A stretch of DNA of 64,000 nt from positions 1,674,001 through 1,738,000 of the forward strand of contig JABFRO010000001.1 in the NCBI GenBank assembly GCA_013141125.1, in the 5' to 3' direction. Numbering within the stretch: the first letter of the stretch is position 1; every line of letters starts with the position of its first letter. The notes under the pieces were generated by a model. That model was given only the letters and a program-made list of their open reading frames with translations. It had not been told where the DNA came from and searched no databases. Positions 1 through 64,000 of this stretch are shown here, piece after piece. A program made the position numbers and the translations under genes. Source of the DNA: Methylophilaceae bacterium. GTDB lineage: Bacteria; Pseudomonadota; Gammaproteobacteria; Burkholderiales; Methylophilaceae.

Positions 1-1595
1 TCATCCTGTTTTACATACTTGCGCCGATTATTGTATTGGCGGGACATTTTAATCTGCTGCAAAATCTGGAAAGCCACCACCACAAACTGCTGGCATGGCA
101 GGCAGCATACCCAGGCAAACAGGTGCCGCGCGCCTTGATTGAGCCGTTTTTATACGACTATGCTTTGCTGGAGAACGATGGACAGCTCACCAAAGCAGTG
201 CGCTTTTTCTCGCGGGTATTATTTTTATTTTTAGCGCCTATCGTGCTACTCACTTTTTTATGGCGCTTTACCGATTATCAAAGTCTGAGTATCACGCTCT
301 GGCATTTGGTTTTGTTAATAGTTGATATGGGGATTCTTGTTTTTTTCCAACGCGCGATTGTTGGGCGTTGGCGTATTTCAAAACTAGGTTTGCTGATTAC
401 GCTGTTAGCACTCTTCGAGAGTTTGCTTTTAGGGTTTATCTTAAAAACGCAAACCACAAATAATTGGCAATTTGGGCAAAATATGGAAGATTATGAAACT
501 ATTTTCAGTCTGGTGTTACCCAGAATCAGTATTGATCATACCGAATCACTCACGCTAGACGACAAACCCTTAAGAACGCAAATGGCGTTTGATGGTGAGG
601 TTGATTTTGCAAAATGGTTTAACCAACAAAAAGACAATGGCTGGGATTTACGTAAACGTAACTTAAAAGGCGCGCAACTTGAACGTGCAGATTTGCGCCA
701 TGTTTTGTTAAATGAAGCACAGTTACAGGGTGCGCGTTTGATTAATGCGCAGTTACAGGGTGCGAGTTTGTTTAGAGCGCAGTTACAGGGTGCGAATTTG
801 GATTTTGCGCAGTTACAAGGTGCGAGTTTGGTTGAAGCGCAGTTACAGGGTGCGAGTTTGTTTAGAGCGCAGTTACAGGGTGCGCGTTTGATTAATGCGC
901 AGTTACAGGGTGCGCGTTTGTTTAGAGCGCAGTTACAGGGTGCGAATTTGGATTTTGCGCAGTTACAAGGTGCGAGTTTGGTTGAAGCGCAGTTACAGGG
1001 TGCGAGTTTGTTTAGAGCGCAGTTACAGGGTGCGCGTTTGATTAATGCGCAGTTACAGGGTGCGCGTTTGGATTTTGCGCAGTTACAGGGTGCGCGTTTG
1101 GATTTTGCGCAGTTAAAAGGTACGGTTTTGGATGGCGTATTCAAAGTCCAGTCTGCTATAGGCATTGATATAACTACTGATGTTGATTGGGAAAAACTAA
1201 GGCACTTGAATATCAATGAGCAATACTCCCAAGCTATTGACCAAGCAATGCAGCGGGTAAAAAACTTTAAACCACCCAAAGCAAGTCATTTTATTCATGA
1301 TGATCAGGCGCTAGCACAGGCGCTGCCAGAGATTTGCAAGCGTGATTATTTGGCACTACAAGGCAGCCTTGAAAACGCGACTAGGGAAAGTGCAAAAATT
1401 GTCTGGGCACAATTGCCAAGCGTTGCTGAATGCCAACCCCACCTTGAAAAAATTAAACAATGGGGGCTTACATGGGGGGGTTACGGTGAAGAGGAACGAA
1501 AAATCTATATTCCAGAAGCTTGGCCTAAGATAAAACCAAACCAAGCAACAGAAAAACCAGTCAGCAATAAAACCAAGCAAACAGAGTATCGGTGA
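1..1595 (+). CDS. Membrane-anchored pentapeptide-repeat protein, 5' end outside window
   Basis: The reading frame is open to the left edge (frame starts at base 3), so the N-terminus is missing; the first start-like codon inside the window, TTG at 36, is probably internal. Four hydrophobic segments are visible, at the edge and near bases 220-275, 290-350 and 385-440. A long right-handed beta-helix region of pentapeptides follows (about bases 655-1125), mostly AQLQGA alternating with RLIN, SLFR, NLDF or SLVE. The last 150 residues are non-repetitive and end in a Lys/Gln/Thr-rich tail. Pentapeptide helices are usually scaffolds or protein-binding surfaces; no enzymatic domain is visible and the function is unknown. 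DUF2235 and pentapeptide genes are often neighbours, and a DUF2235 fragment follows here. Confidence 0.85.
   Translation, partial: ILFYILAPIIVLAGHFNLLQNLESHHHKLLAWQAAYPGKQVPRALIEPFLYDYALLENDGQLTKAVRFFSRVLFLFLAPIVLLTFLWRFTDYQSLSITLWHLVLLIVDMGILVFFQRAIVGRWRISKLGLLITLLALFESLLLGFILKTQTTNNWQFGQNMEDYETIFSLVLPRISIDHTESLTLDDKPLRTQMAFDGEVDFAKWFNQQKDNGWDLRKRNLKGAQLERADLRHVLLNEAQLQGARLINAQLQGASLFRAQLQGANLDFAQLQGASLVEAQLQGASLFRAQLQGARLINAQLQGARLFRAQLQGANLDFAQLQGASLVEAQLQGASLFRAQLQGARLINAQLQGARLDFAQLQGARLDFAQLKGTVLDGVFKVQSAIGIDITTDVDWEKLRHLNINEQYSQAIDQAMQRVKNFKPPKASHFIHDDQALAQALPEICKRDYLALQGSLENATRESAKIVWAQLPSVAECQPHLEKIKQWGLTWGGYGEEERKIYIPEAWPKIKPNQATEKPVSNKTKQTEYR
721..1110 (+). repeat. Thirteen 30-bp tandem units with a 150-bp higher-order period
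   Basis: Thirteen 30-bp units, each beginning AGTTACAGGG or AGTTACAAGG, lie head to tail inside the pentapeptide gene. Five units make a 150-bp block: 721-870 and 871-1020 differ at one base only, and 1021-1110 starts a third block. The silent variant AGTTACAAGG sits at the same place in both full blocks (units 4 and 9), which points to recent block duplication rather than independent selection on the protein. Confidence 0.95.
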
Positions 1596-1700
1596 GCAAA
1601 AAAACTAAAGGTTCGACTCAGCTAGCACAGTGAGCAATGTGCTTTTAAATTTATCGGGGCATTAAAACTTAATTTCAATAAATTAAACAGGGAGCCAAGC

Positions 1701-1898
1701 ATGAAAAAACTGATTGTGTGTTGTGATGGGAGTTGGAATACGCTAGAGCAAGAGCATGATGGCGTGCCTGTGCCGACCAATGTGGGTAAGTTGTATTTTG
1801 CGCTAGACCATACCAAACCAGAGGAACAAATTGCTTATTACCACCCCGGTGTTGGCACTAGCCCCGGCTTAAACGACAAAGCCCGTAGGTTGGGCTGA
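1701..1898 (+). pseudogene. N-terminal fragment of a DUF2235 (alpha/beta hydrolase-like) protein
   Basis: This 65-codon frame starts with ATG behind a plausible ribosome site (AGGGAGCC). It begins MKKLIVCCDGSWNT, the typical opening of DUF2235 proteins, a family of several hundred residues that includes the Tle1 type VI secretion phospholipases. The frame ends at a TGA that lies inside a palindromic repeat (1880-1970), so the gene has been truncated there and the GxSxG nucleophile region is absent. No remainder of the gene is seen downstream. A functional short protein is unlikely. Confidence 0.8.
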
Positions 1899-1970
1899 AG
1901 CATGAAGCCCAACACATGATGCGCAGTGTTAAATGTTGGGCTTCCAAAAGTCAGCCCAACCTACAGGGCT
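1880..1970. repeat. Palindromic REP/MITE-like element
   Basis: Nested perfect inverted repeats are present: GTAGGTTGGGCTGA (1885-1898) with its complement at 1951-1964, and GAAGCCCAACA (1904-1914) with its complement at 1934-1944. An outer AGCCC/GGGCT pair flanks them. The element supplies the stop codon of the DUF2235 fragment. A related, less regular copy is at 8951-9048. It encodes no protein, so any movement would need help in trans. Confidence 0.85.
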
Positions 1971-1996
1971 TAAAAAAGGGCGAGCAAAATTTGCCC
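1971..1996 (-). terminator. Possible Rho-independent terminator after sdhA
   Basis: On the minus strand GGGC, an 11-base loop and GCCC are followed by a run of T (plus-strand A run at 1972-1977). It lies about 50 bases past the sdhA stop. The stem is only four base pairs, so the call is tentative. Confidence 0.4.
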
Positions 1997-2043
1997 ACCC
2001 ACGTGAATTTTCAACACACACCTAAATTAAGTTTTATCGCTTA

Positions 2044-3813
2044 CTAATACGTCCGAGTATTCAGCGGAAACGTCTCCACCGTCAACGGTTGCAACCTTAC
2101 GGGTTTGTATTGCAGCCGATTATCCTTACTATAAAACAGTGAATGTTTCAGCCATTGCACATCGTCGCGCGCGGGGTAATCCTCGCGGCAATGGGCGCCT
2201 CGGCTTTCCTGTCTGGCATTCGCCGCCAGCATGGTGGCTTTGGCGACTTCCAGCAGGTTTTCCAGTTCCAGCGCTTCAATGCGGGCGGTGTTGAAGACCT
2301 GGCTTTTATCCTTGATTTGCAGATTGCCCGCGCGTTGGTAAACCTGCAGAATTTTCTCCACGCCTTGTTCCATCAGCTCCGGGAAGCGGAATACGCCGCA
2401 ATGTGTTTGCATGGTTTTGCGCATATCCGCGCCCACCTCGGTCACACTGGCACCGGAATGTTGCTGCTCCAGACGCGCCAGCCGTGTTAGGGTACGCTCG
2501 GCATAATCGGCGGGTAGGGGTTTGTGGCATTGGTAGCGCACGGTTTTGACGATATGGTTGCCGGCCGCGCGGCCGAATACCATTAAATCCAGCAGCGAGT
2601 TGGAACCCAGGCGGTTGGCACCGTGCACGGAAACGCAGGCGCATTCGCCTATCGCGTAAAAACCGGGTACGACTTTGTTTTGACCTGTGTCATCCTGATC
2701 GACCACTTGCCCATGCAGATTAGTGGGGATGCCGCCCATCATGTAATGCGCGCTGGGGGCTATTGGGATGGGCTCGAACACCGGGTCTACATTGGCAAAA
2801 TTGCGCGCAATGTCGCGTATACCGGGCAAGCGTGCCTGAATCACGGCTTCGGTGAGGTGATCGAGCTTGAGGAATACGGCCTGGCCATCCGCGCCCACAC
2901 CACGGCCTTGTTTGATTTCAGTGGCAATGGCGCGCGCGACAACATCGCGGCTGGCAAGGTCTTTGGCGGTGGGGGCATAACGCTGCATAAAACGCTCACC
3001 CTGATTATTTACCAGATAACCGCCTTCACCGCGCGCGCCTTCGGTAATCAGTACACCGGCACCAGCGACACAAGTCGGGTGAAACTGCCAGAATTCCATG
3101 TCCTGTAGTGGAATATTCGCGCGTGCCGCCATGCCCAGGCCATCGCCGGTATTGATGAAGGCATTGGTGCTACCGTGAAAAATCCGCCCGGCACCGCCAG
3201 TGGCAAACAGCGTGGCCTTGGCGTGAAAAGCCACCACGTTGCCGCTTTCTATCTCCAGCGCGGTCACGCCCAGCACATCGCCTTCAGCATCGCGTATCAG
3301 ATCCAGCGCAAACCATTCCACAAAAAACTGTGTGTTTAGCTGGATATTGCGCTGATACAAAGTGTGCAACATGGCATGACCGGTGCGATCCGCCACCGCG
3401 CAGGTGCGTTCCACCAGCTCGGCTCCAAAACTCTGCGTCATGCCGCCGAACGGGCGCTGAAAAATCTTGCCATTGGCCAATCGGTCGAAAGGCATACCAA
3501 AATGTTCCAGCTCATATATCACTTCCGCCGCGTTTTTGCACATGAACTCAATCGCATCCTGATCACCCAGATAATCCGAGCCCTTGATGGTGTCGTACAT
3601 ATGCCAATGCCAGTTATCCTCGCCCAGATTGCCCAGCGCCGCCGCAATACCGCCCTGCGCCGCCACCGTGTGTGAACGCGTGGGAAACACTTTAGTTAGC
3701 ACAGCGACCTTCAGCCCGCTATCCGCCAGCTGCAAGGCCGCGCGCAAACCGGCACCGCCGCCGCCAATAACGATGGCATCAAACTGGCGGATTTCAATTG
3801 CGGATGCTGTCAT
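2044..3813 (-). CDS. sdhA: Succinate dehydrogenase flavoprotein subunit
   Basis: Catalytic subunit of complex II, oxidising succinate to fumarate in the TCA cycle and feeding electrons through SdhB to quinone. The 589 residues are full length. The N-terminal FAD-binding GGGGAGL is at residues 17-23, and the [10 protein letters not shown] motif supplies the histidine (His48) that binds FAD covalently. [15 protein letters not shown] and the Arg-rich substrate region follow, and the C-terminal helical domain is intact. The ATG start lies three bases after the sdhD stop, so it is co-transcribed with sdhC and sdhD. Unusually, no sdhB follows: after the stop there are only a weak terminator, a palindromic repeat and a gene fragment on the other strand. 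Confidence 0.97.
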
Positions 3814-3816
3814 GAC

Positions 3817-4146
3817 CTAAATTCTCCATAGAATGATAAACGCCCAAACTGCATAAACCGCCAGCACCCATGCAAACACTAGCTGCAAAGCGTTTCTGAT
3901 TCTGAGTTGCGGAACATAATCCATCAAAATCTCCTTCATGCCCAACCAGGCGTGGTAAATCAAAGCCAACAAAAACAGCAAGCTCAGGCTTTTAAAATAC
4001 CAGGGGGAACACCACAGCCTCCAAGCCGCAGCGCCGGGCAAGGGCGAATTGAACATCCAGCGCGCGGCGAAAAGCAGGCTATAAACAAGCATGAATAGTG
4101 CGGTCATACGCTGCCACAGCCAATCGCCAAAAGCATGTGCTACCAT
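3817..4146 (-). CDS. sdhD: Succinate dehydrogenase membrane anchor subunit
   Basis: A small integral membrane protein that, with SdhC, anchors complex II, binds haem b and forms the quinone site. The 109-residue version starts at ATG 4146; in-frame GTG 4152 and TTG 4161 are alternatives. Three hydrophobic segments are present, and the conserved HAWLGMKEILMDYV holds the His and Asp-Tyr typical of SdhD. It begins just after the sdhC stop read in the shifted frame (4149-4151) and ends three bases before sdhA, as expected for one operon. Confidence 0.92.
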   Translation of the reverse strand: MVAHAFGDWLWQRMTALFMLVYSLLFAARWMFNSPLPGAAAWRLWCSPWYFKSLSLLFLLALIYHAWLGMKEILMDYVPQLRIRNALQLVFAWVLAVYAVWAFIILWRI

Positions 4147-4148
4147 TT

Positions 4149-4534
4149 TCACCACAACCAAACGCCCATTACTAAGCTCAGCCCAGCGCTCACCAGCAAC
4201 ACCGCCTGACTGCTAAAGCGCGCAAACCAGCGATGCATCCCCCAGCGCGCATCCAGCATTAAATGACGAATCCCCGCACAAGCATGATGCAAAAAGCCCA
4301 GGCCAGCAGCCAACAGACCAATTTAACCAGTTTATGCTGCATAAGATTCTGCACGATGACAAAACTTTCCGCCGAAGCCAAACTCAATTGCAACAGCCAA
4401 AGCAACAAGGGAATAGCCAAAAAAAGCAATGCCCCGCTCAGGCGATGCAAAATAGAAACCAACGCTGGCAATGGCAGCCGTATCGTCACCAGGTTGAGAT
4501 TTTTAGGCCGCTGGCGGCACGATTTATCCGCCAT
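4149..4534 (-). CDS. sdhC: Succinate dehydrogenase cytochrome b556 subunit, apparent frameshift
   Basis: The first frame (4259-4534, 91 codons) opens with the SdhC signature RPKNLNL...LVSILHRLSG and two membrane segments, then runs into stop after LLAWAF. In the -1 frame from the T5 run (plus-strand A run 4291-4295) the sequence continues as LHHACAGIRHLMLDARW, which holds the HxxxGIRH motif with the haem b ligand, and a third membrane segment. It ends at TGA 4149-4151, next to sdhD. The joined product is about 128 residues, normal for the family. One T is therefore missing from the run. A sequencing or assembly error is the simplest cause; a real mutation or ribosomal slippage cannot be excluded from one sequence. 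The 288 bases upstream hold no gene that I can support, only the promoter region. Confidence 0.88.
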
Positions 4535-4822
4535 AGCACTTCCGGCAGCCGGGATAAGGGTTGGGATAAACAGACAGCAAAGCTGAAACGAAGATTAAAT
4601 AAAACGCGGATTTCCACATACCCGGATTAAATCACAGGATGGGAAAAAATTCATGGGGAATGGTGGCTGTTTACTGCTTGAGTGGGGGACCCGGGGATTG
4701 GAGGATAACGAAATATCAGTTACCGCCCGTCAAATTAAATCGAACCTTACTCTATTTGCATGTTTGCTTGCTGTATTTTTCTATGCTGGTAAAACGTTAG
4801 CCACTAAATTAGCCCTCCAGCA

Positions 4823-5413
4823 TCAGCGCACCACAACCGATTTCACCAGCAATAATTCACAGGCACCATTTCCTGTGTCATTGCGCGTTAGTGAGCTGCG
4901 CCAGTGCCAGCCTTGGGCATTTTTTGCTTCGACCAGATAGCCGTTGATGGTGACCACTTGGCCGGCGCGTATGGATTCCAGGATTTTTTTAACCGCGTTA
5001 TTCGCCGGAATCATGTGCATATTGGCGCTGTGAGTTTCAATTTCTTCGCGCGGGATGGGAAAGCTTTCTACATGCCAGAAATAAAAGCGATGACTCTGGC
5101 TGATGCTGATTTTATCCAGAACGGCCTGATCCGACATTACCCCCCAGCCCATGACCAAATCGACAGGTGCCAGTTCAGATTCGGTATCCATTAGATAATG
5201 TTCTGCTGAAAGCACGCGCGCTGCAATGTGAAAATCAGCCAGCGGAGTGATCTGGTAACCATCATGGTTGATGGATGGTTCATTTTCAAGAAGATGCTGA
5301 ATTGGCTCTTCTGCAGCAATAAGCCCTGGAACATGAATAACGGGGCGTTTTTGCCAGTGCTGATATGCACCATAAGCAATCAGGCTTATAAAAAGCAGTG
5401 TTTTCCAGTTCAT
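4823..5413 (-). CDS. Conserved membrane-anchored protein of unknown function
   Basis: This 196-residue protein has one N-terminal hydrophobic segment (about residues 5-20) and a soluble remainder, so it is probably anchored with its body in the periplasm. Notable stretches are LVMGWGVMSDQAVL, ISISQSHRFYFW, HSANMHMIPAN and the C-terminal SSLTRNDTGNGACELLLV. I have the impression of seeing this pattern in unnamed proteobacterial proteins, but I do not recognise an assigned function. It is transcribed divergently from the helicase gene across a 198-base gap and lies upstream of sdhC on the same strand, too far away to be clearly in that operon. Confidence 0.8.
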   Translation of the reverse strand: MNWKTLLFISLIAYGAYQHWQKRPVIHVPGLIAAEEPIQHLLENEPSINHDGYQITPLADFHIAARVLSAEHYLMDTESELAPVDLVMGWGVMSDQAVLDKISISQSHRFYFWHVESFPIPREEIETHSANMHMIPANNAVKKILESIRAGQVVTINGYLVEAKNAQGWHWRSSLTRNDTGNGACELLLVKSVVVR

Positions 5414-5611
5414 GAATTTGCAAACCGGGCACGAAAGATGTTTATTGCAGGCATGTGGTCATAAAAAAGCGGCAGTGATTTTTCAATATCGGAAAAGACG
5501 CAAACAGCTTGAGCGAAATTGCACTTCTGCTGCAAGCCCTTTTGTTTCATTCCTCATGCGTTTAACATACGCGCCATTACTTTCTGATTTGTTTCCACAG
5601 GGTTATAGCCG

Positions 5612-7153
5612 TTGCCAACACCTTTCTACTCCCCGCTCGCCGCCACCCTCGGCCTTGACGATTACCCCGCCAGCTTTCCCCTTGCACGCTCATTAAAACG
5701 GCATATCCATTTTCATCTTGGCCCGACCAATTCCGGCAAAACCCATGAGGCTTTACTGGTGTTGCAGCAGGCCAAATCCGGCGTATATCTGGCACCCTTA
5801 CGCTTGCTGGCTATGGAGATACGTGATCGCTTAATAGAAGCTGGCGTGCCATGCAATCTGGTGACGGGCGAGGAACGGCAGCTAATGGCGGGGGCGCGGC
5901 ATACCGCTTGCACGGTGGAAATGATGCGGGCGGATGTGGAGGTGGACGTGGCGATTATCGACGAGATTCAGATGTTGCAGGATGCCGCGCGCGGCTATGC
6001 GTGGACGGCGGCGCTGATAGGCGCTCCGGCCAAACAGGTGTTTGTGTGCGGATCGGATGCGGTGACTGTGCCGTGCCTGCGCGCCATTGAAGCCATGGGC
6101 GAAACTTGTGACATCACGCGGCTGGAACGCAAAACGCCGCTGATACTGGAAAGCGAAAGTCTGAGCGGCGCGCGATATAGCCGCTGGAAGCTGAAAAAAC
6201 ACCTACGCCAGGGCGATGCCATCATTGCCTTTACGCGCAAGGATGTGCTGACCTTGAGCGCGCGCATTCGCCAATGGGGCTTGGGCGTGGCGAGTATTTA
6301 CGGCGCGCTGTCGCCGGAAGTAAGGCGCACCGAGGCCAGACGTTTTACCAGCGGTGAAGCCGGGGTTTTGGTGGCGACCGATGCAGTGGGTATGGGGCTT
6401 AATCTGCCAATTCGGCGCGTGGTTTTTTCCACCACGCACAAGTTTGACGGCATCGCCACGCGCGATTTAAATGCTACAGAAGTACGCCAGATTGCCGGTC
6501 GTGCCGGGCGTTACGGTATTTATCCCACCGGTTATGTGAATGCGTTTGAAGATGACGAGCTGCGGCATATCGACCATATGCTATCGACTTCAGACCTTGC
6601 CGATTTGCAAAAGCTGCCCATCACCCCCAACTTTACCCACATGCAAGCTTTATCCCACGCGCGGCACAGCAATAGAATCGGCGAACTGCTGGCTTTTTTC
6701 TCCGAACGCGTGGGCATTGCCAGCCCGATTTTTGCCATTGCCACGCTGGGCGTGCACGTTACCCAGGGGCATTTGATAGACGAACACGCGCCAGATTTAC
6801 CGCTGGCGCATAAATTCACTTTCTCCTGCGCGCCGGTCTCGCTGGATAAGGAGCATGAGCGCGATTACTTTCTGGCGTGTCTGAAAAGCTTTGCCGCCAA
6901 TCGCCAACGTGCTTTGCCGCTAGCTCCGGCGTGGCTGACTTCCACCAGCCCGCGCCATTTGGAGGAGGCGGAAAATCTGGGCAAGGATGTAAGCCTATAT
7001 GCCTGGCTTTCATTCAAATTTCCCACCGTGTTTTATCAGGGCGAGCAAGTGCAGCAACTGCGTAGCCGCATCAGCCGCTATATTGAACAGGCGCTGCTGA
7101 CACAGGCTGGCTTTGGCGATACCAGCAAAGAGATTTTGTATGGCTACCGCTGA
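5612..7153 (+). CDS. Suv3-type ATP-dependent RNA helicase
   Basis: A superfamily 2 helicase of the SUPV3L1/Suv3 group, best known from the mitochondrial RNA degradosome. Walker A is GPTNSGKT (residues 37-44), the Walker B/DExH-like box is DEIQ near residue 117, ATDAVGMGLNLP precedes the QIAGRAGR motif VI, and a Suv3-type C-terminal helical region follows, giving 513 residues. An in-frame TAG at 5606-5608 rules out an earlier start; TTG 5612 is the first possible start before Walker A and has AGGG about 9 bases upstream. The glycosylase gene overlaps its end by 14 bases, so the two are probably translated from one mRNA. The RNA substrate in bacteria is not established. Confidence 0.88.
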   Translation: MPTPFYSPLAATLGLDDYPASFPLARSLKRHIHFHLGPTNSGKTHEALLVLQQAKSGVYLAPLRLLAMEIRDRLIEAGVPCNLVTGEERQLMAGARHTACTVEMMRADVEVDVAIIDEIQMLQDAARGYAWTAALIGAPAKQVFVCGSDAVTVPCLRAIEAMGETCDITRLERKTPLILESESLSGARYSRWKLKKHLRQGDAIIAFTRKDVLTLSARIRQWGLGVASIYGALSPEVRRTEARRFTSGEAGVLVATDAVGMGLNLPIRRVVFSTTHKFDGIATRDLNATEVRQIAGRAGRYGIYPTGYVNAFEDDELRHIDHMLSTSDLADLQKLPITPNFTHMQALSHARHSNRIGELLAFFSERVGIASPIFAIATLGVHVTQGHLIDEHAPDLPLAHKFTFSCAPVSLDKEHERDYFLACLKSFAANRQRALPLAPAWLTSTSPRHLEEAENLGKDVSLYAWLSFKFPTVFYQGEQVQQLRSRISRYIEQALLTQAGFGDTSKEILYGYR

Positions 7154-7688
7154 TTCTAGCCATAGGCCTATCGTCCACAGCTTTGCACCGGTAGCACGCG
7201 CCGATGCCAAATGGTTGATTTTAGGCTCCATGCCGGGCCAGGTTTCACTCGCCCACCAGCAATATTATGCTCATGCCCGCAATCTGTTCTGGCCGCTGAT
7301 GGGCGAGTTGTTCGGCGCGGAAGCCGCGCTGCCTTATGCCTTACGCCTGACGCGCTTGCAGGAAAACGGCATCGCCTTGTGGGATGTGTTGCAGCAATGC
7401 GAACGCGCCAACTCTCTGGATGCGGATATAGTGGAAAGCTCCATCGTCACCAACGATTTTGCGAGTTTCTTTGCGCAGCATAAGGCTATCCGTCGCATCT
7501 GTTTCAACGGCAACAAGGCCGAGCAGGCATTTCGACGCTATGTTCTGCCGGGACTATCCTTGGTGCAGAATCTTGCCTTGACGCAAAATATTGAATTGAT
7601 AGCCTTGCCCTCAACCAGCCCGGCTAATGCTTCGATTCCGTTGGCCATCAAACGCCAGCGCTGGATGGAGGCTTTAAGTTCCGCTTGA
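7140..7688 (+). CDS. Hypoxanthine/uracil-DNA glycosylase, UDG family 6
   Basis: Predicted DNA repair glycosylase that removes deaminated bases, mainly hypoxanthine, in family 6 of the uracil-DNA glycosylase superfamily. The N-terminal LILGSMPG and the following QYYAHARNLFWPLMGELFG match the family, as do the central IRRICFNGNKA and the late LPSTSPAN motif. ATG 7140 is chosen (182 residues) because an AAAGAGA ribosome site lies at good distance; the frame stays open further upstream inside the helicase gene. It overlaps that gene by 14 bases. Confidence 0.85.
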   Translation: MATADSSHRPIVHSFAPVARADAKWLILGSMPGQVSLAHQQYYAHARNLFWPLMGELFGAEAALPYALRLTRLQENGIALWDVLQQCERANSLDADIVESSIVTNDFASFFAQHKAIRRICFNGNKAEQAFRRYVLPGLSLVQNLALTQNIELIALPSTSPANASIPLAIKRQRWMEALSSA

Positions 7689-7867
7689 GTAAGCAGATAG
7701 CGTCTTGTCTGTCTCGGACGCGCTCAGGTTTGTTATGATTCATTTGGGCTGACCTCCTGAGTCTAATAGTTTTCGTTTCGCAACAAAAGCTTACCATCGT
7801 GAGGAGTGCCATGAGAGACTGACCCTAATTTTCCCACTTAAGAATCATTAACAATAAAACTTCAAAC

Positions 7868-8935
7868 ATGACCACTTTTACAATAACGATGCCCAGAGCT
7901 CTAGACCTAATCGCGGCACTAGAATTTCCTGCGAAGCTTCCAGCTCCAGTAGACTGTAAAATCTTAATCTTTGATTTTAAGAGCTCTTCGTTAATCGAAC
8001 CATTTGCAATGCTTATGATTTCAAGTGAAATATCTCGATATATGCATGAGCATCAAGATGTAGAATTTAAATGTTCCAACTATATGCATATGTCATACGC
8101 GGGACATATGGGATTCTTCAAGTCATTTGGTTTGGACTTTGGTAAGTCACCAGGTGAAGCTAATGGCAGCTCCAGATATGTTCCTCTGACCATTTACAGC
8201 ACTAGCGATATTGAGAAGAGCGCCGCCAGCAAAGGCATAGAAATAGGCGATGAAGTTGAAACAATTAGTCAACAATTATCTTATACGCTATGCCATATTA
8301 AGGAAGGTATATTATTCGATACACTTTCGTATTCTATAAGAGAAATAATGCGAAACGTGGTTGAACATAGTGCTGCCTCTCGATTTGGCATATGTGCTCA
8401 GTATTGGCCGTCTAAAAATAAAGCTGAGGTTGCTATTTTTGACAGAGGCATTGGAATTAAAAAAAGCTTATCTCAAAATCCTCATATTGATGCGTCTGAT
8501 GATAAAAGGTCATTAAATTATGCACTTATGCCAGCGGTATCTGGTAAGGCCTTTAAAGGCTCAAGGGTTAAACAAAAGGGGCATTGGGCTAATTCAGGTT
8601 TTGGCTTATACATGACGAATCGCATTTGTAGAAATGGTGGTACTTTTTTTATATGCAGTGGTGATACTGGTATGCTTTTAACGAAAAAATCAAATGCAAA
8701 AAGGTATTTCTCAACCAATCTTCATGGCACAGCTGTAAGAATGGTTTTAAAAACAGATCAGTTATCCTCATTAAAAGAGGCACTAGATACTTATAAAAAT
8801 GAAGGCTATGAGATTCAAAAAAGATATAAAGAAATAATTAATATTGACCCATCTTCTGCATCCCTGATGCTATCTACAGATTTTGATTTGTCAATATGGG
8901 GGAAAATTCTGGCCGCGTTGAAATTACGTAACTGA
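7868..8935 (+). CDS. STAS-like plus GHKL ATPase protein
   Basis: This 355-residue cytoplasmic protein has two parts. Residues 1-110 resemble STAS-like folds (KILIFDFKSSSLIEPFAMLM). Residues 130-300 form a GHKL ATP-binding domain: N-box around Asn163 (REIMRNVVEHS), G1 box DRGIGI at 192-197, and G2 box GFGLYM from Gly244. There is no sensor, transmembrane segment or phospho-accepting H-box, so it is not an ordinary histidine kinase; it resembles anti-sigma-type or stand-alone GHKL switches. The gene is clearly more AT-rich than its neighbours, has no partner gene, and is followed by a palindromic repeat, all consistent with horizontal transfer. No clear Shine-Dalgarno sequence precedes the ATG. 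Function unknown. Confidence 0.82.
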   Translation: MTTFTITMPRALDLIAALEFPAKLPAPVDCKILIFDFKSSSLIEPFAMLMISSEISRYMHEHQDVEFKCSNYMHMSYAGHMGFFKSFGLDFGKSPGEANGSSRYVPLTIYSTSDIEKSAASKGIEIGDEVETISQQLSYTLCHIKEGILFDTLSYSIREIMRNVVEHSAASRFGICAQYWPSKNKAEVAIFDRGIGIKKSLSQNPHIDASDDKRSLNYALMPAVSGKAFKGSRVKQKGHWANSGFGLYMTNRICRNGGTFFICSGDTGMLLTKKSNAKRYFSTNLHGTAVRMVLKTDQLSSLKEALDTYKNEGYEIQKRYKEIINIDPSSASLMLSTDFDLSIWGKILAALKLRN

Positions 8936-8950
8936 TAAAACGGAAATAAC

Positions 8951-9048
8951 GCGGTAGATTGGGTTAAACAATGTGAAACCCAACATTTGAAGCACTAATT
9001 GTTGGGGCTGCCCATTGGTTAACCCACCGTGCTTTGAGCGCACCCTAC
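8951..9048. repeat. Palindromic REP/MITE-like element, related to 1880-1970
   Basis: Outer arms GGTAGATTGGGTT and AACCCACC...CCCTAC enclose an inner pair, CCCAACA and TGTTGGGG. The arrangement (GTAG, TGGG, CCCAACA, loop, TGTTGGG, CCCA, CTAC) is the same as in the element at 1880-1970 but less regular. It fills the gap between the convergent GHKL gene and holA. Confidence 0.7.
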
Positions 9049-9053
9049 AAAAC

Positions 9054-10076
9054 TTACCGCGCTTTGCGCTTGCCCGCTCTGGCCAAGCCAAAACATAGTC
9101 TGGAGATTTCCAGCCAGGCATCGCCTTTTATCAAACCTTTGGCGGTTTTGTCGATTTCGGCCAGTTTCAGTAATGTGGCTTCCAGCTGGCGCAGGCTGAG
9201 GCGGTTTAGTGCGCGTTTCACCAAAGCCTGGCGATCACCGTAAATGCGTGCCTGTTGCATGGCGCTGCTCATGTTTTCACCACGGGTTTCGGCGGCTTTT
9301 AATCTGACCAGTGGTCGCAATACCCACATCAGCGGGTTCATCACGGCCACCGCCTGCGCGCCTTCATCCTGCAAGCCTTGCAGAATGCGCACCGTGCGTT
9401 CGGCATCGCCTGCCAGTACCGCTTCGCCCAGTTGAAAGGCATCGTAGCGCGAGACATTGAGCACGGCTTCGCGCACGGCTTCCGCCGTTAATACCCCTTG
9501 TGGAAACAGCAAGCCCAGTTTTTGAATTTCTTGATGTGCGGCCAGCAGATTGCCTTCGACCTGATGCGCGACAAATTCCAGCGTTTCCGCATCGGTTTGT
9601 TGCTGTTGCAGTGCCAGACGCTGGGCTATCCATTGCGGCAGTTGCGCGGCTTCCACTTCTTGCAGTGTGAGCGTAACCCCGGCATTTTCCAGTGCGCTGA
9701 ACCAGGCACTGTTTTTACCGTCCTTGTCCAACTTGGGCAGAATGATGACAACCACCGTATCCGGCAGTGGCTGGGCGGCGAGCGCCTGTAGCACCTTGCT
9801 ACCTTCAGTACCGGGTTTACCACTGGGGATGTTGATTTCCAGCAGGCGCTGGCTGGCAAACAGGGAGGTGGACTGGCCAAAGGCGCTAATTTGCTGCCAG
9901 CTGAAATAGCGATCCACCAACCAGCTGGTGCGTTCATCCACGCCTTGCACACGGGTAGCGGCGCGGATGGCATCCAGACTTTCGCGCTGCGCCAGCGGCT
10001 CGTCGCCGGTGAGCACATACAGTGGTTTCAGACTTTGTTGCAGGTGCTGGGCGAGTTGTTGCGGTGGCAGGCGCAT
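9054..10076 (-). CDS. holA: DNA polymerase III delta subunit
   Basis: The delta subunit of the clamp loader, which opens the beta sliding clamp during replication. The 340 residues are typical in length. The N-terminal clamp-binding and AAA-like region includes PLYVLTGDEPLAQRESLDAIR and a delta-type LLEINIPSGKPG; the C-terminal collar domain holds FQLGEAVLAGDAERTVRILQGL. The Walker A lysine is lacking, as is normal for delta. It is the third gene of a leuS-lptE-holA run, 14 bases after lptE. Confidence 0.95.
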   Translation of the reverse strand: MRLPPQQLAQHLQQSLKPLYVLTGDEPLAQRESLDAIRAATRVQGVDERTSWLVDRYFSWQQISAFGQSTSLFASQRLLEINIPSGKPGTEGSKVLQALAAQPLPDTVVVIILPKLDKDGKNSAWFSALENAGVTLTLQEVEAAQLPQWIAQRLALQQQQTDAETLEFVAHQVEGNLLAAHQEIQKLGLLFPQGVLTAEAVREAVLNVSRYDAFQLGEAVLAGDAERTVRILQGLQDEGAQAVAVMNPLMWVLRPLVRLKAAETRGENMSSAMQQARIYGDRQALVKRALNRLSLRQLEATLLKLAEIDKTAKGLIKGDAWLEISRLCFGLARAGKRKAR

Positions 10077-10090
10077 GGTCAGGGAATAGC

Positions 10091-10588
10091 TTATTGGCTG
10101 ATTTTTTGCGCCGCCAGATGATGCATCAATTCACGCACCACATCGTTGCGCATATCGGTATAAATTTGCACCTCTTCCAGCTGTTTGGCTAGCACTTGCG
10201 TGTCGTCATAAGCAAAATCGCGCCGCCGCTCTATGGTTTGCACTGCCCCCCATAGCGGGCTGGCAGGCTCGCGCATGCGGAAACTGACCCGGTAAAACAG
10301 CTCATACTCTTGCACCAAGCCACGACCACTCAGCGAAAGAATACGCTTTTCGCTAGCTTCGCCCAGAAGCTCCAGTTGCAATTCGGCCTGTTCGGCGACC
10401 GTCACCACCTTCACCCCACTCACTTCCAGAGATTCACTCAACTGGCCGGAAATACTGGGCGCGCTGCCTTGAATAAGGACGCTTTTAAAAGGCAGGTTTG
10501 CTATGCCGCGCAAGTGAAAACCGCAAGCTGCAGTAAGCATAATGGCGGCGAACAGCACAGTGCGTTGCATGAAGGTTGAAATTGACAT
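10091..10588 (-). CDS. lptE: LPS-assembly lipoprotein LptE
   Basis: An outer-membrane lipoprotein that plugs the LptD barrel and takes part in placing lipopolysaccharide on the cell surface. It is 165 residues long. A signal peptide ends in LTAAC, so Cys22 is the predicted lipidation site, and the mature protein opens with GFHLRG, the family hallmark. The start is the first ATG, preceded by GGTGGGG six bases upstream; the alternative ATG six codons later lacks such a site. It lies just after leuS and before holA, the usual order in beta- and gammaproteobacteria. Confidence 0.93.
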   Translation of the reverse strand: MSISTFMQRTVLFAAIMLTAACGFHLRGIANLPFKSVLIQGSAPSISGQLSESLEVSGVKVVTVAEQAELQLELLGEASEKRILSLSGRGLVQEYELFYRVSFRMREPASPLWGAVQTIERRRDFAYDDTQVLAKQLEEVQIYTDMRNDVVRELMHHLAAQKISQ

Positions 10589-10591
10589 GGA

Positions 10592-13084
<2,493 letters not shown>

Positions 13085-13230
13085 TTAAGGATGCAAAATT
13101 ATACCTTGAAGCCATCCAGCCTCTTGCATAAATTCGGCGGGGTCAATAATCAAATGGGCTTGAGGAGAAAATAGTGCGATAACAGACGTAGAGGTGTAAA
13201 TAAAGTGGGGTTCTTGCACACCCTCCGAGG

Positions 13231-14136
13231 TTAGCCATTTGCATGACCAGAGGACTTCCTCTTTTTGAGTACTACTTGAAGCTCTTTGTCATTTTCCAAT
13301 ACCAAAGCTAAGAACTTAATTTTCGTTTGGCCTTTTAACACTTCATTTTTTTGCTTGAAGAAATTGTCATCTCCTTTGAACTCAAGTGTTGGAGCCTGAA
13401 AAGCGCGACCTTCAGCAAACATAAAAGAAAGTTTCTTTTTTTGGTATTCGGACTCTGGTTTTCTCTTAGATAACTCAGGAAGGTCGTTGATTGCTTGAAC
13501 CATATCTTGAGTTGCATCAAGGCCAATTGCGGATCGAAATTGGTAGTTAAGATATTGCTCGAGGCCATTGATTACCGGCTTTTTATACCATGTTACCTCA
13601 TAATAGATACGGTTCTCGTTTTGAACTAACTCTTCAAGTTCCGAATCCAAGGCCTCGTTGACAAACTTGAACATGCCACTTTTAGGATTTTCAATTAGCA
13701 ATAGCTCATGAGCTCTTCGTTGAACTTGTTCCGCCATTTTGTATTGCAAGTTGAATTCGGCGTAAAGCCCAACAATCCAATCGCTCAAATTTTTTGCGAC
13801 TTGAACCTGTCCTGAATTTCCGAAGCGCTCAAGTTCCCTTGTATATTTCTGGTAAGACTCCAATGACTCTTGAAGGTTTGTGTAGCTCGGCTTAAGCTCG
13901 TAAGTTGTTAGGGCATAACCTTTCCCGAGTTGAGATTGGAGTTCTGAGTACGCCAAGTTTATTCTCTCTAACTCGACAGCACTTTTGTCGTAAAGCTGCT
14001 TATGCAATTCACCGATATATTGTTTTTGTCTATTTTTCTCATCGAAATAGTCTTTTCCAAGAAAACCAGAGGCGGTCAAAGCCGCCATCACGACCGCTGT
14101 AATGATGTTATTCCGAAGCTCTTTATTTATTGTCAT
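13231..14136 (-). CDS. Hypothetical protein with one N-terminal membrane segment
   Basis: From ATG 14136 it has 301 residues (TTG 14160 would add eight). Residues 8-26 (NNIITAVVMAALTASGFLG) form a single membrane anchor. The rest is highly charged and predicted helical, with probable coiled coil around residues 30-150 and a Lys-rich C-terminus ending KKRKSSGHANG. No domain or enzyme motif is recognised. The gene is AT-richer than leuS and cca on either side and interrupts an otherwise ordinary neighbourhood, so it may be an acquired gene. Confidence 0.7.
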   Translation of the reverse strand: MTINKELRNNIITAVVMAALTASGFLGKDYFDEKNRQKQYIGELHKQLYDKSAVELERINLAYSELQSQLGKGYALTTYELKPSYTNLQESLESYQKYTRELERFGNSGQVQVAKNLSDWIVGLYAEFNLQYKMAEQVQRRAHELLLIENPKSGMFKFVNEALDSELEELVQNENRIYYEVTWYKKPVINGLEQYLNYQFRSAIGLDATQDMVQAINDLPELSKRKPESEYQKKKLSFMFAEGRAFQAPTLEFKGDDNFFKQKNEVLKGQTKIKFLALVLENDKELQVVLKKRKSSGHANG

Positions 14137-14181
14137 AGTGTGAAAATCAACTCCAAACAAACATCATTTTGTAATGACAAT

Positions 14182-15399
14182 CTACCCGCCCGCCAACTGT
14201 TTTTTCACTGCGTCCAACCTGGCTGCAAACACGGCGGCTTTGATTTTTTCCGGTTCGCTGTGCAGCTTGGCAACGGCTCCGGCATCCACGCTGAGTGCGG
14301 CATTCAGAGCTTTCCGTAAATAATCGGCTTCTTTGCATGGCGTATGTTCAAAGCCGGTGCGGCCGCGCGTATCGCTTTCGCAGGCTTGCAAAAATTCGTT
14401 AAAACGCTGCGGTTGGCGCAGGGCATCCAGATCGTGTAAAAATTTCAGCAAGGTATCCGGGCGCATTTCTTTTACAAAATGCGCTTTGCCGTGAAATTTG
14501 GCAACAATTTGCGCCAGCTCCTTGCAGTCATTGGGTACGCGCAGGCGCTGGCACAGGCCTCTAAGCAAATTTGCGCTGCGCTCTTCATGGCCGATATGAC
14601 GCGGCAGCACATCGCAGGGCGTGGTGCCTTTGCCCAGATCATGCGTCAAGGCGGCAAATCTTACCGCCAGTGAGAAGCCTTGCGAGGCGGCATAATCCAC
14701 CACCATCATCACATGCACGCCGGTATCAATTTCGGGATGATGTTGCGCGGGCTGGGGTACACCAAACAGACGATCCACTTCCGGCAGGATTTTTTTCAGC
14801 GCGCCACATTCGCGCAATACCAGAAACATGCGTGAAGGCTGGGCTTCCATCAAGCCCTTTGCCAGCTCTTGCCAGACGCGCTCGGCAACCAGCGCATCCA
14901 CTTCGCCATCTTCGACCATGTGCCGCATCAAATCCAAGGTTTCCGGCGCAATAGAAAAGTCTTCCAGCCGTGCGGCAAAACGTGCGGCGCGCAAAATGCG
15001 TACCGGGTCTTCGGCAAAGGCCGTGCTCACATGGCGCAGGGTTTTGTTTTTTAAATCGGCCAGACCATTGTAGGGATCAATCAGTTGACCGTGCTCATCT
15101 TTGGCGATGGCATTAATGGTCAGATCGCGCCGCGCCAAATCTTCTTCCAGCGTCACTTCCGGTGAGGCGTGTATCTGAAAACCTTTGTAACCCTTGGCTG
15201 TCTTGCGTTCGGTGCGCGCCAGCGCATATTCGTCATGCGTGGTGGGGTGCAAAAATACCGGAAAATCCTTGCCCACCGGACGGTAACCGTGAGCCACCAT
15301 ATACTCAGGCGTGCTGCCGACCACGACAAAATCCCTATCCTGCACGGCAAAACCAAGCAGCTCATCGCGTACCGCACCGCCTACCATATAAGCTTGCAT
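14182..15399 (-). CDS. cca: CCA-adding tRNA nucleotidyltransferase
   Basis: Adds or repairs the 3' CCA end of tRNAs without a nucleic acid template. The 405 residues open with MQAYMVGGAVRDELLG, the nucleotidyltransferase G-motif, followed by the DRDFVVVG metal-binding Asp pair and the RRDLTINAIA motif near residue 110. The C-terminal half contains an HD phosphohydrolase domain (ALTHDLGKG), as in the gammaproteobacterial multifunctional enzymes. It starts nine bases after the stop of the NDUFA9-like gene, so both are probably on one transcript. Confidence 0.95.
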   Translation of the reverse strand: MQAYMVGGAVRDELLGFAVQDRDFVVVGSTPEYMVAHGYRPVGKDFPVFLHPTTHDEYALARTERKTAKGYKGFQIHASPEVTLEEDLARRDLTINAIAKDEHGQLIDPYNGLADLKNKTLRHVSTAFAEDPVRILRAARFAARLEDFSIAPETLDLMRHMVEDGEVDALVAERVWQELAKGLMEAQPSRMFLVLRECGALKKILPEVDRLFGVPQPAQHHPEIDTGVHVMMVVDYAASQGFSLAVRFAALTHDLGKGTTPCDVLPRHIGHEERSANLLRGLCQRLRVPNDCKELAQIVAKFHGKAHFVKEMRPDTLLKFLHDLDALRQPQRFNEFLQACESDTRGRTGFEHTPCKEADYLRKALNAALSVDAGAVAKLHSEPEKIKAAVFAARLDAVKKQLAGG

Positions 15400-15408
15400 G
15401 ATGGCGGC

Positions 15409-16356
15409 TTAGCGACCGGCGCGACGACGCAAGCGGTCATAGACCAGACGCGGATTATCTCCGGCCAGATACTCGGGCACCACGGCTTCCAGCGGTGTAG
15501 GCTGAAAACCGAATTCAGCGGGAAAAGCGCCTGCACACACATTGTCCACTTGCATGGATTTAATGTTATCGCGCGACAAAAGCTTGAGCGGCGAAAATTC
15601 CATGAAATACGCTTGCAGATAAGAAAGCCTGTCATTCAGACCAATGATTAAGCGTTTGCGACCAAGCACATCGGCCACATATTGCACCAGTGCGCGCAGG
15701 GTGTATACCTGTGGCCCACCCAGCTCATAACACTGTCCAAACGTGCCGGAATTCTCCAAACCAAGCACAAATGCGCGTGCGACATCGTCAACAAAGACAG
15801 GCTGAAATCTGGCCTCCGGCTTGGCTAAAAATACAAGCGGCAGCCATTTGACCAGCGTGGCAAACAGATTCAAAAAATGATCCTCGCGCCCAAAAATCAC
15901 CGAAGGCCGGAACACGCTAATGTGCAGCTGATCGCCATAAGCCAAAACCGCCGCCTCACCCGCGGCCTTGGAACGCAAATAAGCGCTGGGAGCAGAGGCA
16001 TTGGCTTGCAAGGCACTCATATGTAGCAAACGCGCCACACCAAGCTTGCTGCAAAAGTGTGCCACGCGGCGCGGCAATTCAATATGCAGGGCATCAAAAC
16101 CCTGCTTGCGCGCATCATGCAAAACGCCAATAAGGTTAATCACCGCATCCGCGCCTTTGATCTCACTCTCCAACGCTGCATCATCCAGCACATTGCATTC
16201 CACCACTTGCACATTGGGCAACAACAGCAAATGCCTGTTGACCTCGCGCCGTCGCGTCAGCACTTTGATGCTATAACCGGCATTGCTGAGCCTGTGCGTG
16301 ATGTGGCTGCCGACAAAACCCGAGCCGCCTAAAATTGTGATTTGTTTGATTTGCAT
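15409..16356 (-). CDS. NAD(P)-dependent oxidoreductase, complex I NDUFA9-like family
   Basis: A 315-residue extended short-chain dehydrogenase with a Rossmann fold. The NAD(P)-binding GGSGFVGSHI is at residues 9-18, followed by a basic RRR stretch that would suit NADP. YLRSKAAGE stands at the position of the usual YxxxK and keeps Tyr and Lys with the normal spacing. Family members are named after the mitochondrial complex I subunit NDUFA9 and are common in betaproteobacteria, but their substrate is unknown. It precedes cca by nine bases on the same strand. Confidence 0.87.
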   Translation of the reverse strand: MQIKQITILGGSGFVGSHITHRLSNAGYSIKVLTRRREVNRHLLLLPNVQVVECNVLDDAALESEIKGADAVINLIGVLHDARKQGFDALHIELPRRVAHFCSKLGVARLLHMSALQANASAPSAYLRSKAAGEAAVLAYGDQLHISVFRPSVIFGREDHFLNLFATLVKWLPLVFLAKPEARFQPVFVDDVARAFVLGLENSGTFGQCYELGGPQVYTLRALVQYVADVLGRKRLIIGLNDRLSYLQAYFMEFSPLKLLSRDNIKSMQVDNVCAGAFPAEFGFQPTPLEAVVPEYLAGDNPRLVYDRLRRRAGR

Positions 16357-16451
16357 GTGACCTCTACCCCGATTTTATTTCCAAGGGAGAATGATAGCCG
16401 AATAAATAATGGTACAGGTGAAGCTTACGAAAATGACGAAAGCCAAACCGG

Positions 16452-17930
16452 TCAGGAAAGATTGGCGCTGATTTCCCTGAAACTGCTCAAGGCTGCCTCA
16501 ATATTTTCGATAATATCCAGAGCCAGTTCATCCGGTTCCGGCAGATTATCCAGATCAGCCAGGCTTTTATCTTTCAGCCAGAAAATATCCAGGCTGGTTT
16601 TGTCGCGCGCGATAATTTGCTCAAAGCTGAATTTGCGCCAGCGGCCTTCCGGGTTAGTGGCCTCGCTCCAACCTTCCTTGCGCTGATGCCGATTGAGCGG
16701 GTTGTAACAGGCAATGAACTCGTGCAAATCCTCAAAGCGCAGCGGCTTCTTTTTTAGCGTGTGGTGGATGTTGGTACGGTAGTCATAAAACCAAACTTCT
16801 TTCGTCCACGGCTCTTTGCTGGCGGCGTGGTTGTCGAAGAACAGCACATTTGCCTTCACACCGTTGGCGTAAAAGATACCGGTGGGGAGGCGCAGAATGG
16901 TGTGCAGCTCGGTGGTTTCCAGCAATTTCTTGCGCACCGTTTCGCCTGCGCCGCCTTCAAACAGCACATTATCCGGCACCACTACTGCTGCGCGCCCCGT
17001 GGTTTTAAGCATCGTGCGGATGTGCTGCACAAAGTTGAGCTGCTTGTTGGACGTGGTCGCCCAGAAATCCTGGCGGTTGTAGGTCAGATCGTCTTTTTCT
17101 TGTTCACCATCTTCATTGGTGAAGCTCATCGAGCTCTTCTTGCCGAAGGGCGGATTCGCCAGCACATAGTCGAAACGTTTGCCGCCATCCGCCACCAACG
17201 CATCGTTGGGCGACACCATGCTGTCGCCATCGATCTCGCCAATGTTGTGTAGAAACATATTCATCAAAGCGAGGCGGCGTGTACCTGCCACAATCTCGTT
17301 ACCGTTGAATGTGTCGTGTTTGAGAAAGGCTTTCTGCGTCTTGTCCATCTTGTGTTCGGACACAAGGAAATCATAAGCCGCCAGGAAGAATCCACCCGTG
17401 CCGCAGGCCGGATCGGCGATGGTCTTCATTGGCTCAGGTCGTACACATTCCACCATCGCGCGGATCAAAGCGCGCGGCGTGAAATATTGTCCCGCGCCGG
17501 ACTTGGTGTCCTCCGCATTGCGTTCCAGCAAACCTTCGTAGATGTCGCCCTTCACATCCGCGCCCATCGTCACCCACTGCGTTTCGTTCACCATGTCGAT
17601 CAGGCGATACAACTTGGCCGGGTCTTGAATCTTGTTCTGCGCCTTGGTGAAAATCGTCCCCAGCATCCCCGACTTGTTGCCCAGCTCACGCAACAGCGTC
17701 ACGTAATGCACTTCCAACTCCGCACCGCGCTTCGCCTTCAGGCTTTGCCAGTTGTATTCGTCAGGAATACCCACCTTGCGGCTATACGGCGGCTGGCTGT
17801 ATTCGTCTGCCATCTTCAGAAAGATCAGATAAGTGAGCTGCTCCAGATAGTCGCCGTAGCCCACCCCGTCGTCGCGCAACGTGGTGCAAAAACTCCAGAC
17901 TTTGGAAACGATAGATGCGGTTGCGTTCAT
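16452..17930 (-). CDS. hsdM: Type I restriction-modification methyltransferase subunit
   Basis: The adenine N6-methyltransferase subunit of a type I restriction-modification complex; it works with HsdS to methylate the recognition site. The 492 residues contain an N-terminal HsdM helical domain, the SAM-binding DPACGTGGFF, the catalytic NPPF (in VLANPPFGKKSS) and a C-terminal helical tail. It is the last gene of the island operon, about 90 bases after the AlbA_2 gene. That gap carries three 11-bp tandem repeats just upstream of the start. Confidence 0.95.
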   Translation of the reverse strand: MNATASIVSKVWSFCTTLRDDGVGYGDYLEQLTYLIFLKMADEYSQPPYSRKVGIPDEYNWQSLKAKRGAELEVHYVTLLRELGNKSGMLGTIFTKAQNKIQDPAKLYRLIDMVNETQWVTMGADVKGDIYEGLLERNAEDTKSGAGQYFTPRALIRAMVECVRPEPMKTIADPACGTGGFFLAAYDFLVSEHKMDKTQKAFLKHDTFNGNEIVAGTRRLALMNMFLHNIGEIDGDSMVSPNDALVADGGKRFDYVLANPPFGKKSSMSFTNEDGEQEKDDLTYNRQDFWATTSNKQLNFVQHIRTMLKTTGRAAVVVPDNVLFEGGAGETVRKKLLETTELHTILRLPTGIFYANGVKANVLFFDNHAASKEPWTKEVWFYDYRTNIHHTLKKKPLRFEDLHEFIACYNPLNRHQRKEGWSEATNPEGRWRKFSFEQIIARDKTSLDIFWLKDKSLADLDNLPEPDELALDIIENIEAALSSFREISANLS

Positions 17931-17984
17931 TGATTCATATTTCCCAATAGAAAAAGCGATTCGTCAGACAGACCCGTATGCGTT

Positions 17985-18017
17985 GAGGCATAAATGAGGC
18001 ATAAATGAGGCATAAAG
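17985..18017. repeat. Three tandem 11-bp repeats upstream of hsdM
   Basis: The unit GAGGCATAAAT is repeated head to tail three times (17985-17995, 17996-18006, 18007-18017, the last ending in G). The array lies five bases beyond the AlbA_2 stop codon and about 55 bases upstream of the hsdM start, outside any supported coding sequence. Confidence 0.9.
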
Positions 18018-18021
18018 GTTT

Positions 18022-19674
18022 TTAAAAAACACCGAGCACATAGAAAGAAGACTTCTTATCACCTTGTTTTTCAATGAATTTTTCATCACTCATCTTCTTT
18101 AGAAGTCTATACGCCTGAATTTTTGTCATGTTGCATAAAGTCATTACATCGCTACGTGTGACTCGCCCATGTTTCTGGATAAAGTTTTTAACCAGTTGCT
18201 CACTTTGCAACTTGTTGAACCCCGCCTGACGAATGTATTCGGCGCGCTTACCCTGCAAATCGTATAAAAGCGAAGAAAGCGTGTAGCTTCGCCCACGTCC
18301 CGTACCATGTGCCTGCAATAATCCACTCTCCACCAGTGTTTCAACACTGGCTCTCACCCGTGTGGCCTCCTTTTGCACAGCCTCAGCAAGCTCATCTATC
18401 TTTAGCCTGCGCCCTTCTCGTAGCGCATCCAAAACAATCAGGCTATCAATCGGCATACGCCCACCTAGGCGCGCCTCCTCCGCCAAAACCACTTTCAGAA
18501 ATTGCTGATCGGCATCCGCTAGGCTCAAACGCAACACGACGGAATAGGCATTGCTCCGGCTGTAATCGGGCAGGTTTCGCCCATATCGCAGCATGCCCCG
18601 ATAAATCAAATCTACCCCACGGCCTGTACGCTCCACCAATCCAATTCGCTTCAAGGCATCGGCCAAGGAAGGATTGCGCGGACAGGGCTCTGTCGTCAGT
18701 AGATTATTCAGCTCAACGCCTTCAACAAAACCGCCGGGGTTGCTGATCGTCATCTCATCATCATTGATGCGGATATGCACTGCGCCACGAGAGAAATAGT
18801 CGCGATGCGTAATTGCATTGGCAAGTGCTTCTCGAAAAGCCCTTGCGTCAATTCTGGGTACAGGTACACGGAACAAACCGGACTGAAATTCATGCTCCGT
18901 ATTCAATGGTTTCAGCAAGGTTTCAACGCGCTCGATTGCGCTTAACAACGGCAAGCGCATGAACTCATTCATGCGCACCTCTTCGCCATCCATAATCTGA
19001 AACGCAATTTCATGGTTAGGCACGGTTTGCCGCAACGCATTTTCATTGCCAATCAACAGCAAGCCTGTAAGCGTTGGCGAGTAACCGTCTGGTGATCGCG
19101 CCACCAAACCCAGCGCCGCATCCAGTTGCGCATCATCCAGCTCCAGCAAGGCACGGTCGCCATTGAAGCGCTCGATGAATTGCCGCAGCCGCGCCCGCTC
19201 GATAGGGTCAAAATCCGCCAGCGTTGCACCCGCAATCGCCTTTGCACTCATGTCCAGCAAACCAAAGCTCGCCTGTCGCGAGGCAAACTCATGGGGATAA
19301 AATGGCACACACTCCGGCTCGCCGTTCGACTGCAATCTCCGCCGTTTCGATACCCCCTCATTCGTGGCAACCGGCGTGCCGCTCTTGGGAACGGCGATGC
19401 GTGCAACAGGCCGCGCGTCCACCGACAAAGATTCAACCGTCACCGTAATGGCGGGTTGGGTACGGTTTGCAATCAATGCAGCCAAACCATCGAGATGCTG
19501 GTGATTAACGTGCAAGCCCGTTACCGATCCATCATCTTCCACGCCCAGATAAATTTCGCCGCCCTGTCCATTCGCCATGCACACCACCGCCTCGATCAAA
19601 TCCTTATCGGACAAACACTGGCGGTCGCTCTTGAATTCGCAGGTCAGCGATTCTTGCAGGGGGATGGGATTCAT
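18022..19674 (-). CDS. AlbA_2/Schlafen-like ATP-binding regulator
   Basis: A 550-residue protein of the AlbA_2 (Schlafen-like) plus RecG-like C-terminal group. Residues 5-120 form the AlbA_2 domain (LTCEFKSD, GGEIYLGVEDDGSVTGL). Residues 285-385 form an HATPase_c_4-type domain (REALANAITHRDY, MTISNPGGFVEGV, GRGVDLI). From about 415 onward there are at least two winged-helix segments, suggesting DNA or RNA binding. It overlaps hsdS by four bases (ATGA) and precedes hsdM. Such proteins are often found inside type I restriction operons, as regulators or additional defence factors, but their action is not settled. Confidence 0.88.
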   Translation of the reverse strand: MNPIPLQESLTCEFKSDRQCLSDKDLIEAVVCMANGQGGEIYLGVEDDGSVTGLHVNHQHLDGLAALIANRTQPAITVTVESLSVDARPVARIAVPKSGTPVATNEGVSKRRRLQSNGEPECVPFYPHEFASRQASFGLLDMSAKAIAGATLADFDPIERARLRQFIERFNGDRALLELDDAQLDAALGLVARSPDGYSPTLTGLLLIGNENALRQTVPNHEIAFQIMDGEEVRMNEFMRLPLLSAIERVETLLKPLNTEHEFQSGLFRVPVPRIDARAFREALANAITHRDYFSRGAVHIRINDDEMTISNPGGFVEGVELNNLLTTEPCPRNPSLADALKRIGLVERTGRGVDLIYRGMLRYGRNLPDYSRSNAYSVVLRLSLADADQQFLKVVLAEEARLGGRMPIDSLIVLDALREGRRLKIDELAEAVQKEATRVRASVETLVESGLLQAHGTGRGRSYTLSSLLYDLQGKRAEYIRQAGFNKLQSEQLVKNFIQKHGRVTRSDVMTLCNMTKIQAYRLLKKMSDEKFIEKQGDKKSSFYVLGVF

Positions 19675-21179
19675 GCGGACACCTTTTTTGTTCGACGCGG
19701 GCTCGCTGCATTATTACCAATTTCAGCCCGCTCTGCCTTGATGCGCGCCAGCAATGCCGAGGCAGGTTCGTCGTGCGGGTCTTGCGGAACTAGCTGGCCA
19801 GAGAAGGCTTTTTTCAGGATGGACTGGCGCAGGGCTTCGCTTTGTTGCAGGGAGGTGGTGAGGGTTTGGTCGAGTTGTTCGACTTCGGAAAGTTTTGCTT
19901 CGATCAAAAGCTCCAGTTCCTTTTGCTCATCTTGGCCACAAAGCGGAATAAGCGTTTCTCTGCATATTTCCAAAGTGAGATTGAACTGCCCGGCTGTTGC
20001 TTTCGACTTTCTCATCATCGACCGTACAGTTTTTTCATGCGCCAAGTAAGCCGCAAGAAGTCTATTCGAGATTACATCGCTTCTGAAAATTGCAATTGCC
20101 TGATTTATGTTCCATTCAGGATAAGTGTTCGGAACAATGGAAATCTTGCCAAGCGGCGGACCGACGATATTCATCAATACATCGCCTGGATAAACTTTTG
20201 ATCGCGCCAAAAATCCGTTGTGTGTTTCGCTGCTCACAAATGTTGGATCAATACTAAAATCTAAGAAACCAGTTTTTGTCAGGTTATAAACTTTGATAAA
20301 AGGAACCTCGCCGCGTCCATCAAAAAGGAGCTCCTTGCTTGGCGTTGTTCCCTTGGTAATGAAACCAGCTATTTCTTCAGCCCGCACATAAACCCACCCT
20401 TCCGGCAGTTCAGGCAATTCGGCCAGTTCTGCGGCGGTAAGCGGCGGCAGGGGTTTCGGGGCTTTGGGTTTGCTGCCGCCGTTGGTTTGCCAGTCGGTGA
20501 GTTGTTGCTGGTAGCGTTGCGCGCGCTCTTGCTGGATGCGCTTGAGCAAGGCGTCAGCGGTTTCGAGTTTGTCTTGATTTTCTGCGCGCCACTGCGCGGT
20601 GAGCTTGCCCTCGAAGGCGTGTTTCAGCAGGGCTTGACGATACACCTTGAGCTGCGCCTGCGCGGTCTTCAGGTTTTCGATGCCCTTGTCCAACTCGGAA
20701 AACAGCTCCTCGATTTTGGCGACGATGCGGTGTTGTTCGGGGAGTGGGGCAAGTGGGAAAGCGATCTGAGAAAGGTCATCCTTGGAAATAACGCCTTGGG
20801 CACTCCCAGTTGAGTCACCTCGTAAAGTCAGGACTTTTGAGCTTAGGAAGTAATAAAGGTAATGCTGTTCCAATGCATTGCATGGGCGTAGTGCCGCGAC
20901 ACTCCGCCCAATAGCGCAATCAATTCCAAGATTGATTTTTCCGGCGGTGGCACCAACAACGCAGATCAAAACATCGCCATGAGCAGCATACTTTAACGGT
21001 TGCGTTGTCCACTCCCGCACAATAGGGCGCTCAGCATCAAACTCGCCTGCCTTAACGAATATCGTGCCTGTCCCCACTTTGTTGCAATCACTCCCCGGTG
21101 GAGCTTGCCCCATGATGATCTCGATTAGCTCGCCGAGGGTTGTTTGCTCCCAGCCATTTGGTGTTGAGACAGATCCCAT
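19671..21179 (-). CDS. hsdS: Type I restriction-modification specificity subunit
   Basis: The DNA-recognition subunit of the type I complex. Its 502 residues show two target-recognition domains (about 8-165 and 262-415), each followed by a conserved helical spacer: PLPEQHRIVAKIEELFSELD and the less typical CGQDEQKELELLIEAKLSEV. Both spacers end in a similar KHAFEGKL/KKAFSGQL motif. This is the normal two-half architecture for a bipartite site. The ATG at 21179 overlaps the stop of the small upstream gene as TGATG, which implies coupled translation; the in-frame GTG one codon earlier is less likely. Confidence 0.94.
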   Translation of the reverse strand: MGSVSTPNGWEQTTLGELIEIIMGQAPPGSDCNKVGTGTIFVKAGEFDAERPIVREWTTQPLKYAAHGDVLICVVGATAGKINLGIDCAIGRSVAALRPCNALEQHYLYYFLSSKVLTLRGDSTGSAQGVISKDDLSQIAFPLAPLPEQHRIVAKIEELFSELDKGIENLKTAQAQLKVYRQALLKHAFEGKLTAQWRAENQDKLETADALLKRIQQERAQRYQQQLTDWQTNGGSKPKAPKPLPPLTAAELAELPELPEGWVYVRAEEIAGFITKGTTPSKELLFDGRGEVPFIKVYNLTKTGFLDFSIDPTFVSSETHNGFLARSKVYPGDVLMNIVGPPLGKISIVPNTYPEWNINQAIAIFRSDVISNRLLAAYLAHEKTVRSMMRKSKATAGQFNLTLEICRETLIPLCGQDEQKELELLIEAKLSEVEQLDQTLTTSLQQSEALRQSILKKAFSGQLVPQDPHDEPASALLARIKAERAEIGNNAASPRRTKKVSA

Positions 21180-21370
21180 CACGCCACCAGCACTTCATTC
21201 AACTCATCCAACAACGGCTCCATCTTCGCGCCAAACAACTGAACCATCTTGCCTAGCCCGCCTTGGCCGTCAAACGGCGACATTTCCAGATCGTCGCGGT
21301 CGATGTGGAAGGAGTTGGCAACGTGGTCGCGCACCCTGCGTAGCCAATCTATTTGTTCTTTCTTAATCAT
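21179..21370 (-). CDS. Mini-protein duplicating the HsdR C-terminus
   Basis: A 63-residue open frame whose last 59 residues match the C-terminal end of the HsdR encoded at 22839-25622 at 53 positions. Its ATG overlaps the fic stop as ATGA, and its own stop overlaps the hsdS start as TGATG, so it is placed to be translated as a coupled cistron. The matching 182-bp DNA (21179-21360 against 22839-23020, no gaps) differs at 20 sites in the compared 180, of which 13 are silent and 7 change residues. The HsdR C-terminal helical domain (EcoEI_R_C type) contacts the methyltransferase core, so the mini-protein could occupy that surface. It could equally be a leftover from recombination. Confidence 0.72.
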   Translation of the reverse strand: MIKKEQIDWLRRVRDHVANSFHIDRDDLEMSPFDGQGGLGKMVQLFGAKMEPLLDELNEVLVA

Positions 21371-22752
21371 TCTTTTTCCATCCATGCTGCAAATTCTAGT
21401 GGCCGCAAACCAAAGCGGATGGCGTTGCCCGCGTGTAGTGTTTTGAATTCCCTTTGTACCAATTCAACAAAGCGCGGTTGATCTTCGTGAGTGACCGTTT
21501 TTGGCATGGCGGTACGTATGGTTGCTGCGTTAATTGTTTGTCCATTGCGCACGAGGGTGCGAACGGTTTCGGTGAGTTCGTTGCGGTAGCGCAGGCGGAA
21601 GGTGTCCGGTGGTACGAGCTGTTGTTGCACGGCAACGTATTGCTGGCAGGAGCGTTCATATGCCCAGACGAATACATCACGCAACAGTTCAATGCGATTG
21701 AGTTCATACACGCCGAGCATGGCATCCACATAGGCTTGTTGCGGTACGTCGATAAACGAAAGCGGGCAGAGGTTGCGCTGGAACAGCGGGATATTGGCGG
21801 CCAGGCGTGATACGCGCTTGTTCACATCGGCAAACGGTTGCAGGTAAGGCAAATGCACCATCATGAAGAATGATTGTTCGAATGGATCCTGGATTTCTGC
21901 TGTCATGCTGATAACGATGTTGAACAGCTCTTCCAGTCGTTGCGGCATGGCGATGGGCAGGTAAACGCTGCCGCCAATTTCAACCGCGTGGTTGCGAATA
22001 CGGCCACAGGTGAGCGGATCCGGCATTAGGCCGTCGGAAAGAAAGGCATGCAAGGCGATGATGGTTTCAGGGTTAACGCCTGTGTGTTCTGTATCTTGCA
22101 CCAGAAATTCAATGGCCGATTTATGATTCAGAATCATTTGGGTTTCCAGCGCATCCTTGCCCTCGGCGGCCAGGCCAAACTCGATCAAGCGTTCGGTGTC
22201 GAGGCGGCTATAGGTATTGCCTTCCAACTTGGAGGATGCCCAGGAGAGGTCAATCAGCAAACGGTTCAAAATGTTGCGGGCAAAGGTACCTGCCGGTGTT
22301 TGCTCGGCAGATGAACGCCCCAAGTTATGCAATTGGGCGCGCAAGAATTCCGGCAGGTAGGCGGTTTGGTTAGGCTGGTATTGTTCCAAAAATTCGATTT
22401 GATAACTGACCGGGCTGCGTTGCTGGCGTGGCTGGCGTACGTAGATTTTTATTTCTGCACCTTCAGCAGAGAGAGGGACATAGACTTCGCCTGTCATCTG
22501 CTTGATTGGTGATTCGGGTATAACATTCATCGTGCCCGCGATTGGGACTAGCCGATATTTGATTGCGCGTCCGTCGCCCTTGGTTAGAATGCGTTTTTGT
22601 TTGACCAAAGATGCCAGGCGACGTTGTAGGGTGCGACGAGAAACATGGCCCTCCATCCGTTGCAAAAGTATTTCCAGGCCGATGCCATCGGGATGTTGAG
22701 CGACGAGGTCAACAATCTGTTCGAGCTCTTTAGGTGAAATTATTTTCGGCAT
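21367..22752 (-). CDS. Fic family protein with winged-helix N-terminus and altered active site
   Basis: A 461-residue Fic-domain protein. Residues 1-65 look like a winged helix (VSRRTLQRRLASLVKQKRIL), and residues 160-380 form the Fic fold. The motif reads QPFADVNKRVSR (305-316) where catalytically active Fic proteins have HPFxxGNGRxxR, so the catalytic His is Gln305 and the GNG loop is VNK. An autoinhibitory-type SSKLEG (173-178, Glu177) precedes it. Canonical AMP transfer is therefore doubtful. I believe other Fic-fold proteins share this YLQPF-DVNKR pattern, but cannot check that here. It lies between hsdR and hsdS; direct repeats upstream could be its own operator. Confidence 0.88.
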   Translation of the reverse strand: MPKIISPKELEQIVDLVAQHPDGIGLEILLQRMEGHVSRRTLQRRLASLVKQKRILTKGDGRAIKYRLVPIAGTMNVIPESPIKQMTGEVYVPLSAEGAEIKIYVRQPRQQRSPVSYQIEFLEQYQPNQTAYLPEFLRAQLHNLGRSSAEQTPAGTFARNILNRLLIDLSWASSKLEGNTYSRLDTERLIEFGLAAEGKDALETQMILNHKSAIEFLVQDTEHTGVNPETIIALHAFLSDGLMPDPLTCGRIRNHAVEIGGSVYLPIAMPQRLEELFNIVISMTAEIQDPFEQSFFMMVHLPYLQPFADVNKRVSRLAANIPLFQRNLCPLSFIDVPQQAYVDAMLGVYELNRIELLRDVFVWAYERSCQQYVAVQQQLVPPDTFRLRYRNELTETVRTLVRNGQTINAATIRTAMPKTVTHEDQPRFVELVQREFKTLHAGNAIRFGLRPLEFAAWMEKE

Positions 22753-22782
22753 GATATTCGTTTTTTGTGGCGCGGGAGATAG

Positions 22783-22830
22783 TATTGCGCCATTTTATTT
22801 GGCATGCAACAGTTATCGCGCCATTTTATT
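22783..22830. promoter_or_regulatory. Twin 17-bp direct repeats upstream of fic, probable operator
   Basis: On the minus strand AATAAAATGGCGCRATA occurs twice (plus-strand 22783-22799 and 22814-22830), 31 bp apart, about three helical turns. A third half-site, TGGCGC (22768-22773), forms an inverted pair with GCGCCA at 22787-22792. The repeats fill the 86-base gap between hsdR and fic. The winged-helix N-terminus of Fic is the obvious candidate binder; that is inference. Confidence 0.6.
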
Positions 22831-22838
22831 TTATTGGA

Positions 22839-23020
22839 TTATGCCGCCAACACTTCATTCAATTCATCCAGCAGCGTGTCCATCTTCGCGCCAAACAACT
22901 GATACATCTTGCCCAGCCCGCCTTGCCCATCGAACGGTGACATTTCCAGATCGTCGCGGTCGATGTGGAAGGAGTTGGCGACGTGGTCGCGCACCATGCG
23001 CAGCCAGTCCATTTGTTCTT
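22839..23020 (-). repeat. 182-bp segment duplicated at 21179-21360 (same orientation)
   Basis: The last 182 bp of hsdR recur without gaps 1,660 bp downstream in the operon, with 160 of 180 compared bases identical. The direct repeats flank the fic gene and could recombine to delete it, which would leave a single fused hsdR end joined to hsdS. Confidence 0.93.
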
Positions 23021-25622
23021 CGTTGAATTTTTCGCTGCCGCCGGAGTGGTGTTTCATGATCCAGTTTCTGAAGTTGCGGCGCACGGTGGCATCAAAGTCG
23101 GTGAGCGTTTCATCCATGCCGCACACGCGGCGGATGAGCGTAACCAAAGCGGTGAGTTCCTGCACGGGCTGTGCGCCTTTGTAATCGTCCAGCCTGCGGT
23201 AGGCTTGCCACACATACAAGGGAGCGAGTTTGGGTTTGTCGATTTTGAGTTTATCTAGCACTTGGCGGATTAGGTCGTAGCTGAGTTCGCGCCTGCGGTA
23301 TGGCTGGCTAAAAAAGATGGTGAGCGCGGCGATGTTGTCTTGATTGGCTTTCAGGTAGGCGGCGAATTCGTCGGCGATGGCTTGTGCTTTATCGGCGATG
23401 TTCTTTTCCCAGCCTGCACCCAATACGGTGTCGAGGGTGTCGTGGTCTATGGTTTGTTCTTTGTCGCGGCGGATGGTGTCGAGCAGCTCCACCAGTTCGC
23501 CATTCAACACACTGGCGACTTCTTGCACCAGTTGCTGTTGTGCCTGTTCGCGTTTTGCATCGCCGGGGTCTGTGCCTAGCGGTTGGCCTGCGAGTTGCAG
23601 CGCACGGGCTTCGATGTTGTCGGCATCTATCGCGCCGAATAGTTGGCCGACGAGTTGCTTGAGTTCCAGCCCGCCAGCGGCTTGCCGGATCATGCGCTGG
23701 TCGTCGGCATCCAGTTGTTTGTTGAGCCGTGCCAAGCGTCCGGCGAGTGAACTTACGGTGTCCTCATCCGTCGCGCCCATCATCACCTGCATGGCCAAAT
23801 CCTTGAGCGGCACGGTGGGTTTGATGATGAGCGGTTGGCTGGCAGTTTTTAATGACCGCGTGACACCGATGGCATCCACAATCACATAATGCGTCTTGGC
23901 ACTGACGGCGGAGGGCGTGACTTTTTTCAGGTCGTCCATGTCCAGCGTGCGCGTGCCACGGCCTTTCATCTGCTCGAAGTAGTTGCGGCTTTTGACGTCG
24001 CGCATGAACAGTAGGCATTCCAGCGGCTTCACATCGGTGCCGGTGGCGACCATGTCCACGGTGACGGCGATGCGCGGGTAATACTCGTTGCGGAATTGCT
24101 GCAACACCGACTTGGGGTCTTCGTCGGTTTTGTAGGTGAGCTTTTTGCAGAAGGCATTGCGCTCGTCGAATTCCTCGCGCACGGTCTGGATGATGTCGTC
24201 GGCGTGGCTGTCGGTCTTGGCAAAGATCAGGGTCTTGGGCACTTCGGCGCGTCCGGGGAATATCTCCGGCAGCTTGTCGCGGAAGGTACGGATGACGGTG
24301 CGGATTTGATCCGGGTTGACGATGTTGCGATCCAACTGCGTGGCGGAATAGGCTTCGTCTTCGTCCTGCAATTCCCAACGCTTTTTGCGCGTGAGTTTTT
24401 CGCGGCGTTCCACTTGCACCTGCGCGGGGATGACCCCGCCGCCCTGGGTGATTTGCGTTTCGATCACATACACTTCATTGCCCACATTCACGCCATCGGC
24501 CACGGCTTTTTCATGGCTGTAGTCACTGACCACGTTCTTCTTGAAAAAGCCGTAGGTGCGGTTGTCCGGCGTGGCGGTGAGGCCGATGAGGCTGGCATCG
24601 AAGTAGTCGATCACCTGTTGCCACAGGTTGTAGATGGAGCGGTGGCATTCGTCGATAAAAATAAAATCAAAGAATTCGGGCGGGACTTTTTCGTTATAAA
24701 CGACGGGGAGAGGCTCTTTGCCCAACTTTAATTCGGCGGGGTTGATCTCTTCCGTTGCTTCATCCAGCGGTGTGCCTTTGAGGATGGAATACAAACGCTG
24801 GATGGTGCTGATGCACACTTGACTATCCTTGGCGAGGAACGAAGATTTCAGCCGCTGCACGTTGTATAACTCGGTGAACTTGCGGTTATCGTCTATCGGC
24901 ACATAGGACATCATTTCCTGCTCGGCTTGTTCGCCGAGGTTTTTGGTATCCACTAGAAACAGGATGCGTTTGCCGCGCGCGTGTTTGAGCAGGCGGTAGA
25001 TGGAAGTAATGGCGGTATAAGTCTTGCCCGCGCCGGTTGCCATCTGAATCAGCGCGCGCGGTCTGTCGGCCTTGAAGGAGGCTTCCAGATTGGTAATCGC
25101 AGTTTCCTGACAATCGCGCAGACGCAATTCACAGGCAGGCAGATGATGTGGGTTTAACGCTGGAATATTTTGCAAACGCTGACGTAGGCTTGCCGCTTGT
25201 GAAAGCCACTCTTTGAGTGTTTCAGGGCGATGAAAACTGAACACCTCACGCGAACGCGGCTTGGGGTCGCAGCCATCGGTAAAGCGCGTGATGATGCCAG
25301 TGCTTTCGTACAGAAAGCGCAAAGGCTGCTGGTTGTTGACCCATTTGAGTCTGGCAGCCGCGTAGCCTTCGGTTTGTGATTCATGGGTGGTGAGGCGCTG
25401 GCCTTCTTCCGCGCGCTTGGCTTCGATAACGCCTACCGCTTGCTTGTCCACAAACAGTACGTAATCGGCCGGGCCGACATCGGTCCGGTATTCGCGCACG
25501 GCCTGGCCCAATCCAGCGTTCAGGTCTACCTTTTTTGCGTGCTGAACTATCCATCCCGCCTGTTTGAGCAACGCATCGATGTTGTCGCGTGCTTTCTGTT
25601 CCGGGTTCTGGTTATCGGTCAT
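22839..25622 (-). CDS. hsdR: Type I restriction endonuclease subunit R
   Basis: The motor and nuclease subunit of the type I restriction complex; it translocates and cuts unmodified foreign DNA. The 927 residues contain an N-terminal PD-(D/E)xK nuclease (DYVLFVDKQAVGVIEAKR), a superfamily 2 motor with Walker A MATGAGKT and a DECHR box, the GLTATP motif, motif VI in QMKGRGTRT, and a C-terminal EcoEI_R_C-type domain that docks on HsdM/HsdS. It is the first gene of the minus-strand operon, 89 bases downstream of slt. Confidence 0.95.
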   Translation of the reverse strand: MTDNQNPEQKARDNIDALLKQAGWIVQHAKKVDLNAGLGQAVREYRTDVGPADYVLFVDKQAVGVIEAKRAEEGQRLTTHESQTEGYAAARLKWVNNQQPLRFLYESTGIITRFTDGCDPKPRSREVFSFHRPETLKEWLSQAASLRQRLQNIPALNPHHLPACELRLRDCQETAITNLEASFKADRPRALIQMATGAGKTYTAITSIYRLLKHARGKRILFLVDTKNLGEQAEQEMMSYVPIDDNRKFTELYNVQRLKSSFLAKDSQVCISTIQRLYSILKGTPLDEATEEINPAELKLGKEPLPVVYNEKVPPEFFDFIFIDECHRSIYNLWQQVIDYFDASLIGLTATPDNRTYGFFKKNVVSDYSHEKAVADGVNVGNEVYVIETQITQGGGVIPAQVQVERREKLTRKKRWELQDEDEAYSATQLDRNIVNPDQIRTVIRTFRDKLPEIFPGRAEVPKTLIFAKTDSHADDIIQTVREEFDERNAFCKKLTYKTDEDPKSVLQQFRNEYYPRIAVTVDMVATGTDVKPLECLLFMRDVKSRNYFEQMKGRGTRTLDMDDLKKVTPSAVSAKTHYVIVDAIGVTRSLKTASQPLIIKPTVPLKDLAMQVMMGATDEDTVSSLAGRLARLNKQLDADDQRMIRQAAGGLELKQLVGQLFGAIDADNIEARALQLAGQPLGTDPGDAKREQAQQQLVQEVASVLNGELVELLDTIRRDKEQTIDHDTLDTVLGAGWEKNIADKAQAIADEFAAYLKANQDNIAALTIFFSQPYRRRELSYDLIRQVLDKLKIDKPKLAPLYVWQAYRRLDDYKGAQPVQELTALVTLIRRVCGMDETLTDFDATVRRNFRNWIMKHHSGGSEKFNEEQMDWLRMVRDHVANSFHIDRDDLEMSPFDGQGGLGKMYQLFGAKMDTLLDELNEVLAA

Positions 25623-25711
25623 ATTTCTGATTTCAGCTAATAGTGTTCAAAACGGTTGGACTGGAATTAATCAACTTCAAACTCAGATATTGTTTCCCCC
25701 GTGAGCCCAGT

Positions 25712-27718
25712 TTATGGCGGATTGGGAGGCTCTCCCATATTGATCAGCGTACTGTTGGCATCAGCATCTGCCGGGACTACTCCATTGCTACCCACAATCA
25801 CCCCCAGGCGCTGTTTCAGTGTCTGGCTTTTGATGCCTAGCCGTGGCGCATAGTATTGCGCATTGGCCATCACTTTTTGCACATAAGTTCTGGTTTCTTC
25901 AAACGGGATATTCTCGATATAAATCGCCGCCTCCAGCGCTTGTGCGGCCGCCCAGCGCTTGGGTCGCCCCGGACCGGCATTGTAGGCGGCGGTAGCCATT
26001 ACCGATTGGCCATTCATTTGATCCAGCACATAGCGCAAATAATGCGTACCAAACTGGATATTGGTTTTTAGCTGATTGACCACACCCGGCGAATAATCGC
26101 TGATGCCCAAGCGTTTGGCTATCCATTTGGCGGTGGCGGGCATGATCTGCATCAGGCCGGAAGCGCCTACGCCGGATTTGGCAAAACTGATAAAGCGGCT
26201 TTCCTGACGAATCAAGCCATACACCCAGGATTCATCCAGCTGGTTTTCACGCGCATAATTCTGCATGTTGTCGCGGTATAGCGTGGGGTAACGCAGCTCG
26301 AAATCATGTAACAACCTGGTCTTGTCGGCAGTGTTGATCGCCACGTCATACCAGGCTTCCTGAAACGCCACTTCAGCGGCGGCAATGAGCTGCTTGTCGT
26401 CAAAATTACGTAGCGCCCAAGCCCATTCCTGTCTGGCTTCGGTGCGCATATCCAAACGCTGCAATTCAAACGCGCGTTGCACGGCGGGGAGATTTTTAAC
26501 CGCGCTGATTTCTTCCGCAGTGGCCTTGTAGACATTGGGGGGCGCGTTAATGCTATCGCCCAATTCTTCCAGCGCCAACAAGCCGTAATAGTGCCGCTCA
26601 TGCGATAGCGGTACCAAAATGGCATTGGCGGCGGGAATCTGTTTTTGCTCCTTGAGGGCGCGCCCTTTCCAATAACGCCACGCGCCAGCCTCACGTAAAT
26701 CAGGCGGCATGGCATCCACAGCGGCGATAACACTCACCCAGTCTTTTTGCCGCAAAGCGGCGCGTACCATCCAGGCCAGTTGGTCTTTCGTTGGAGATGC
26801 AGAAGAAGAAACTGATTGAGTTAACCTGGCACGTTTGTACATTTCCAGCGCCGTGGGGTCGTGTCTTCTGGCAGCATGCAAGGCAAATCTGCCCCATAGA
26901 TAGTTGCGCTCTTCTTGCGTATAAGCACTTTGCAGCTTGCCCCATAAATCCAGCGCTAAAGCCGGTTGATTGCGCGCCACGCGTTCCAATGCGTACAAAT
27001 ACACTTCACGTGTCAAGCGGGTATCCAGCGGTAGATTGGTTTTTTCCAGCGTTTTTTGCGGATTTTCATAGGCGCTGTTCAGCAGATTAAAATTGCTTAG
27101 ATTCAGCCGCTGTGCTGCACTTTTGGCAACGCTGATTTTACCTTCCTGCAAAGCCAGCCTGAAACGTGCCCAGAGATCATCCTCGGTCAAAATATCCACT
27201 TTTTGCATGCGATCAAACAAGGCATTGCAGTTGTCCGGCTGTACTGTAGGTACCAGCCATATTGGCTTGCCTTGTTTTAGTGCCTCGGCATCGCCCTGTT
27301 GCGCGCGTCCAAGCAATGCATAACAACTGACCGCCGTATCTTCGCGCTGATAATTGGGCAATTCGCTGAAAAAGATAGGCCAATCCTGACGCTTGCCCAG
27401 CGCCTTTAGCCACTCACCGCGTACCCGGTCAGCAAATGGGTAATCCGCATAGCGCTTTAAAAACTCCTCCACACTGGCATTATTGGCCTGGCTCAATCGC
27501 AACAACATTAGCCAGTAATCCGCATAAGCCGCCAGCACATAATTTTGCGCTTGTAATTGCTGCGTATATTCTGCAAGCGCTGCTTCATTCTGACGTTGAT
27601 AAGCACTACGTGCGTTGCTGAAAACTGTACTCTCATTCAGCGCCCAGGCCGGAAGGCTCAAGCATAACAAGCTGCCGAGCAGATAAGAGAAGCAAAGAAA
27701 ACCCGGCTTAAAGCGCAT
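25712..27718 (-). CDS. slt: Soluble lytic murein transglycosylase
   Basis: A periplasmic enzyme that cleaves peptidoglycan glycan strands with formation of 1,6-anhydromuramic ends. The 668 residues start with a signal peptide (hydrophobic to about residue 26, PAWA cleavage). A long alpha-solenoid of helical repeats follows, and the C-terminal SLT domain contains the catalytic Glu in GLIRQESRF, GLMQIMPATA and TAAYNAGPG. It is a stand-alone gene on the same strand as the restriction operon; the ATG start is unambiguous. Confidence 0.95.
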   Translation of the reverse strand: MRFKPGFLCFSYLLGSLLCLSLPAWALNESTVFSNARSAYQRQNEAALAEYTQQLQAQNYVLAAYADYWLMLLRLSQANNASVEEFLKRYADYPFADRVRGEWLKALGKRQDWPIFFSELPNYQREDTAVSCYALLGRAQQGDAEALKQGKPIWLVPTVQPDNCNALFDRMQKVDILTEDDLWARFRLALQEGKISVAKSAAQRLNLSNFNLLNSAYENPQKTLEKTNLPLDTRLTREVYLYALERVARNQPALALDLWGKLQSAYTQEERNYLWGRFALHAARRHDPTALEMYKRARLTQSVSSSASPTKDQLAWMVRAALRQKDWVSVIAAVDAMPPDLREAGAWRYWKGRALKEQKQIPAANAILVPLSHERHYYGLLALEELGDSINAPPNVYKATAEEISAVKNLPAVQRAFELQRLDMRTEARQEWAWALRNFDDKQLIAAAEVAFQEAWYDVAINTADKTRLLHDFELRYPTLYRDNMQNYARENQLDESWVYGLIRQESRFISFAKSGVGASGLMQIMPATAKWIAKRLGISDYSPGVVNQLKTNIQFGTHYLRYVLDQMNGQSVMATAAYNAGPGRPKRWAAAQALEAAIYIENIPFEETRTYVQKVMANAQYYAPRLGIKSQTLKQRLGVIVGSNGVVPADADANSTLINMGEPPNPP

Positions 27719-27790
27719 GAAAAGACCTTGAATTGAACAATTGGATAGCCGGGATAAAGCGAAATTCGAGATGGCTCAGGCTACCATGCT

Positions 27791-27973
27791 TTAAAAAAGA
27801 ATAATGCGCCCCATGGCAATCACCACTTCCACCACCAGCAATAACACCAAGGAAAATTTGATTAATTGCCAGGTAAAACGCAAATAGCGTTTATCACCGG
27901 ACAAAAAATAAATGCCCAGTGAAACCACCACGGTTATCAAGCATAGTGCGAGAAACAAACGAATAATCAGCAT
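27791..27973 (-). CDS. Small two-helix membrane protein
   Basis: A 60-residue protein with two hydrophobic segments (about residues 3-23 and 39-58) joined by a short charged loop (SGDKRYLRF). It begins 15 bases after the lpxC stop on the same strand, so it is probably co-transcribed with lpxC. No family is recognised. Its size and position suggest a genuine small inner-membrane protein, possibly accessory to envelope synthesis. Confidence 0.65.
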   Translation of the reverse strand: MLIIRLFLALCLITVVVSLGIYFLSGDKRYLRFTWQLIKFSLVLLLVVEVVIAMGRIILF

Positions 27974-27988
27974 GGCTTGAGCGTTAGC

Positions 27989-28918
27989 CTAGCTGTACTG
28001 CAGCACAGGCGGCATTACTACAGGTCGCTGAAAAGCAATAGGCGCTTCTTTGGCATTCAGAAAAGTAACATATTCCCAAGCCTCGGCATCGGCCAGCAAG
28101 CTGCGTAAAATCTGGTTATTCATGGCATGGCCGGATTTATGCGCGGTAAATGCACCTATCAGCGGATGACCCAGAATATAAAGATCGCCAATGGCATCCA
28201 GTATTTTGTGTTTGACAAACTCGTCATCAAAACGCAAACCTTCACTATTCAGCACGCGGTATTCATCCAGCACAATGGCGTTATTCAGGCTGCCGCCGCG
28301 CGCCAGCCCCATAGAGCGTAGCGCCTCAACTTCATGCATAAAGCCAAACGTGCGTGCGCGGCTGACTTCTTTGATATAGGAATTATCCGCAAAATCTATG
28401 CGTACGTTTTGCTCGGAATGCTCAAATGCAGGGTGATCGAAAGCGATGGAAAAATCGATTCTGAAGCCGGAATAAGGCTCAAAGCGTACCCATTTGTCGC
28501 CGTCCCGTACTTCTATGACTTTTTTAATACGTATAAATTTTTTTGGGGCGGATTGCTCCACTATACCCGCCGATTGCAGTAAGAATACAAACGGCCCGGC
28601 ACTGCCATCCATAATCGGCACTTCTGCCGCCGTTAAATCAATGTAAACATTATCAATACCCAAACCTGCCAGCGCTGACATTAAATGCTCCACAGTAGCC
28701 ACGCGTACGCCTTCATGTACCAGCGTAGTACATAAACGCGTATCGTTCACCATGTCAGGTTGCACCTTGATTTCCATGGGCTGAGGCAGATCCACGCGAC
28801 GAAAAACAATGCCGGTATCCGGCGCGGCAGGACGCAAGGTCAGCGTCACTTTTTCGCCGGAATGCAGGCCGACACCAGTCGCACTAGTCACCGCTTTCAG
28901 GCTTCTTTGTTTAAGCAC
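27989..28918 (-). CDS. lpxC: UDP-3-O-acyl-N-acetylglucosamine deacetylase
   Basis: The first committed step of lipid A synthesis: zinc-dependent deacetylation of UDP-3-O-acyl-GlcNAc in the cytoplasm. The 309 residues include the zinc His in [10 protein letters not shown], the second zinc site [10 protein letters not shown] and the catalytic His in HKSGH. The start is a GTG, and [21 protein letters not shown] is the usual family opening. It follows ftsZ at the end of the division cluster after a 141-base gap with its own hairpin, so it may be partly independent in transcription. Confidence 0.96.
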
Positions 28919-29019
28919 AGCGTCGCCTTTTTCTCAATAATTGCCTTGTCATGGATAAAAACTATAGCACTTTTGATGCCAGCCCGCATTGCGCTATGCA
29001 TTCAGACGTAGACACCGAT

Positions 29020-29045
29020 GTAGGGCAAGTTGAAGCCTGCCCTAC
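29020..29045. repeat. Short hairpin between ftsZ and lpxC
   Basis: GTAGGGCA (29020-29027) and TGCCCTAC (29038-29045) form an 8-bp stem with a 10-base loop. Its GTAGG end resembles the arms of the elements at 1880 and 8951. It has no T-run, so it is not a classical terminator. Confidence 0.6.
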
Positions 29046-29059
29046 CAACGACAGTCGCT

Positions 29060-30226
29060 TTAATCCGCTTGTTTACGCAAAAATGCCGGGATGTCGTATT
29101 CCTCAACGCCTGACATTTTCATCGCTTCAACCTGTGCCCGGCGACCATTGGAGCTGAATACAGCCGGTGCATCATCGTCCAAAGTACCACCAATAAAGGT
29201 GGTCTGGCCAGTAGTGCCATCGCGCACCGTGGTCATCACACGCAATTCCGGCTTTTGTTGACGACGATTCATGGCACCACTCAATCCGGTGGCTACCATG
29301 GTGACACGTAAACCATCACCCATGGACTCATCAAAAACATTACCAATAATCACAGTGGCATCATCTGCAGTAAACGCTTTGATGGTATTCATGACATCGT
29401 AATATTCCTTCATTTTGAAGGAGCTGCTAGCGGTAATATTAACCAGGACACCGCGCGCATTTGCCAGATTCACATCATCCAGCAACGGGCTTGCCACGGC
29501 TTGTTCTGCGGCAATACGCGCTCTGTCATTGCCATTGGCCACGGCAGAACCCATCATCGCCATGCCCATTTCCGACATTACCGTACGCACGTCAGCAAAA
29601 TCGACATTGACCATACCCGGGCAATTAATGATTTCAGCAATACCGGCCACAGCATTGTGCAGCACTTCATTAGCGGCTTTGTACGCATCCAGCATGGTGA
29701 CATCTTCGCCCAACACTTCCATCAGCTTTTCATTTGGAATGATAATGAGTGAATCCACATGTTTGGAAAGCTCTTCCAACCCTTCTTGTGCCAATTTTGT
29801 GCGTTTACCTTCAAAAGCAAACGGTTTGGTCACTACCGCCACTGTAAGGATGCCCATTTCACGCGCCACTTCGGCAATAATGGGTGCTGCACCAGTGCCG
29901 GTGCCGCCACCCATACCCGCCGTGATAAACAACATATCTGCGCCATCAATGATTTCCGCGATGCGATCACGATCTTCCAAAGCCGCTTCACGTCCAATTT
30001 CAGGGCGTGCACCAGCACCCAAGCCCTTGGTGATATCTGTACCAATTTGCAGTACAGTTTTAGCCTGACTTTTCTTCAAAGCCTGCATATCGGTATTGGC
30101 GCAGATAAACTCAACGCCTCCAATGGCCTTTGCGATCATGTGCTCTACTGCATTGCCACCGCAACCGCCCACGCCTATGACCTTAATCACTGCCTCTTGA
30201 GATTCGCTCTCCATAATTTCAAACAT
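29060..30226 (-). CDS. ftsZ: Cell division protein FtsZ
   Basis: A tubulin-like GTPase that polymerises into the Z-ring at mid-cell. The ATG at 30226 is chosen because TAGGAGG lies just upstream and MFEIMESES is a usual start, giving 388 residues; the frame runs 32 codons further upstream without support. The tubulin signature GGGTGTG is at residues 106-112. The C-terminal peptide EEYDIPAFLRK, which binds FtsA and ZipA, is intact. A 197-base gap separates it from ftsA, room for its own promoter. Confidence 0.97.
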   Translation of the reverse strand: MFEIMESESQEAVIKVIGVGGCGGNAVEHMIAKAIGGVEFICANTDMQALKKSQAKTVLQIGTDITKGLGAGARPEIGREAALEDRDRIAEIIDGADMLFITAGMGGGTGTGAAPIIAEVAREMGILTVAVVTKPFAFEGKRTKLAQEGLEELSKHVDSLIIIPNEKLMEVLGEDVTMLDAYKAANEVLHNAVAGIAEIINCPGMVNVDFADVRTVMSEMGMAMMGSAVANGNDRARIAAEQAVASPLLDDVNLANARGVLVNITASSSFKMKEYYDVMNTIKAFTADDATVIIGNVFDESMGDGLRVTMVATGLSGAMNRRQQKPELRVMTTVRDGTTGQTTFIGGTLDDDAPAVFSSNGRRAQVEAMKMSGVEEYDIPAFLRKQAD

Positions 30227-30423
30227 TTTATTTCCTCCTAAAATTAACAAATTGGGCCATCTCAAAAAATCAAACGCCCAGATTATTTCTATATCGCTGC
30301 TGAAATTTCTTTGCTTATACAATTTAAACTGCGCTTAGAAAATTTCTCCAACCATACAAAACAGCTCTGGATTTCAGATTTACTAAAATCACCCTTAACC
30401 CGTACCTAACAATAAAAAAACTA

Positions 30424-31662
30424 CTAAAAATTCCCCTGAAACCAACTCTTCATGCGGTCAAATATTCGTCCCACAGAATTGATCTCCAACTGCCCCTGAA
30501 TTTGACGTTCCACTTGCTGCTTGCCCATTAATACCAAACCCACGCTAGTGGCAAAGCGCGGATTTTCAACCACTTCGGTTAACCCACCCACATGACGCGG
30601 CATACCCAGGCGCACCGGCATGTGGAATATTTCTTCGCCCAGCTCCACCATGCCGCGCATCATGGAAGCGCCACCGGTAATCACAATGCCGGAGGCGATC
30701 ATTTCTTCCAGACCGCTGCGGCGTAATTCCCCCAATACAAACTCGTATAGCTCGACCACACGCGGCTCTATCACCTCGGCCAAAGTCTGCACTGATAGTT
30801 GCCGCGCCTCACGCCCATCCACGCCAGGTACATCCACCACCTCACGCGGATCAGCCAGTTGGCGTAAGGCACGACCATGTTTGATCTTGATTTCTTCTGC
30901 CGATTGCGTAGGCGTACGGAAAGCCACCGCCACATCATTGGTGATTTGATCGCCGGCAATAGGAATCACAGCGGTATGGCGTATCGCACCTTGCTTGAAT
31001 ACCGCAATATCTGTGGTACCACCGCCAATATCCACCAGGCAGACACCCAGCTCTTTTTCATCTTCCGTCAACACCGCCATGCTGGAAGCCAGCGGTTGCA
31101 GAATCAGATCATTCACCTCCAGCCCGCAACGGCGTATACATTTGACGATATTTTGTGCGGCGGCAACGGCTCCAGTGACAATATGCACTTTCACTTCCAG
31201 CTTCATGCCGCTCATGCCCAATGGCTCGCGCACATCTTCCTGGCCGTCAATAATGAATTCCTGCGTGAGAATGTGCAGAATCTGCTGATCGGATGGCAGT
31301 GCGATGGTGCGTGCGGTTTCAATCACCCTGTCCATATCCATTTGCGTCACTTCCGCATCTTTGATTTTCACCATGCCGTGCGCATTCAAACTCTTGATAT
31401 GGCTACCGGCTATGCCGGTAAACACGGTGGTGATCTTGCAATCCGCCATCAGCTCGGCTTCTTCAATGGCCCGCTGTATGGATTGCATGGTGGCATCAAT
31501 ATTCACCACCACCCCCTTCTTTAGCCCACGCGACACATGCTGCCCCAGTCCGATTATCTTGAGGCTATTGTCAGGCTGAAGTTCTGCCACTATCGCCACA
31601 ATTTTCGATGTGCCGATATCCAAACCCACAATGAGATTTTTCTCTTCTCTGATCTTGCTCAT
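30424..31662 (-). CDS. ftsA: Cell division protein FtsA
   Basis: An actin-like ATPase that tethers FtsZ filaments to the membrane and recruits later division proteins. The 412 residues open with LIVGLDIGTSKI (phosphate 1 loop) and contain CLVDIGGGTTDIAVF and the 1C domain. The C-terminal amphipathic membrane-targeting helix, FDRMKSWFQGNF, is present. It follows ftsQ by 25 bases. Confidence 0.96.
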   Translation of the reverse strand: MSKIREEKNLIVGLDIGTSKIVAIVAELQPDNSLKIIGLGQHVSRGLKKGVVVNIDATMQSIQRAIEEAELMADCKITTVFTGIAGSHIKSLNAHGMVKIKDAEVTQMDMDRVIETARTIALPSDQQILHILTQEFIIDGQEDVREPLGMSGMKLEVKVHIVTGAVAAAQNIVKCIRRCGLEVNDLILQPLASSMAVLTEDEKELGVCLVDIGGGTTDIAVFKQGAIRHTAVIPIAGDQITNDVAVAFRTPTQSAEEIKIKHGRALRQLADPREVVDVPGVDGREARQLSVQTLAEVIEPRVVELYEFVLGELRRSGLEEMIASGIVITGGASMMRGMVELGEEIFHMPVRLGMPRHVGGLTEVVENPRFATSVGLVLMGKQQVERQIQGQLEINSVGRIFDRMKSWFQGNF

Positions 31663-31687
31663 TTACCTATTCCTTATTGGTTGCCAA

Positions 31688-32437
31688 TTAAGCAGCGCCT
31701 GTTTGATGTGTTGTTGTTTTATGTGGTGGAATTTTCCCCGCCAGTGCCGGTTTACGTACGGCAAAACCATTGGGATAGCGCAAATCCGCATAACTAACCT
31801 GCACTCCCAAACCGCCTAAAGTTTCCTGATAAACGCTGGCAAATTTTGCCAATCGTGTTTCCATTTGTTCACGTCCCAGTTCTATTACCATGTTCTTGTC
31901 GGTCTTGATTTGCCAGGCACGTCTGGGGCTCAATGCCAGTTGTGTAATTTTCATGCCGGTTGTTGCCAGTGAGCGGCTGAAACTTGCATAATGTTCAGCC
32001 ACTTCACGCACGCCATTACCCGGACCATAAAATACTGGCAAATCACTATCCGAAGCCGCCATAAACAGCTCACCATAACTATTCACCAGCGCAATATTGC
32101 CCCAGCGCGCCAACTCTTTTTGTTCTTCAATCACTACTTCCAGCTTGTCCGGCCAACGTCTGCGCACACTGACACTGCGCGCCCAGGGCAGCTTTTGAAA
32201 AGCATCACGCGTGCTTTCCAGATCCAGCGTGAAAAAATTACCTTTCAGATAGCGCCCGACAATCATATTGATTTGCTCGCGCGACACATGCGTAAGCTGG
32301 CCGTCTATACGCACTTCACGCACCGGAAAAAACGGTGAATGCACCAGCGCGAAAAGTCCGGCATAAAGCAATATCACCACCGCCATGGCGTTGAGAAAGT
32401 TGGCAATCCAAAGCAGGATTTGCGGTTTATCCCACAT
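31688..32437 (-). CDS. ftsQ: Cell division protein FtsQ
   Basis: A bitopic inner-membrane protein that links early and late division proteins through FtsB/FtsL. The 249 residues have a short cytoplasmic start, one membrane segment (about 12-32), a POTRA domain opening [18 protein letters not shown], and a beta-domain with [11 protein letters not shown]. Its ATG lies inside the end of ddl (11-base overlap), which implies coupled translation. The C-terminus is Ala/Thr/His-rich and short. Confidence 0.93.
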
Positions 32438-33335
32438 GCGCCTGTTCCAAAACCTTAATCACCAATTGCTCAAAGCTGATACCCGCTGCGCGCGCTGCCA
32501 TGGGCACCAGGCTGTGGTCGGTCATGCCGGGCGAAGTATTCAGCTCCAGAAAATAATGCTTGCCGGCCTCATCCATCAGAAAATCCACACGTCCCCAACC
32601 TTGCCCGCCCACCACCTGAAACGCCTGCAAGGCCTGGGCACGAATCTGCGCCTCTTGTTCTGCGGGCAAACCGCATGGGCAAAGGTATTGGGTATCGTCA
32701 CGCAGATATTTCGCTTCGTAATCATAAAATTCATTGGCTGGCACTATGCGCACGATAGGCAAAGCGCTAGCGCCCAGAATACCCACGGTATATTCACCAC
32801 CGCCGACGAATTTCTCGGCAATGACCAGCGGGTCGGACTTGGCTGCCAGTTCATAGGCGGCTTGTAAATCGCCAGCCTGTTTCACCTTGCTGATGCCTAT
32901 GCTGGAACCTTCATTGGCAGGCTTCACAAACAAAGGCAAACCCAAGCGCGATTCAACCGCCGCAAAATCACTGTCGGCCGCTATCAACTCAAAATCCGGC
33001 GTACTGATACCCGCCGCGCGCCACAGCAACTTGGTGCGCCATTTATCCATACCCACGCTGGAAGCCAGCACACCGCTGCCGGTGTAGGGGATTCCCATCA
33101 ATTCCAGCGCGCCCTGTATGGTACCGTCCTCGCCAAAACGGCCATGCAGCGCGATAAAAGCGCGGTCGAAACTTTCCAGCTCGTGCCAATCACGCGTGGC
33201 CGGATCAAACGCATGTGCATCCACGCCCTGCCCTTGCAAGGCCGCCAATACGGCATTGCCGCTTTTGAGCGAAACTTCGCGCTCACCGGATTTACCGCCG
33301 AACAATACCGCCACTTTGCCAAACCTGTTACTCAT
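32427..33335 (-). CDS. ddl: D-alanine--D-alanine ligase
   Basis: An ATP-grasp enzyme making the D-Ala-D-Ala dipeptide of peptidoglycan. The ATG at 33335 (302 residues) is preferred to the upstream frame because AAGGA lies at good spacing and [23 protein letters not shown] is a typical start. The substrate Ser/Glu loop and the ATP-grasp motifs ([36 protein letters not shown]) are present. It overlaps murB by 8 bases upstream and ftsQ by 11 downstream. Confidence 0.96.
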
Positions 33336-34227
33336 GCACGCTATCCTTTTCACCAATTACTTTTATTTCCTGCTGCAATTCCACACCTTGCTGCTGCTTG
33401 ACCGTGGCTTTTATATGCGCGATCAAATTTTCTATATCTGCCGCCGTTGCCGTGCCCAGGTTGATAATGAAATTGGCGTGCTTTTCCGATACCTGCGCGC
33501 CGCCAAGCACATAGCCTTTCAGACCGCTGGCCTCAATCAACCGCGCGGCATGGTCGTCCTCCGGGTTGCGGAATACCGAACCGGCATTCGGCCAGTTCAA
33601 GGGTTGCGTTGCCAGACGTTTTGCCAACAGCTGCTTGATTTTCTCCTCGGCTATATCTCCTGCACCGGTATGTAATTGCAACCAGGCCGCCACAAACCAT
33701 TCTTCACCGGGCAAACCTACATGGCGATAACCGATTTCCAGATCCGCCTCGGTGCGCAGATGCAAAGTGCCAAAGCGGTCTATGGTCTGCGCCTTGCGCA
33801 CCACATCCCAGGTTTCCGCGCCATGGCAACCCGCATTCATCGCCAGTGCGCCGCCCATCGTACCGGGGATGCCCGCCAAAAATTCGGCACCATGCAAATG
33901 CTGGCGTGCTGCCAACTTGGCCAGCTTGGCACAAGTCACCCCGGCCTCGGCATACACGGTTTCGCCATCAAAATGCAGTTCAGTTAACGCGTCATGCATG
34001 AGGATCACGATGCCGCGCACGCCACCATCGCGCACCAGCAAATTACTGCCCAGCCCGATAAAATAAAGCGCTACACCATGCGCAACCTGATGTAGAAATA
34101 CCTGCAAATCCGCCAGATTGGCGGGTATATAAAGCTGCTCCGCCGCGCCGCCCACGCGCCAGCTGGTATAGCGTGCCAGCGGCTCGTTACACAGCAACTT
34201 GCCCTGCAATGCTGGCGTTTGTGTCAT
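33328..34227 (-). CDS. murB: UDP-N-acetylenolpyruvoylglucosamine reductase
   Basis: An FAD-dependent enzyme that reduces UDP-GlcNAc-enolpyruvate to UDP-MurNAc with NADPH. The 299 residues fit the shorter (type II) MurB. The FAD-binding [14 protein letters not shown] is near residue 20, [17 protein letters not shown] lies in the middle, and the catalytic Ser is in GSVFRNP. It overlaps murC by 4 bases (ATGA) and ddl by 8. Having murB between murC and ddl is a common order in proteobacteria. Confidence 0.96.
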
Positions 34228-35621
34228 GAGCTGGCCAACTCCCTGGTCTTGGCTGCTACCTGCCCGATAGAGCCTGCGCCCATCACAATCACCACATCAC
34301 CATTGCGCGCCACATTCAAAATGGCTTCCGGCAGTTCGGCTGGCGTATCAATAAAAATCGGCTCGACTTTACCCAGCAGCCGTACTGCACGTACCAGTGA
34401 ACGCCCATCGGCGGCGACTATGGGCGCTTCACCGGCGGCGTAAACTTCGGTCAGCAGTAGTGCATCGGTACTGGATAGCACTTTGACGAAATCTTCAAAA
34501 CAATCGCGGGTACGCGTATAACGATGCGGCTGAAACGCCATCACCAAACGCCGTCCGGGGAAGGCACCGCGCGCTGCCGCGATTACCGCCTGCATTTCCA
34601 CCGGATGATGGCCGTAATCATCAATCAGCGTGAAGGTTCCGCCACTTTTAGCAGCCACTTCACCGTAGCGCTCAAAGCGCCGACCTACACCCCGGAATTC
34701 GCCCAAGGCCTTGATAATGGCGGCATCCGGCACATCCAGCTCACTGGCCACGGCAATCGCCGCCAGCGCATTCAAAACATAATGATTGCCCGGCAGATTC
34801 AGCGTGACTTCAAACTCAGTCGTCACGCCGTTAATGCGCTGCACAGTGAAATGCATCTGGCCGTTATCCGCGCGCACATTGATGGCACGTACCCGCGCCT
34901 CTTCAGAAAAACCATAGGGCATGACCGGTTTGGTAATACTGGGCAAAATGGCACGAATATTGGGATCATCCACGCATACCACCGCCATGCCGTAAAAAGG
35001 CATACGTTGCAGAAACTCGACAAATGCGCCTTTCAGCTTTTCAAAATCATGACCATAGGTTTCCATATGATCGGCATCTATATTGGTGACAACCGCCATC
35101 ACCGGTGACAGATGCAGAAATGAAGCATCCGACTCATCCGCTTCCACCACAATAAACTCACCGTTGCCCAGGCGCGCATTGCTACTGGCGGCCTCCAGCT
35201 TGCCGCCAATGACAAATGTCGGATCCATGCCAGCCTCAGCCAAAATGCTGGCAATCAAGCTGGTGGTCGTGGTTTTGCCGTGCGTGCCGGCCACGGCTAT
35301 GCCCTGACGGAAGCGCATCAACTCGGCCAGCATCAGCGCGCGCGGCACCACAGGGATATTTTTTGCCCGTGCGGCAATAACTTCAGGATTACTTTCATTC
35401 ACCGCCGAAGACACCACCACCACATCCGCCGCCAGCAGATTTTCCGCCGCATGGCCTTGATAAACAGTGGCACCTAAGCTGGCCAGACGTTGCGTTGTGG
35501 TGTTAGCAGCCAGGTCGGAGCCGCTGACAATAAAGCCCAGATTCATCAGCACTTCAGCAATGCCGCTCATGCCGGAACCGCCTATGCCGACAAAATGGAT
35601 ATTTTTTACTTTATGTTTCAA
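34224..35621 (-). CDS. murC: UDP-N-acetylmuramate--L-alanine ligase
   Basis: Adds the first stem-peptide residue, L-Ala, to UDP-MurNAc. The start is taken as TTG 35621, whose A-overlap with the murG stop (TTGA) and upstream AAGGA fit, and the resulting [19 protein letters not shown] start matches the family; the frame continues six codons upstream. The P-loop GTHGKTTT begins at residue 112. The 465 residues include the central ATPase and C-terminal domains (DDYGHHPVE). Confidence 0.96.
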
Positions 35622-36697
35622 TTGGCGGCTTCCTTGCAAATTTCGGCCACGGTCGCGGTTGCTTCCGGCTTACCCAAAACCCGCGCTTTATGCGCCATCT
35701 TCAATAATTTTTCGCGTGTCATTTCATTCAAAATTTTCAGTAATGCAGCTACGCTCAAATCTGCTTGTTGTATCAAAATGGCCGCACCATCATCGGCCAA
35801 ATACCTGGCGTTGCCGGTTTGATGATCGTCCACCGCAAATGGAAACGGCACCAGCACACTGGCCACGCCTGCGGCTGAAAGCTCGGCTACAGTCAGTGCA
35901 CCTGCTCGGCAAATCACCAGATCGCACCAGTCATACATGGCGGCCATATCTTCAATAAAAGCGCGCGTATCGGCGGCAACACCAGCGGCGCGGTAGCCAC
36001 CTTCAAGCGCGGCAAGATGTTTTTCACCGGCCTGATGAATCACTTGCGGCCTGTGCTCTTCCGGCATCAGCGCCAATACCTGCGGCACAATCTGATTCAA
36101 GGCTTGTGCGCCCAAACTGCCGCCAACCACTAATAAGCGCAAAACTCCGCTACGGCCTTGAAACCGTTGCTCGGGCGCGGGCAGCGCAGAAATATCCGCG
36201 CGCACCGGATTACCTACCAACAACGCTTTGCCTGCTTTTAATTTCTGGGCAAACGCCGTTGGAAAAGCCGCCAGCACGCGCTGTGCAAATTTTGCCAGCA
36301 CTTTGTTGGTTAAACCGGCCACCGAATTTTGTTCATGCACCACCAGCGGTTTGCCCAGCAAGCGCGCCATCAAACCACCTGGAAAAGCCGCAAAACCGCC
36401 CATGCCCAGCACCACATTGGGCCGGTGTTTGCGCAAGGCTTGCAGGCTTTGCGCAAAGGCCTTTGCCAGTTTCAGCGGTAGCAACAGCCAGCCCAGCACG
36501 CCCTTGCCGCGCACGCCACGCATATTTATCATGGCTTTATCGTAGCCTTTATGCGCAATCAAACGATTTTCCATACCGCCTTCCGTCGCCAGCCACACAA
36601 TGCGCCAACCCTGTTGTTGCAAGTAATCCGCCACGGCCATCGCCGGATAAACATGCCCGCCAGTTCCGCCTGCCATTACCATCAGCGTTTTGCTCAT
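35618..36697 (-). CDS. murG: Lipid II synthase (GlcNAc transferase) MurG
   Basis: A peripheral membrane GT-B glycosyltransferase that transfers GlcNAc to lipid I, forming lipid II. The 359 residues begin [23 protein letters not shown], the acceptor-side glycine loop, and later show [13 protein letters not shown] and the UDP-binding [15 protein letters not shown]. It overlaps ftsW and murC by 4 bases each. Confidence 0.97.
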
Positions 36698-37872
36698 GCA
36701 GGCACCCCTTTTTGCAAACGCTTATTCTCCCAATCAATACGCAACAAAACGGCAAGGGCAATGCAATTGGCCAGAATGCCGCTGCCGCCAAAAGAGAGCA
36801 AAGGCAAAGTCAGCCCTTTGGTAGGCAACAAACCCATATTCACCCCCATGTTGATAATGCTCTGTACCCCAATCCAGATGCCTATGCCTTGTGCCAGCAA
36901 CGCCGAAAAATAGCGCTCGTTGGCAATGGCCTCTTTACCAATCATGAATGAGCGCAGAACCAGCCACGCGAACAAACCAATTATGGTCAACACGCCTATA
37001 AAACCCAGCTCTTCGGCAATTACGGCGAGTAGAAAGTCAGTATGCGCCTCTGGTAAATAAAGCAATTTTTCCACACTGGCACCCAAACCCACACCCAGCC
37101 ATTCACCACGCCCAAATGCAATTAGCGCATGAGAAAGCTGATACCCTTTGCCATAAGGATCCGCCCAGGGGTCCATAAAACCAACCACGCGCTCCAGGCG
37201 ATAAGGCGAAACCAGAATCAGAATTACGAAGCCGATAACCAGCAACACCAGCAAGCCGGTAAAAATACGTACATTGATGCCACCTAACCACAGGATAGAA
37301 ATGGCAATGACAGTAATCACCGCAAAAGCGCCAAAATCCGGCTCGCGCAGCAATAACCCGCCCACCACCAGCATCACTAGCAACATAGGCATAAAGCCGC
37401 GCTTGAAACTATCCATATGCGCGGCTTTACGTACGGTGTAATCGGCCACATAAATCGTGGCAAACAGCTTCATGAGTTCCGAAGGTTGCAAAGTCACCAC
37501 TACCAACGAAATCCAGCGACGGCTGCCGCCAGCCACCAGACCTATGCCGGGAATCAGCACCAACACCAATGAGGCAAGCCCGATTAAAAACAAATAGGGA
37601 GCCATGCGTTGCCAGGCTTGCGTGGGAATCTGAAAAGTAACGAAGGCTGCAGACAAACTTACCACCAGGTAAATAGTATGGCGTGTTAGGTAATAAGTTT
37701 GCTGATGTCCAATGGCTTTGTCCGCTTCTGCCAAGGCAATAGAAGCGGAATACACCATCACCAGACCGATACCCAGCAATATCAGCGTGACCCATAGCAG
37801 GCCTTGGTCATAACTGGATGCACCATATTTGTTTGTGTTGAGCTTATTGAAGGCTGACTGGAGCGGTATCAT
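36694..37872 (-). CDS. ftsW: Septal peptidoglycan polymerase FtsW
   Basis: A SEDS-family glycosyltransferase that polymerises lipid II during septation, in partnership with FtsI. Its 392 residues contain about ten membrane segments, and the conserved loop [12 protein letters not shown]...[11 protein letters not shown] marks the SEDS active region. The conserved C-terminal [24 protein letters not shown] is present. It overlaps murD and murG by 4 bases. Confidence 0.96.
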
Positions 37873-39284
37873 TCTGCATTTCGCCCTGTATTCTTACTCA
37901 ATGCCTTAACCGCTGTGACAAAAACTTCCGCTCTATGCTCATAATTTCGGAACATATCAAAACTGGCGCAAGCCGGTGACAACAAGACCACGTCTCCTGC
38001 TTGCGCCGAGGCAAAGGCTAGGCTTACAGCATCTTCAAGACTATTTGCACCAATTAGCGGAACATTGCAGACTTGCAGCGCCTGCTCTATCTTTGCGCCA
38101 TCGCGCCCAATCAGCACTACACTACGCGCGTTCTGTTTAACGGCTTCTTGCAAGAGGGAGAAATCCTGACCTTTACCATCACCACCGGCAATCAGCACCA
38201 CTTTATGCGGCAAAGCCTTTTGTACCAAGCCAGTCAAGGCGGCTATGGTAGCGCCTACATTGGTGCCTTTGGAATCATCAAAAAAATCCACGCCACTCAC
38301 CTTGGCCACCCATTCCACACGGTGCGGCAAGCCTTTGAAATTGCGCAAAGCCTGCAATAAAGGCAGGTAATCCAAACCAATGGCGCGGCATAAGGCCAGC
38401 GCGGCCAAGGCATTGCAGGCATTATGCAAACCGGCGATGTACAGTTCGCTGGTTTTAATCAGCTCGATATTGCCATGCATCAACCAGACATCGCCATGCA
38501 CCTGCATCAGGCCGAAATCATTATGACTGGGGGGCAAATCGCTACCAAAAGTGATTTCCTTACGCCCGGTCAGCGCCATACCACGACTGATGGCATCCTG
38601 ACGATTGAGCACCTGCACGCCGCCACCCTGAAAGATACGTGCTTTGGCGGCCGCATATTCAGCCATACCGGCATAGCGATCCATATGATCTTCCGTCACA
38701 TTCAGCACGGTTGCCACATCGGCTTGCAGGTTAAACGTAGTTTCCAGCTGAAAACTGGAAAGCTCCAGCACGTAAACATCCGGCGTTTCGCCAGACAATT
38801 CAGCTTCCACCAGCGCATCCAGCACCGGCAAGCCTATATTGCCTGCCACCACGGTTTTCAATCCGGCGGCGCGACACATCTCACCGACTAGGGTGGTGAC
38901 TGTGGTTTTGCCATTGGCACCACTGATGGCAATGACTTTGGCATGATTGGATTTATATTGCGCAAACAGTTCCACATCACCCACCACCGGTATACCGCGC
39001 GCAATTGCGGCTTGTATCAGCGGCTCTGCCAATGGGCCATCAATCGCAATACCGGGGCTGGCGACAATAATTTCAGCCTGGGCAAAAACGGCCTCGGTGA
39101 ACGCGCCCACATGAAGGCTCACTTCCGGCATTTCTGTTTGCACCATGGCCAAGCCCGGTGGCACAGCGCGTGTATCGGCCACCGATAAAATCGCCTCGTG
39201 GCGGCGTAACCAGCGCAATACCGAGAGGCCGGTTTCTCCCAGCCCCAGCACCAGTACCTGTTTGTCTTTGAGTGTAAATCTCAT
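37869..39284 (-). CDS. murD: UDP-N-acetylmuramoylalanine--D-glutamate ligase
   Basis: Adds D-Glu to UDP-MurNAc-L-Ala. The ATG at 39284 overlaps the mraY stop as ATGA and gives 471 residues. The N-terminal [15 protein letters not shown] binds the uridine nucleotide, [18 protein letters not shown] is the ATP loop, and [22 protein letters not shown] is the Mur-ligase signature. An upstream extension of 18 codons would lie inside mraY and is not supported. Confidence 0.96.
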
Positions 39285-40384
39285 CTTAATTTCAACGTAG
39301 AAAGCCCAACCAATACCAGCATCATGCTGATGATCCAAAAACGCACCACGACTTGCGTCTCTTTCCAGCCCTTTTGCTCATAATGATGATGCAGCGGTGC
39401 CATCAGAAATATGCGGCGGCCGGTACCATATTTTTTCTTGGTATAACGGAAATACAGCACCTGCGCCGCCACCGATAAAGTTTCCATGACAAATACTCCG
39501 CCCATGATAAACAGCACAATTTCCTGACGCACTATCACCGCCACCACGCCCAATGCTGCGCCCAGCGATAACGCACCCACATCGCCCATGAACACTTCTG
39601 CCGGATAGGCGTTAAACCATAAAAACCCCAGCCCGGCACCCGCCATGGCCGAACAGAACACCAGCAATTCTCCCGCACCCGCCACATAAGGAATGCCCAG
39701 ATATTTCGAGAAATAAAGATGCCCGGCCGTATAAGCAAAAATCCCCAGCGCACTACCCACCATCACCGTTGGCATAATCGCCAGACCATCCAGACCATCG
39801 GTCAGATTCACCGCATTGCTGCTACCCACTATCACCAGATAGGTCAGGACAATAAAACCGGTCACCCCGAGCGGAATTGCCAAATGCTTGAAAAATGGGA
39901 TTAACAACTCGGTTTGCGCGGATGTGGTGGCATGAAAACCCAGATAAAGCGCCACACCCAGACCTATCACCGATTGCCAGAAATACTTGGCACCGGCAGA
40001 CAAGCCTTTGGGATTGCGATGCACTACTTTGCGCCAATCGTCCACCCAGCCAATCACGCCAAAACCCAGTGTGGTAAACAGCACCACCCAAACGTATTTA
40101 TTACTCAAATCCGCCCACAACAAGGTCGACACGCTAATCGCCACCAGTATCAACGCACCACCCATAGTGGGCGTTCCCGCCTTGATCAAATGTGTTTGCG
40201 GACCATCATCACGCACCGCCTGCCCGACTTTGTATTGGGTAAGCTTACGTATCATGAACGGCCCTACGACAAATGAAATAATCAAGGCCGTCAATGTCGC
40301 CATTACTGCACGTAAGGTAATGTAATTAAAAACATTAAAGCCACGTATGTCGTGTGCCAGCCATTGTGCGAGTAGCAAAAGCAT
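39281..40384 (-). CDS. mraY: Phospho-MurNAc-pentapeptide translocase
   Basis: An integral membrane enzyme making lipid I from UDP-MurNAc-pentapeptide and undecaprenyl phosphate. The 367 residues have about ten membrane segments. Catalytic and nucleotide-binding sequences [40 protein letters not shown] and the HHHYEQKGW loop are present. The ATG follows the murF stop directly (TAAATG). Confidence 0.97.
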
Positions 40385-41764
40385 TTAGTGTTTCTCTCCG
40401 TTTTTTTCTGCTGTAATTAATGCCACCACCCGCTCCATCCGCATAAAACGTGAACCTTTTACCAGCACGGTTACACCTGAGCTTAAAATTGGTTTAACTG
40501 CTGCGACAAGAGCCTCTGCTGTTGCAAAATGTGCTGCATCTGTATCCTCCAGATTGGCAGCAAAACCGCGCACTATTTCCACGCTTAACTCACCCAAACA
40601 ATACACGCTGGTCAGCCCAGCCGCTTTTGCATAAGCACCAATTTCTGCGTGCAAATTTTCAGCCTCCTCACCCAGCTCGCCCATATCGCCCAGCACCAGT
40701 ATTTTTTTGCCTGGGAACTTCGCCAGCACATCAATCGCCGCTTTCATTGAGTCGGGATTGGCGTTATAGGTGTCGTCTATCACCAGCGCTCCATTCAAAC
40801 CTGGCTTGCGTTGCAAGCGGCCTTTTATCTCGCCAAAATGGCTTAAACCGCGCGCAATATCTGCATTTGAAACACCCAAGGCAATAGCCACTGCGCTCGC
40901 TGCCAAAGCATTGCCTATGTTGTGTGCACCCAACATATTCAACTTAAAATCAATGTCACCTTGTGGCGTAGTTAAATGTACGTGGCTTGATCCGTCTTGT
41001 GCTTCATAAGTTGCGCTTACATCGGCTTGGTATTTTTGACCAAATGTGACAATTTTTTTACCCGCATTAAGTGTTTTCCAATAGCCCGCATAAGCATCAT
41101 CCGCATTGATAACCGCCACGCCGTCATCACTTAATCCGGCAAAAATCTCCCCTTTGGCTTTTGCAATATTGTCGCGTGAACCTACTTCACCAATATGCGC
41201 TGTACCTGCGTTGTTAATGAGTGCCACCGTTGGTTTGGCAATATGCGTTAAATAATCAATTTCACCTAAATGACTCATGCCCATTTCAAGCACTGAAAAC
41301 TGATGTGTTGCTCGCAATTTAAGCAAGGTCAATGGCAGTCCAATGTGATTATTTAAATTACCCACTGTGGCATGTATTGCATCTGCACTACCGGCTTTCT
41401 CTGCCAAAATTGCCGTAATCATTTCTTTCACCGTCGTTTTACCACTGCTACCTGTTACCGCAATTAATGGTATGGCAAATTTTGCGCGCCAATAAGTAGC
41501 AAGCTCAGCCAATGCCTGATAGGTATCTTCAACCACAAGTGCAGGCTCTGAACGGAGATTTGGGTTAGACACCAGCACCGCTGCTGCGCCTTGTGCAATG
41601 GCTTGCTCGGCATAATCATGGCCGTCAAAATGCTCACCTTTTAGCGCTACAAATAACTGACCTTTGCTCACATTGCGGCTATCTGTACCCACGCTGATAA
41701 ATTCTGCATCCAGCCCAAAAAGTCTAGCGTGTATGGCGTTTGCCGCTTCATAAAGTTGCATCAT
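40385..41764 (-). CDS. murF: UDP-MurNAc-tripeptide--D-Ala-D-Ala ligase
   Basis: Completes the pentapeptide precursor by adding the D-Ala-D-Ala made by Ddl. The 459 residues show the N-terminal substrate domain (SVGTDSRNVSKGQLFVALKGEHFDGHDY), the ATP loop VTGSSGKTTVKEMI, and the IDDTYNANPDSMKAAI motif. It overlaps murE by 4 bases and abuts mraY. Confidence 0.96.
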   Translation of the reverse strand: MMQLYEAANAIHARLFGLDAEFISVGTDSRNVSKGQLFVALKGEHFDGHDYAEQAIAQGAAAVLVSNPNLRSEPALVVEDTYQALAELATYWRAKFAIPLIAVTGSSGKTTVKEMITAILAEKAGSADAIHATVGNLNNHIGLPLTLLKLRATHQFSVLEMGMSHLGEIDYLTHIAKPTVALINNAGTAHIGEVGSRDNIAKAKGEIFAGLSDDGVAVINADDAYAGYWKTLNAGKKIVTFGQKYQADVSATYEAQDGSSHVHLTTPQGDIDFKLNMLGAHNIGNALAASAVAIALGVSNADIARGLSHFGEIKGRLQRKPGLNGALVIDDTYNANPDSMKAAIDVLAKFPGKKILVLGDMGELGEEAENLHAEIGAYAKAAGLTSVYCLGELSVEIVRGFAANLEDTDAAHFATAEALVAAVKPILSSGVTVLVKGSRFMRMERVVALITAEKNGEKH

Positions 41765-43212
41765 GCGGCTATCCTTTTTAACAGCGCTTCCTCGGCCACC
41801 GCCATATCGCTAAACGGATATTTCACGCCATTAACTTCCTGATAATCCTCATGCCCTTTACCCGCTATCAACACCACATCACCAGCCTTGGCTGTATTGA
41901 CAGCATGCGCGATCGCCAGGGCACGGTCTTTTTGCACTAAAAAATCCCCCTGCATCGCTGCAACAATTGCAGAAATAATTTCCATGGGATCTTCTCGGCG
42001 CGGATTATCCGATGTAACTATGCCTATGTCCGCCAGCTGGCTCACCACTTTCCCCATTAGCGGACGCTTGCCACTATCACGATTACCACCACAGCCAAAC
42101 ACGCAAATCAACTTGCCTTTAGTTTGTTCGCGCAAGGTGATTAATACTTTCTCCAGCGCATCCGGCGTGTGGGCATAATCAATTACCAGCAAAGGCTGCT
42201 TATCCCCACCCAGCCGCTGCATACGGCCAGCCACAGGCTGGAGTAGCTTCAAAGCATTCACTGCTTCTGGCAAAGTCACCGCCGAGGCCAGCAAAGCGGC
42301 CAACACAGCCAGTAAATTGTAAGCATTGAACCGCCCTAACAATGCCGCTTCCAAAGCTATACTGCCAAAAGGCGTATCCACCTGCATGATTAAGCCGTGC
42401 TCAGACAACTGTAATTGCGAACCACGTATATCGCCACTTTCCAGCCCATAAGTTAGTACTCGCTTACCCTGCTCGGTCAAGTTTTTTGCAATTTCCGCAC
42501 CGAAAGCATCATCACTATTCAAAACCGCGCAGCCCAAGCCATCCCAATCAAACAACTGCTTTTTGGCAGCGCCATAAGCCGCCATATCACCGTGGTAATC
42601 CAGATGATCGCGCGATAAATTGGTAAAAACCGCCACATCAAAATGCACGCCATTGACGCGCCCTTGTTCCAGACCATGCGACGAAACTTCCATGGCGACA
42701 GCCGCTGCACCCTGGCGCAAGTAATCTGCCAGCAATTCCTGCAACACAATCGGATCCGGCGTGGTGTTGACGGCCTCGGTTAATGCCTCAGGGAACCCAT
42801 TGCCCAAAGTTCCGACAACCGCAGCTTTGCGCCCCACCAATGTTAGCGCCTGTGCCAGCCAGTGACTGCACGAGGTTTTGCCATTGGTACCGGTAACGCC
42901 TATCATCCACAAGGTTTGCGTAGGGCTATCATAAAAATCGCTCGCAATTTGGCCGGCACTTGCACGCAAACCATCAATGGCGATATTGCTAACTTGCCAT
43001 AGTGGATTCCAATTAAAGTCTGACGATTCCCACAGCACTGCGGCGGCTCCGCGTTCAATGGCTTGGACGATAAAACTGCGGCCATCCACTTGCTCGCCCG
43101 GATAAGCCAAAAACAACATACCAGGCTTAACCAGACGACTATCTGCCGTCAAACCTGCAAACTTCACGCCATTCAGTGCAGTATTAGTCAGTGCAACCAA
43201 GCGTTGGCTCAT
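41761..43212 (-). CDS. murE: UDP-MurNAc-tripeptide synthetase
   Basis: Adds the third stem residue. The 483 residues include TADSRLVKPGMLFLAYPG, the ATP loop GVTGTNGKTSCSHW, and the DNPR signature in VTSDNPRREDP, which is characteristic of enzymes that select meso-diaminopimelate rather than lysine. The organism should therefore have mDAP-type peptidoglycan, as Gram-negatives do. It overlaps ftsI and murF by 4 bases each. Confidence 0.97.
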   Translation of the reverse strand: MSQRLVALTNTALNGVKFAGLTADSRLVKPGMLFLAYPGEQVDGRSFIVQAIERGAAAVLWESSDFNWNPLWQVSNIAIDGLRASAGQIASDFYDSPTQTLWMIGVTGTNGKTSCSHWLAQALTLVGRKAAVVGTLGNGFPEALTEAVNTTPDPIVLQELLADYLRQGAAAVAMEVSSHGLEQGRVNGVHFDVAVFTNLSRDHLDYHGDMAAYGAAKKQLFDWDGLGCAVLNSDDAFGAEIAKNLTEQGKRVLTYGLESGDIRGSQLQLSEHGLIMQVDTPFGSIALEAALLGRFNAYNLLAVLAALLASAVTLPEAVNALKLLQPVAGRMQRLGGDKQPLLVIDYAHTPDALEKVLITLREQTKGKLICVFGCGGNRDSGKRPLMGKVVSQLADIGIVTSDNPRREDPMEIISAIVAAMQGDFLVQKDRALAIAHAVNTAKAGDVVLIAGKGHEDYQEVNGVKYPFSDMAVAEEALLKRIAA

Positions 43213-44999
43213 GTTGACTCCTGCACTTCTTTGACACTTTTTCCAGCTGGCGCATCTTTTACTTCCGGAGCCTCTTCCGGCTCACCTTCCGGCGCTCCCT
43301 GTGCAGGAATCACCACATTGTCGTTGGGTGCATCCTGTGGAATGGCAAGCATACGCAATGCGCCTTCCATCACTTTGCTGAATACCGGTGCCGCCACTGT
43401 TCCGCCGTAATACTCACCGCTGCTGGGTTCGTCTATCATCACCGCCAGTATCAGCCTGGGATTGGAGGCCGGTGCCATGCCAACAAAAGAAGAAACATAA
43501 CGATTCTTTTGGTAGCCGCCCACATCCAGCTTATGCGCCGTACCGGTTTTACCTGCCACGCGATAACCCATGATTTGCGCTTTCAGCGCCGTGCCGCCTG
43601 GTAGCACTACCATTTCCAGCATATCTTTTACCTGATGTGCCGTCTCGGCTGAAAACACCTGATGTCCCAACGGAATTTCATTCAGTTTCAATAACGATAA
43701 AGGACGCAGTTCGCCATCATTGGCAAATACCGTATAAGCACGCGCCAATTGCAGCAGAGTCAAACTGATGCCGTGTCCAAAAGACATCGTTGCCTGCTCA
43801 ATTGGCCGCCAGATCTTGTAAGGGCGCAAGCGACCGGAAGCCTCCCCGGGAAAACCAATATGCGTGGGCGTACCCAAACCCAATTGATTAAACACGCCCC
43901 AGAAAAATTGCCTATCCAGGGTCAGCGCCATTTTGGATGCGCCCACATTGGAAGACTTTTGTATCACCTGCGCCACCGTAATCAAGCCTTGTGGATGTGT
44001 ATCATGAATCGTCGCCGTGCCAACTCGCAAATATCCGGGCGCGGTTTGAATCAAGGTATCCGGCTTGAAATTTCCACTCTCCAATGCGGCAGCTGCGGTG
44101 ATGGGCTTGAGCGTGGAGCCAGGCTCAAACGTATCCACAATCGTCCGATTGCGCGAACGACCATTTACATTAATATTCACCGGGTTATTCGGGTTATAAG
44201 TGGGCAGATTGACCATGGCCAACACCTCACCGGTCTTGGCATCCAGCATCACGGCGGCACCTGCCTTGGCTTTAAACTGCGTCACAGCTAACGCCAATTC
44301 ACGGTACGCCAGATACTGTATATTGCGATCCATAGACAGCGTTACATCCTTGCCATCCTGAGGCACATTAACCGCCACCAGGTCTTCAACAATATGCCCC
44401 TGCCGATCTTTAATCACATGGCGTTCACCTGCCTTGCCTGCCAACCAGTTCTGAAATACCAGCTCAATACCTTCCTGACCTTTATCGTCAACCCCGGTAA
44501 ATCCAACCACGTGCGCAGCCATCTCGCCAGCAGGGTAATATCGGCGATACTCACGTTGCATAAACACACCGGGAATACCCAAATGCATCACTTGTGCCGC
44601 CAGTTCGGGCGGAATACGACGCTTAACATATACGAACTCATGATTTTTCTTAGTCAGCTTTTTAACCACAACTGCCGGCTCTATTTGTAAAAGTTTGGCC
44701 AGTGCATTGAGTTGGTTCGGGCTGGCGACAACATCCGGTGGACTTGCCCAGATGGATTCCACTGGCGTGCTAATCGCCAGCAACTCGCCGTTGCGATCGG
44801 TAATAATGCCACGATTGGCCGGCAATTTGAGTTCCCGGCTATAACGTGCTTCGCCTTTTTTCTGCAAAAACTCCTTATGGATGCCTTGCAAATAAATGCC
44901 GCGCCCGAGTAACACACAAAAACCCAGCAACACCACAATCAGCAGTGTGCGGCGGCGCCAAATTGGCAGTTTGATGATGACAGGTGGCGAAAAACTCAT
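43209..44999 (-). CDS. ftsI: Septal peptidoglycan transpeptidase (PBP3)
   Basis: A class B penicillin-binding protein that cross-links septal peptidoglycan together with FtsW. One membrane anchor lies at about residues 14-34; the dimerisation domain follows, then the transpeptidase with SxxK at Ser295 (GSTLKP), SSN (SSNVGASKM) and KTG (VAGKTGTAHK). The 596 residues end in an acidic, Pro/Glu-rich tail of about 40 residues after the catalytic domain. It overlaps ftsL and murE by 4 bases. Confidence 0.96.
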   Translation of the reverse strand: MSFSPPVIIKLPIWRRRTLLIVVLLGFCVLLGRGIYLQGIHKEFLQKKGEARYSRELKLPANRGIITDRNGELLAISTPVESIWASPPDVVASPNQLNALAKLLQIEPAVVVKKLTKKNHEFVYVKRRIPPELAAQVMHLGIPGVFMQREYRRYYPAGEMAAHVVGFTGVDDKGQEGIELVFQNWLAGKAGERHVIKDRQGHIVEDLVAVNVPQDGKDVTLSMDRNIQYLAYRELALAVTQFKAKAGAAVMLDAKTGEVLAMVNLPTYNPNNPVNINVNGRSRNRTIVDTFEPGSTLKPITAAAALESGNFKPDTLIQTAPGYLRVGTATIHDTHPQGLITVAQVIQKSSNVGASKMALTLDRQFFWGVFNQLGLGTPTHIGFPGEASGRLRPYKIWRPIEQATMSFGHGISLTLLQLARAYTVFANDGELRPLSLLKLNEIPLGHQVFSAETAHQVKDMLEMVVLPGGTALKAQIMGYRVAGKTGTAHKLDVGGYQKNRYVSSFVGMAPASNPRLILAVMIDEPSSGEYYGGTVAAPVFSKVMEGALRMLAIPQDAPNDNVVIPAQGAPEGEPEEAPEVKDAPAGKSVKEVQEST

Positions 45000-45355
45000 T
45001 GCTCTGGATTGCTCTTGTTTATTTGCTGCGATTCAGTGCTGCCGAGCGTCTCGACTTCACCTGCATTTACTGGTTCCTTGCTCACAACCGAGGCACCCGC
45101 TGTGACTACCTGAACCCGCTTACTATCCGGCACCTGCATTTGCAGTTTTTTCCCTGCTACTTCCTCAACACGCGAATGCATGGCCCAAGTGCTTTGCTCC
45201 AACTTCAATTGCCCATACTCAATCGCATATTGTTTCGCACTATCTTTTTGCTGTTGTAATTCGATATACAGCTTGCGCGCTTTGTGCTGAGACGTGACTG
45301 TCCCTAACGCCATCAAAATCAGCGCCAAAAACAAAAGTATATTAAGTCGAGTCAT
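44996..45355 (-). CDS. ftsL: Cell division protein FtsL
   Basis: A small bitopic protein that forms the FtsQLB complex, which activates FtsWI. The 119 residues comprise one membrane segment (about 3-20), a helical coiled-coil-like periplasmic stretch (ARKLYIELQQQKDSAKQYAIEYGQLKLEQS) and a polar tail. Its position between rsmH and ftsI supports the call, since FtsL sequences are poorly conserved. It overlaps ftsI by 4 bases. Confidence 0.9.
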   Translation of the reverse strand: MTRLNILLFLALILMALGTVTSQHKARKLYIELQQQKDSAKQYAIEYGQLKLEQSTWAMHSRVEEVAGKKLQMQVPDSKRVQVVTAGASVVSKEPVNAGEVETLGSTESQQINKSNPEQ

Positions 45356-45382
45356 TACCTTACCTTGTGACCAAACTACAAT

Positions 45383-46354
45383 TTATACGACAGGCGTACG
45401 TTCCGCGACACGCAACACGGCACTACGCGAACGCGAATTACGCTTGATTTCCTGCATACTGGGCTTGATGGCTCGCCCTACCGCAATCAATCTCGGCTGC
45501 GGCAAGTCTTTTGCGCGTACTGGAAAGTTGGCAGGCAAATCATCTCGATCTTGCTCATCTCGAATAAAACGCTTTACGATGCGATCTTCCAGCGAATGAA
45601 AGCTAATCACAGCCAACCTGGCCTTTGGTGCCAGCAAATTCAGACATTGCGGCAAAACTAACGCCAGCTCTTCAAGCTCTTGATTGATAAAAATCCGTAA
45701 AGCCTGAAAGGTACGCGTTGCCGGATCGAAGCCCGGCTCAATCCTGGGAACGGCTTTTGCCACGATCTTTGCAAGCTGTCCGGTCGTCGTAACGGCTCCA
45801 TCCTCTGCGCGCGCAGCAATAATCGCCCTTGCAATCTGTTTAGCAAACCGCTCTTCACCATAATCTTTAATGACATCTCTAAGTTGTTGCTCCGACACCT
45901 GCGCAAGAAACTCGGCAGCGGTCTGTCCGCGACTTTGATTCATACGCATATCAAGCGGCCCATCAAATCTGAAACTAAAGCCGCGCTCGCCTATATCAAT
46001 CTGCGGCGATGAAATACCCAAATCCAGTAAAATGCCGTTCACCTGCCGCACATCGACTTCAGCCAACGCAGATTCCATCCTGGAAAAATGGCTATGTAGC
46101 ATCAAAAAACGCGGATCTGAAATGGCCGCTGCCGCTTCAACCGCTGCAAGATCACGATCCAGCGCAATCAAGCGCCCAGCCGCACCCAATCGCTCCAAAA
46201 TTCTGCGGCTATGTCCACCACGCCCAAATGTAGCATCCACATAAATACCACCAGCCTTGATAGCCAACGCATCAACGGCTTCATCCAGCAAAACCGTGAC
46301 ATGCTTGAAATTAGCCCCTGCTGACATCAATACCGGCAATAGTTCAGCACTCAC
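45383..46354 (-). CDS. rsmH: 16S rRNA (cytosine1402-N4)-methyltransferase
   Basis: A SAM-dependent methyltransferase modifying C1402 in the ribosomal P site. The 323 residues from GTG 46354 open [27 protein letters not shown]. The SAM motif [15 protein letters not shown] and [22 protein letters not shown] are diagnostic. The GTG overlaps the mraZ stop as GTGA; ATG 46327 is a possible internal alternative. Confidence 0.95.
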
Positions 46355-46797
46355 AGCGAGAACCCTTCCAATTCGGCAGGCAAGCTCATCCCATCATCAG
46401 ACATTGCACTTTCCATGTGCGCGCGCCAGGTATCCATATTCCATAACTCAAAATGCTCACCCTGCCCCACCAGCTTGGCTTGTTTATCCAGCTGGGCTAA
46501 CTCACGCAGCGAAGCTGAAACCAACAAACGACCCGCACTATCCAACACGACATCTTCTGCATTTCCCACCAGCAAACGCTGTAATTTGCTGGATTGTTTA
46601 TCAAAACTGGAAAACGCCATGATTTTGGCTTGTATCGGCTCCCACACCGGTTGCGGGTACAGCAACAGGCAGCCGTGCGGATGCGCCGTGAGCACAAGAT
46701 TACCCGCGCACTGTAGTTGCAAGGCATCCCTATGCTTGCTTGGCATTGCCAAGCGGCCTTTAGCATCCAGACTTAAAGATGTTGCACCACGAAACAT
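46351..46797 (-). CDS. mraZ: Transcriptional regulator MraZ
   Basis: A DNA-binding protein of the AbrB-like swapped-hairpin fold that represses its own division-cluster promoter. The 148 residues contain two MraZ half-repeats with the DxxxR signature: [15 protein letters not shown] near residue 10 and [16 protein letters not shown] near residue 85. It is the first gene of the cluster, 72 bases downstream of three TGGG boxes that match the known MraZ target. Confidence 0.95.
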
Positions 46798-46868
46798 ACC
46801 ACCCCTTAAAACACCACTTTATGCAGCATTACAACCCGTCAACTTAACACCCGCTCCAAGCCAAATTT

Positions 46869-46893
46869 CCCACTAAAACCCATATTTCCCCAC
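46869..46893 (-). promoter_or_regulatory. MraZ operator: three TGGG boxes
   Basis: On the minus strand GTGGG, ATGGG and GTGGG occur with exactly 10-bp period (plus-strand 46889-46893, 46879-46883, 46869-46873). MraZ proteins are known to bind tandem GTGGG-type boxes with 5-base spacers. The boxes lie at the predicted transcription start, so bound MraZ would block initiation. Confidence 0.85.
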
Positions 46894-46901
46894 TGAGATG
46901 C

Positions 46902-46930
46902 ACTATAGATAAAAAAAAAGAGCCTTGCAA
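46902..46930 (-). promoter_or_regulatory. Sigma70-type promoter of the dcw cluster
   Basis: On the minus strand TTGCAA (46925-46930) and TATAGT (46902-46907) are separated by 17 bases. The start site would fall near 46895, immediately before the MraZ boxes. The -35 hexamer is embedded in the loop of the terminator-like hairpin at 46911-46940. Confidence 0.7.
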
Positions 46931-46940
46931 GCTCTTTTTT
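46911..46940. terminator. Bidirectional terminator-like hairpin
   Basis: AGAGC, a loop with TTGCAA, and GCTCT form a 5-bp stem extended by A9 on the left and T6 on the right, so both strands have a T-run. On the minus strand it can end read-through from rnpB, while its loop provides the -35 hexamer of the mraZ promoter. Confidence 0.65.
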
Positions 46941-47175
46941 GTAAATTATCTTTATAGGTCAATGACTTAGCGCCGTTTTTTAATTTAACCAATATCCTTA
47001 TTAATTATGGGGATAGCCTGCTAACTGAAAGTGATTTGTGAGGATAAGCAAAAATGTGTGAATTTTGTGCTGATTTCTGAAATATGGCATTTGAAAGTAA
47101 ATTATTTCACGCTCAATCCAAAATAAACTTGGCTTTAAGCGAAATATTCTGGCTCTATGTGAAATATTAAAGTGA
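46941..47175. other. AT-rich spacer between the mraZ promoter and rnpB
   Basis: These 235 bases contain no convincing gene. The GAAATAT heptamer recurs three times between about 47080 and 47170 on the plus strand. The spacer is the region past the 3' end of rnpB and upstream of the mraZ promoter. Confidence 0.6.
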
Positions 47176-47476
47176 AGCTGGCCGATAAGCCGGGTTCTGT
47201 GTGACGTATTGCTACGCCTGACAGTCATTCATCTAGGCGCATAATTACTCATGCGCTCAAGCAGCCTACCCGGTAGCAGCGCGAGCCACGCTATCGCTAC
47301 CCTATTTGGCTTTGCTCCGAATGGAGGTTACCGCGTTTCACCGTAACTGAATACGCTCGTCTCTGTGGCCCTATTCCTCGTCTCACGACGTACGGCCGTT
47401 AGCCGTCATTCTGCTCTGCGGAGCCCGGACTTTCCTCCCCCCACACTAGGTGAGCGGCGACTGTCTAGCCAGCTTC
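47176..47476 (-). ncRNA. rnpB: RNase P RNA, bacterial class A
   Basis: The catalytic RNA that matures tRNA 5' ends. On the minus strand the 5' end GAAGCTGGCTAGACAGTCGC pairs with the 3' end GGCCAGCTTC (helix P1). The conserved GGGGGGAGGAAAGTCCGGGC, ACAGAGACGAGC and GGGTAGGCTGC-type segments follow in order. The 3' domain contains CAGAACCCGGCTTATCGGCC, which pairs with tRNA CCA ends through GGTT-type bases. At about 300 nt it is slightly short for the class; ends are approximate by a few bases. Confidence 0.93.
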
Positions 47477-47834
47477 AAGCGCATTTTAACATGCCAAGGC
47501 GTTTGGCCTTATGCTGTTTACTCCCAACGGCAAAACAGCTTGTCCGGCAAAAGAATCAGGGCAAAAACAAAGTTTTGGTGCAGTCCAAAAACTCGCAACC
47601 TTCAGCTAATGTCGCTTTTTGGGTCAAAAATTATGCTATTGATCCCAAAAGCGATGAAACATGTAGCTAACCGTTCAGACGGATTACAGCCGATGCCCTT
47701 TAAGTCCGACAGGCGGCCAGGAAGCAAATGCGCTTTCCTGTCTAACGTACATCATCGGCTCCGTAACGCTGTTACAAAATCCGATCTTTACATTTTCAAA
47801 CGCCACCCCACAGCCTGACCGGCACGCAACGGTA
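47477..47834. other. 358-base gap between rnpB and pyrC
   Basis: The gap holds the rnpB promoter region (close to 47480-47560) and a structured segment at 47688-47775. Open frames in it are short and overlap rnpB, so no coding gene is supported. Confidence 0.6.
47688..47775. repeat. Structured inverted-repeat segment of unknown nature
   Basis: AGCCGATG (47688-47695) pairs with CATCGGCT (47753-47760). Inside, GACAGG pairs with CCTGTC (47708-47713, 47737-47742), and AGGAAGC can pair imperfectly with GCGCTTTCCT. A separate hairpin, GTAAC-GCT-GTTAC, follows at 47763-47775. It could be a non-coding RNA, a processing or termination structure after pyrC, or a dispersed repeat. Confidence 0.55.
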
Positions 47835-48821
47835 TTAACAAATCATCCCCAGGGGCACTCCGTCAGGCACAACCCAGCTTTCTCGCACCAGAGTAATTTT
47901 CTCAACATTACGTGCCAAACCATAAAAATCTGCCCCATAAAAGCTGGCAAAAGCTTCCAGCTTATCCAACGCATCTGCCGCTTCAAACGCTTCGGCATAA
48001 AGCTCAATCGCCGCATGTGCGGTGTACATGCCCGCACAGCCGCAGGCGCTTTCCTTGGCAGATTGGGCATGGGGGGCACTATCGGTACCGAGAAAGAATT
48101 TGGGGTTGCCGGAAGTGGCGGCGGCGACCAAGGCCAGCCGGTGTTCTTCCCGTTTCAAAATTGGCAAACAGTAATGATGTGGGCGGATGCCACCGGCAAA
48201 CATGGCGTTGCGGTTCATCAATAAATGGTGCGCGGTGATGGTGGCGGCAACATTGGCGGAGCTGCTGGCGACAAATTCGGCGGCTTCACGCGTGGTGATG
48301 TGTTCAAACACTACTTTCAAGCGGGGAAAGCGCTGGAGCAAAGGCTGCATGTGGCGCGCTATGAATACTTTTTCGCGATCAAACACATCCACCTCGGCAT
48401 CGGTGACTTCGGCATGTACCAGCAAGGGCAGACCGTGTTTTTCCATGGCTTCCAGCACATGATGGCATTTGCTGATGTCGGTCACGCCGGAATCCGAATT
48501 GGTGGTGGCTCCTGCCGGGTAGAGCTTGACCCCATGCACAATGCCGCTGGCTTTGGCGGTGATAATTTCTTGCGGCAGCATGTTGTCCGTGAGATATAAA
48601 GTCATCAGCGGCTCAAACTTCACGCCTGCGGGCAAGACCTGCAAAATGCGCTCGCGGTAGGCGGCGGCCAAGGCGGTGCTGGTGACAGGCGGGCGCAGAT
48701 TGGGCATGACAATGGCACGGCCAAAGCGCTGTGCAGTATCTGGCAAAACCGCATTCAAGGCGGCTCCGTCACGCAAGTGCAAATGCCAGTCGTCGGGGCG
48801 CGTGATAGTGAGTTGGGTCAT
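47835..48821 (-). CDS. pyrC: Dihydroorotase
   Basis: A zinc enzyme of pyrimidine biosynthesis that closes carbamoyl-aspartate to dihydroorotate. The ATG at 48821 gives 328 residues starting [19 protein letters not shown], the usual opening with the metal-binding HxH; ATG 48836, overlapping rsmI, is the alternative. The carbamylated Lys lies in [19 protein letters not shown], metal His residues in LLVHAEV and VFEHITT, and the catalytic Asp in FLGTDSAPH. It belongs to the class II (E. coli-type) dihydroorotases and follows rsmI directly. Confidence 0.95.
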
Positions 48822-48825
48822 CGTT

Positions 48826-49674
48826 TTATTGGTCATTTTTAATCTTCAATGCAAATTCATAAAGGTCGTTTTTCTTGGCACCACTAATTTCGGTGGCGAG
48901 TTTTACCGCCTGTTTAAGCGGCAGTTCCGCCAGTAACAATTTCAAAATGCGTTCCGCTTCTTCGCTGACGGGGCCGGCTTCAACCACGGGCGCAGCTTCC
49001 ACCAATATTACAAATTCGCCGCGCTGCTGATTGGGGTCGCTTTGTAGCCATGCCGCTGCTTCGCCCAGCAAACAGCGATGAAAGGTTTCAAAGGTTTTGG
49101 TGAGTTCACGGGCGATGGTCAGACGGCGATCCGCGCCCAGCACTGTCGCCATGTCGGTCACGCTTTCTATCACGCGGTGCGGCGCTTCATAAAACACCAG
49201 CGTGCTGGTTTGCAGCTGCAAGGCTTCCAGCTCGCGTCTGCGCTGCGCTCCGCTGGCAGGCAAAAAACCGTAGAAGTGAAAGCCATTGGCGGGGATTCCT
49301 GCGGCCGACAGTGCGGTGATGACTGCCGAGGCTCCGGGAATAGGCACCACCTTGATGCCTGCTTCACGCAAAACATCCACCACAATCGCACCCGGATCAC
49401 TAATGCCCGGCGTTCCAGCATCGCTTACCAGCGCAATGGATTCGCCTGCCTGCAAACGCGCCAACAGCATTTCTGCCGCTTTGCGCTCGTTATGGTCATG
49501 CACGGCAATCAATTTCTTCTGAATGGCAAAATGCGCCAGCAGGCCGGAAGTATGGCGCGTATCTTCGGCAGCGATGGCATCCACCGTTTTCAAAATTTCC
49601 AGCGCGCGCAAGCTTATATCCTGCAAATTTCCAATTGGCGTGGCTACCACATATAATGTGCCGCTATGATTCAA
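48826..49674 (-). CDS. rsmI: 16S rRNA (cytidine1402-2'-O)-methyltransferase
   Basis: Methylates the ribose of C1402, the same nucleotide modified on its base by RsmH. The family start [23 protein letters not shown] places the start at TTG 49674 (282 residues), with GAGAA upstream; the open frame reaches 49806 but the extra 44 residues do not fit the family. [12 protein letters not shown] and the C-terminal [14 protein letters not shown] are typical. The TTG lies inside the lpoA gene on the other strand, so the two divergent genes overlap by 9 bases at their 5' ends. Confidence 0.92.
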
Positions 49675-51327
49675 CGTGTTCTCACTTTTTTGATATTGGC
49701 CTGGCTGTTGTCGGCCGAACTGGCGCTGGCAGCGCCAGCGCTTAAAACAGTCATTAAAAAAAGCCCGGAAGCCGCCTTTGTGGAAGGGCTGGCTTGCCTC
49801 AAGCAACAGGATATAGCTTGTGCGCAGCTGGCTGCCAGCATGATACCCAGTCCATCGCCTTACGCAAAATTGCTTGCTGGCAATATGGCTGTTGCCGAGG
49901 CTGATTTTGACCGCGCCTTTCGTTTGCTATTGCCTCTGCAAGCGGCTACCGGCCTGATTCCTGAAGCCAATGCCAGTTTACACACAAGCTTGGCGCGCGC
50001 CTATGAGAACCAGTCAGATGCCCTGCGCGCACTGGAGCAACATGTTTTGGCGGAAGCGAATTTATCCGTAGCGGCTGAACTTGAAACCAACCAGCAGAGG
50101 CTCTGGCAATTGCTTGCAGCATTACCTAAAGATCAGCTAGTAGAAATGCGTGGTGAAAGCGAAGATACGCTCATCCAAGGCTGGATAGACCTGGCGCTGG
50201 CGTTTACTGATAATGAGCCAGCCACCAGCGCTTGGCGCAAAGCCTATGCCGATCATCCCGCCAACCGCTTGTTAGCCAGGCTTGCTGCCAAAACAGCGTT
50301 ATCCGCTGATGCCAAAACCGAACTGAATACTATTCAAACCAGCAATAGTACAGGCTCCATCGCGCTGATTCTGCCGCAAAATGCCGAGCTGTCCGATGCC
50401 GCCATTGATGCCGTACGTAATGGCTTTTTGATGGCGCAATCGGTTGCCAATAGCCAAACGGAAATCAGAATTTTTACCGCGCAAGGCAAGCCGGATGATA
50501 CTTACGCTCTCACCATGCAGGAAGGTGTGCACTATATTGTTGATCTAGCGCCGCACGAGCAGCCTGCCGACAGCAAGGCGGCCTTTGAATTTGTGACGCT
50601 ACATCCGCCCATGGCCGAACCAATGGCAAATACCCATTCGACGGCTGAGCCGCCCGCCAAAGTTCAAGTGCTTAAATTCGGTTTTTCACCGCAAGCGGAA
50701 GCCGAGCAACTGGTTAAAATCGCCAGAAATTATGGCATGCAAACGGCCACCATTGTCAGCGCCGAAAGCGCGCTTTCTGAGCGTTGGGCGCGGGCGTTTA
50801 ATCAGGCTTGGATCGCGGCCGGCGGGCAGGTCAAACTGCGTGTCAGTTTGCTGGCAGATACCAATTTATCCGACATCAAAGCGCAAATCACGGCACATCC
50901 TGCCGACATGATCGTGTTGGCCGCATCAACCGAAGAAGCCCGCGCCATACGCCCTTATCTGGATTTGTCCACGCCTACCTTCGGCTTTTCATCCAGCTAT
51001 AGCGGAACTCCGCACCAGACTTTGGATGCACCGCTGTTCGCCATGCGTTTTGTGGATATTCCCTGGCTGCTCAAGCCGGATGAATCGGCTTTTGAGCCGT
51101 ATCGCGCGGCGGCGGAAAACTTGCCAGCCGGAGAGGCGCAGCGCTGGTATGCACTGGGCGTAGATGCCTATTTGCTGCTGGCCAAATTAATACAAAACCC
51201 TGGCAAAACGCTCACGCTGAATGGGTTATCCGGCAAAATTCAAGTAAATGACGATGGCCAAATATCGCGCGAACTTTCTCTGGGCATATTCAGTAAAGAA
51301 GGCGTGATGTTGGAGCCTATGCCATGA
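49666..51327 (+). CDS. lpoA: Penicillin-binding protein activator, LpoA-like
   Basis: A periplasmic protein related to LpoA, which stimulates the class A PBP1A in E. coli. The 553 residues begin with a signal peptide cleaved after ELALA; no lipobox Cys is present, so unlike E. coli LpoA it is predicted to be soluble or otherwise attached. Residues 30-220 look like a TPR-type helical domain, and 230-550 like a periplasmic-binding-protein (Leu/Ile/Val type) fold starting SIALILPQNAELSDAA. It heads an operon with yraN, diaA and dolP, as in E. coli. Confidence 0.88.
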   Translation: MIQRVLTFLILAWLLSAELALAAPALKTVIKKSPEAAFVEGLACLKQQDIACAQLAASMIPSPSPYAKLLAGNMAVAEADFDRAFRLLLPLQAATGLIPEANASLHTSLARAYENQSDALRALEQHVLAEANLSVAAELETNQQRLWQLLAALPKDQLVEMRGESEDTLIQGWIDLALAFTDNEPATSAWRKAYADHPANRLLARLAAKTALSADAKTELNTIQTSNSTGSIALILPQNAELSDAAIDAVRNGFLMAQSVANSQTEIRIFTAQGKPDDTYALTMQEGVHYIVDLAPHEQPADSKAAFEFVTLHPPMAEPMANTHSTAEPPAKVQVLKFGFSPQAEAEQLVKIARNYGMQTATIVSAESALSERWARAFNQAWIAAGGQVKLRVSLLADTNLSDIKAQITAHPADMIVLAASTEEARAIRPYLDLSTPTFGFSSSYSGTPHQTLDAPLFAMRFVDIPWLLKPDESAFEPYRAAAENLPAGEAQRWYALGVDAYLLLAKLIQNPGKTLTLNGLSGKIQVNDDGQISRELSLGIFSKEGVMLEPMP

Positions 51328-51340
51328 GCCATCCCCGCGC

Positions 51341-51682
51341 ATGAACAAGCTCGGCGTTGCGGCGGAACAGATGGCCGCCACCTATCTCCAGCAACAAGGT
51401 TTAACCTTAATCAGCCAAAATTTCACTTGCCGCTACGGCGAAATAGATTTGATTATGCGTGAAGGCCGTATGTTGGTATTTGTAGAAGTGCGCTTGCGCA
51501 GCAATGCCAGATTCGGCGGCGCGGGCATGAGCATTACCCCGGCCAAACAACACAAGCTGCAACGCAGCGCAGAATATTATTTACAACAATATGGCAACTC
51601 GGCCTGCCGCTTTGATGCGGTGCTGATGAATAAAGCCAGCGCGGAACATATTGAATGGATAAAAAATGCTTTTGATAGTTAA
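51341..51682 (+). CDS. yraN: YraN family (UPF0102) nuclease-like protein
   Basis: A 113-residue protein of the UPF0102 family, with a predicted Holliday-junction-resolvase-like PD-(D/E)xK fold. The family pattern is present: GVAAEQMAATYLQQQGLTLISQNFTCRYGEIDLIM, then LVFVEVRLRSNARFGGAG and a C-terminal CRFDAVLM. Glu, Asp and the E-V-R stretch are the putative catalytic residues (Arg stands in the position of Lys). It starts 13 bases after lpoA. Biochemical role unproven. Confidence 0.9.
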   Translation: MNKLGVAAEQMAATYLQQQGLTLISQNFTCRYGEIDLIMREGRMLVFVEVRLRSNARFGGAGMSITPAKQHKLQRSAEYYLQQYGNSACRFDAVLMNKASAEHIEWIKNAFDS

Positions 51683-51697
51683 TTTACAGGGTGGCTT

Positions 51698-52288
51698 ATG
51701 CTCTTAAGTCCTCGCATCATCGCCCATTTTGAACAAAGTGGCCGCCTAAAACTGGAACTGGCTGAGCTTCTGTCATCTCCTATCGCCCAATCCGCAGAGA
51801 TGATTGCCGAAGCGCTGCTGAGCGAGAAAAAAGTGCTAAGTTGTGGCAATGGCGGAGCGGCTGCCTGTGCACAATACTTTGCCTCGCTATTGCTCAATCG
51901 TTATGAAATCGAACGTCCCAGCCTCGCTGCCATGGCACTGGCTGCAGATAGCGTGACACTGTCGGCGGTGGCGGATGATTCGCATTTTGAGCAAGTATTT
52001 TCACGCCAGATCATGGGGCTGGGGCAAGCCCGGGATGTGTTGCTCGCCATCAGCAGCAGCGGCAATTCTGCCAATATATTAAACGCGATTAAAGCTGCAA
52101 AAGAACGTGATATGCCGGTAATCGCCATCAGCGGTGGCGACGGCGGCAGTCTGGTTGAACTTCTGGGTGAAAATGACATCCATATCGGAGTCCCTCATGA
52201 TAGCCCTGCACGCGTTGTGGAAGTAACCGTTTTAATTTTGCATTGCTTGTGCGATGCTGTTGACTGTCTTTTGTTAGGAGAACATTAA
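51698..52288 (+). CDS. diaA: SIS-domain protein, DiaA/GmhA-like
   Basis: A 196-residue SIS-fold protein. Sugar-phosphate binding motifs SCGNGGAAACAQYFASLLL and LLAISSSGNSANIL are visible. It is related both to DiaA, which stimulates DnaA assembly at oriC, and to GmhA phosphoheptose isomerase. The lpoA-yraN-diaA-dolP context favours DiaA. The dolP ATG follows its stop directly. Confidence 0.88.
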   Translation: MLLSPRIIAHFEQSGRLKLELAELLSSPIAQSAEMIAEALLSEKKVLSCGNGGAAACAQYFASLLLNRYEIERPSLAAMALAADSVTLSAVADDSHFEQVFSRQIMGLGQARDVLLAISSSGNSANILNAIKAAKERDMPVIAISGGDGGSLVELLGENDIHIGVPHDSPARVVEVTVLILHCLCDAVDCLLLGEH

Positions 52289-52876
52289 ATGCAATTCATC
52301 CAACGCAATACCGCTATTCAACTACTGGCCGCAGTAGCCCTATCCACCCAGCTCACCGCGTGTGTACCTATCCTTCTGGGCGGCGCTGCCGCTGGCGGTG
52401 TCATGGCAGTAGATAGACGCACGACAGGCATCTATCTTGAAGATCAAAATATAGAACTAAAGGCCTCCAAAAACATTGCGGATAATATTGCCGAGAATGA
52501 CATTCACTTCAATCTGGTGAGTTATAACCGCAATCTTTTGCTCACCGGTGAAGCCATTAATGACGCGACCAGAACCAAAGCCGGAGACCTCGCCAAGCGT
52601 ATTGATAATGTACGCAGTGTGACCAATGAACTCATTATCGGGCCAAAAACCGAGCTGGGTTCACGCACCAATGACGCTTATCTGACATCCAAGGTAAAAA
52701 CAAAAATTCTGGCAGCCAACCGTTTTCCCAACAACATCATCAAGGTAGTGACTGAAAATTCGGTGGTCTATCTGATGGGCGTGGTAAACCATAAAGAAGG
52801 CGACGATGCCGCCGATATAGCCAGAAACACTGAAGGTGTGCAGAAAGTAGTCAAAGTATTTGAATATGTTGATTAA
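52289..52876 (+). CDS. dolP: BON-domain lipoprotein, DolP (YraP)-like
   Basis: An outer-membrane lipoprotein with two BON domains, in E. coli implicated in envelope integrity and anionic phospholipid binding. The signal peptide ends in the lipobox LTAC (Cys25), and a Gly/Ala-rich linker follows. BON1 is at about residues 70-115 (IHFNLVSYNRNLLLTGEAIN) and BON2 at about 130-190 (KTKILAANRFPNNIIKVV). It is the last gene of the lpoA operon. Confidence 0.9.
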   Translation: MQFIQRNTAIQLLAAVALSTQLTACVPILLGGAAAGGVMAVDRRTTGIYLEDQNIELKASKNIADNIAENDIHFNLVSYNRNLLLTGEAINDATRTKAGDLAKRIDNVRSVTNELIIGPKTELGSRTNDAYLTSKVKTKILAANRFPNNIIKVVTENSVVYLMGVVNHKEGDDAADIARNTEGVQKVVKVFEYVD

Positions 52877-52924
52877 TCTACTTTCTGTTAAAATTGGAAA
52901 ATAATATATTAGGAATCAAATACC

Positions 52925-53248
52925 ATGAATACCAGCATCCAAACAGCGCCCAAGCCGACGGGCGGCAAAATTATTATTGAAGGCCTAACCCGCGCTGGCA
53001 AAGCGTTTCGCCCCAGTGACTGGGTTGATCGAATGTGCAGCTCTTACGCCTGCTTTGGTTCTGATCGAAAATTGCGTTATTCCCCTTATTTAACGCCACG
53101 TGTGGTCAATGGCGTACGTTGCCTGTCAGTGGATTTGAAATTGAAAGAGATTAATCCCGAAGGCTATACCCAGCTGGTACATTTCGCCAATGAAAACCAG
53201 CTCAATGTGCTGGATGCGGAAGGTAACAGCATTACTATTGATGATTGA
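52925..53248 (+). CDS. DUF3579 domain protein
   Basis: A 107-residue cytoplasmic protein of the DUF3579 family, found largely in betaproteobacteria. The family core is visible: FRPSDWVDRMCSSYACFGSDRKLRYSPYL, then GVRCLSVDLKLKEINPEGYTQLVHFANEN. An AGGA ribosome site precedes the ATG. It follows dolP by 48 bases. Function unknown. Confidence 0.88.
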   Translation: MNTSIQTAPKPTGGKIIIEGLTRAGKAFRPSDWVDRMCSSYACFGSDRKLRYSPYLTPRVVNGVRCLSVDLKLKEINPEGYTQLVHFANENQLNVLDAEGNSITIDD

Positions 53249-53562
53249 TGCAACTGACAGCTGATGTATTAACTTTTCATGAACACGTAATCCAGCGTGT
53301 TCTATCTGCATTTCAAAATGGTCGGTGGCCACAAGCCCTACTTGGCTAAATCGCCTGTAAAGCTTGGCATGATGTTCACCGGCGTGGTTTCAAAACCCGG
53401 CCAGGCGTTTATTTTTCAAGTAATCTATTGATAGATAATAGAAATTACAATAAATTTCCTACCAACAAAATCAATCATCAACCCACATGGCGGAATTCTT
53501 GATAGAAGAATCCATGGCTTGTGCCGATAATCGTCGGTATCCATCGCAGAAGCGCTTACTCC
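53249..53562. other. 314-base non-coding gap with a hairpin
   Basis: GAACACG (53281-53287) and CGTGTTC (53296-53302) form a 7-bp stem with an 8-base loop soon after the DUF3579 stop; no T-run follows. The rest must contain the promoter of the GGDEF-EAL gene. No open frame of note lies in it, apart from a possible GTG extension of that gene from 53521. Confidence 0.6.
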
Positions 53563-56079
53563 ATGTCTATTGAAGAAACTCGCATCCAATCAGCCTTGCC
53601 ATCCAGCACTCCTACACAGCACGGGGCAGATCATACCCCGACCTCTCTGCAAAACATGCTCACCGGCTTGCGCACCATACTCGACCAAACCGGCTCTTAT
53701 ATTTTCACCAAAGATATGGCAGGGCGTTACTCCTATGTCAATCAAGAGGTGCAAACCCTATTTGGTGCAAGTTATGCAGAAATTATTGGCCGTGATGACA
53801 GTTACTTCTTCAATCTGGAGCTGGCCAACGAACTGGCACTGAATGACAGGCGCGTGCTGGATTTTGGCGAAAGCATAGAGCGCGAAGAAACCAATGTCAT
53901 TATTTCCACTGGTGAAACGCGCGTCTATTGGGTTATCAAGCAGCCCTTGCGTAATGATGATGGCGAGATCATAGGCATGTGTGGAATTTCCACTGACATC
54001 ACCGAACGCAAGGCCATGGAACAAGCTTTGCGCGCCAACGAGGCACGTCTGGCAGCACTCTTCAGCAATATGACCAATGGCTTTGCGCTGCATGAGGTGA
54101 TACGCGATGCCAACGGCATCGTCATTGACTATCGCTATTTGGACGTTAATCCAGCTTTTGAAAAGCTCACCGGCATTGCGCGTGAGAAATGGATAGGCCA
54201 CCGCGTTAAAGAAGTGTTGCCGCAAATGGAAGATTACTGGATCAAAAATTACGCACAAGTGGTGGATTCAGGCGAACCCAGTGTTTTTGAAAATTACGCT
54301 TCCGGCATTGGAAGCTGGTATTTAACGCATTCCTATCGTTCGGCACCTGAACAGTTTGCGGTCATCATTGAGGATGTAACGGAACGCAAACAGGCGATGG
54401 ATGATTTGCGCATTGCCGCTACCGTGTTTGAATCACAAGTGGGCATGATAGTCACGGATAGTAACAGCAGCATACTGCGCGTGAATCAGGCTTTTAGCGA
54501 TATTTCAGGCTACAGCGCAGAAGAAGCCATCGGTCAAACCCCGCATTTTCTCAGCTCAGGCCAACATACGGCCGATTTTTATGCCGCCATGTGGCAGAGC
54601 ATCAACCACACTGGCGCATGGCAGGGGGAAATCTGGAATCGCCGCAAGGGTGGCGAGGTGTTCCCGGAATATCTGACCATCACGGCGGTTAAAAATGCGT
54701 ATGGGATGGTCACCAACTACGTGGCCACCCTGATCGACATCACACAGCGCAAGGCGGCGGCAGAGAAAGTGCAGTATCTGGCATTCTATGATCCGCTCAC
54801 CGCCCTACCCAATCGGCGCTTGCTGATAGACAGACTCAAACACGCGCTGGCATCCAGTATGCGTAGTGGCTTGCAGGGCGCGCTATTGTTGATTGATCTG
54901 GATAATTTCAAAACGCTCAACGATACTCTGGGGCATGGTTTGGGTGATTTGTTACTCCAGCAAGTCGGGCAACGCCTGACCGCTTGTGTGCGCGAAGGCG
55001 ACACCGTGGCACGTTTTGGCGGTGACGAATATGTAGTAATGCTGGAGGACTTAAGCGAACACGCGGTGGAAGCCGCCGCACAAGCAGAAGCCGTGGGCAA
55101 TAAAATTCTGCTTGCGCTGGATCAACCCTATCAACTGGCTCTGCATGAATATCGCAATGGTTGCAGCATAGGCGTGGTGCTTTTTCACCACCACAAGCAA
55201 TCACAGGATGAATTGCTCAAGCAGGCCGATATTGCCATGTATCAGGCCAAAAAAGCCGGACGCAATGGGCTGCGCTTTTTCAACCCGGAAATGCAGGCCA
55301 GCATCAGTGCGCGTGTGGCCATGGAAAGTGAATTGCGCAAGGCACTAGCCAGACAGCAGCTGCAATTACATTACCAGATTCAAGTCGATGACACAGGCCG
55401 TGCCACCGGGGCCGAGGCCTTGATCCGCTGGCTGCACCCTGAGCACGGCCTGATTTCACCTGCACAATTTATCCCGCTGGCAGAGGAAACCAGCTTGATT
55501 TTGCCTATAGGTCAATGGGTACTGGAAACCGCCTGCGCCCAACTCAAAGTGTGGCAACAAGAGGCCGGCACCCGCAACTTGGTATTGGCGGTGAATGTCA
55601 GCGCCAAACAGTTTTATCAAACGGATTTTGCCGCGCAAGTACAAACCGCCATGCAGCGCCATGCCATCAACCCGGCGCTGCTCAAGCTGGAAGTAACCGA
55701 AAGCCTGTTCATGGATCATTTTGAAAATGCCATTGCCTGCATGGAAAGCTTGCGCGTCATCGGTGTTGGCTTCGCGCTGGATGACTTCGGTACCGGCTAT
55801 TCCTCGCTGCAATACCTCAAGCGTTTACCACTGGATCAACTCAAAATTGACCAATCCTTTGTCCGCGATATTGTCACCGACAAACATGATCGCTCCATTG
55901 TGCGCACCATTGTAGCCATGGCCACCAGCATGGAATTAAGCGTAATTGCCGAAGGCGTGGAAACCGAAGAACAACGCCAACACCTTCTAAATAAAGGCTG
56001 TCTGCATTATCAAGGCTATTTGTTCGGCAGACCGCTACCCATTGAGCAATTTGAGGAACAATTACAACAGCATATTTAG
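53563..56079 (+). CDS. PAS-GGDEF-EAL cyclic-di-GMP signalling protein
   Basis: A cytoplasmic 838-residue protein from ATG 53563 (GTG 53521 would add 14 residues). Three PAS-type sensor domains (about 25-150, 150-275, 275-400), each ending in an ITERK- or ITQRK-type linker, lead to a GGDEF domain with active-site GGDEY at 486-490, where Tyr replaces the usual Phe. An EAL domain follows, with Glu618-Ala-Leu and DDFGTGYSS. Both domains look intact, so it may make or break cyclic-di-GMP. No membrane segment is present, so the signal is probably intracellular. It converges on the hybrid kinase gene. Confidence 0.93.
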   Translation: MSIEETRIQSALPSSTPTQHGADHTPTSLQNMLTGLRTILDQTGSYIFTKDMAGRYSYVNQEVQTLFGASYAEIIGRDDSYFFNLELANELALNDRRVLDFGESIEREETNVIISTGETRVYWVIKQPLRNDDGEIIGMCGISTDITERKAMEQALRANEARLAALFSNMTNGFALHEVIRDANGIVIDYRYLDVNPAFEKLTGIAREKWIGHRVKEVLPQMEDYWIKNYAQVVDSGEPSVFENYASGIGSWYLTHSYRSAPEQFAVIIEDVTERKQAMDDLRIAATVFESQVGMIVTDSNSSILRVNQAFSDISGYSAEEAIGQTPHFLSSGQHTADFYAAMWQSINHTGAWQGEIWNRRKGGEVFPEYLTITAVKNAYGMVTNYVATLIDITQRKAAAEKVQYLAFYDPLTALPNRRLLIDRLKHALASSMRSGLQGALLLIDLDNFKTLNDTLGHGLGDLLLQQVGQRLTACVREGDTVARFGGDEYVVMLEDLSEHAVEAAAQAEAVGNKILLALDQPYQLALHEYRNGCSIGVVLFHHHKQSQDELLKQADIAMYQAKKAGRNGLRFFNPEMQASISARVAMESELRKALARQQLQLHYQIQVDDTGRATGAEALIRWLHPEHGLISPAQFIPLAEETSLILPIGQWVLETACAQLKVWQQEAGTRNLVLAVNVSAKQFYQTDFAAQVQTAMQRHAINPALLKLEVTESLFMDHFENAIACMESLRVIGVGFALDDFGTGYSSLQYLKRLPLDQLKIDQSFVRDIVTDKHDRSIVRTIVAMATSMELSVIAEGVETEEQRQHLLNKGCLHYQGYLFGRPLPIEQFEEQLQQHI

Positions 56080-56086
56080 GGAAACA

Positions 56087-56179
56087 CTGATTTATTCGAT
56101 TTTGCCATTCCCGCGAAGGCGGGAATATATTTAAATCAACAACTTGCACCCCCGCTTGCGCGAGGATGACAAATAAATC
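56087..56179. mobile_element. MITE-like element with 10-bp terminal inverted repeats
   Basis: CTGATTTATT (56087-56096) and AATAAATCAG (56170-56179) are perfect inverted ends of a 93-bp element. Inside lies ATTCCC-N8-GGGAAT (56107-56126), the consensus pattern of the neisserial dRS3 repeat. It separates two convergent genes and encodes nothing. Confidence 0.75.
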
Positions 56180-56228
56180 AGCTCGTCGGGCTAAAGCCAA
56201 ACATAGAGTTCAACTGCAACTTTCAGGT

Positions 56229-59200
56229 TTATCTGTCTCGCAAAATCTGCAACGCGCCTTCATAATCAAACTGGTCTATCAGACGGCTTAAGTCATTGAA
56301 ACGCGCGCCCAGTGTAGCGTGCAACACAGCACTGGATTTTGCTACCAAGAGGTTGGCGCGGGTATTATCACTCGCCAGTAGACTTTCCAGTTCGGCGAGT
56401 ACACGCGTTGAGTCTTCCGCATTTACTGTATCGTCCGCGTTGACCATCAGCGCGTTTTCTACCGGTAGCGCCAATATCGCATTGACCAATGTAGTCAATG
56501 CCAGACCACACTGCTCTGCCAGTTGCATACAATCTACCAGCGCGGCATTTTGCAGCAGCGCCCTATTTAAATCTGCCGCCAAATTGGCCACAGTACGCGC
56601 GCGCAAGGTGGATGCGACACCTTTTAAATTATGGGTCAGCGGTTTTGCCTCCTCAATTTTTCCATGCGCTAATAATTCTTGTATATGCTGAATATCCTGC
56701 CTGTGGGTATTGGCAAACATGCGCAGCAGCTGTTGATATTTGACCGCATCACCCATGACAGCAGCTATACCCTGCTCCGCATCCAGACCGGCTATACAGG
56801 CCAATGTGGAAGGAATATTGGCGTTCCCACTGAGCACACCTGGCTGAGTGCGCTCATAGGCGCTTGCGGCGGGTGCTGGCAACCAACGCAATAACATGGT
56901 GAATAGTGTCTCCGGCACCATGGGCTTGGCAATAAAATCATTCATACCCGCCGCCAAGCAGGCAAGTTTGTCTTCTGCAAAAACGTTGGCGGTTACCGCC
57001 AGAATCGGCAACTGCATCAGACCGAGTTGACTGCGAATCGCGCGCGTGGTTTCCAGCCCATCCAATTCCGGCATCTGCACATCCATCAACACCAGATCGT
57101 AAGGCTGGGCTTGGATTTTCTCCAATACCACACGCCCATTTTCAGCGCTATCCACAATCAAACCCACGCCACCCAGCAATTCCAGCGCAATTTCCCGGTT
57201 GATTGCGTTATCTTCTGCCAGCAATATACGCATCCCACTGTAGCGCAAGCGTAGCTGTTCGCGTGCATCCTGCACGGCGGCACTATTAGAGACGGTTATC
57301 TCACCGCGCCCCACTTGCATGCGCACACTAAACCAGAAGGTACTGCCCTTCCCCGGCGTGCTTTCCACGCCCGCTTCACCCCCCATAAGATGTGCCAAAC
57401 GGCGCGTAATCGCCAGCCCCAGCCCGGTGCCGCCGTATTTGCGTGTGGTTGAAACATCAGCCTGGGTAAAATCCTCAAACAGTAATGATAGCTTTTCCGG
57501 CGCAATACCAATGCCTGTATCTTCAATTTCAAAGCGTATCAGCACACTGTTTCCATTGGTTTCTTGCAGTTTTGCACGTAATTTGATGCTACCGTGCTCG
57601 GTAAACTTGATGGCATTACCCAGATAATTGAGAATAGCCTGACGCAAACGCGTGGGGTCACCCCGCAACACTTTGGGCATGTCTTCCACTTCAACTTCCA
57701 GCGTCAGCCCCTTGGCCTTGGCCTGATCGGCAATCAAGGACATAATATGATCCAGCACGGCTTCCAGCACAAAATCTGTTTGTTCCAATTGCAAGTGACC
57801 CGATTCTATTTTAGACAAATCAAGAATATCGCTAATAATGGTCAACAAATGTTTGGCCGAGGCATCAATCTTGTCCAAACGATCACTTTGTAACGGGGTA
57901 AGTGTGTTCTGGCGTAACAGATAAGTGAGGCCGATGATGGCATTCATAGGCGTGCGAATCTCATGACTCATATTGGCGAGAAAAATACTCTTGGCCTGAT
58001 TGGCAAAATCCGCTTGCGCGCGTGCGGCTCGCAATTCCAGCGTGCGACTTTCCACCAACTCTTCCAGGTGATAACGATGCTGCCCCAGTTCACTCAATAA
58101 CTGCTGCTTTTCGGTAATGTCTTTTTTCACCGCCACATAATGCGTGATCTGACCATCCGGCTGGCGTAACGGCGTAATAATGGCTGATTCCACAAATTCG
58201 CTACCGTTTTTACGCCGATTATAGAACTCCCCGCGCCAGGTTTGGCCTTGCGTAATGGTACTCCACAGCTCAATAAAAGTTGCTCTGGGGGTTTGGCCCG
58301 ATTGAAGAATGCGCGAGTTCTGGCCGATCAATTCCTCACGGCTATAACCGGTATTGCGCACGTAAGTCTCGTTCACATACTCAATCTCACCCCGCAGATT
58401 CACAATGGCAATACTTTCCGGGCTTTGCTCCACCGCCAAAGAAAGTTGGCGCAGCAAATCTTCGGTTTGTTTACGCGCGGTGAAATCCTCATAAATGCCC
58501 AATACGCCCAAGGATTCATTATGCTGATTTTTCAGCGGAATTTTTGAAGTGCGCAACCAAATTATTTTGCCATCGGGTGTGGTTTGTGGTTCCTCATAAT
58601 CCAGCTTGGCCATGCCGGATTGCATCACCGCCAGATCATCGGCACGATACAATTCTGCCTGATTCTTCCAAGCCAATTGATAGTCATCCTTGCCGATCAC
58701 TTGTTCAGGCGAGGCCACGCCCGCATCGCGCGCAAAAACAGGATTGCAACCCAGATAGCGCAGATTCTGGTCTTTCCAGAAAATGCGCATGGGCGCTGCA
58801 TCTATCACCGTTTGCAGCAAATTGCGCGATTCGGCCAGTGCCAGTTCGGTCTGTTTGCGCTCAGAGATGTCACGGAAGCACCACACACGCCCCACCACCT
58901 GGTTATCCAGCATTTGTGGTATTGAATAACGCTCGATGACTTTGCCGTTTTTAAAATTAAACACATCAAACGCGCTGGCTTCAGGTTGAGCATAAAGCGC
59001 CTGCACCTTGCTCAAAAAGGCCGGGGCATCTTCCAGCTTGTCCAAAACATAAGCCAATGCCGCGCTGTCATTCCCGGCTTGAATCACGTCCGCCGGTATC
59101 TGCCACAAATCCACAAACGGCTGATTATGCAATACCCATTTATTACTCAAATCTACCACTAAAATGGCTTCATTGAGCGATTCCAGCGTGGTATGCAGCA

Positions 59201-60845
59201 AAGAGGTAAATTCACGTTTTTGCGTTTCAGCAGCTCGGCTCTCGGTAATATTGCGGGAAATACCAAAAACACCAACGACATTGCCTTGCTCATCATGCAG
59301 CGGCCCGTTTGTTGTCAGAAAGACGCTCTCGCCATCTTTGGTATTGAGCACGATTTCCAAAGTCTGATTTTGATTTTCTGCCATCACTTTACGATCAATC
59401 ACTCGCAAAGCATCTGCCTGTATTTTTGGAAAAAGTGCATGGTCATCACTCCCCAGCATTTCTTCAGCCGACTTACCGACAAATTCGCAGGCCGCCCGAT
59501 TCAGCATCAGGTAGCGGCCTTTCTGATCCTTGGCATAGACCGCGTCATCAATGCTATTGGTAATATCATTAAGCAAACGCTGACTGTTGATGCACTCAGT
59601 CTGCGACCGCTGTACTCTTAATGAATAAGCCAGCTGCTGATGCTGGCGTAGCAGATACAAGACGGCTATTGATATGAACAAAACCAGCAATCCAACCAGT
59701 AAAATCCAGATCGTATCCTGCCTGGCTTCTTCATATAGCTCCGTACTATCCACCTTGGAAATAAGAAGCCAATCCGTACCGGGAACCGCTTGGACGACAC
59801 CATAAATCGCTACGCCACGCAGGTCTTCCGTCTCCAGCTCTTTGCTATGACGCTTAGCCAACAGACGAGATGCGAATCGTTGCGTTTGCGCCACCGAAGC
59901 TGGTGACTTGGTTACCCCCCCTTTCTGCTGATGCAATTGGTTCAGGAAAACAAGCTGCTCACCGTCACGGCGAAATAGCAGACTAGTGCCGCTGGCACTA
60001 GGTACTGGCCAATTTTGCAGAGTATGCAAAAGCCAGTCATTTGGTTCAATTTGAAGAATGATCAAAGGCGGACGTTCACCAGCCACCAACAATGGCACGA
60101 CATAATCCAGATAAAGTTTACCTCCCGCGCCGGCATATGGCCCGACTCGGTGTACGCGATGATCCGCCGCTGCCTGCTGCGCCGCACGCAACAACACCAG
60201 TGCATTATCTGGTGCGCCCTGAGCACTGCTCCAAATGCGTTCACCCTGATGATCCAGCAGCTGGATAGCAGCAAAACCACGAAACTTGCGGAATTGTTCC
60301 AGGCGAGCCTGCAGCTCTTCTCCACCGTGTAGATTGCCCGCTTGCTGCCAACGCTGATATTGTTGGGCGAAATAAACGCTACTTTGTATAAAGTTAGCAT
60401 CACTTTGGCGTTGCTCGAGCCAGTCAGTGATCTGTAACGCTTTAAGGTTGGCAATCGCTTGCAGCCGCGCGGTGGCAGTTTCTTTCTGATGTTTGAAATT
60501 GAGAACCACGCCACTTACCGTGAGTAGCACGATAATTGCCGTCAGCAAGGCAAAAGCGCGACCCAAAGGTACCGGACTGGCTGAGCTGACCGTAGGCGAT
60601 AGTCCGTAACCAAGCCAGCGACGCATCAGACTGTACAGCAATAAAGAAGTTACGCCGACAAATATCCAGCCCTTGATAATGCTCACTTGCATTATATGCA
60701 CCGGGTTGCTGAATATCAGCTGAACCAACTTATCGGATAGCAGAATCCATAAGGCAGCAAACGCGGCATAAGCTAGAACAATGGCTAAAATGCTACCATG
60801 GCTGGCCTGTGCTTTTAGAGGCTGGGTTGGCAGAAAATCAGACAT
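56229..60845 (-). CDS. Large hybrid sensor histidine kinase with REC and Hpt domains
   Basis: From ATG 60845 (AGGTG ribosome site) it has 1538 residues. Two or three membrane segments lie within residues 18-115, then a periplasmic sensor of about 250 residues, and another membrane segment near 375-395. At least four PAS/PAC units span about 420-930. The kinase core has its H-box at His961 (NMSHEIRTP), with N-box, DTGIGI and GTGLGLA. A receiver domain has Asp1255 (LMDVQMPE), and a C-terminal Hpt domain has His1405 (THNLKG). This is a complete H-D-H relay whose final D could be Asp55 of the upstream HD-GYP regulator. Confidence 0.93.
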
Positions 60846-60862
60846 TAGGCACCTATTGAAAA

Positions 60863-61957
60863 TCAACCCAGATTCGGATCAAGATACCGCTCGGAGATTT
60901 CACAGAAAGTTGGGAAATGTTCAACAAAGCAATCCACCATATCCGGATCAAAGTGCTTGGCGCGTCCTTCTACAATAATGTCTAGTGCCTCTGCATAGGA
61001 CAGGGCTTTTTTGTAAACACGGGGCGAAATCAGCGCATCAAACACATCGGCCAGCGCCATAATGCGCGCAGACAGCGGGATGGCCTCGCCAGCCAAGCCT
61101 TGCGGATAACCGCTGCCATCCCATTTTTCATGGTGAAAATGTGCAATTTCCTTGGCCAGAGAGAGAAATTCCACCGATTGTTTGGCATCGCGCTCGGCAG
61201 CTTCAAAGGCCTCGCCACCCAGGCGCGCATGGCTCTTCATGATTTCCCATTCTTCGGGTGTAAGCTTGCCAGGCTTAAGCAAAATAGCATCGGGTATGCC
61301 CACTTTACCTATGTCATGCAAGGGTGCCGAACGTGCCAGCAGATGAATATACGGATCGGTCAAAATCGCAGCAAAGCGCGGATGCGTTTGCAACGCCAGT
61401 GCCAGCTGATGCACATAAGCCTGTGTACGTAGAATATGATTGCCGGTTTCCGGATCACGCGTTTCCGCCAAGTGTGCCAAGGCACGGATGGAAACTTCCT
61501 GCGTCAGCTCATTCTCTGCCATACGCCGTGCCACTTCGGCTTCCAGCCAGGCATTCTGATCGGTCAAACGGTCGCGCGCCTGTTTCAGTTCCAGCTGGCT
61601 TTTTATACGCGCCAGCACGATAGGTGCCAGATAAGGCTTGGTGATGTAGTCCGCCGCACCCAGATCCAAGCCCAGCATTTCCGATTCTGCACTGTCCAAG
61701 GCAGTGACAAATATCACCGGAATATCCGCAGTGGCAGAATTGGCATGTAAGTGCTGAAAAACCTGATAACCATCCATCTCCGGCATCATCACATCCAGCA
61801 GTATCAAATCCGGACGGGGATCGCTGCCGACTATGCGCAGTGCTTTCTCACCTGAAGTGGCAACTCGCACGCTATAAATCGGCTGTAGCAACTCGTTGAG
61901 AACGGTCAAATTCTCGGGTGAATCATCAACGATTAATATCGTTTTCTGAACCGTCAT
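60863..61957 (-). CDS. HD-GYP response regulator (cyclic-di-GMP phosphodiesterase)
   Basis: From ATG 61957 with GAGGGG upstream, 364 residues. The N-terminal receiver domain has its phospho-acceptor at Asp55 ([11 protein letters not shown]). The HD-GYP phosphodiesterase has His214-Asp215 (PLHDIGKVG), HH in [10 protein letters not shown], and Gly283-Tyr-Pro. It resembles RpfG. It precedes the hybrid kinase gene by 17 bases and is the first gene of that operon; the GGDEF-EAL gene beyond makes the same second messenger pathway likely. Confidence 0.94.
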
Positions 61958-62009
61958 GGAAAACCCCTCGTAACAAAATACCACCTGATTTTATTTTTAT
62001 ACATTCAAC

Positions 62010-62023
62010 TTAATGGCCATTAA
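62010..62023. promoter_or_regulatory. 14-bp perfect palindrome upstream of the HD-GYP operon
   Basis: TTAATGGCCATTAA is a perfect palindrome 53 bases upstream of the HD-GYP start, in an otherwise AT-rich gap. Its place and symmetry suit a dimeric repressor or activator; no binder is identified. Confidence 0.4.
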
Positions 62024-62081
62024 ATGGTAATTCAATCGATCTGTCAAATTAGAAAATCGGGGTTAAATAAAAATTTTGGCA

Positions 62082-62696
62082 CTATAAGTTTCCATTAATG
62101 TGCAGCGCGCTATCGTGCGCTTTGGCCAGAAAAACTTGCGCACAAATAGCGCCTATCAGCGCCATCAACATATCCCACTGCGTATCCCACACATCACCCT
62201 GGGTGGCTAAAAATGCCGTGGCATCACTGCCGGAAGCCAGTGCTACCCACCATTCCAGAAATTCATAACAGGCGCTAATGGCAAGGCAGACGCAAGTCAC
62301 CAGAAAAAACAGCCATTTGCCGGGCTTGAGCGGCGAAGTGCGCAATAAAATTTCACGCGCAACCATGGCCGGGACAAAGCCCTGCGCAAAATGCCCCAAC
62401 CTATCATAGTAGTTACGTGCAAGCTCAAAATTATCACGCAACCAGTTGAACACGGGCATTTCAGCATAAGTGTAATGGCCGCCTACCAGCAGAATAACGG
62501 CATGCACCAGCATCAAGCCATAAACCAGTCGCGAAAACTGAAAACGCGCATGGGTATACAGCACGATAGGCAACGCAATCAAAATTGGCGCAATTTCCAG
62601 CCACCAGGTAAAGCGATCCAGCGGCTGCCATGCTGACCAGGCAAAGGCCAAGCCCAGCACACTGCATAAAACCGCATAATAATTACGCTGGCTCAT
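62082..62696 (-). CDS. DUF2238 (YjdF-like) membrane protein
   Basis: A 204-residue inner-membrane protein with about six hydrophobic segments. The DUF2238 pattern is visible: YYDRLGHFAQGFVPAMVAREILLR, YEFLEWWVA and GDVWDTQWDMLMALIGA. The conserved Asp, His, Glu and Trp residues in these loops are the family hallmark, and the function is unknown. Its ATG overlaps the dehydrogenase stop by 4 bases, so the two are co-translated. Confidence 0.92.
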   Translation of the reverse strand: MSQRNYYAVLCSVLGLAFAWSAWQPLDRFTWWLEIAPILIALPIVLYTHARFQFSRLVYGLMLVHAVILLVGGHYTYAEMPVFNWLRDNFELARNYYDRLGHFAQGFVPAMVAREILLRTSPLKPGKWLFFLVTCVCLAISACYEFLEWWVALASGSDATAFLATQGDVWDTQWDMLMALIGAICAQVFLAKAHDSALHINGNL

Positions 62697-63892
62697 AAAC
62701 GTTTCCTTAAAATTTCCGCCACTTCGGCATCGGTGAGTAGCACCGGGTTGGTTTTCATGCTGCTACCGCGACAATTCTGCACTACATGTGCAATATCATC
62801 AGCACTCATGCCGAAACTGGAAAGGCGCGGCAAGTGCAGCTGCTTTGTCCATTCCTTGAGCACATCAATTAAAATTTTGCAGGCCACGCTATTGGGCAAA
62901 TCAAATTCATCTTCTGCATCCAGCAGCACACGCCCTAGTTGCGCGTATTTCTTCAATATCTGGCTTTTTGGCGCGCGGTTTTCCAGCGCGTGGATATTGG
63001 CTTCGGTGCAAGCCGCCACCAGCGTGCCGCACACCATGCCATGCGGCATGGAAAAAAATGCCCCCAATGGTGCAGCCAGCCCATGCACTGCGCCCAGCCC
63101 CACTTGCGCCAGTGTAATGCCGGATAAGGTCGCGGCATAAGCCAGTGCACGCCTGTGCTGCGCCAAATCGCCCTCGCCGTGATATAGCGCCAACAGACTA
63201 TCCCTGACCGCCACCATGCCCGACAGCGCCAGCGCATCGGTGAGCGGATTGGCTTTGAGTGAAGTGTAGGATTCCAGCAACTGGGTAAACGCGTCCATGC
63301 CATTGGCAGCAATAAGCGCGGGCGGACAACTTTCCAGCAATTCAGGATCAACCACGGCATAGTGCGGCACCAATTTTTCATGCCGAAACGACTTTTTAAA
63401 ACCGCTTAAACCCGGCTGCGATAACACCGCATTTTTAGTGGCCTCGGAACCGGTACCCGCCGTCGTCGGCACCGCAATAAAGGGTAGCGCCGGCCCCAGA
63501 TAAGGTAGCTCAGGCCCCACGCCTTCCAGAAAATCCATCACACTGTTTTTGACATTCAACAAACCCGCCACCGCCTTGGCCGCATCCAGCACACTGCCGC
63601 CACCTATGCCCACCACCACGTCAATTTTGTGCTCGCGAAAATGCGCCGCCAATTCATCCACCAGTGTTGGCGAGGGTTCGCTATCGACAATGGTATGCTC
63701 AAAATCAATATGCAATTGGCGCAGCGCAAAGGTCAGCGCCTGCCAATGTGGGGTTTGGGTGAAGGATTTGGAGCCGGTTATCAACAAGGCCTTATGACCG
63801 AATTCGCCAATCAGCGTTGGCACTTGATTGATAACGCCATCACCAAAAATCAGGCGCGGCAAAGCGGATAAGGTAAAAGCAGGTATATTCAT
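62693..63892 (-). CDS. Iron-containing (group III) alcohol dehydrogenase
   Basis: An NAD(P)-dependent oxidoreductase of the iron-activated alcohol dehydrogenase family. The 399 residues show the nucleotide-binding GIGGGSVLDAAKAVAG, the TTAGTGSEATKNAVL loop, and metal-binding His residues in GLGAVHGLAAPLG and FSMPHGMVCGTLV. The start MNIPAFTLSALPRLIFGDG is typical for this group. The physiological alcohol or aldehyde cannot be told from the sequence. It overlaps the DUF2238 gene downstream by 4 bases. Confidence 0.93.
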   Translation of the reverse strand: MNIPAFTLSALPRLIFGDGVINQVPTLIGEFGHKALLITGSKSFTQTPHWQALTFALRQLHIDFEHTIVDSEPSPTLVDELAAHFREHKIDVVVGIGGGSVLDAAKAVAGLLNVKNSVMDFLEGVGPELPYLGPALPFIAVPTTAGTGSEATKNAVLSQPGLSGFKKSFRHEKLVPHYAVVDPELLESCPPALIAANGMDAFTQLLESYTSLKANPLTDALALSGMVAVRDSLLALYHGEGDLAQHRRALAYAATLSGITLAQVGLGAVHGLAAPLGAFFSMPHGMVCGTLVAACTEANIHALENRAPKSQILKKYAQLGRVLLDAEDEFDLPNSVACKILIDVLKEWTKQLHLPRLSSFGMSADDIAHVVQNCRGSSMKTNPVLLTDAEVAEILRKRL

Positions 63893-64000
63893 TTTGGTTT
63901 TCTATTGTCAGCTGTACTGCAAAGATAATTATATATGGAACGAATTTTGCTTAATGACTTAACTAACTATTTAACAACATGGGGCATGTTAAATAGATTA

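Follow-up and report, generated by a model that had tools for sequence, protein, structure and literature searches.

We identified a stand-alone gene in a Methylophilaceae genome whose 355-residue product almost certainly, given its predicted structure, joins an N-terminal STAS domain to a GHKL domain of the anti-sigma type, and whose nearest characterised proteins are the kinases CapK and VapK. The protein falls on a well-supported side of its family tree whose members have no detected STAS partner, and many of these relatives are carried singly by prophages, plasmids and islands. We regard this partnerless clade as a variant form of CapK/VapK kinase and not as a new category. The gene lies in the window, the whole 64,000-nucleotide stretch of contig JABFRO010000001.1 that we analysed, and the features considered here are as follows (window positions, strand, feature, basis):

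7113-7688, forward strand, UDG-superfamily gene, upstream neighbour (Pfam UDG, E 1.1e-10)
7868-8935, forward strand, whole gene for the 355-aa STAS-GHKL protein, P0001 (ORF call, genome search, model)
7868-8137, forward strand, STAS domain, residues 1-90 (VIA-align)
8171-8761, forward strand, GHKL ATPase/kinase domain, residues 102-298 (VIA-align)
8339-8371, forward strand, N box, R158-E159..R162-N163..E166-H167-S168 (conserved columns)
8441-8455, forward strand, G1 box, D192-x-G194-x-G196 (conserved columns)
8591-8605, forward strand, G2 box, N242-S-G244-x-G246 (model, conserved columns)
8726-8731, forward strand, G3 box, G287-T288 (conserved columns)
8771-8932, forward strand, C-terminal extension, residues 302-355 (alignment; model helices 302-320, 328-336 and 341-350)
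8849-8875, forward strand, tail motif, P328-S329-S-A-S332-L-M-L-S336 (alignment)
9054-10076, reverse strand, holA (DNA polymerase III delta), downstream neighbour (Pfam)

The sequence-only reading of this DNA had described a STAS-like N-terminus fused to an intact GHKL ATP site with no H-box, and had suggested structure prediction and fold comparison as the check. An AlphaFold2 model of the window protein built on 17 sequences (mean pLDDT 87.4, pTM 0.87) bears out this description and predicts a STAS domain followed by a SpoIIAB-like GHKL domain. VIA-align comparison of the model matches residues 1-90 to RsbS (6jhk, Z 8.3, 2.5 Å over 88 residues) and to the STAS domain of prestin (5ezb, Z 8.2), with the first STAS strand already present at residue 3, and matches residues 102-298 to SpoIIAB (1til/1l0o, Z 12.8, 2.8 Å over 134 residues) and to the RsbV/RsbW entry 6m36 (Z 9.0). 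Pfam reported nothing on the window protein but a weak HATPase_c_2 match (E 0.015) and no HisKA or H-box domain at E ≤ 1, the N-terminal part having the STAS fold. Residues E159, N163, H167, D192, G194, G244 and G246 of the ATP site are invariant in all 47 aligned relatives, and G196, G287 and T288 are kept in 46, 46 and 44 of the 47, respectively. The loop at residues 230-237, just N-terminal of the G2 box, has low model confidence and is probably the ATP lid. Around the place of the classical acceptor serine, which we take from SpoIIAA-type proteins, the STAS domain carries P45-F46-A47, and the alignment columns hold no conserved serine. PDB matches of residues 260-352 to eIF3a (best E 0.0017) were judged compositional and set aside.

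The open reading frame runs from an ATG at 7868 to a stop at 8935 and is the sole match to itself in its own 3.2-Mb genome. Its deviant composition, already remarked on from the letters alone, is confirmed by 37.2% GC and 30% GC3 against medians of 52% and 56% for the 44 non-overlapping window ORFs of at least 150 aa, among which it has the lowest GC. Since the GC drop begins at about 7740 and the normal level is regained near 9000, the islet hardly extends beyond the gene itself. The proposed repeat border was not recovered: the 118 bp 3′ of the gene have no second genome match at E ≤ 0.01, within the window a 32-base piece has a single occurrence and a 14-base piece is no more frequent than chance predicts, and around the gene there are short imperfect repeats only. 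The immediate neighbours are housekeeping genes and, as the same reading had it, no partner is obvious next door. We do not think that the UDG-superfamily gene serves the window kinase as a partner, and no VapC-like PIN toxin lies beside the gene, whose neighbours are this UDG-superfamily gene and the opposite-strand holA. Beside the islet, a bacterial Suv3-type RNA helicase gene (5612-7153, forward strand; Pfam DEXQc_Suv3 2.8e-56 and SUV3_C) adjoins the UDG-superfamily gene.

Gene order downstream of the islet is conserved among relatives. Visual comparison of the first 40 residues puts a gene of a single family 3′ of holA at 16 of 19 other loci, with the family gene not seen at the remaining three (L101, L102 and L109). 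One of these post-holA genes was checked and is an aldehyde-dehydrogenase-family gene (Aldedh in Pfam), presumably proA by gene order. The proA-like gene of the window's own genome is on a different contig (G000:C2:90972-92222) and the islet occupies its post-holA place (boundary 9053), which sets the islet at a break in conserved gene order and for that reason makes a clean empty site unreadable in relatives. Elsewhere in the window, a second AT-rich orphan ORF (13231-14160, reverse strand) has 39.7% GC, the second lowest of the 44, gives nothing above curated cut-offs in profile searches, and has as neighbours an 827-aa ORF, by eye leuS, and a gene of the poly(A) polymerase family.

We collected relatives from genomes at E ≤ 1e-10 (matches, own genome counted, in 2 of 187 genomes of the family, 6 of 399 of the order and 5 of 369 of the class) and, for the phylum, at E ≤ 1e-8 with a 17-row alignment (19 of 398 genomes), together with one genome contig, 7 plasmid records, 3 phage records and viral contigs, and dropped repeat fetches of the same place before counting. 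Carriers span Pseudomonadota, both environmental members and E. coli prophages, to a Coprococcus phage, and sequence relatives in phages include PHROG families 3364 (E 1e-24) and 5816 (E 2e-7), from which we borrow no mechanism because neither has an assigned function. A tree of 47 members, built on the STAS-GHKL core with the tail excluded, divides them on one branch (support 97/92; 96% of 200 bootstrap trees) into 31 that include the window protein and 16 on the other side; several long-branch rows are unsure in placement. An earlier quick tree of 51 rows with the tail included places the same 31 on one side (support 97); its four further distant rows (L043, L044, L045 and L046) were dropped from the 47-row tree. 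Loci L006, L051 (at a contig edge) and L064 were excluded from the trees and kept in the flank search, where none has a DUF4325 match.

Members on the two sides of this branch differ in whether a STAS partner is encoded with the kinase. The 16 partnered relatives carry a DUF4325/STAS domain either adjacent (9) or fused (7); they were chosen for having a partner, and because ten of them supplied the DUF4325 profile these match it by construction, while the profile itself found six (L035, L036, L037, L038, L042 and L052). When this profile was run over all flanking frames of 40 aa or more, 0 of the 31 full-length members on the window side had a DUF4325/STAS match, and leave-one-out trials recovered 9 of 10 known partners at E ≤ 0.0011 and the tenth at 0.84. 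The scan covered the first 20 kb of the window and, at 33 other partnerless-type loci, at least 1.5 kb on both sides for 23 and less for 10, so contig ends could hide a few partners. A CapS-type STAS-wHTH partner would escape the DUF4325 profile, and none was found by Pfam on selected neighbours or by shared-neighbour clustering. Among the distant rows, L044 has a weak DUF4325 neighbour (E 0.022), and L043, L045 and L046 have no DUF4325 in flanks of roughly 1.5 kb and by eye no tail, which indicates that partner loss is not always paired with a tail.

No other recurrent partner family emerged from the neighbourhoods. Clustering of 290 flanking ORFs (at least 70 aa, within 4 kb) from 34 loci gave only two families common to at least three loci. 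One is a recombinase family (four loci), with two members recognised as recombinase or integrase genes; the other consists of small ORFs (three loci), one of them annotated as a helix-turn-helix regulator. Families found in just two loci came from L058/L066, which are nearly identical prophages, and from L075/L076. The upstream neighbours that could be identified are mutually unrelated (gamma-glutamyltranspeptidase, 3-hydroxyacyl-CoA dehydrogenase, ferrochelatase, reverse transcriptase, ribonucleotide reductase and phage integrase). The sequence-only reading had held that homologues always sitting beside a STAS or sigma-factor gene would mark the gene as a broken known module; a STAS gene or domain accompanies the 16 distant relatives, beside nine and fused in seven, and none of the 31 on the window side, in agreement with its proposal of a stand-alone module. 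With no DUF4325 match in the examined flanks of all 31 and no other recurrent partner family, the gene does not look like a broken known module, and on the tree split and active-site conservation we rejected a broken CapK/VapK module.

Members of the partnerless side share a C-terminal tail of 34-58 extra residues after the GHKL domain, and its serine-motif part is confined to this side of the tree. The motif [AP]SxxS/T, defined post hoc from the sequences themselves, is present in 29 of 31 partnerless tails, where shuffling predicts 2.1, and in none of the 16 partnered members, where it predicts 0.6; the two partnerless exceptions are L049 and L065. At individual positions, S329 is serine in 30 of 31 partnerless versus 0 of 16 partnered proteins and S332 in 27 of 31 versus 1 of 16; these are the only serines outside the GHKL domain kept in at least 26 of the 31. 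Two positions within the GHKL domain also track the split, R162 beside the catalytic asparagine (31/31 partnerless versus 2/16 partnered) and W180 (31/31 versus 0/16, with Y, F or H in the partnered proteins). The tail has low confidence in the window model (pLDDT about 58-66), and in a second model, of the prophage member L058 (pLDDT 89.8), a C-terminal tail helix is predicted at pLDDT about 82. Because S329 and S332 are the sole serines so conserved outside the GHKL domain and the STAS domain has none near the usual acceptor place, the tail is the candidate for an acceptor within the protein but away from its catalytic domain; that it is in fact the phospho-acceptor is a guess.

Comparison with CapK and VapK links relatives of the window protein to kinases that act on STAS substrates. 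According to excerpts of Chambers et al. (EMBO J 2026, PMC13373217), which describes CapK with CapS and VapK of VapKSC, CapK is an HTH-STAS-GHKL protein and DNA-damage sensor that is activated by ssDNA and phosphorylates the adjacently encoded STAS repressor CapS, with capS directly after capK in 443 of 443 reported cases. The predicted ssDNA site of CapK in the same excerpts is the groove between STAS and GHKL domains, supported by a mutant, where an aromatic residue (W68/F54) is found and W68 is the CapK contact to ssDNA; VapK is a STAS-GHKL protein acting with VapS and the VapC toxin in an operon that protects against a phage. The accessions given there are WP_001567866.1 for CapK and WP_135559716.1 for VapK. 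The window protein resembles CapK in its order of STAS then GHKL kinase, its anti-sigma-like fold and its family's association with immune loci, but lacks the N-terminal HTH and the following capS and has instead a serine-containing C-terminal tail. It shares with VapK a STAS-GHKL architecture without HTH, yet is encoded alone, whereas VapK is encoded with the STAS protein VapS and the VapC toxin. A candidate counterpart of W68/F54 is F46, which is phenylalanine in 25 of 31 members, the six exceptions having A, Q, S, M, G or T. A comparable groove in the window protein might serve as the sensor that the sequence-only reading had not seen. The DUF4325 partner of L050 weakly matches VapS of PDB 9Z7O (E 0.016), and the VapS stretch in turn finds a DUF4325-annotated gene, again weakly (E 0.06), and the gene right after the ATPase gene in phage Javan172 (E 6e-3), which a DUF4325 profile built without it recovers at 7e-8. 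These weak VapS matches and the shared architecture suggest that relatives of the window protein belong to a world of kinases paired with STAS substrates. We found no description of the partnerless group in the open-licence PMC literature among the matches listed.

Other known systems share parts of this architecture. SpoIIAB and RsbW have the same GHKL fold, with SpoIIAB the best structural match and RsbW at Z 9.0, but in the excerpts of PMC13373217 they are single-domain proteins that work with a sigma factor and a STAS antagonist; in the window protein GHKL is fused to STAS and neither kind of gene is a neighbour. VcSduA, a Shedu protein with a GHKL N-terminal domain (PMC12137116), is likewise a single-gene anti-phage protein with a GHKL ATPase domain, but has a PD-(D/E)xK nuclease (DUF4263) that the window protein lacks, and the main text of that paper makes no mention of STAS. 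The PADLOC profile PDLC02567 (DISARM DrmA) matches the window protein through positions 64-281 of 1750 (E 4.4e-11). DrmA is an SF2 helicase of about 1200 aa, and we rejected this identity because the window protein has 355 aa and no Pfam helicase family. We also rejected a link to DISARM: DrmA was matched in 3 of 150 genomes at profile positions 662-1726, 991-1396 and 1502-1608, outside the relevant region, and the family search was also positive in two named control genomes. In four DrmA-type proteins the window-protein profile found nothing significant (best E 0.36), and with the DrmA matches falling outside the region we treat the PDLC02567 match as a profile oddity. The PDLC02567 profile may contain a fusion or foreign sequence.

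We examined the genetic context of the relatives for mobile elements and defence genes. Eight viral-contig loci, at which ten proteins were tested, have tail, head, portal, terminase, replication, fibre and integrase genes as neighbours. Elsewhere the kinase lies alongside a type III restriction-modification pair (L047), a short prokaryotic Argonaute (pAgo) with a PADLOC ZacC helicase (L005), BrnT/BrnA (L004), a DNA methylase (L003), or an integrase with a nicking-endonuclease-like gene (L025); L002, L019, L020, L023 and the window copy adjoin housekeeping genes. PADLOC, at its stated limits, gave no match for neighbours of L002, L003 (272-aa gene) and L020, and was negative for two of three L021 proteins, the L025 integrase, two L049 proteins, one L048 protein and 7 of 10 proteins of a further set, including 3 of 4 from the E. 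coli ET490 island; its ABC-F (L026) and reverse transcriptase (L024) matches were judged generic. Because these lookups covered selected loci and neighbours with no control set and many were negative, we claim no enrichment for defence. The sequence-only suggestion of a defence or regulatory module thus holds in part: prophage cargo, a prophage slot shared with a TIR gene, and restriction-modification, pAgo, Shedu and Dpt neighbours of some relatives speak for it, whereas the housekeeping neighbours of the window copy do not.

Several individual loci are worth recording. An Acinetobacter plasmid copy (L006, 5168-6453) is truncated beside an ISAba22 transposase gene and immediately follows a gene annotated with a Shedu SduA domain. 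One viral-contig copy (L064, 5983-7774) is split into frames and has a second partial GHKL copy in tandem. On another viral contig (L056, 4240-5859), a 539-aa protein with no Pfam or PADLOC match is encoded upstream of the kinase ORF, adjoining and co-directional.

The explanation we favour, and hold tentatively, is that the window gene encodes a self-contained serine kinase of the CapK/VapK kind, carried as single-gene cargo by phages, plasmids and islands for an anti-phage or stress response. The kinase would be held inactive until a signal arrives; this signal, by analogy ssDNA or some other sign of DNA damage or phage attack, would bind between the STAS and GHKL domains, and the activated enzyme would use ATP to phosphorylate a serine. 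As no external STAS acceptor is encoded alongside, the acceptor would most likely be the C-terminal tail, either of the same chain or of the other chain in a dimer, or, failing that, some common host protein, and the outcome would most likely be growth arrest or an anti-phage response that benefits the carrier element. Kinship with CapK and VapK makes kinase activity likely and, by analogy with CapK, ssDNA sensing possible; we infer that defence is the most likely use of the partnerless kinases. A more specific form of this reading is doubtful: a one-gene immune switch in which the protein's own serine tail replaces the STAS acceptor of CapKS and VapKSC, so that phage nucleic-acid sensing, phosphotransfer and effector output would all reside in one chain of about 330-380 residues. 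The 2026 description of CapK and VapK has each kinase paired with a STAS substrate, and here the same architecture has a tail in place of a detected adjacent substrate; if the tail is the acceptor, the family shows a partner-switching pair collapsed into one protein. S329, or its E. coli counterpart, and the E. coli carriers are defined handles for testing the acceptor idea.

Two rival readings, each rather unlikely in our judgement, keep the kinase and differ in what it acts on or for. The partner could be supplied in trans, with the kinase phosphorylating or sequestering a host STAS protein, or a sigma factor in the manner of SpoIIAB and RsbW, and the element thereby reprogramming its host, as might be expected of a protein whose nearest fold is the anti-sigma kinase SpoIIAB. 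The window's own genome has one short STAS ORF over the PF01740 cut-off, a 107-aa frame (G000:C4:1766990-1767286), besides a 694-aa ORF over the same cut-off, but no DUF4325 over cut-off; the conserved tail would stay unexplained, and with carriers as far apart as Pseudomonadota and a Coprococcus phage the target in trans would need to be very general. Alternatively, the gene could regulate its mobile element, controlling lysogeny, induction or plasmid functions upon DNA damage rather than defence. Many members do come from viral contigs, a CI/S24-type repressor gene ends 8 bp upstream of the kinase at L074, and CapK senses DNA damage (excerpts of PMC13373217), but the place in phage genomes varies (near portal, tail, replication or integrase genes), the kinase is opposite in orientation to both neighbours at 8 of 34 loci, other genes fill its slot in related E. 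coli prophages, and some chromosomal copies, the window copy included, have no adjoining phage gene.

Still less probable is an ATP-driven conformational clamp in the manner of MutL or Hsp90, with the tail as a structural latch and no kinase activity. The ATPase domains of MutL and topoisomerase also align with the model (VIA-align Z about 8-10) and the E159/N163 pair would suit hydrolysis equally, but SpoIIAB is well ahead at Z 12.8 and the STAS-GHKL pairing matches that of serine-phosphorylating kinases (excerpts of PMC13373217). The reading of the gene as a relic, a capK or vapK gene decaying after loss of its partner, is largely refuted and very improbable: although distant relatives have a DUF4325 partner and broken copies exist (L006 and L064), all 31 full-length members keep the catalytic residues, some at identities to the window protein as low as 21% (L023), and the tail motif is common to 29 of them.

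Of 5426 complete E. coli genomes, 11 have a homologue with 85-87% DNA identity to the L058 gene, in every case on the chromosome, and 8 of these 11 share one prophage site flanked by a VRR-NUC gene and a DNA polymerase gene. Among 50 listed of 158 matching records, this slot holds the kinase in 8, a TIR-domain gene in 3, a YfbU-family gene in 3, and ANR and DUF4406 genes in 36. The TIR protein of one strain matches the Pfam CAP12/Pycsar TIR family (5.8e-31) and the PADLOC candidate PDC-S35 (1.7e-109), and a SIR2-family gene lies across the polymerase from the TIR gene in that strain. In another E. coli carrier the kinase is part of a tRNA-Thr-associated island, and dptF of a Dpt restriction set lies about 4 kb away. 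Hotspots of antiviral genes are described within P2-like phages and P4-like satellites in excerpts of PMC9122126, and the uncharacterised occupants of the VRR-NUC/DNA polymerase slot are candidates for defence genes. Examples of the slot are found at L115 (8671-12100), L118 (2026-4916) and L119 (2384-3450), one variant of which carries YfbU together with an uncharacterised gene.
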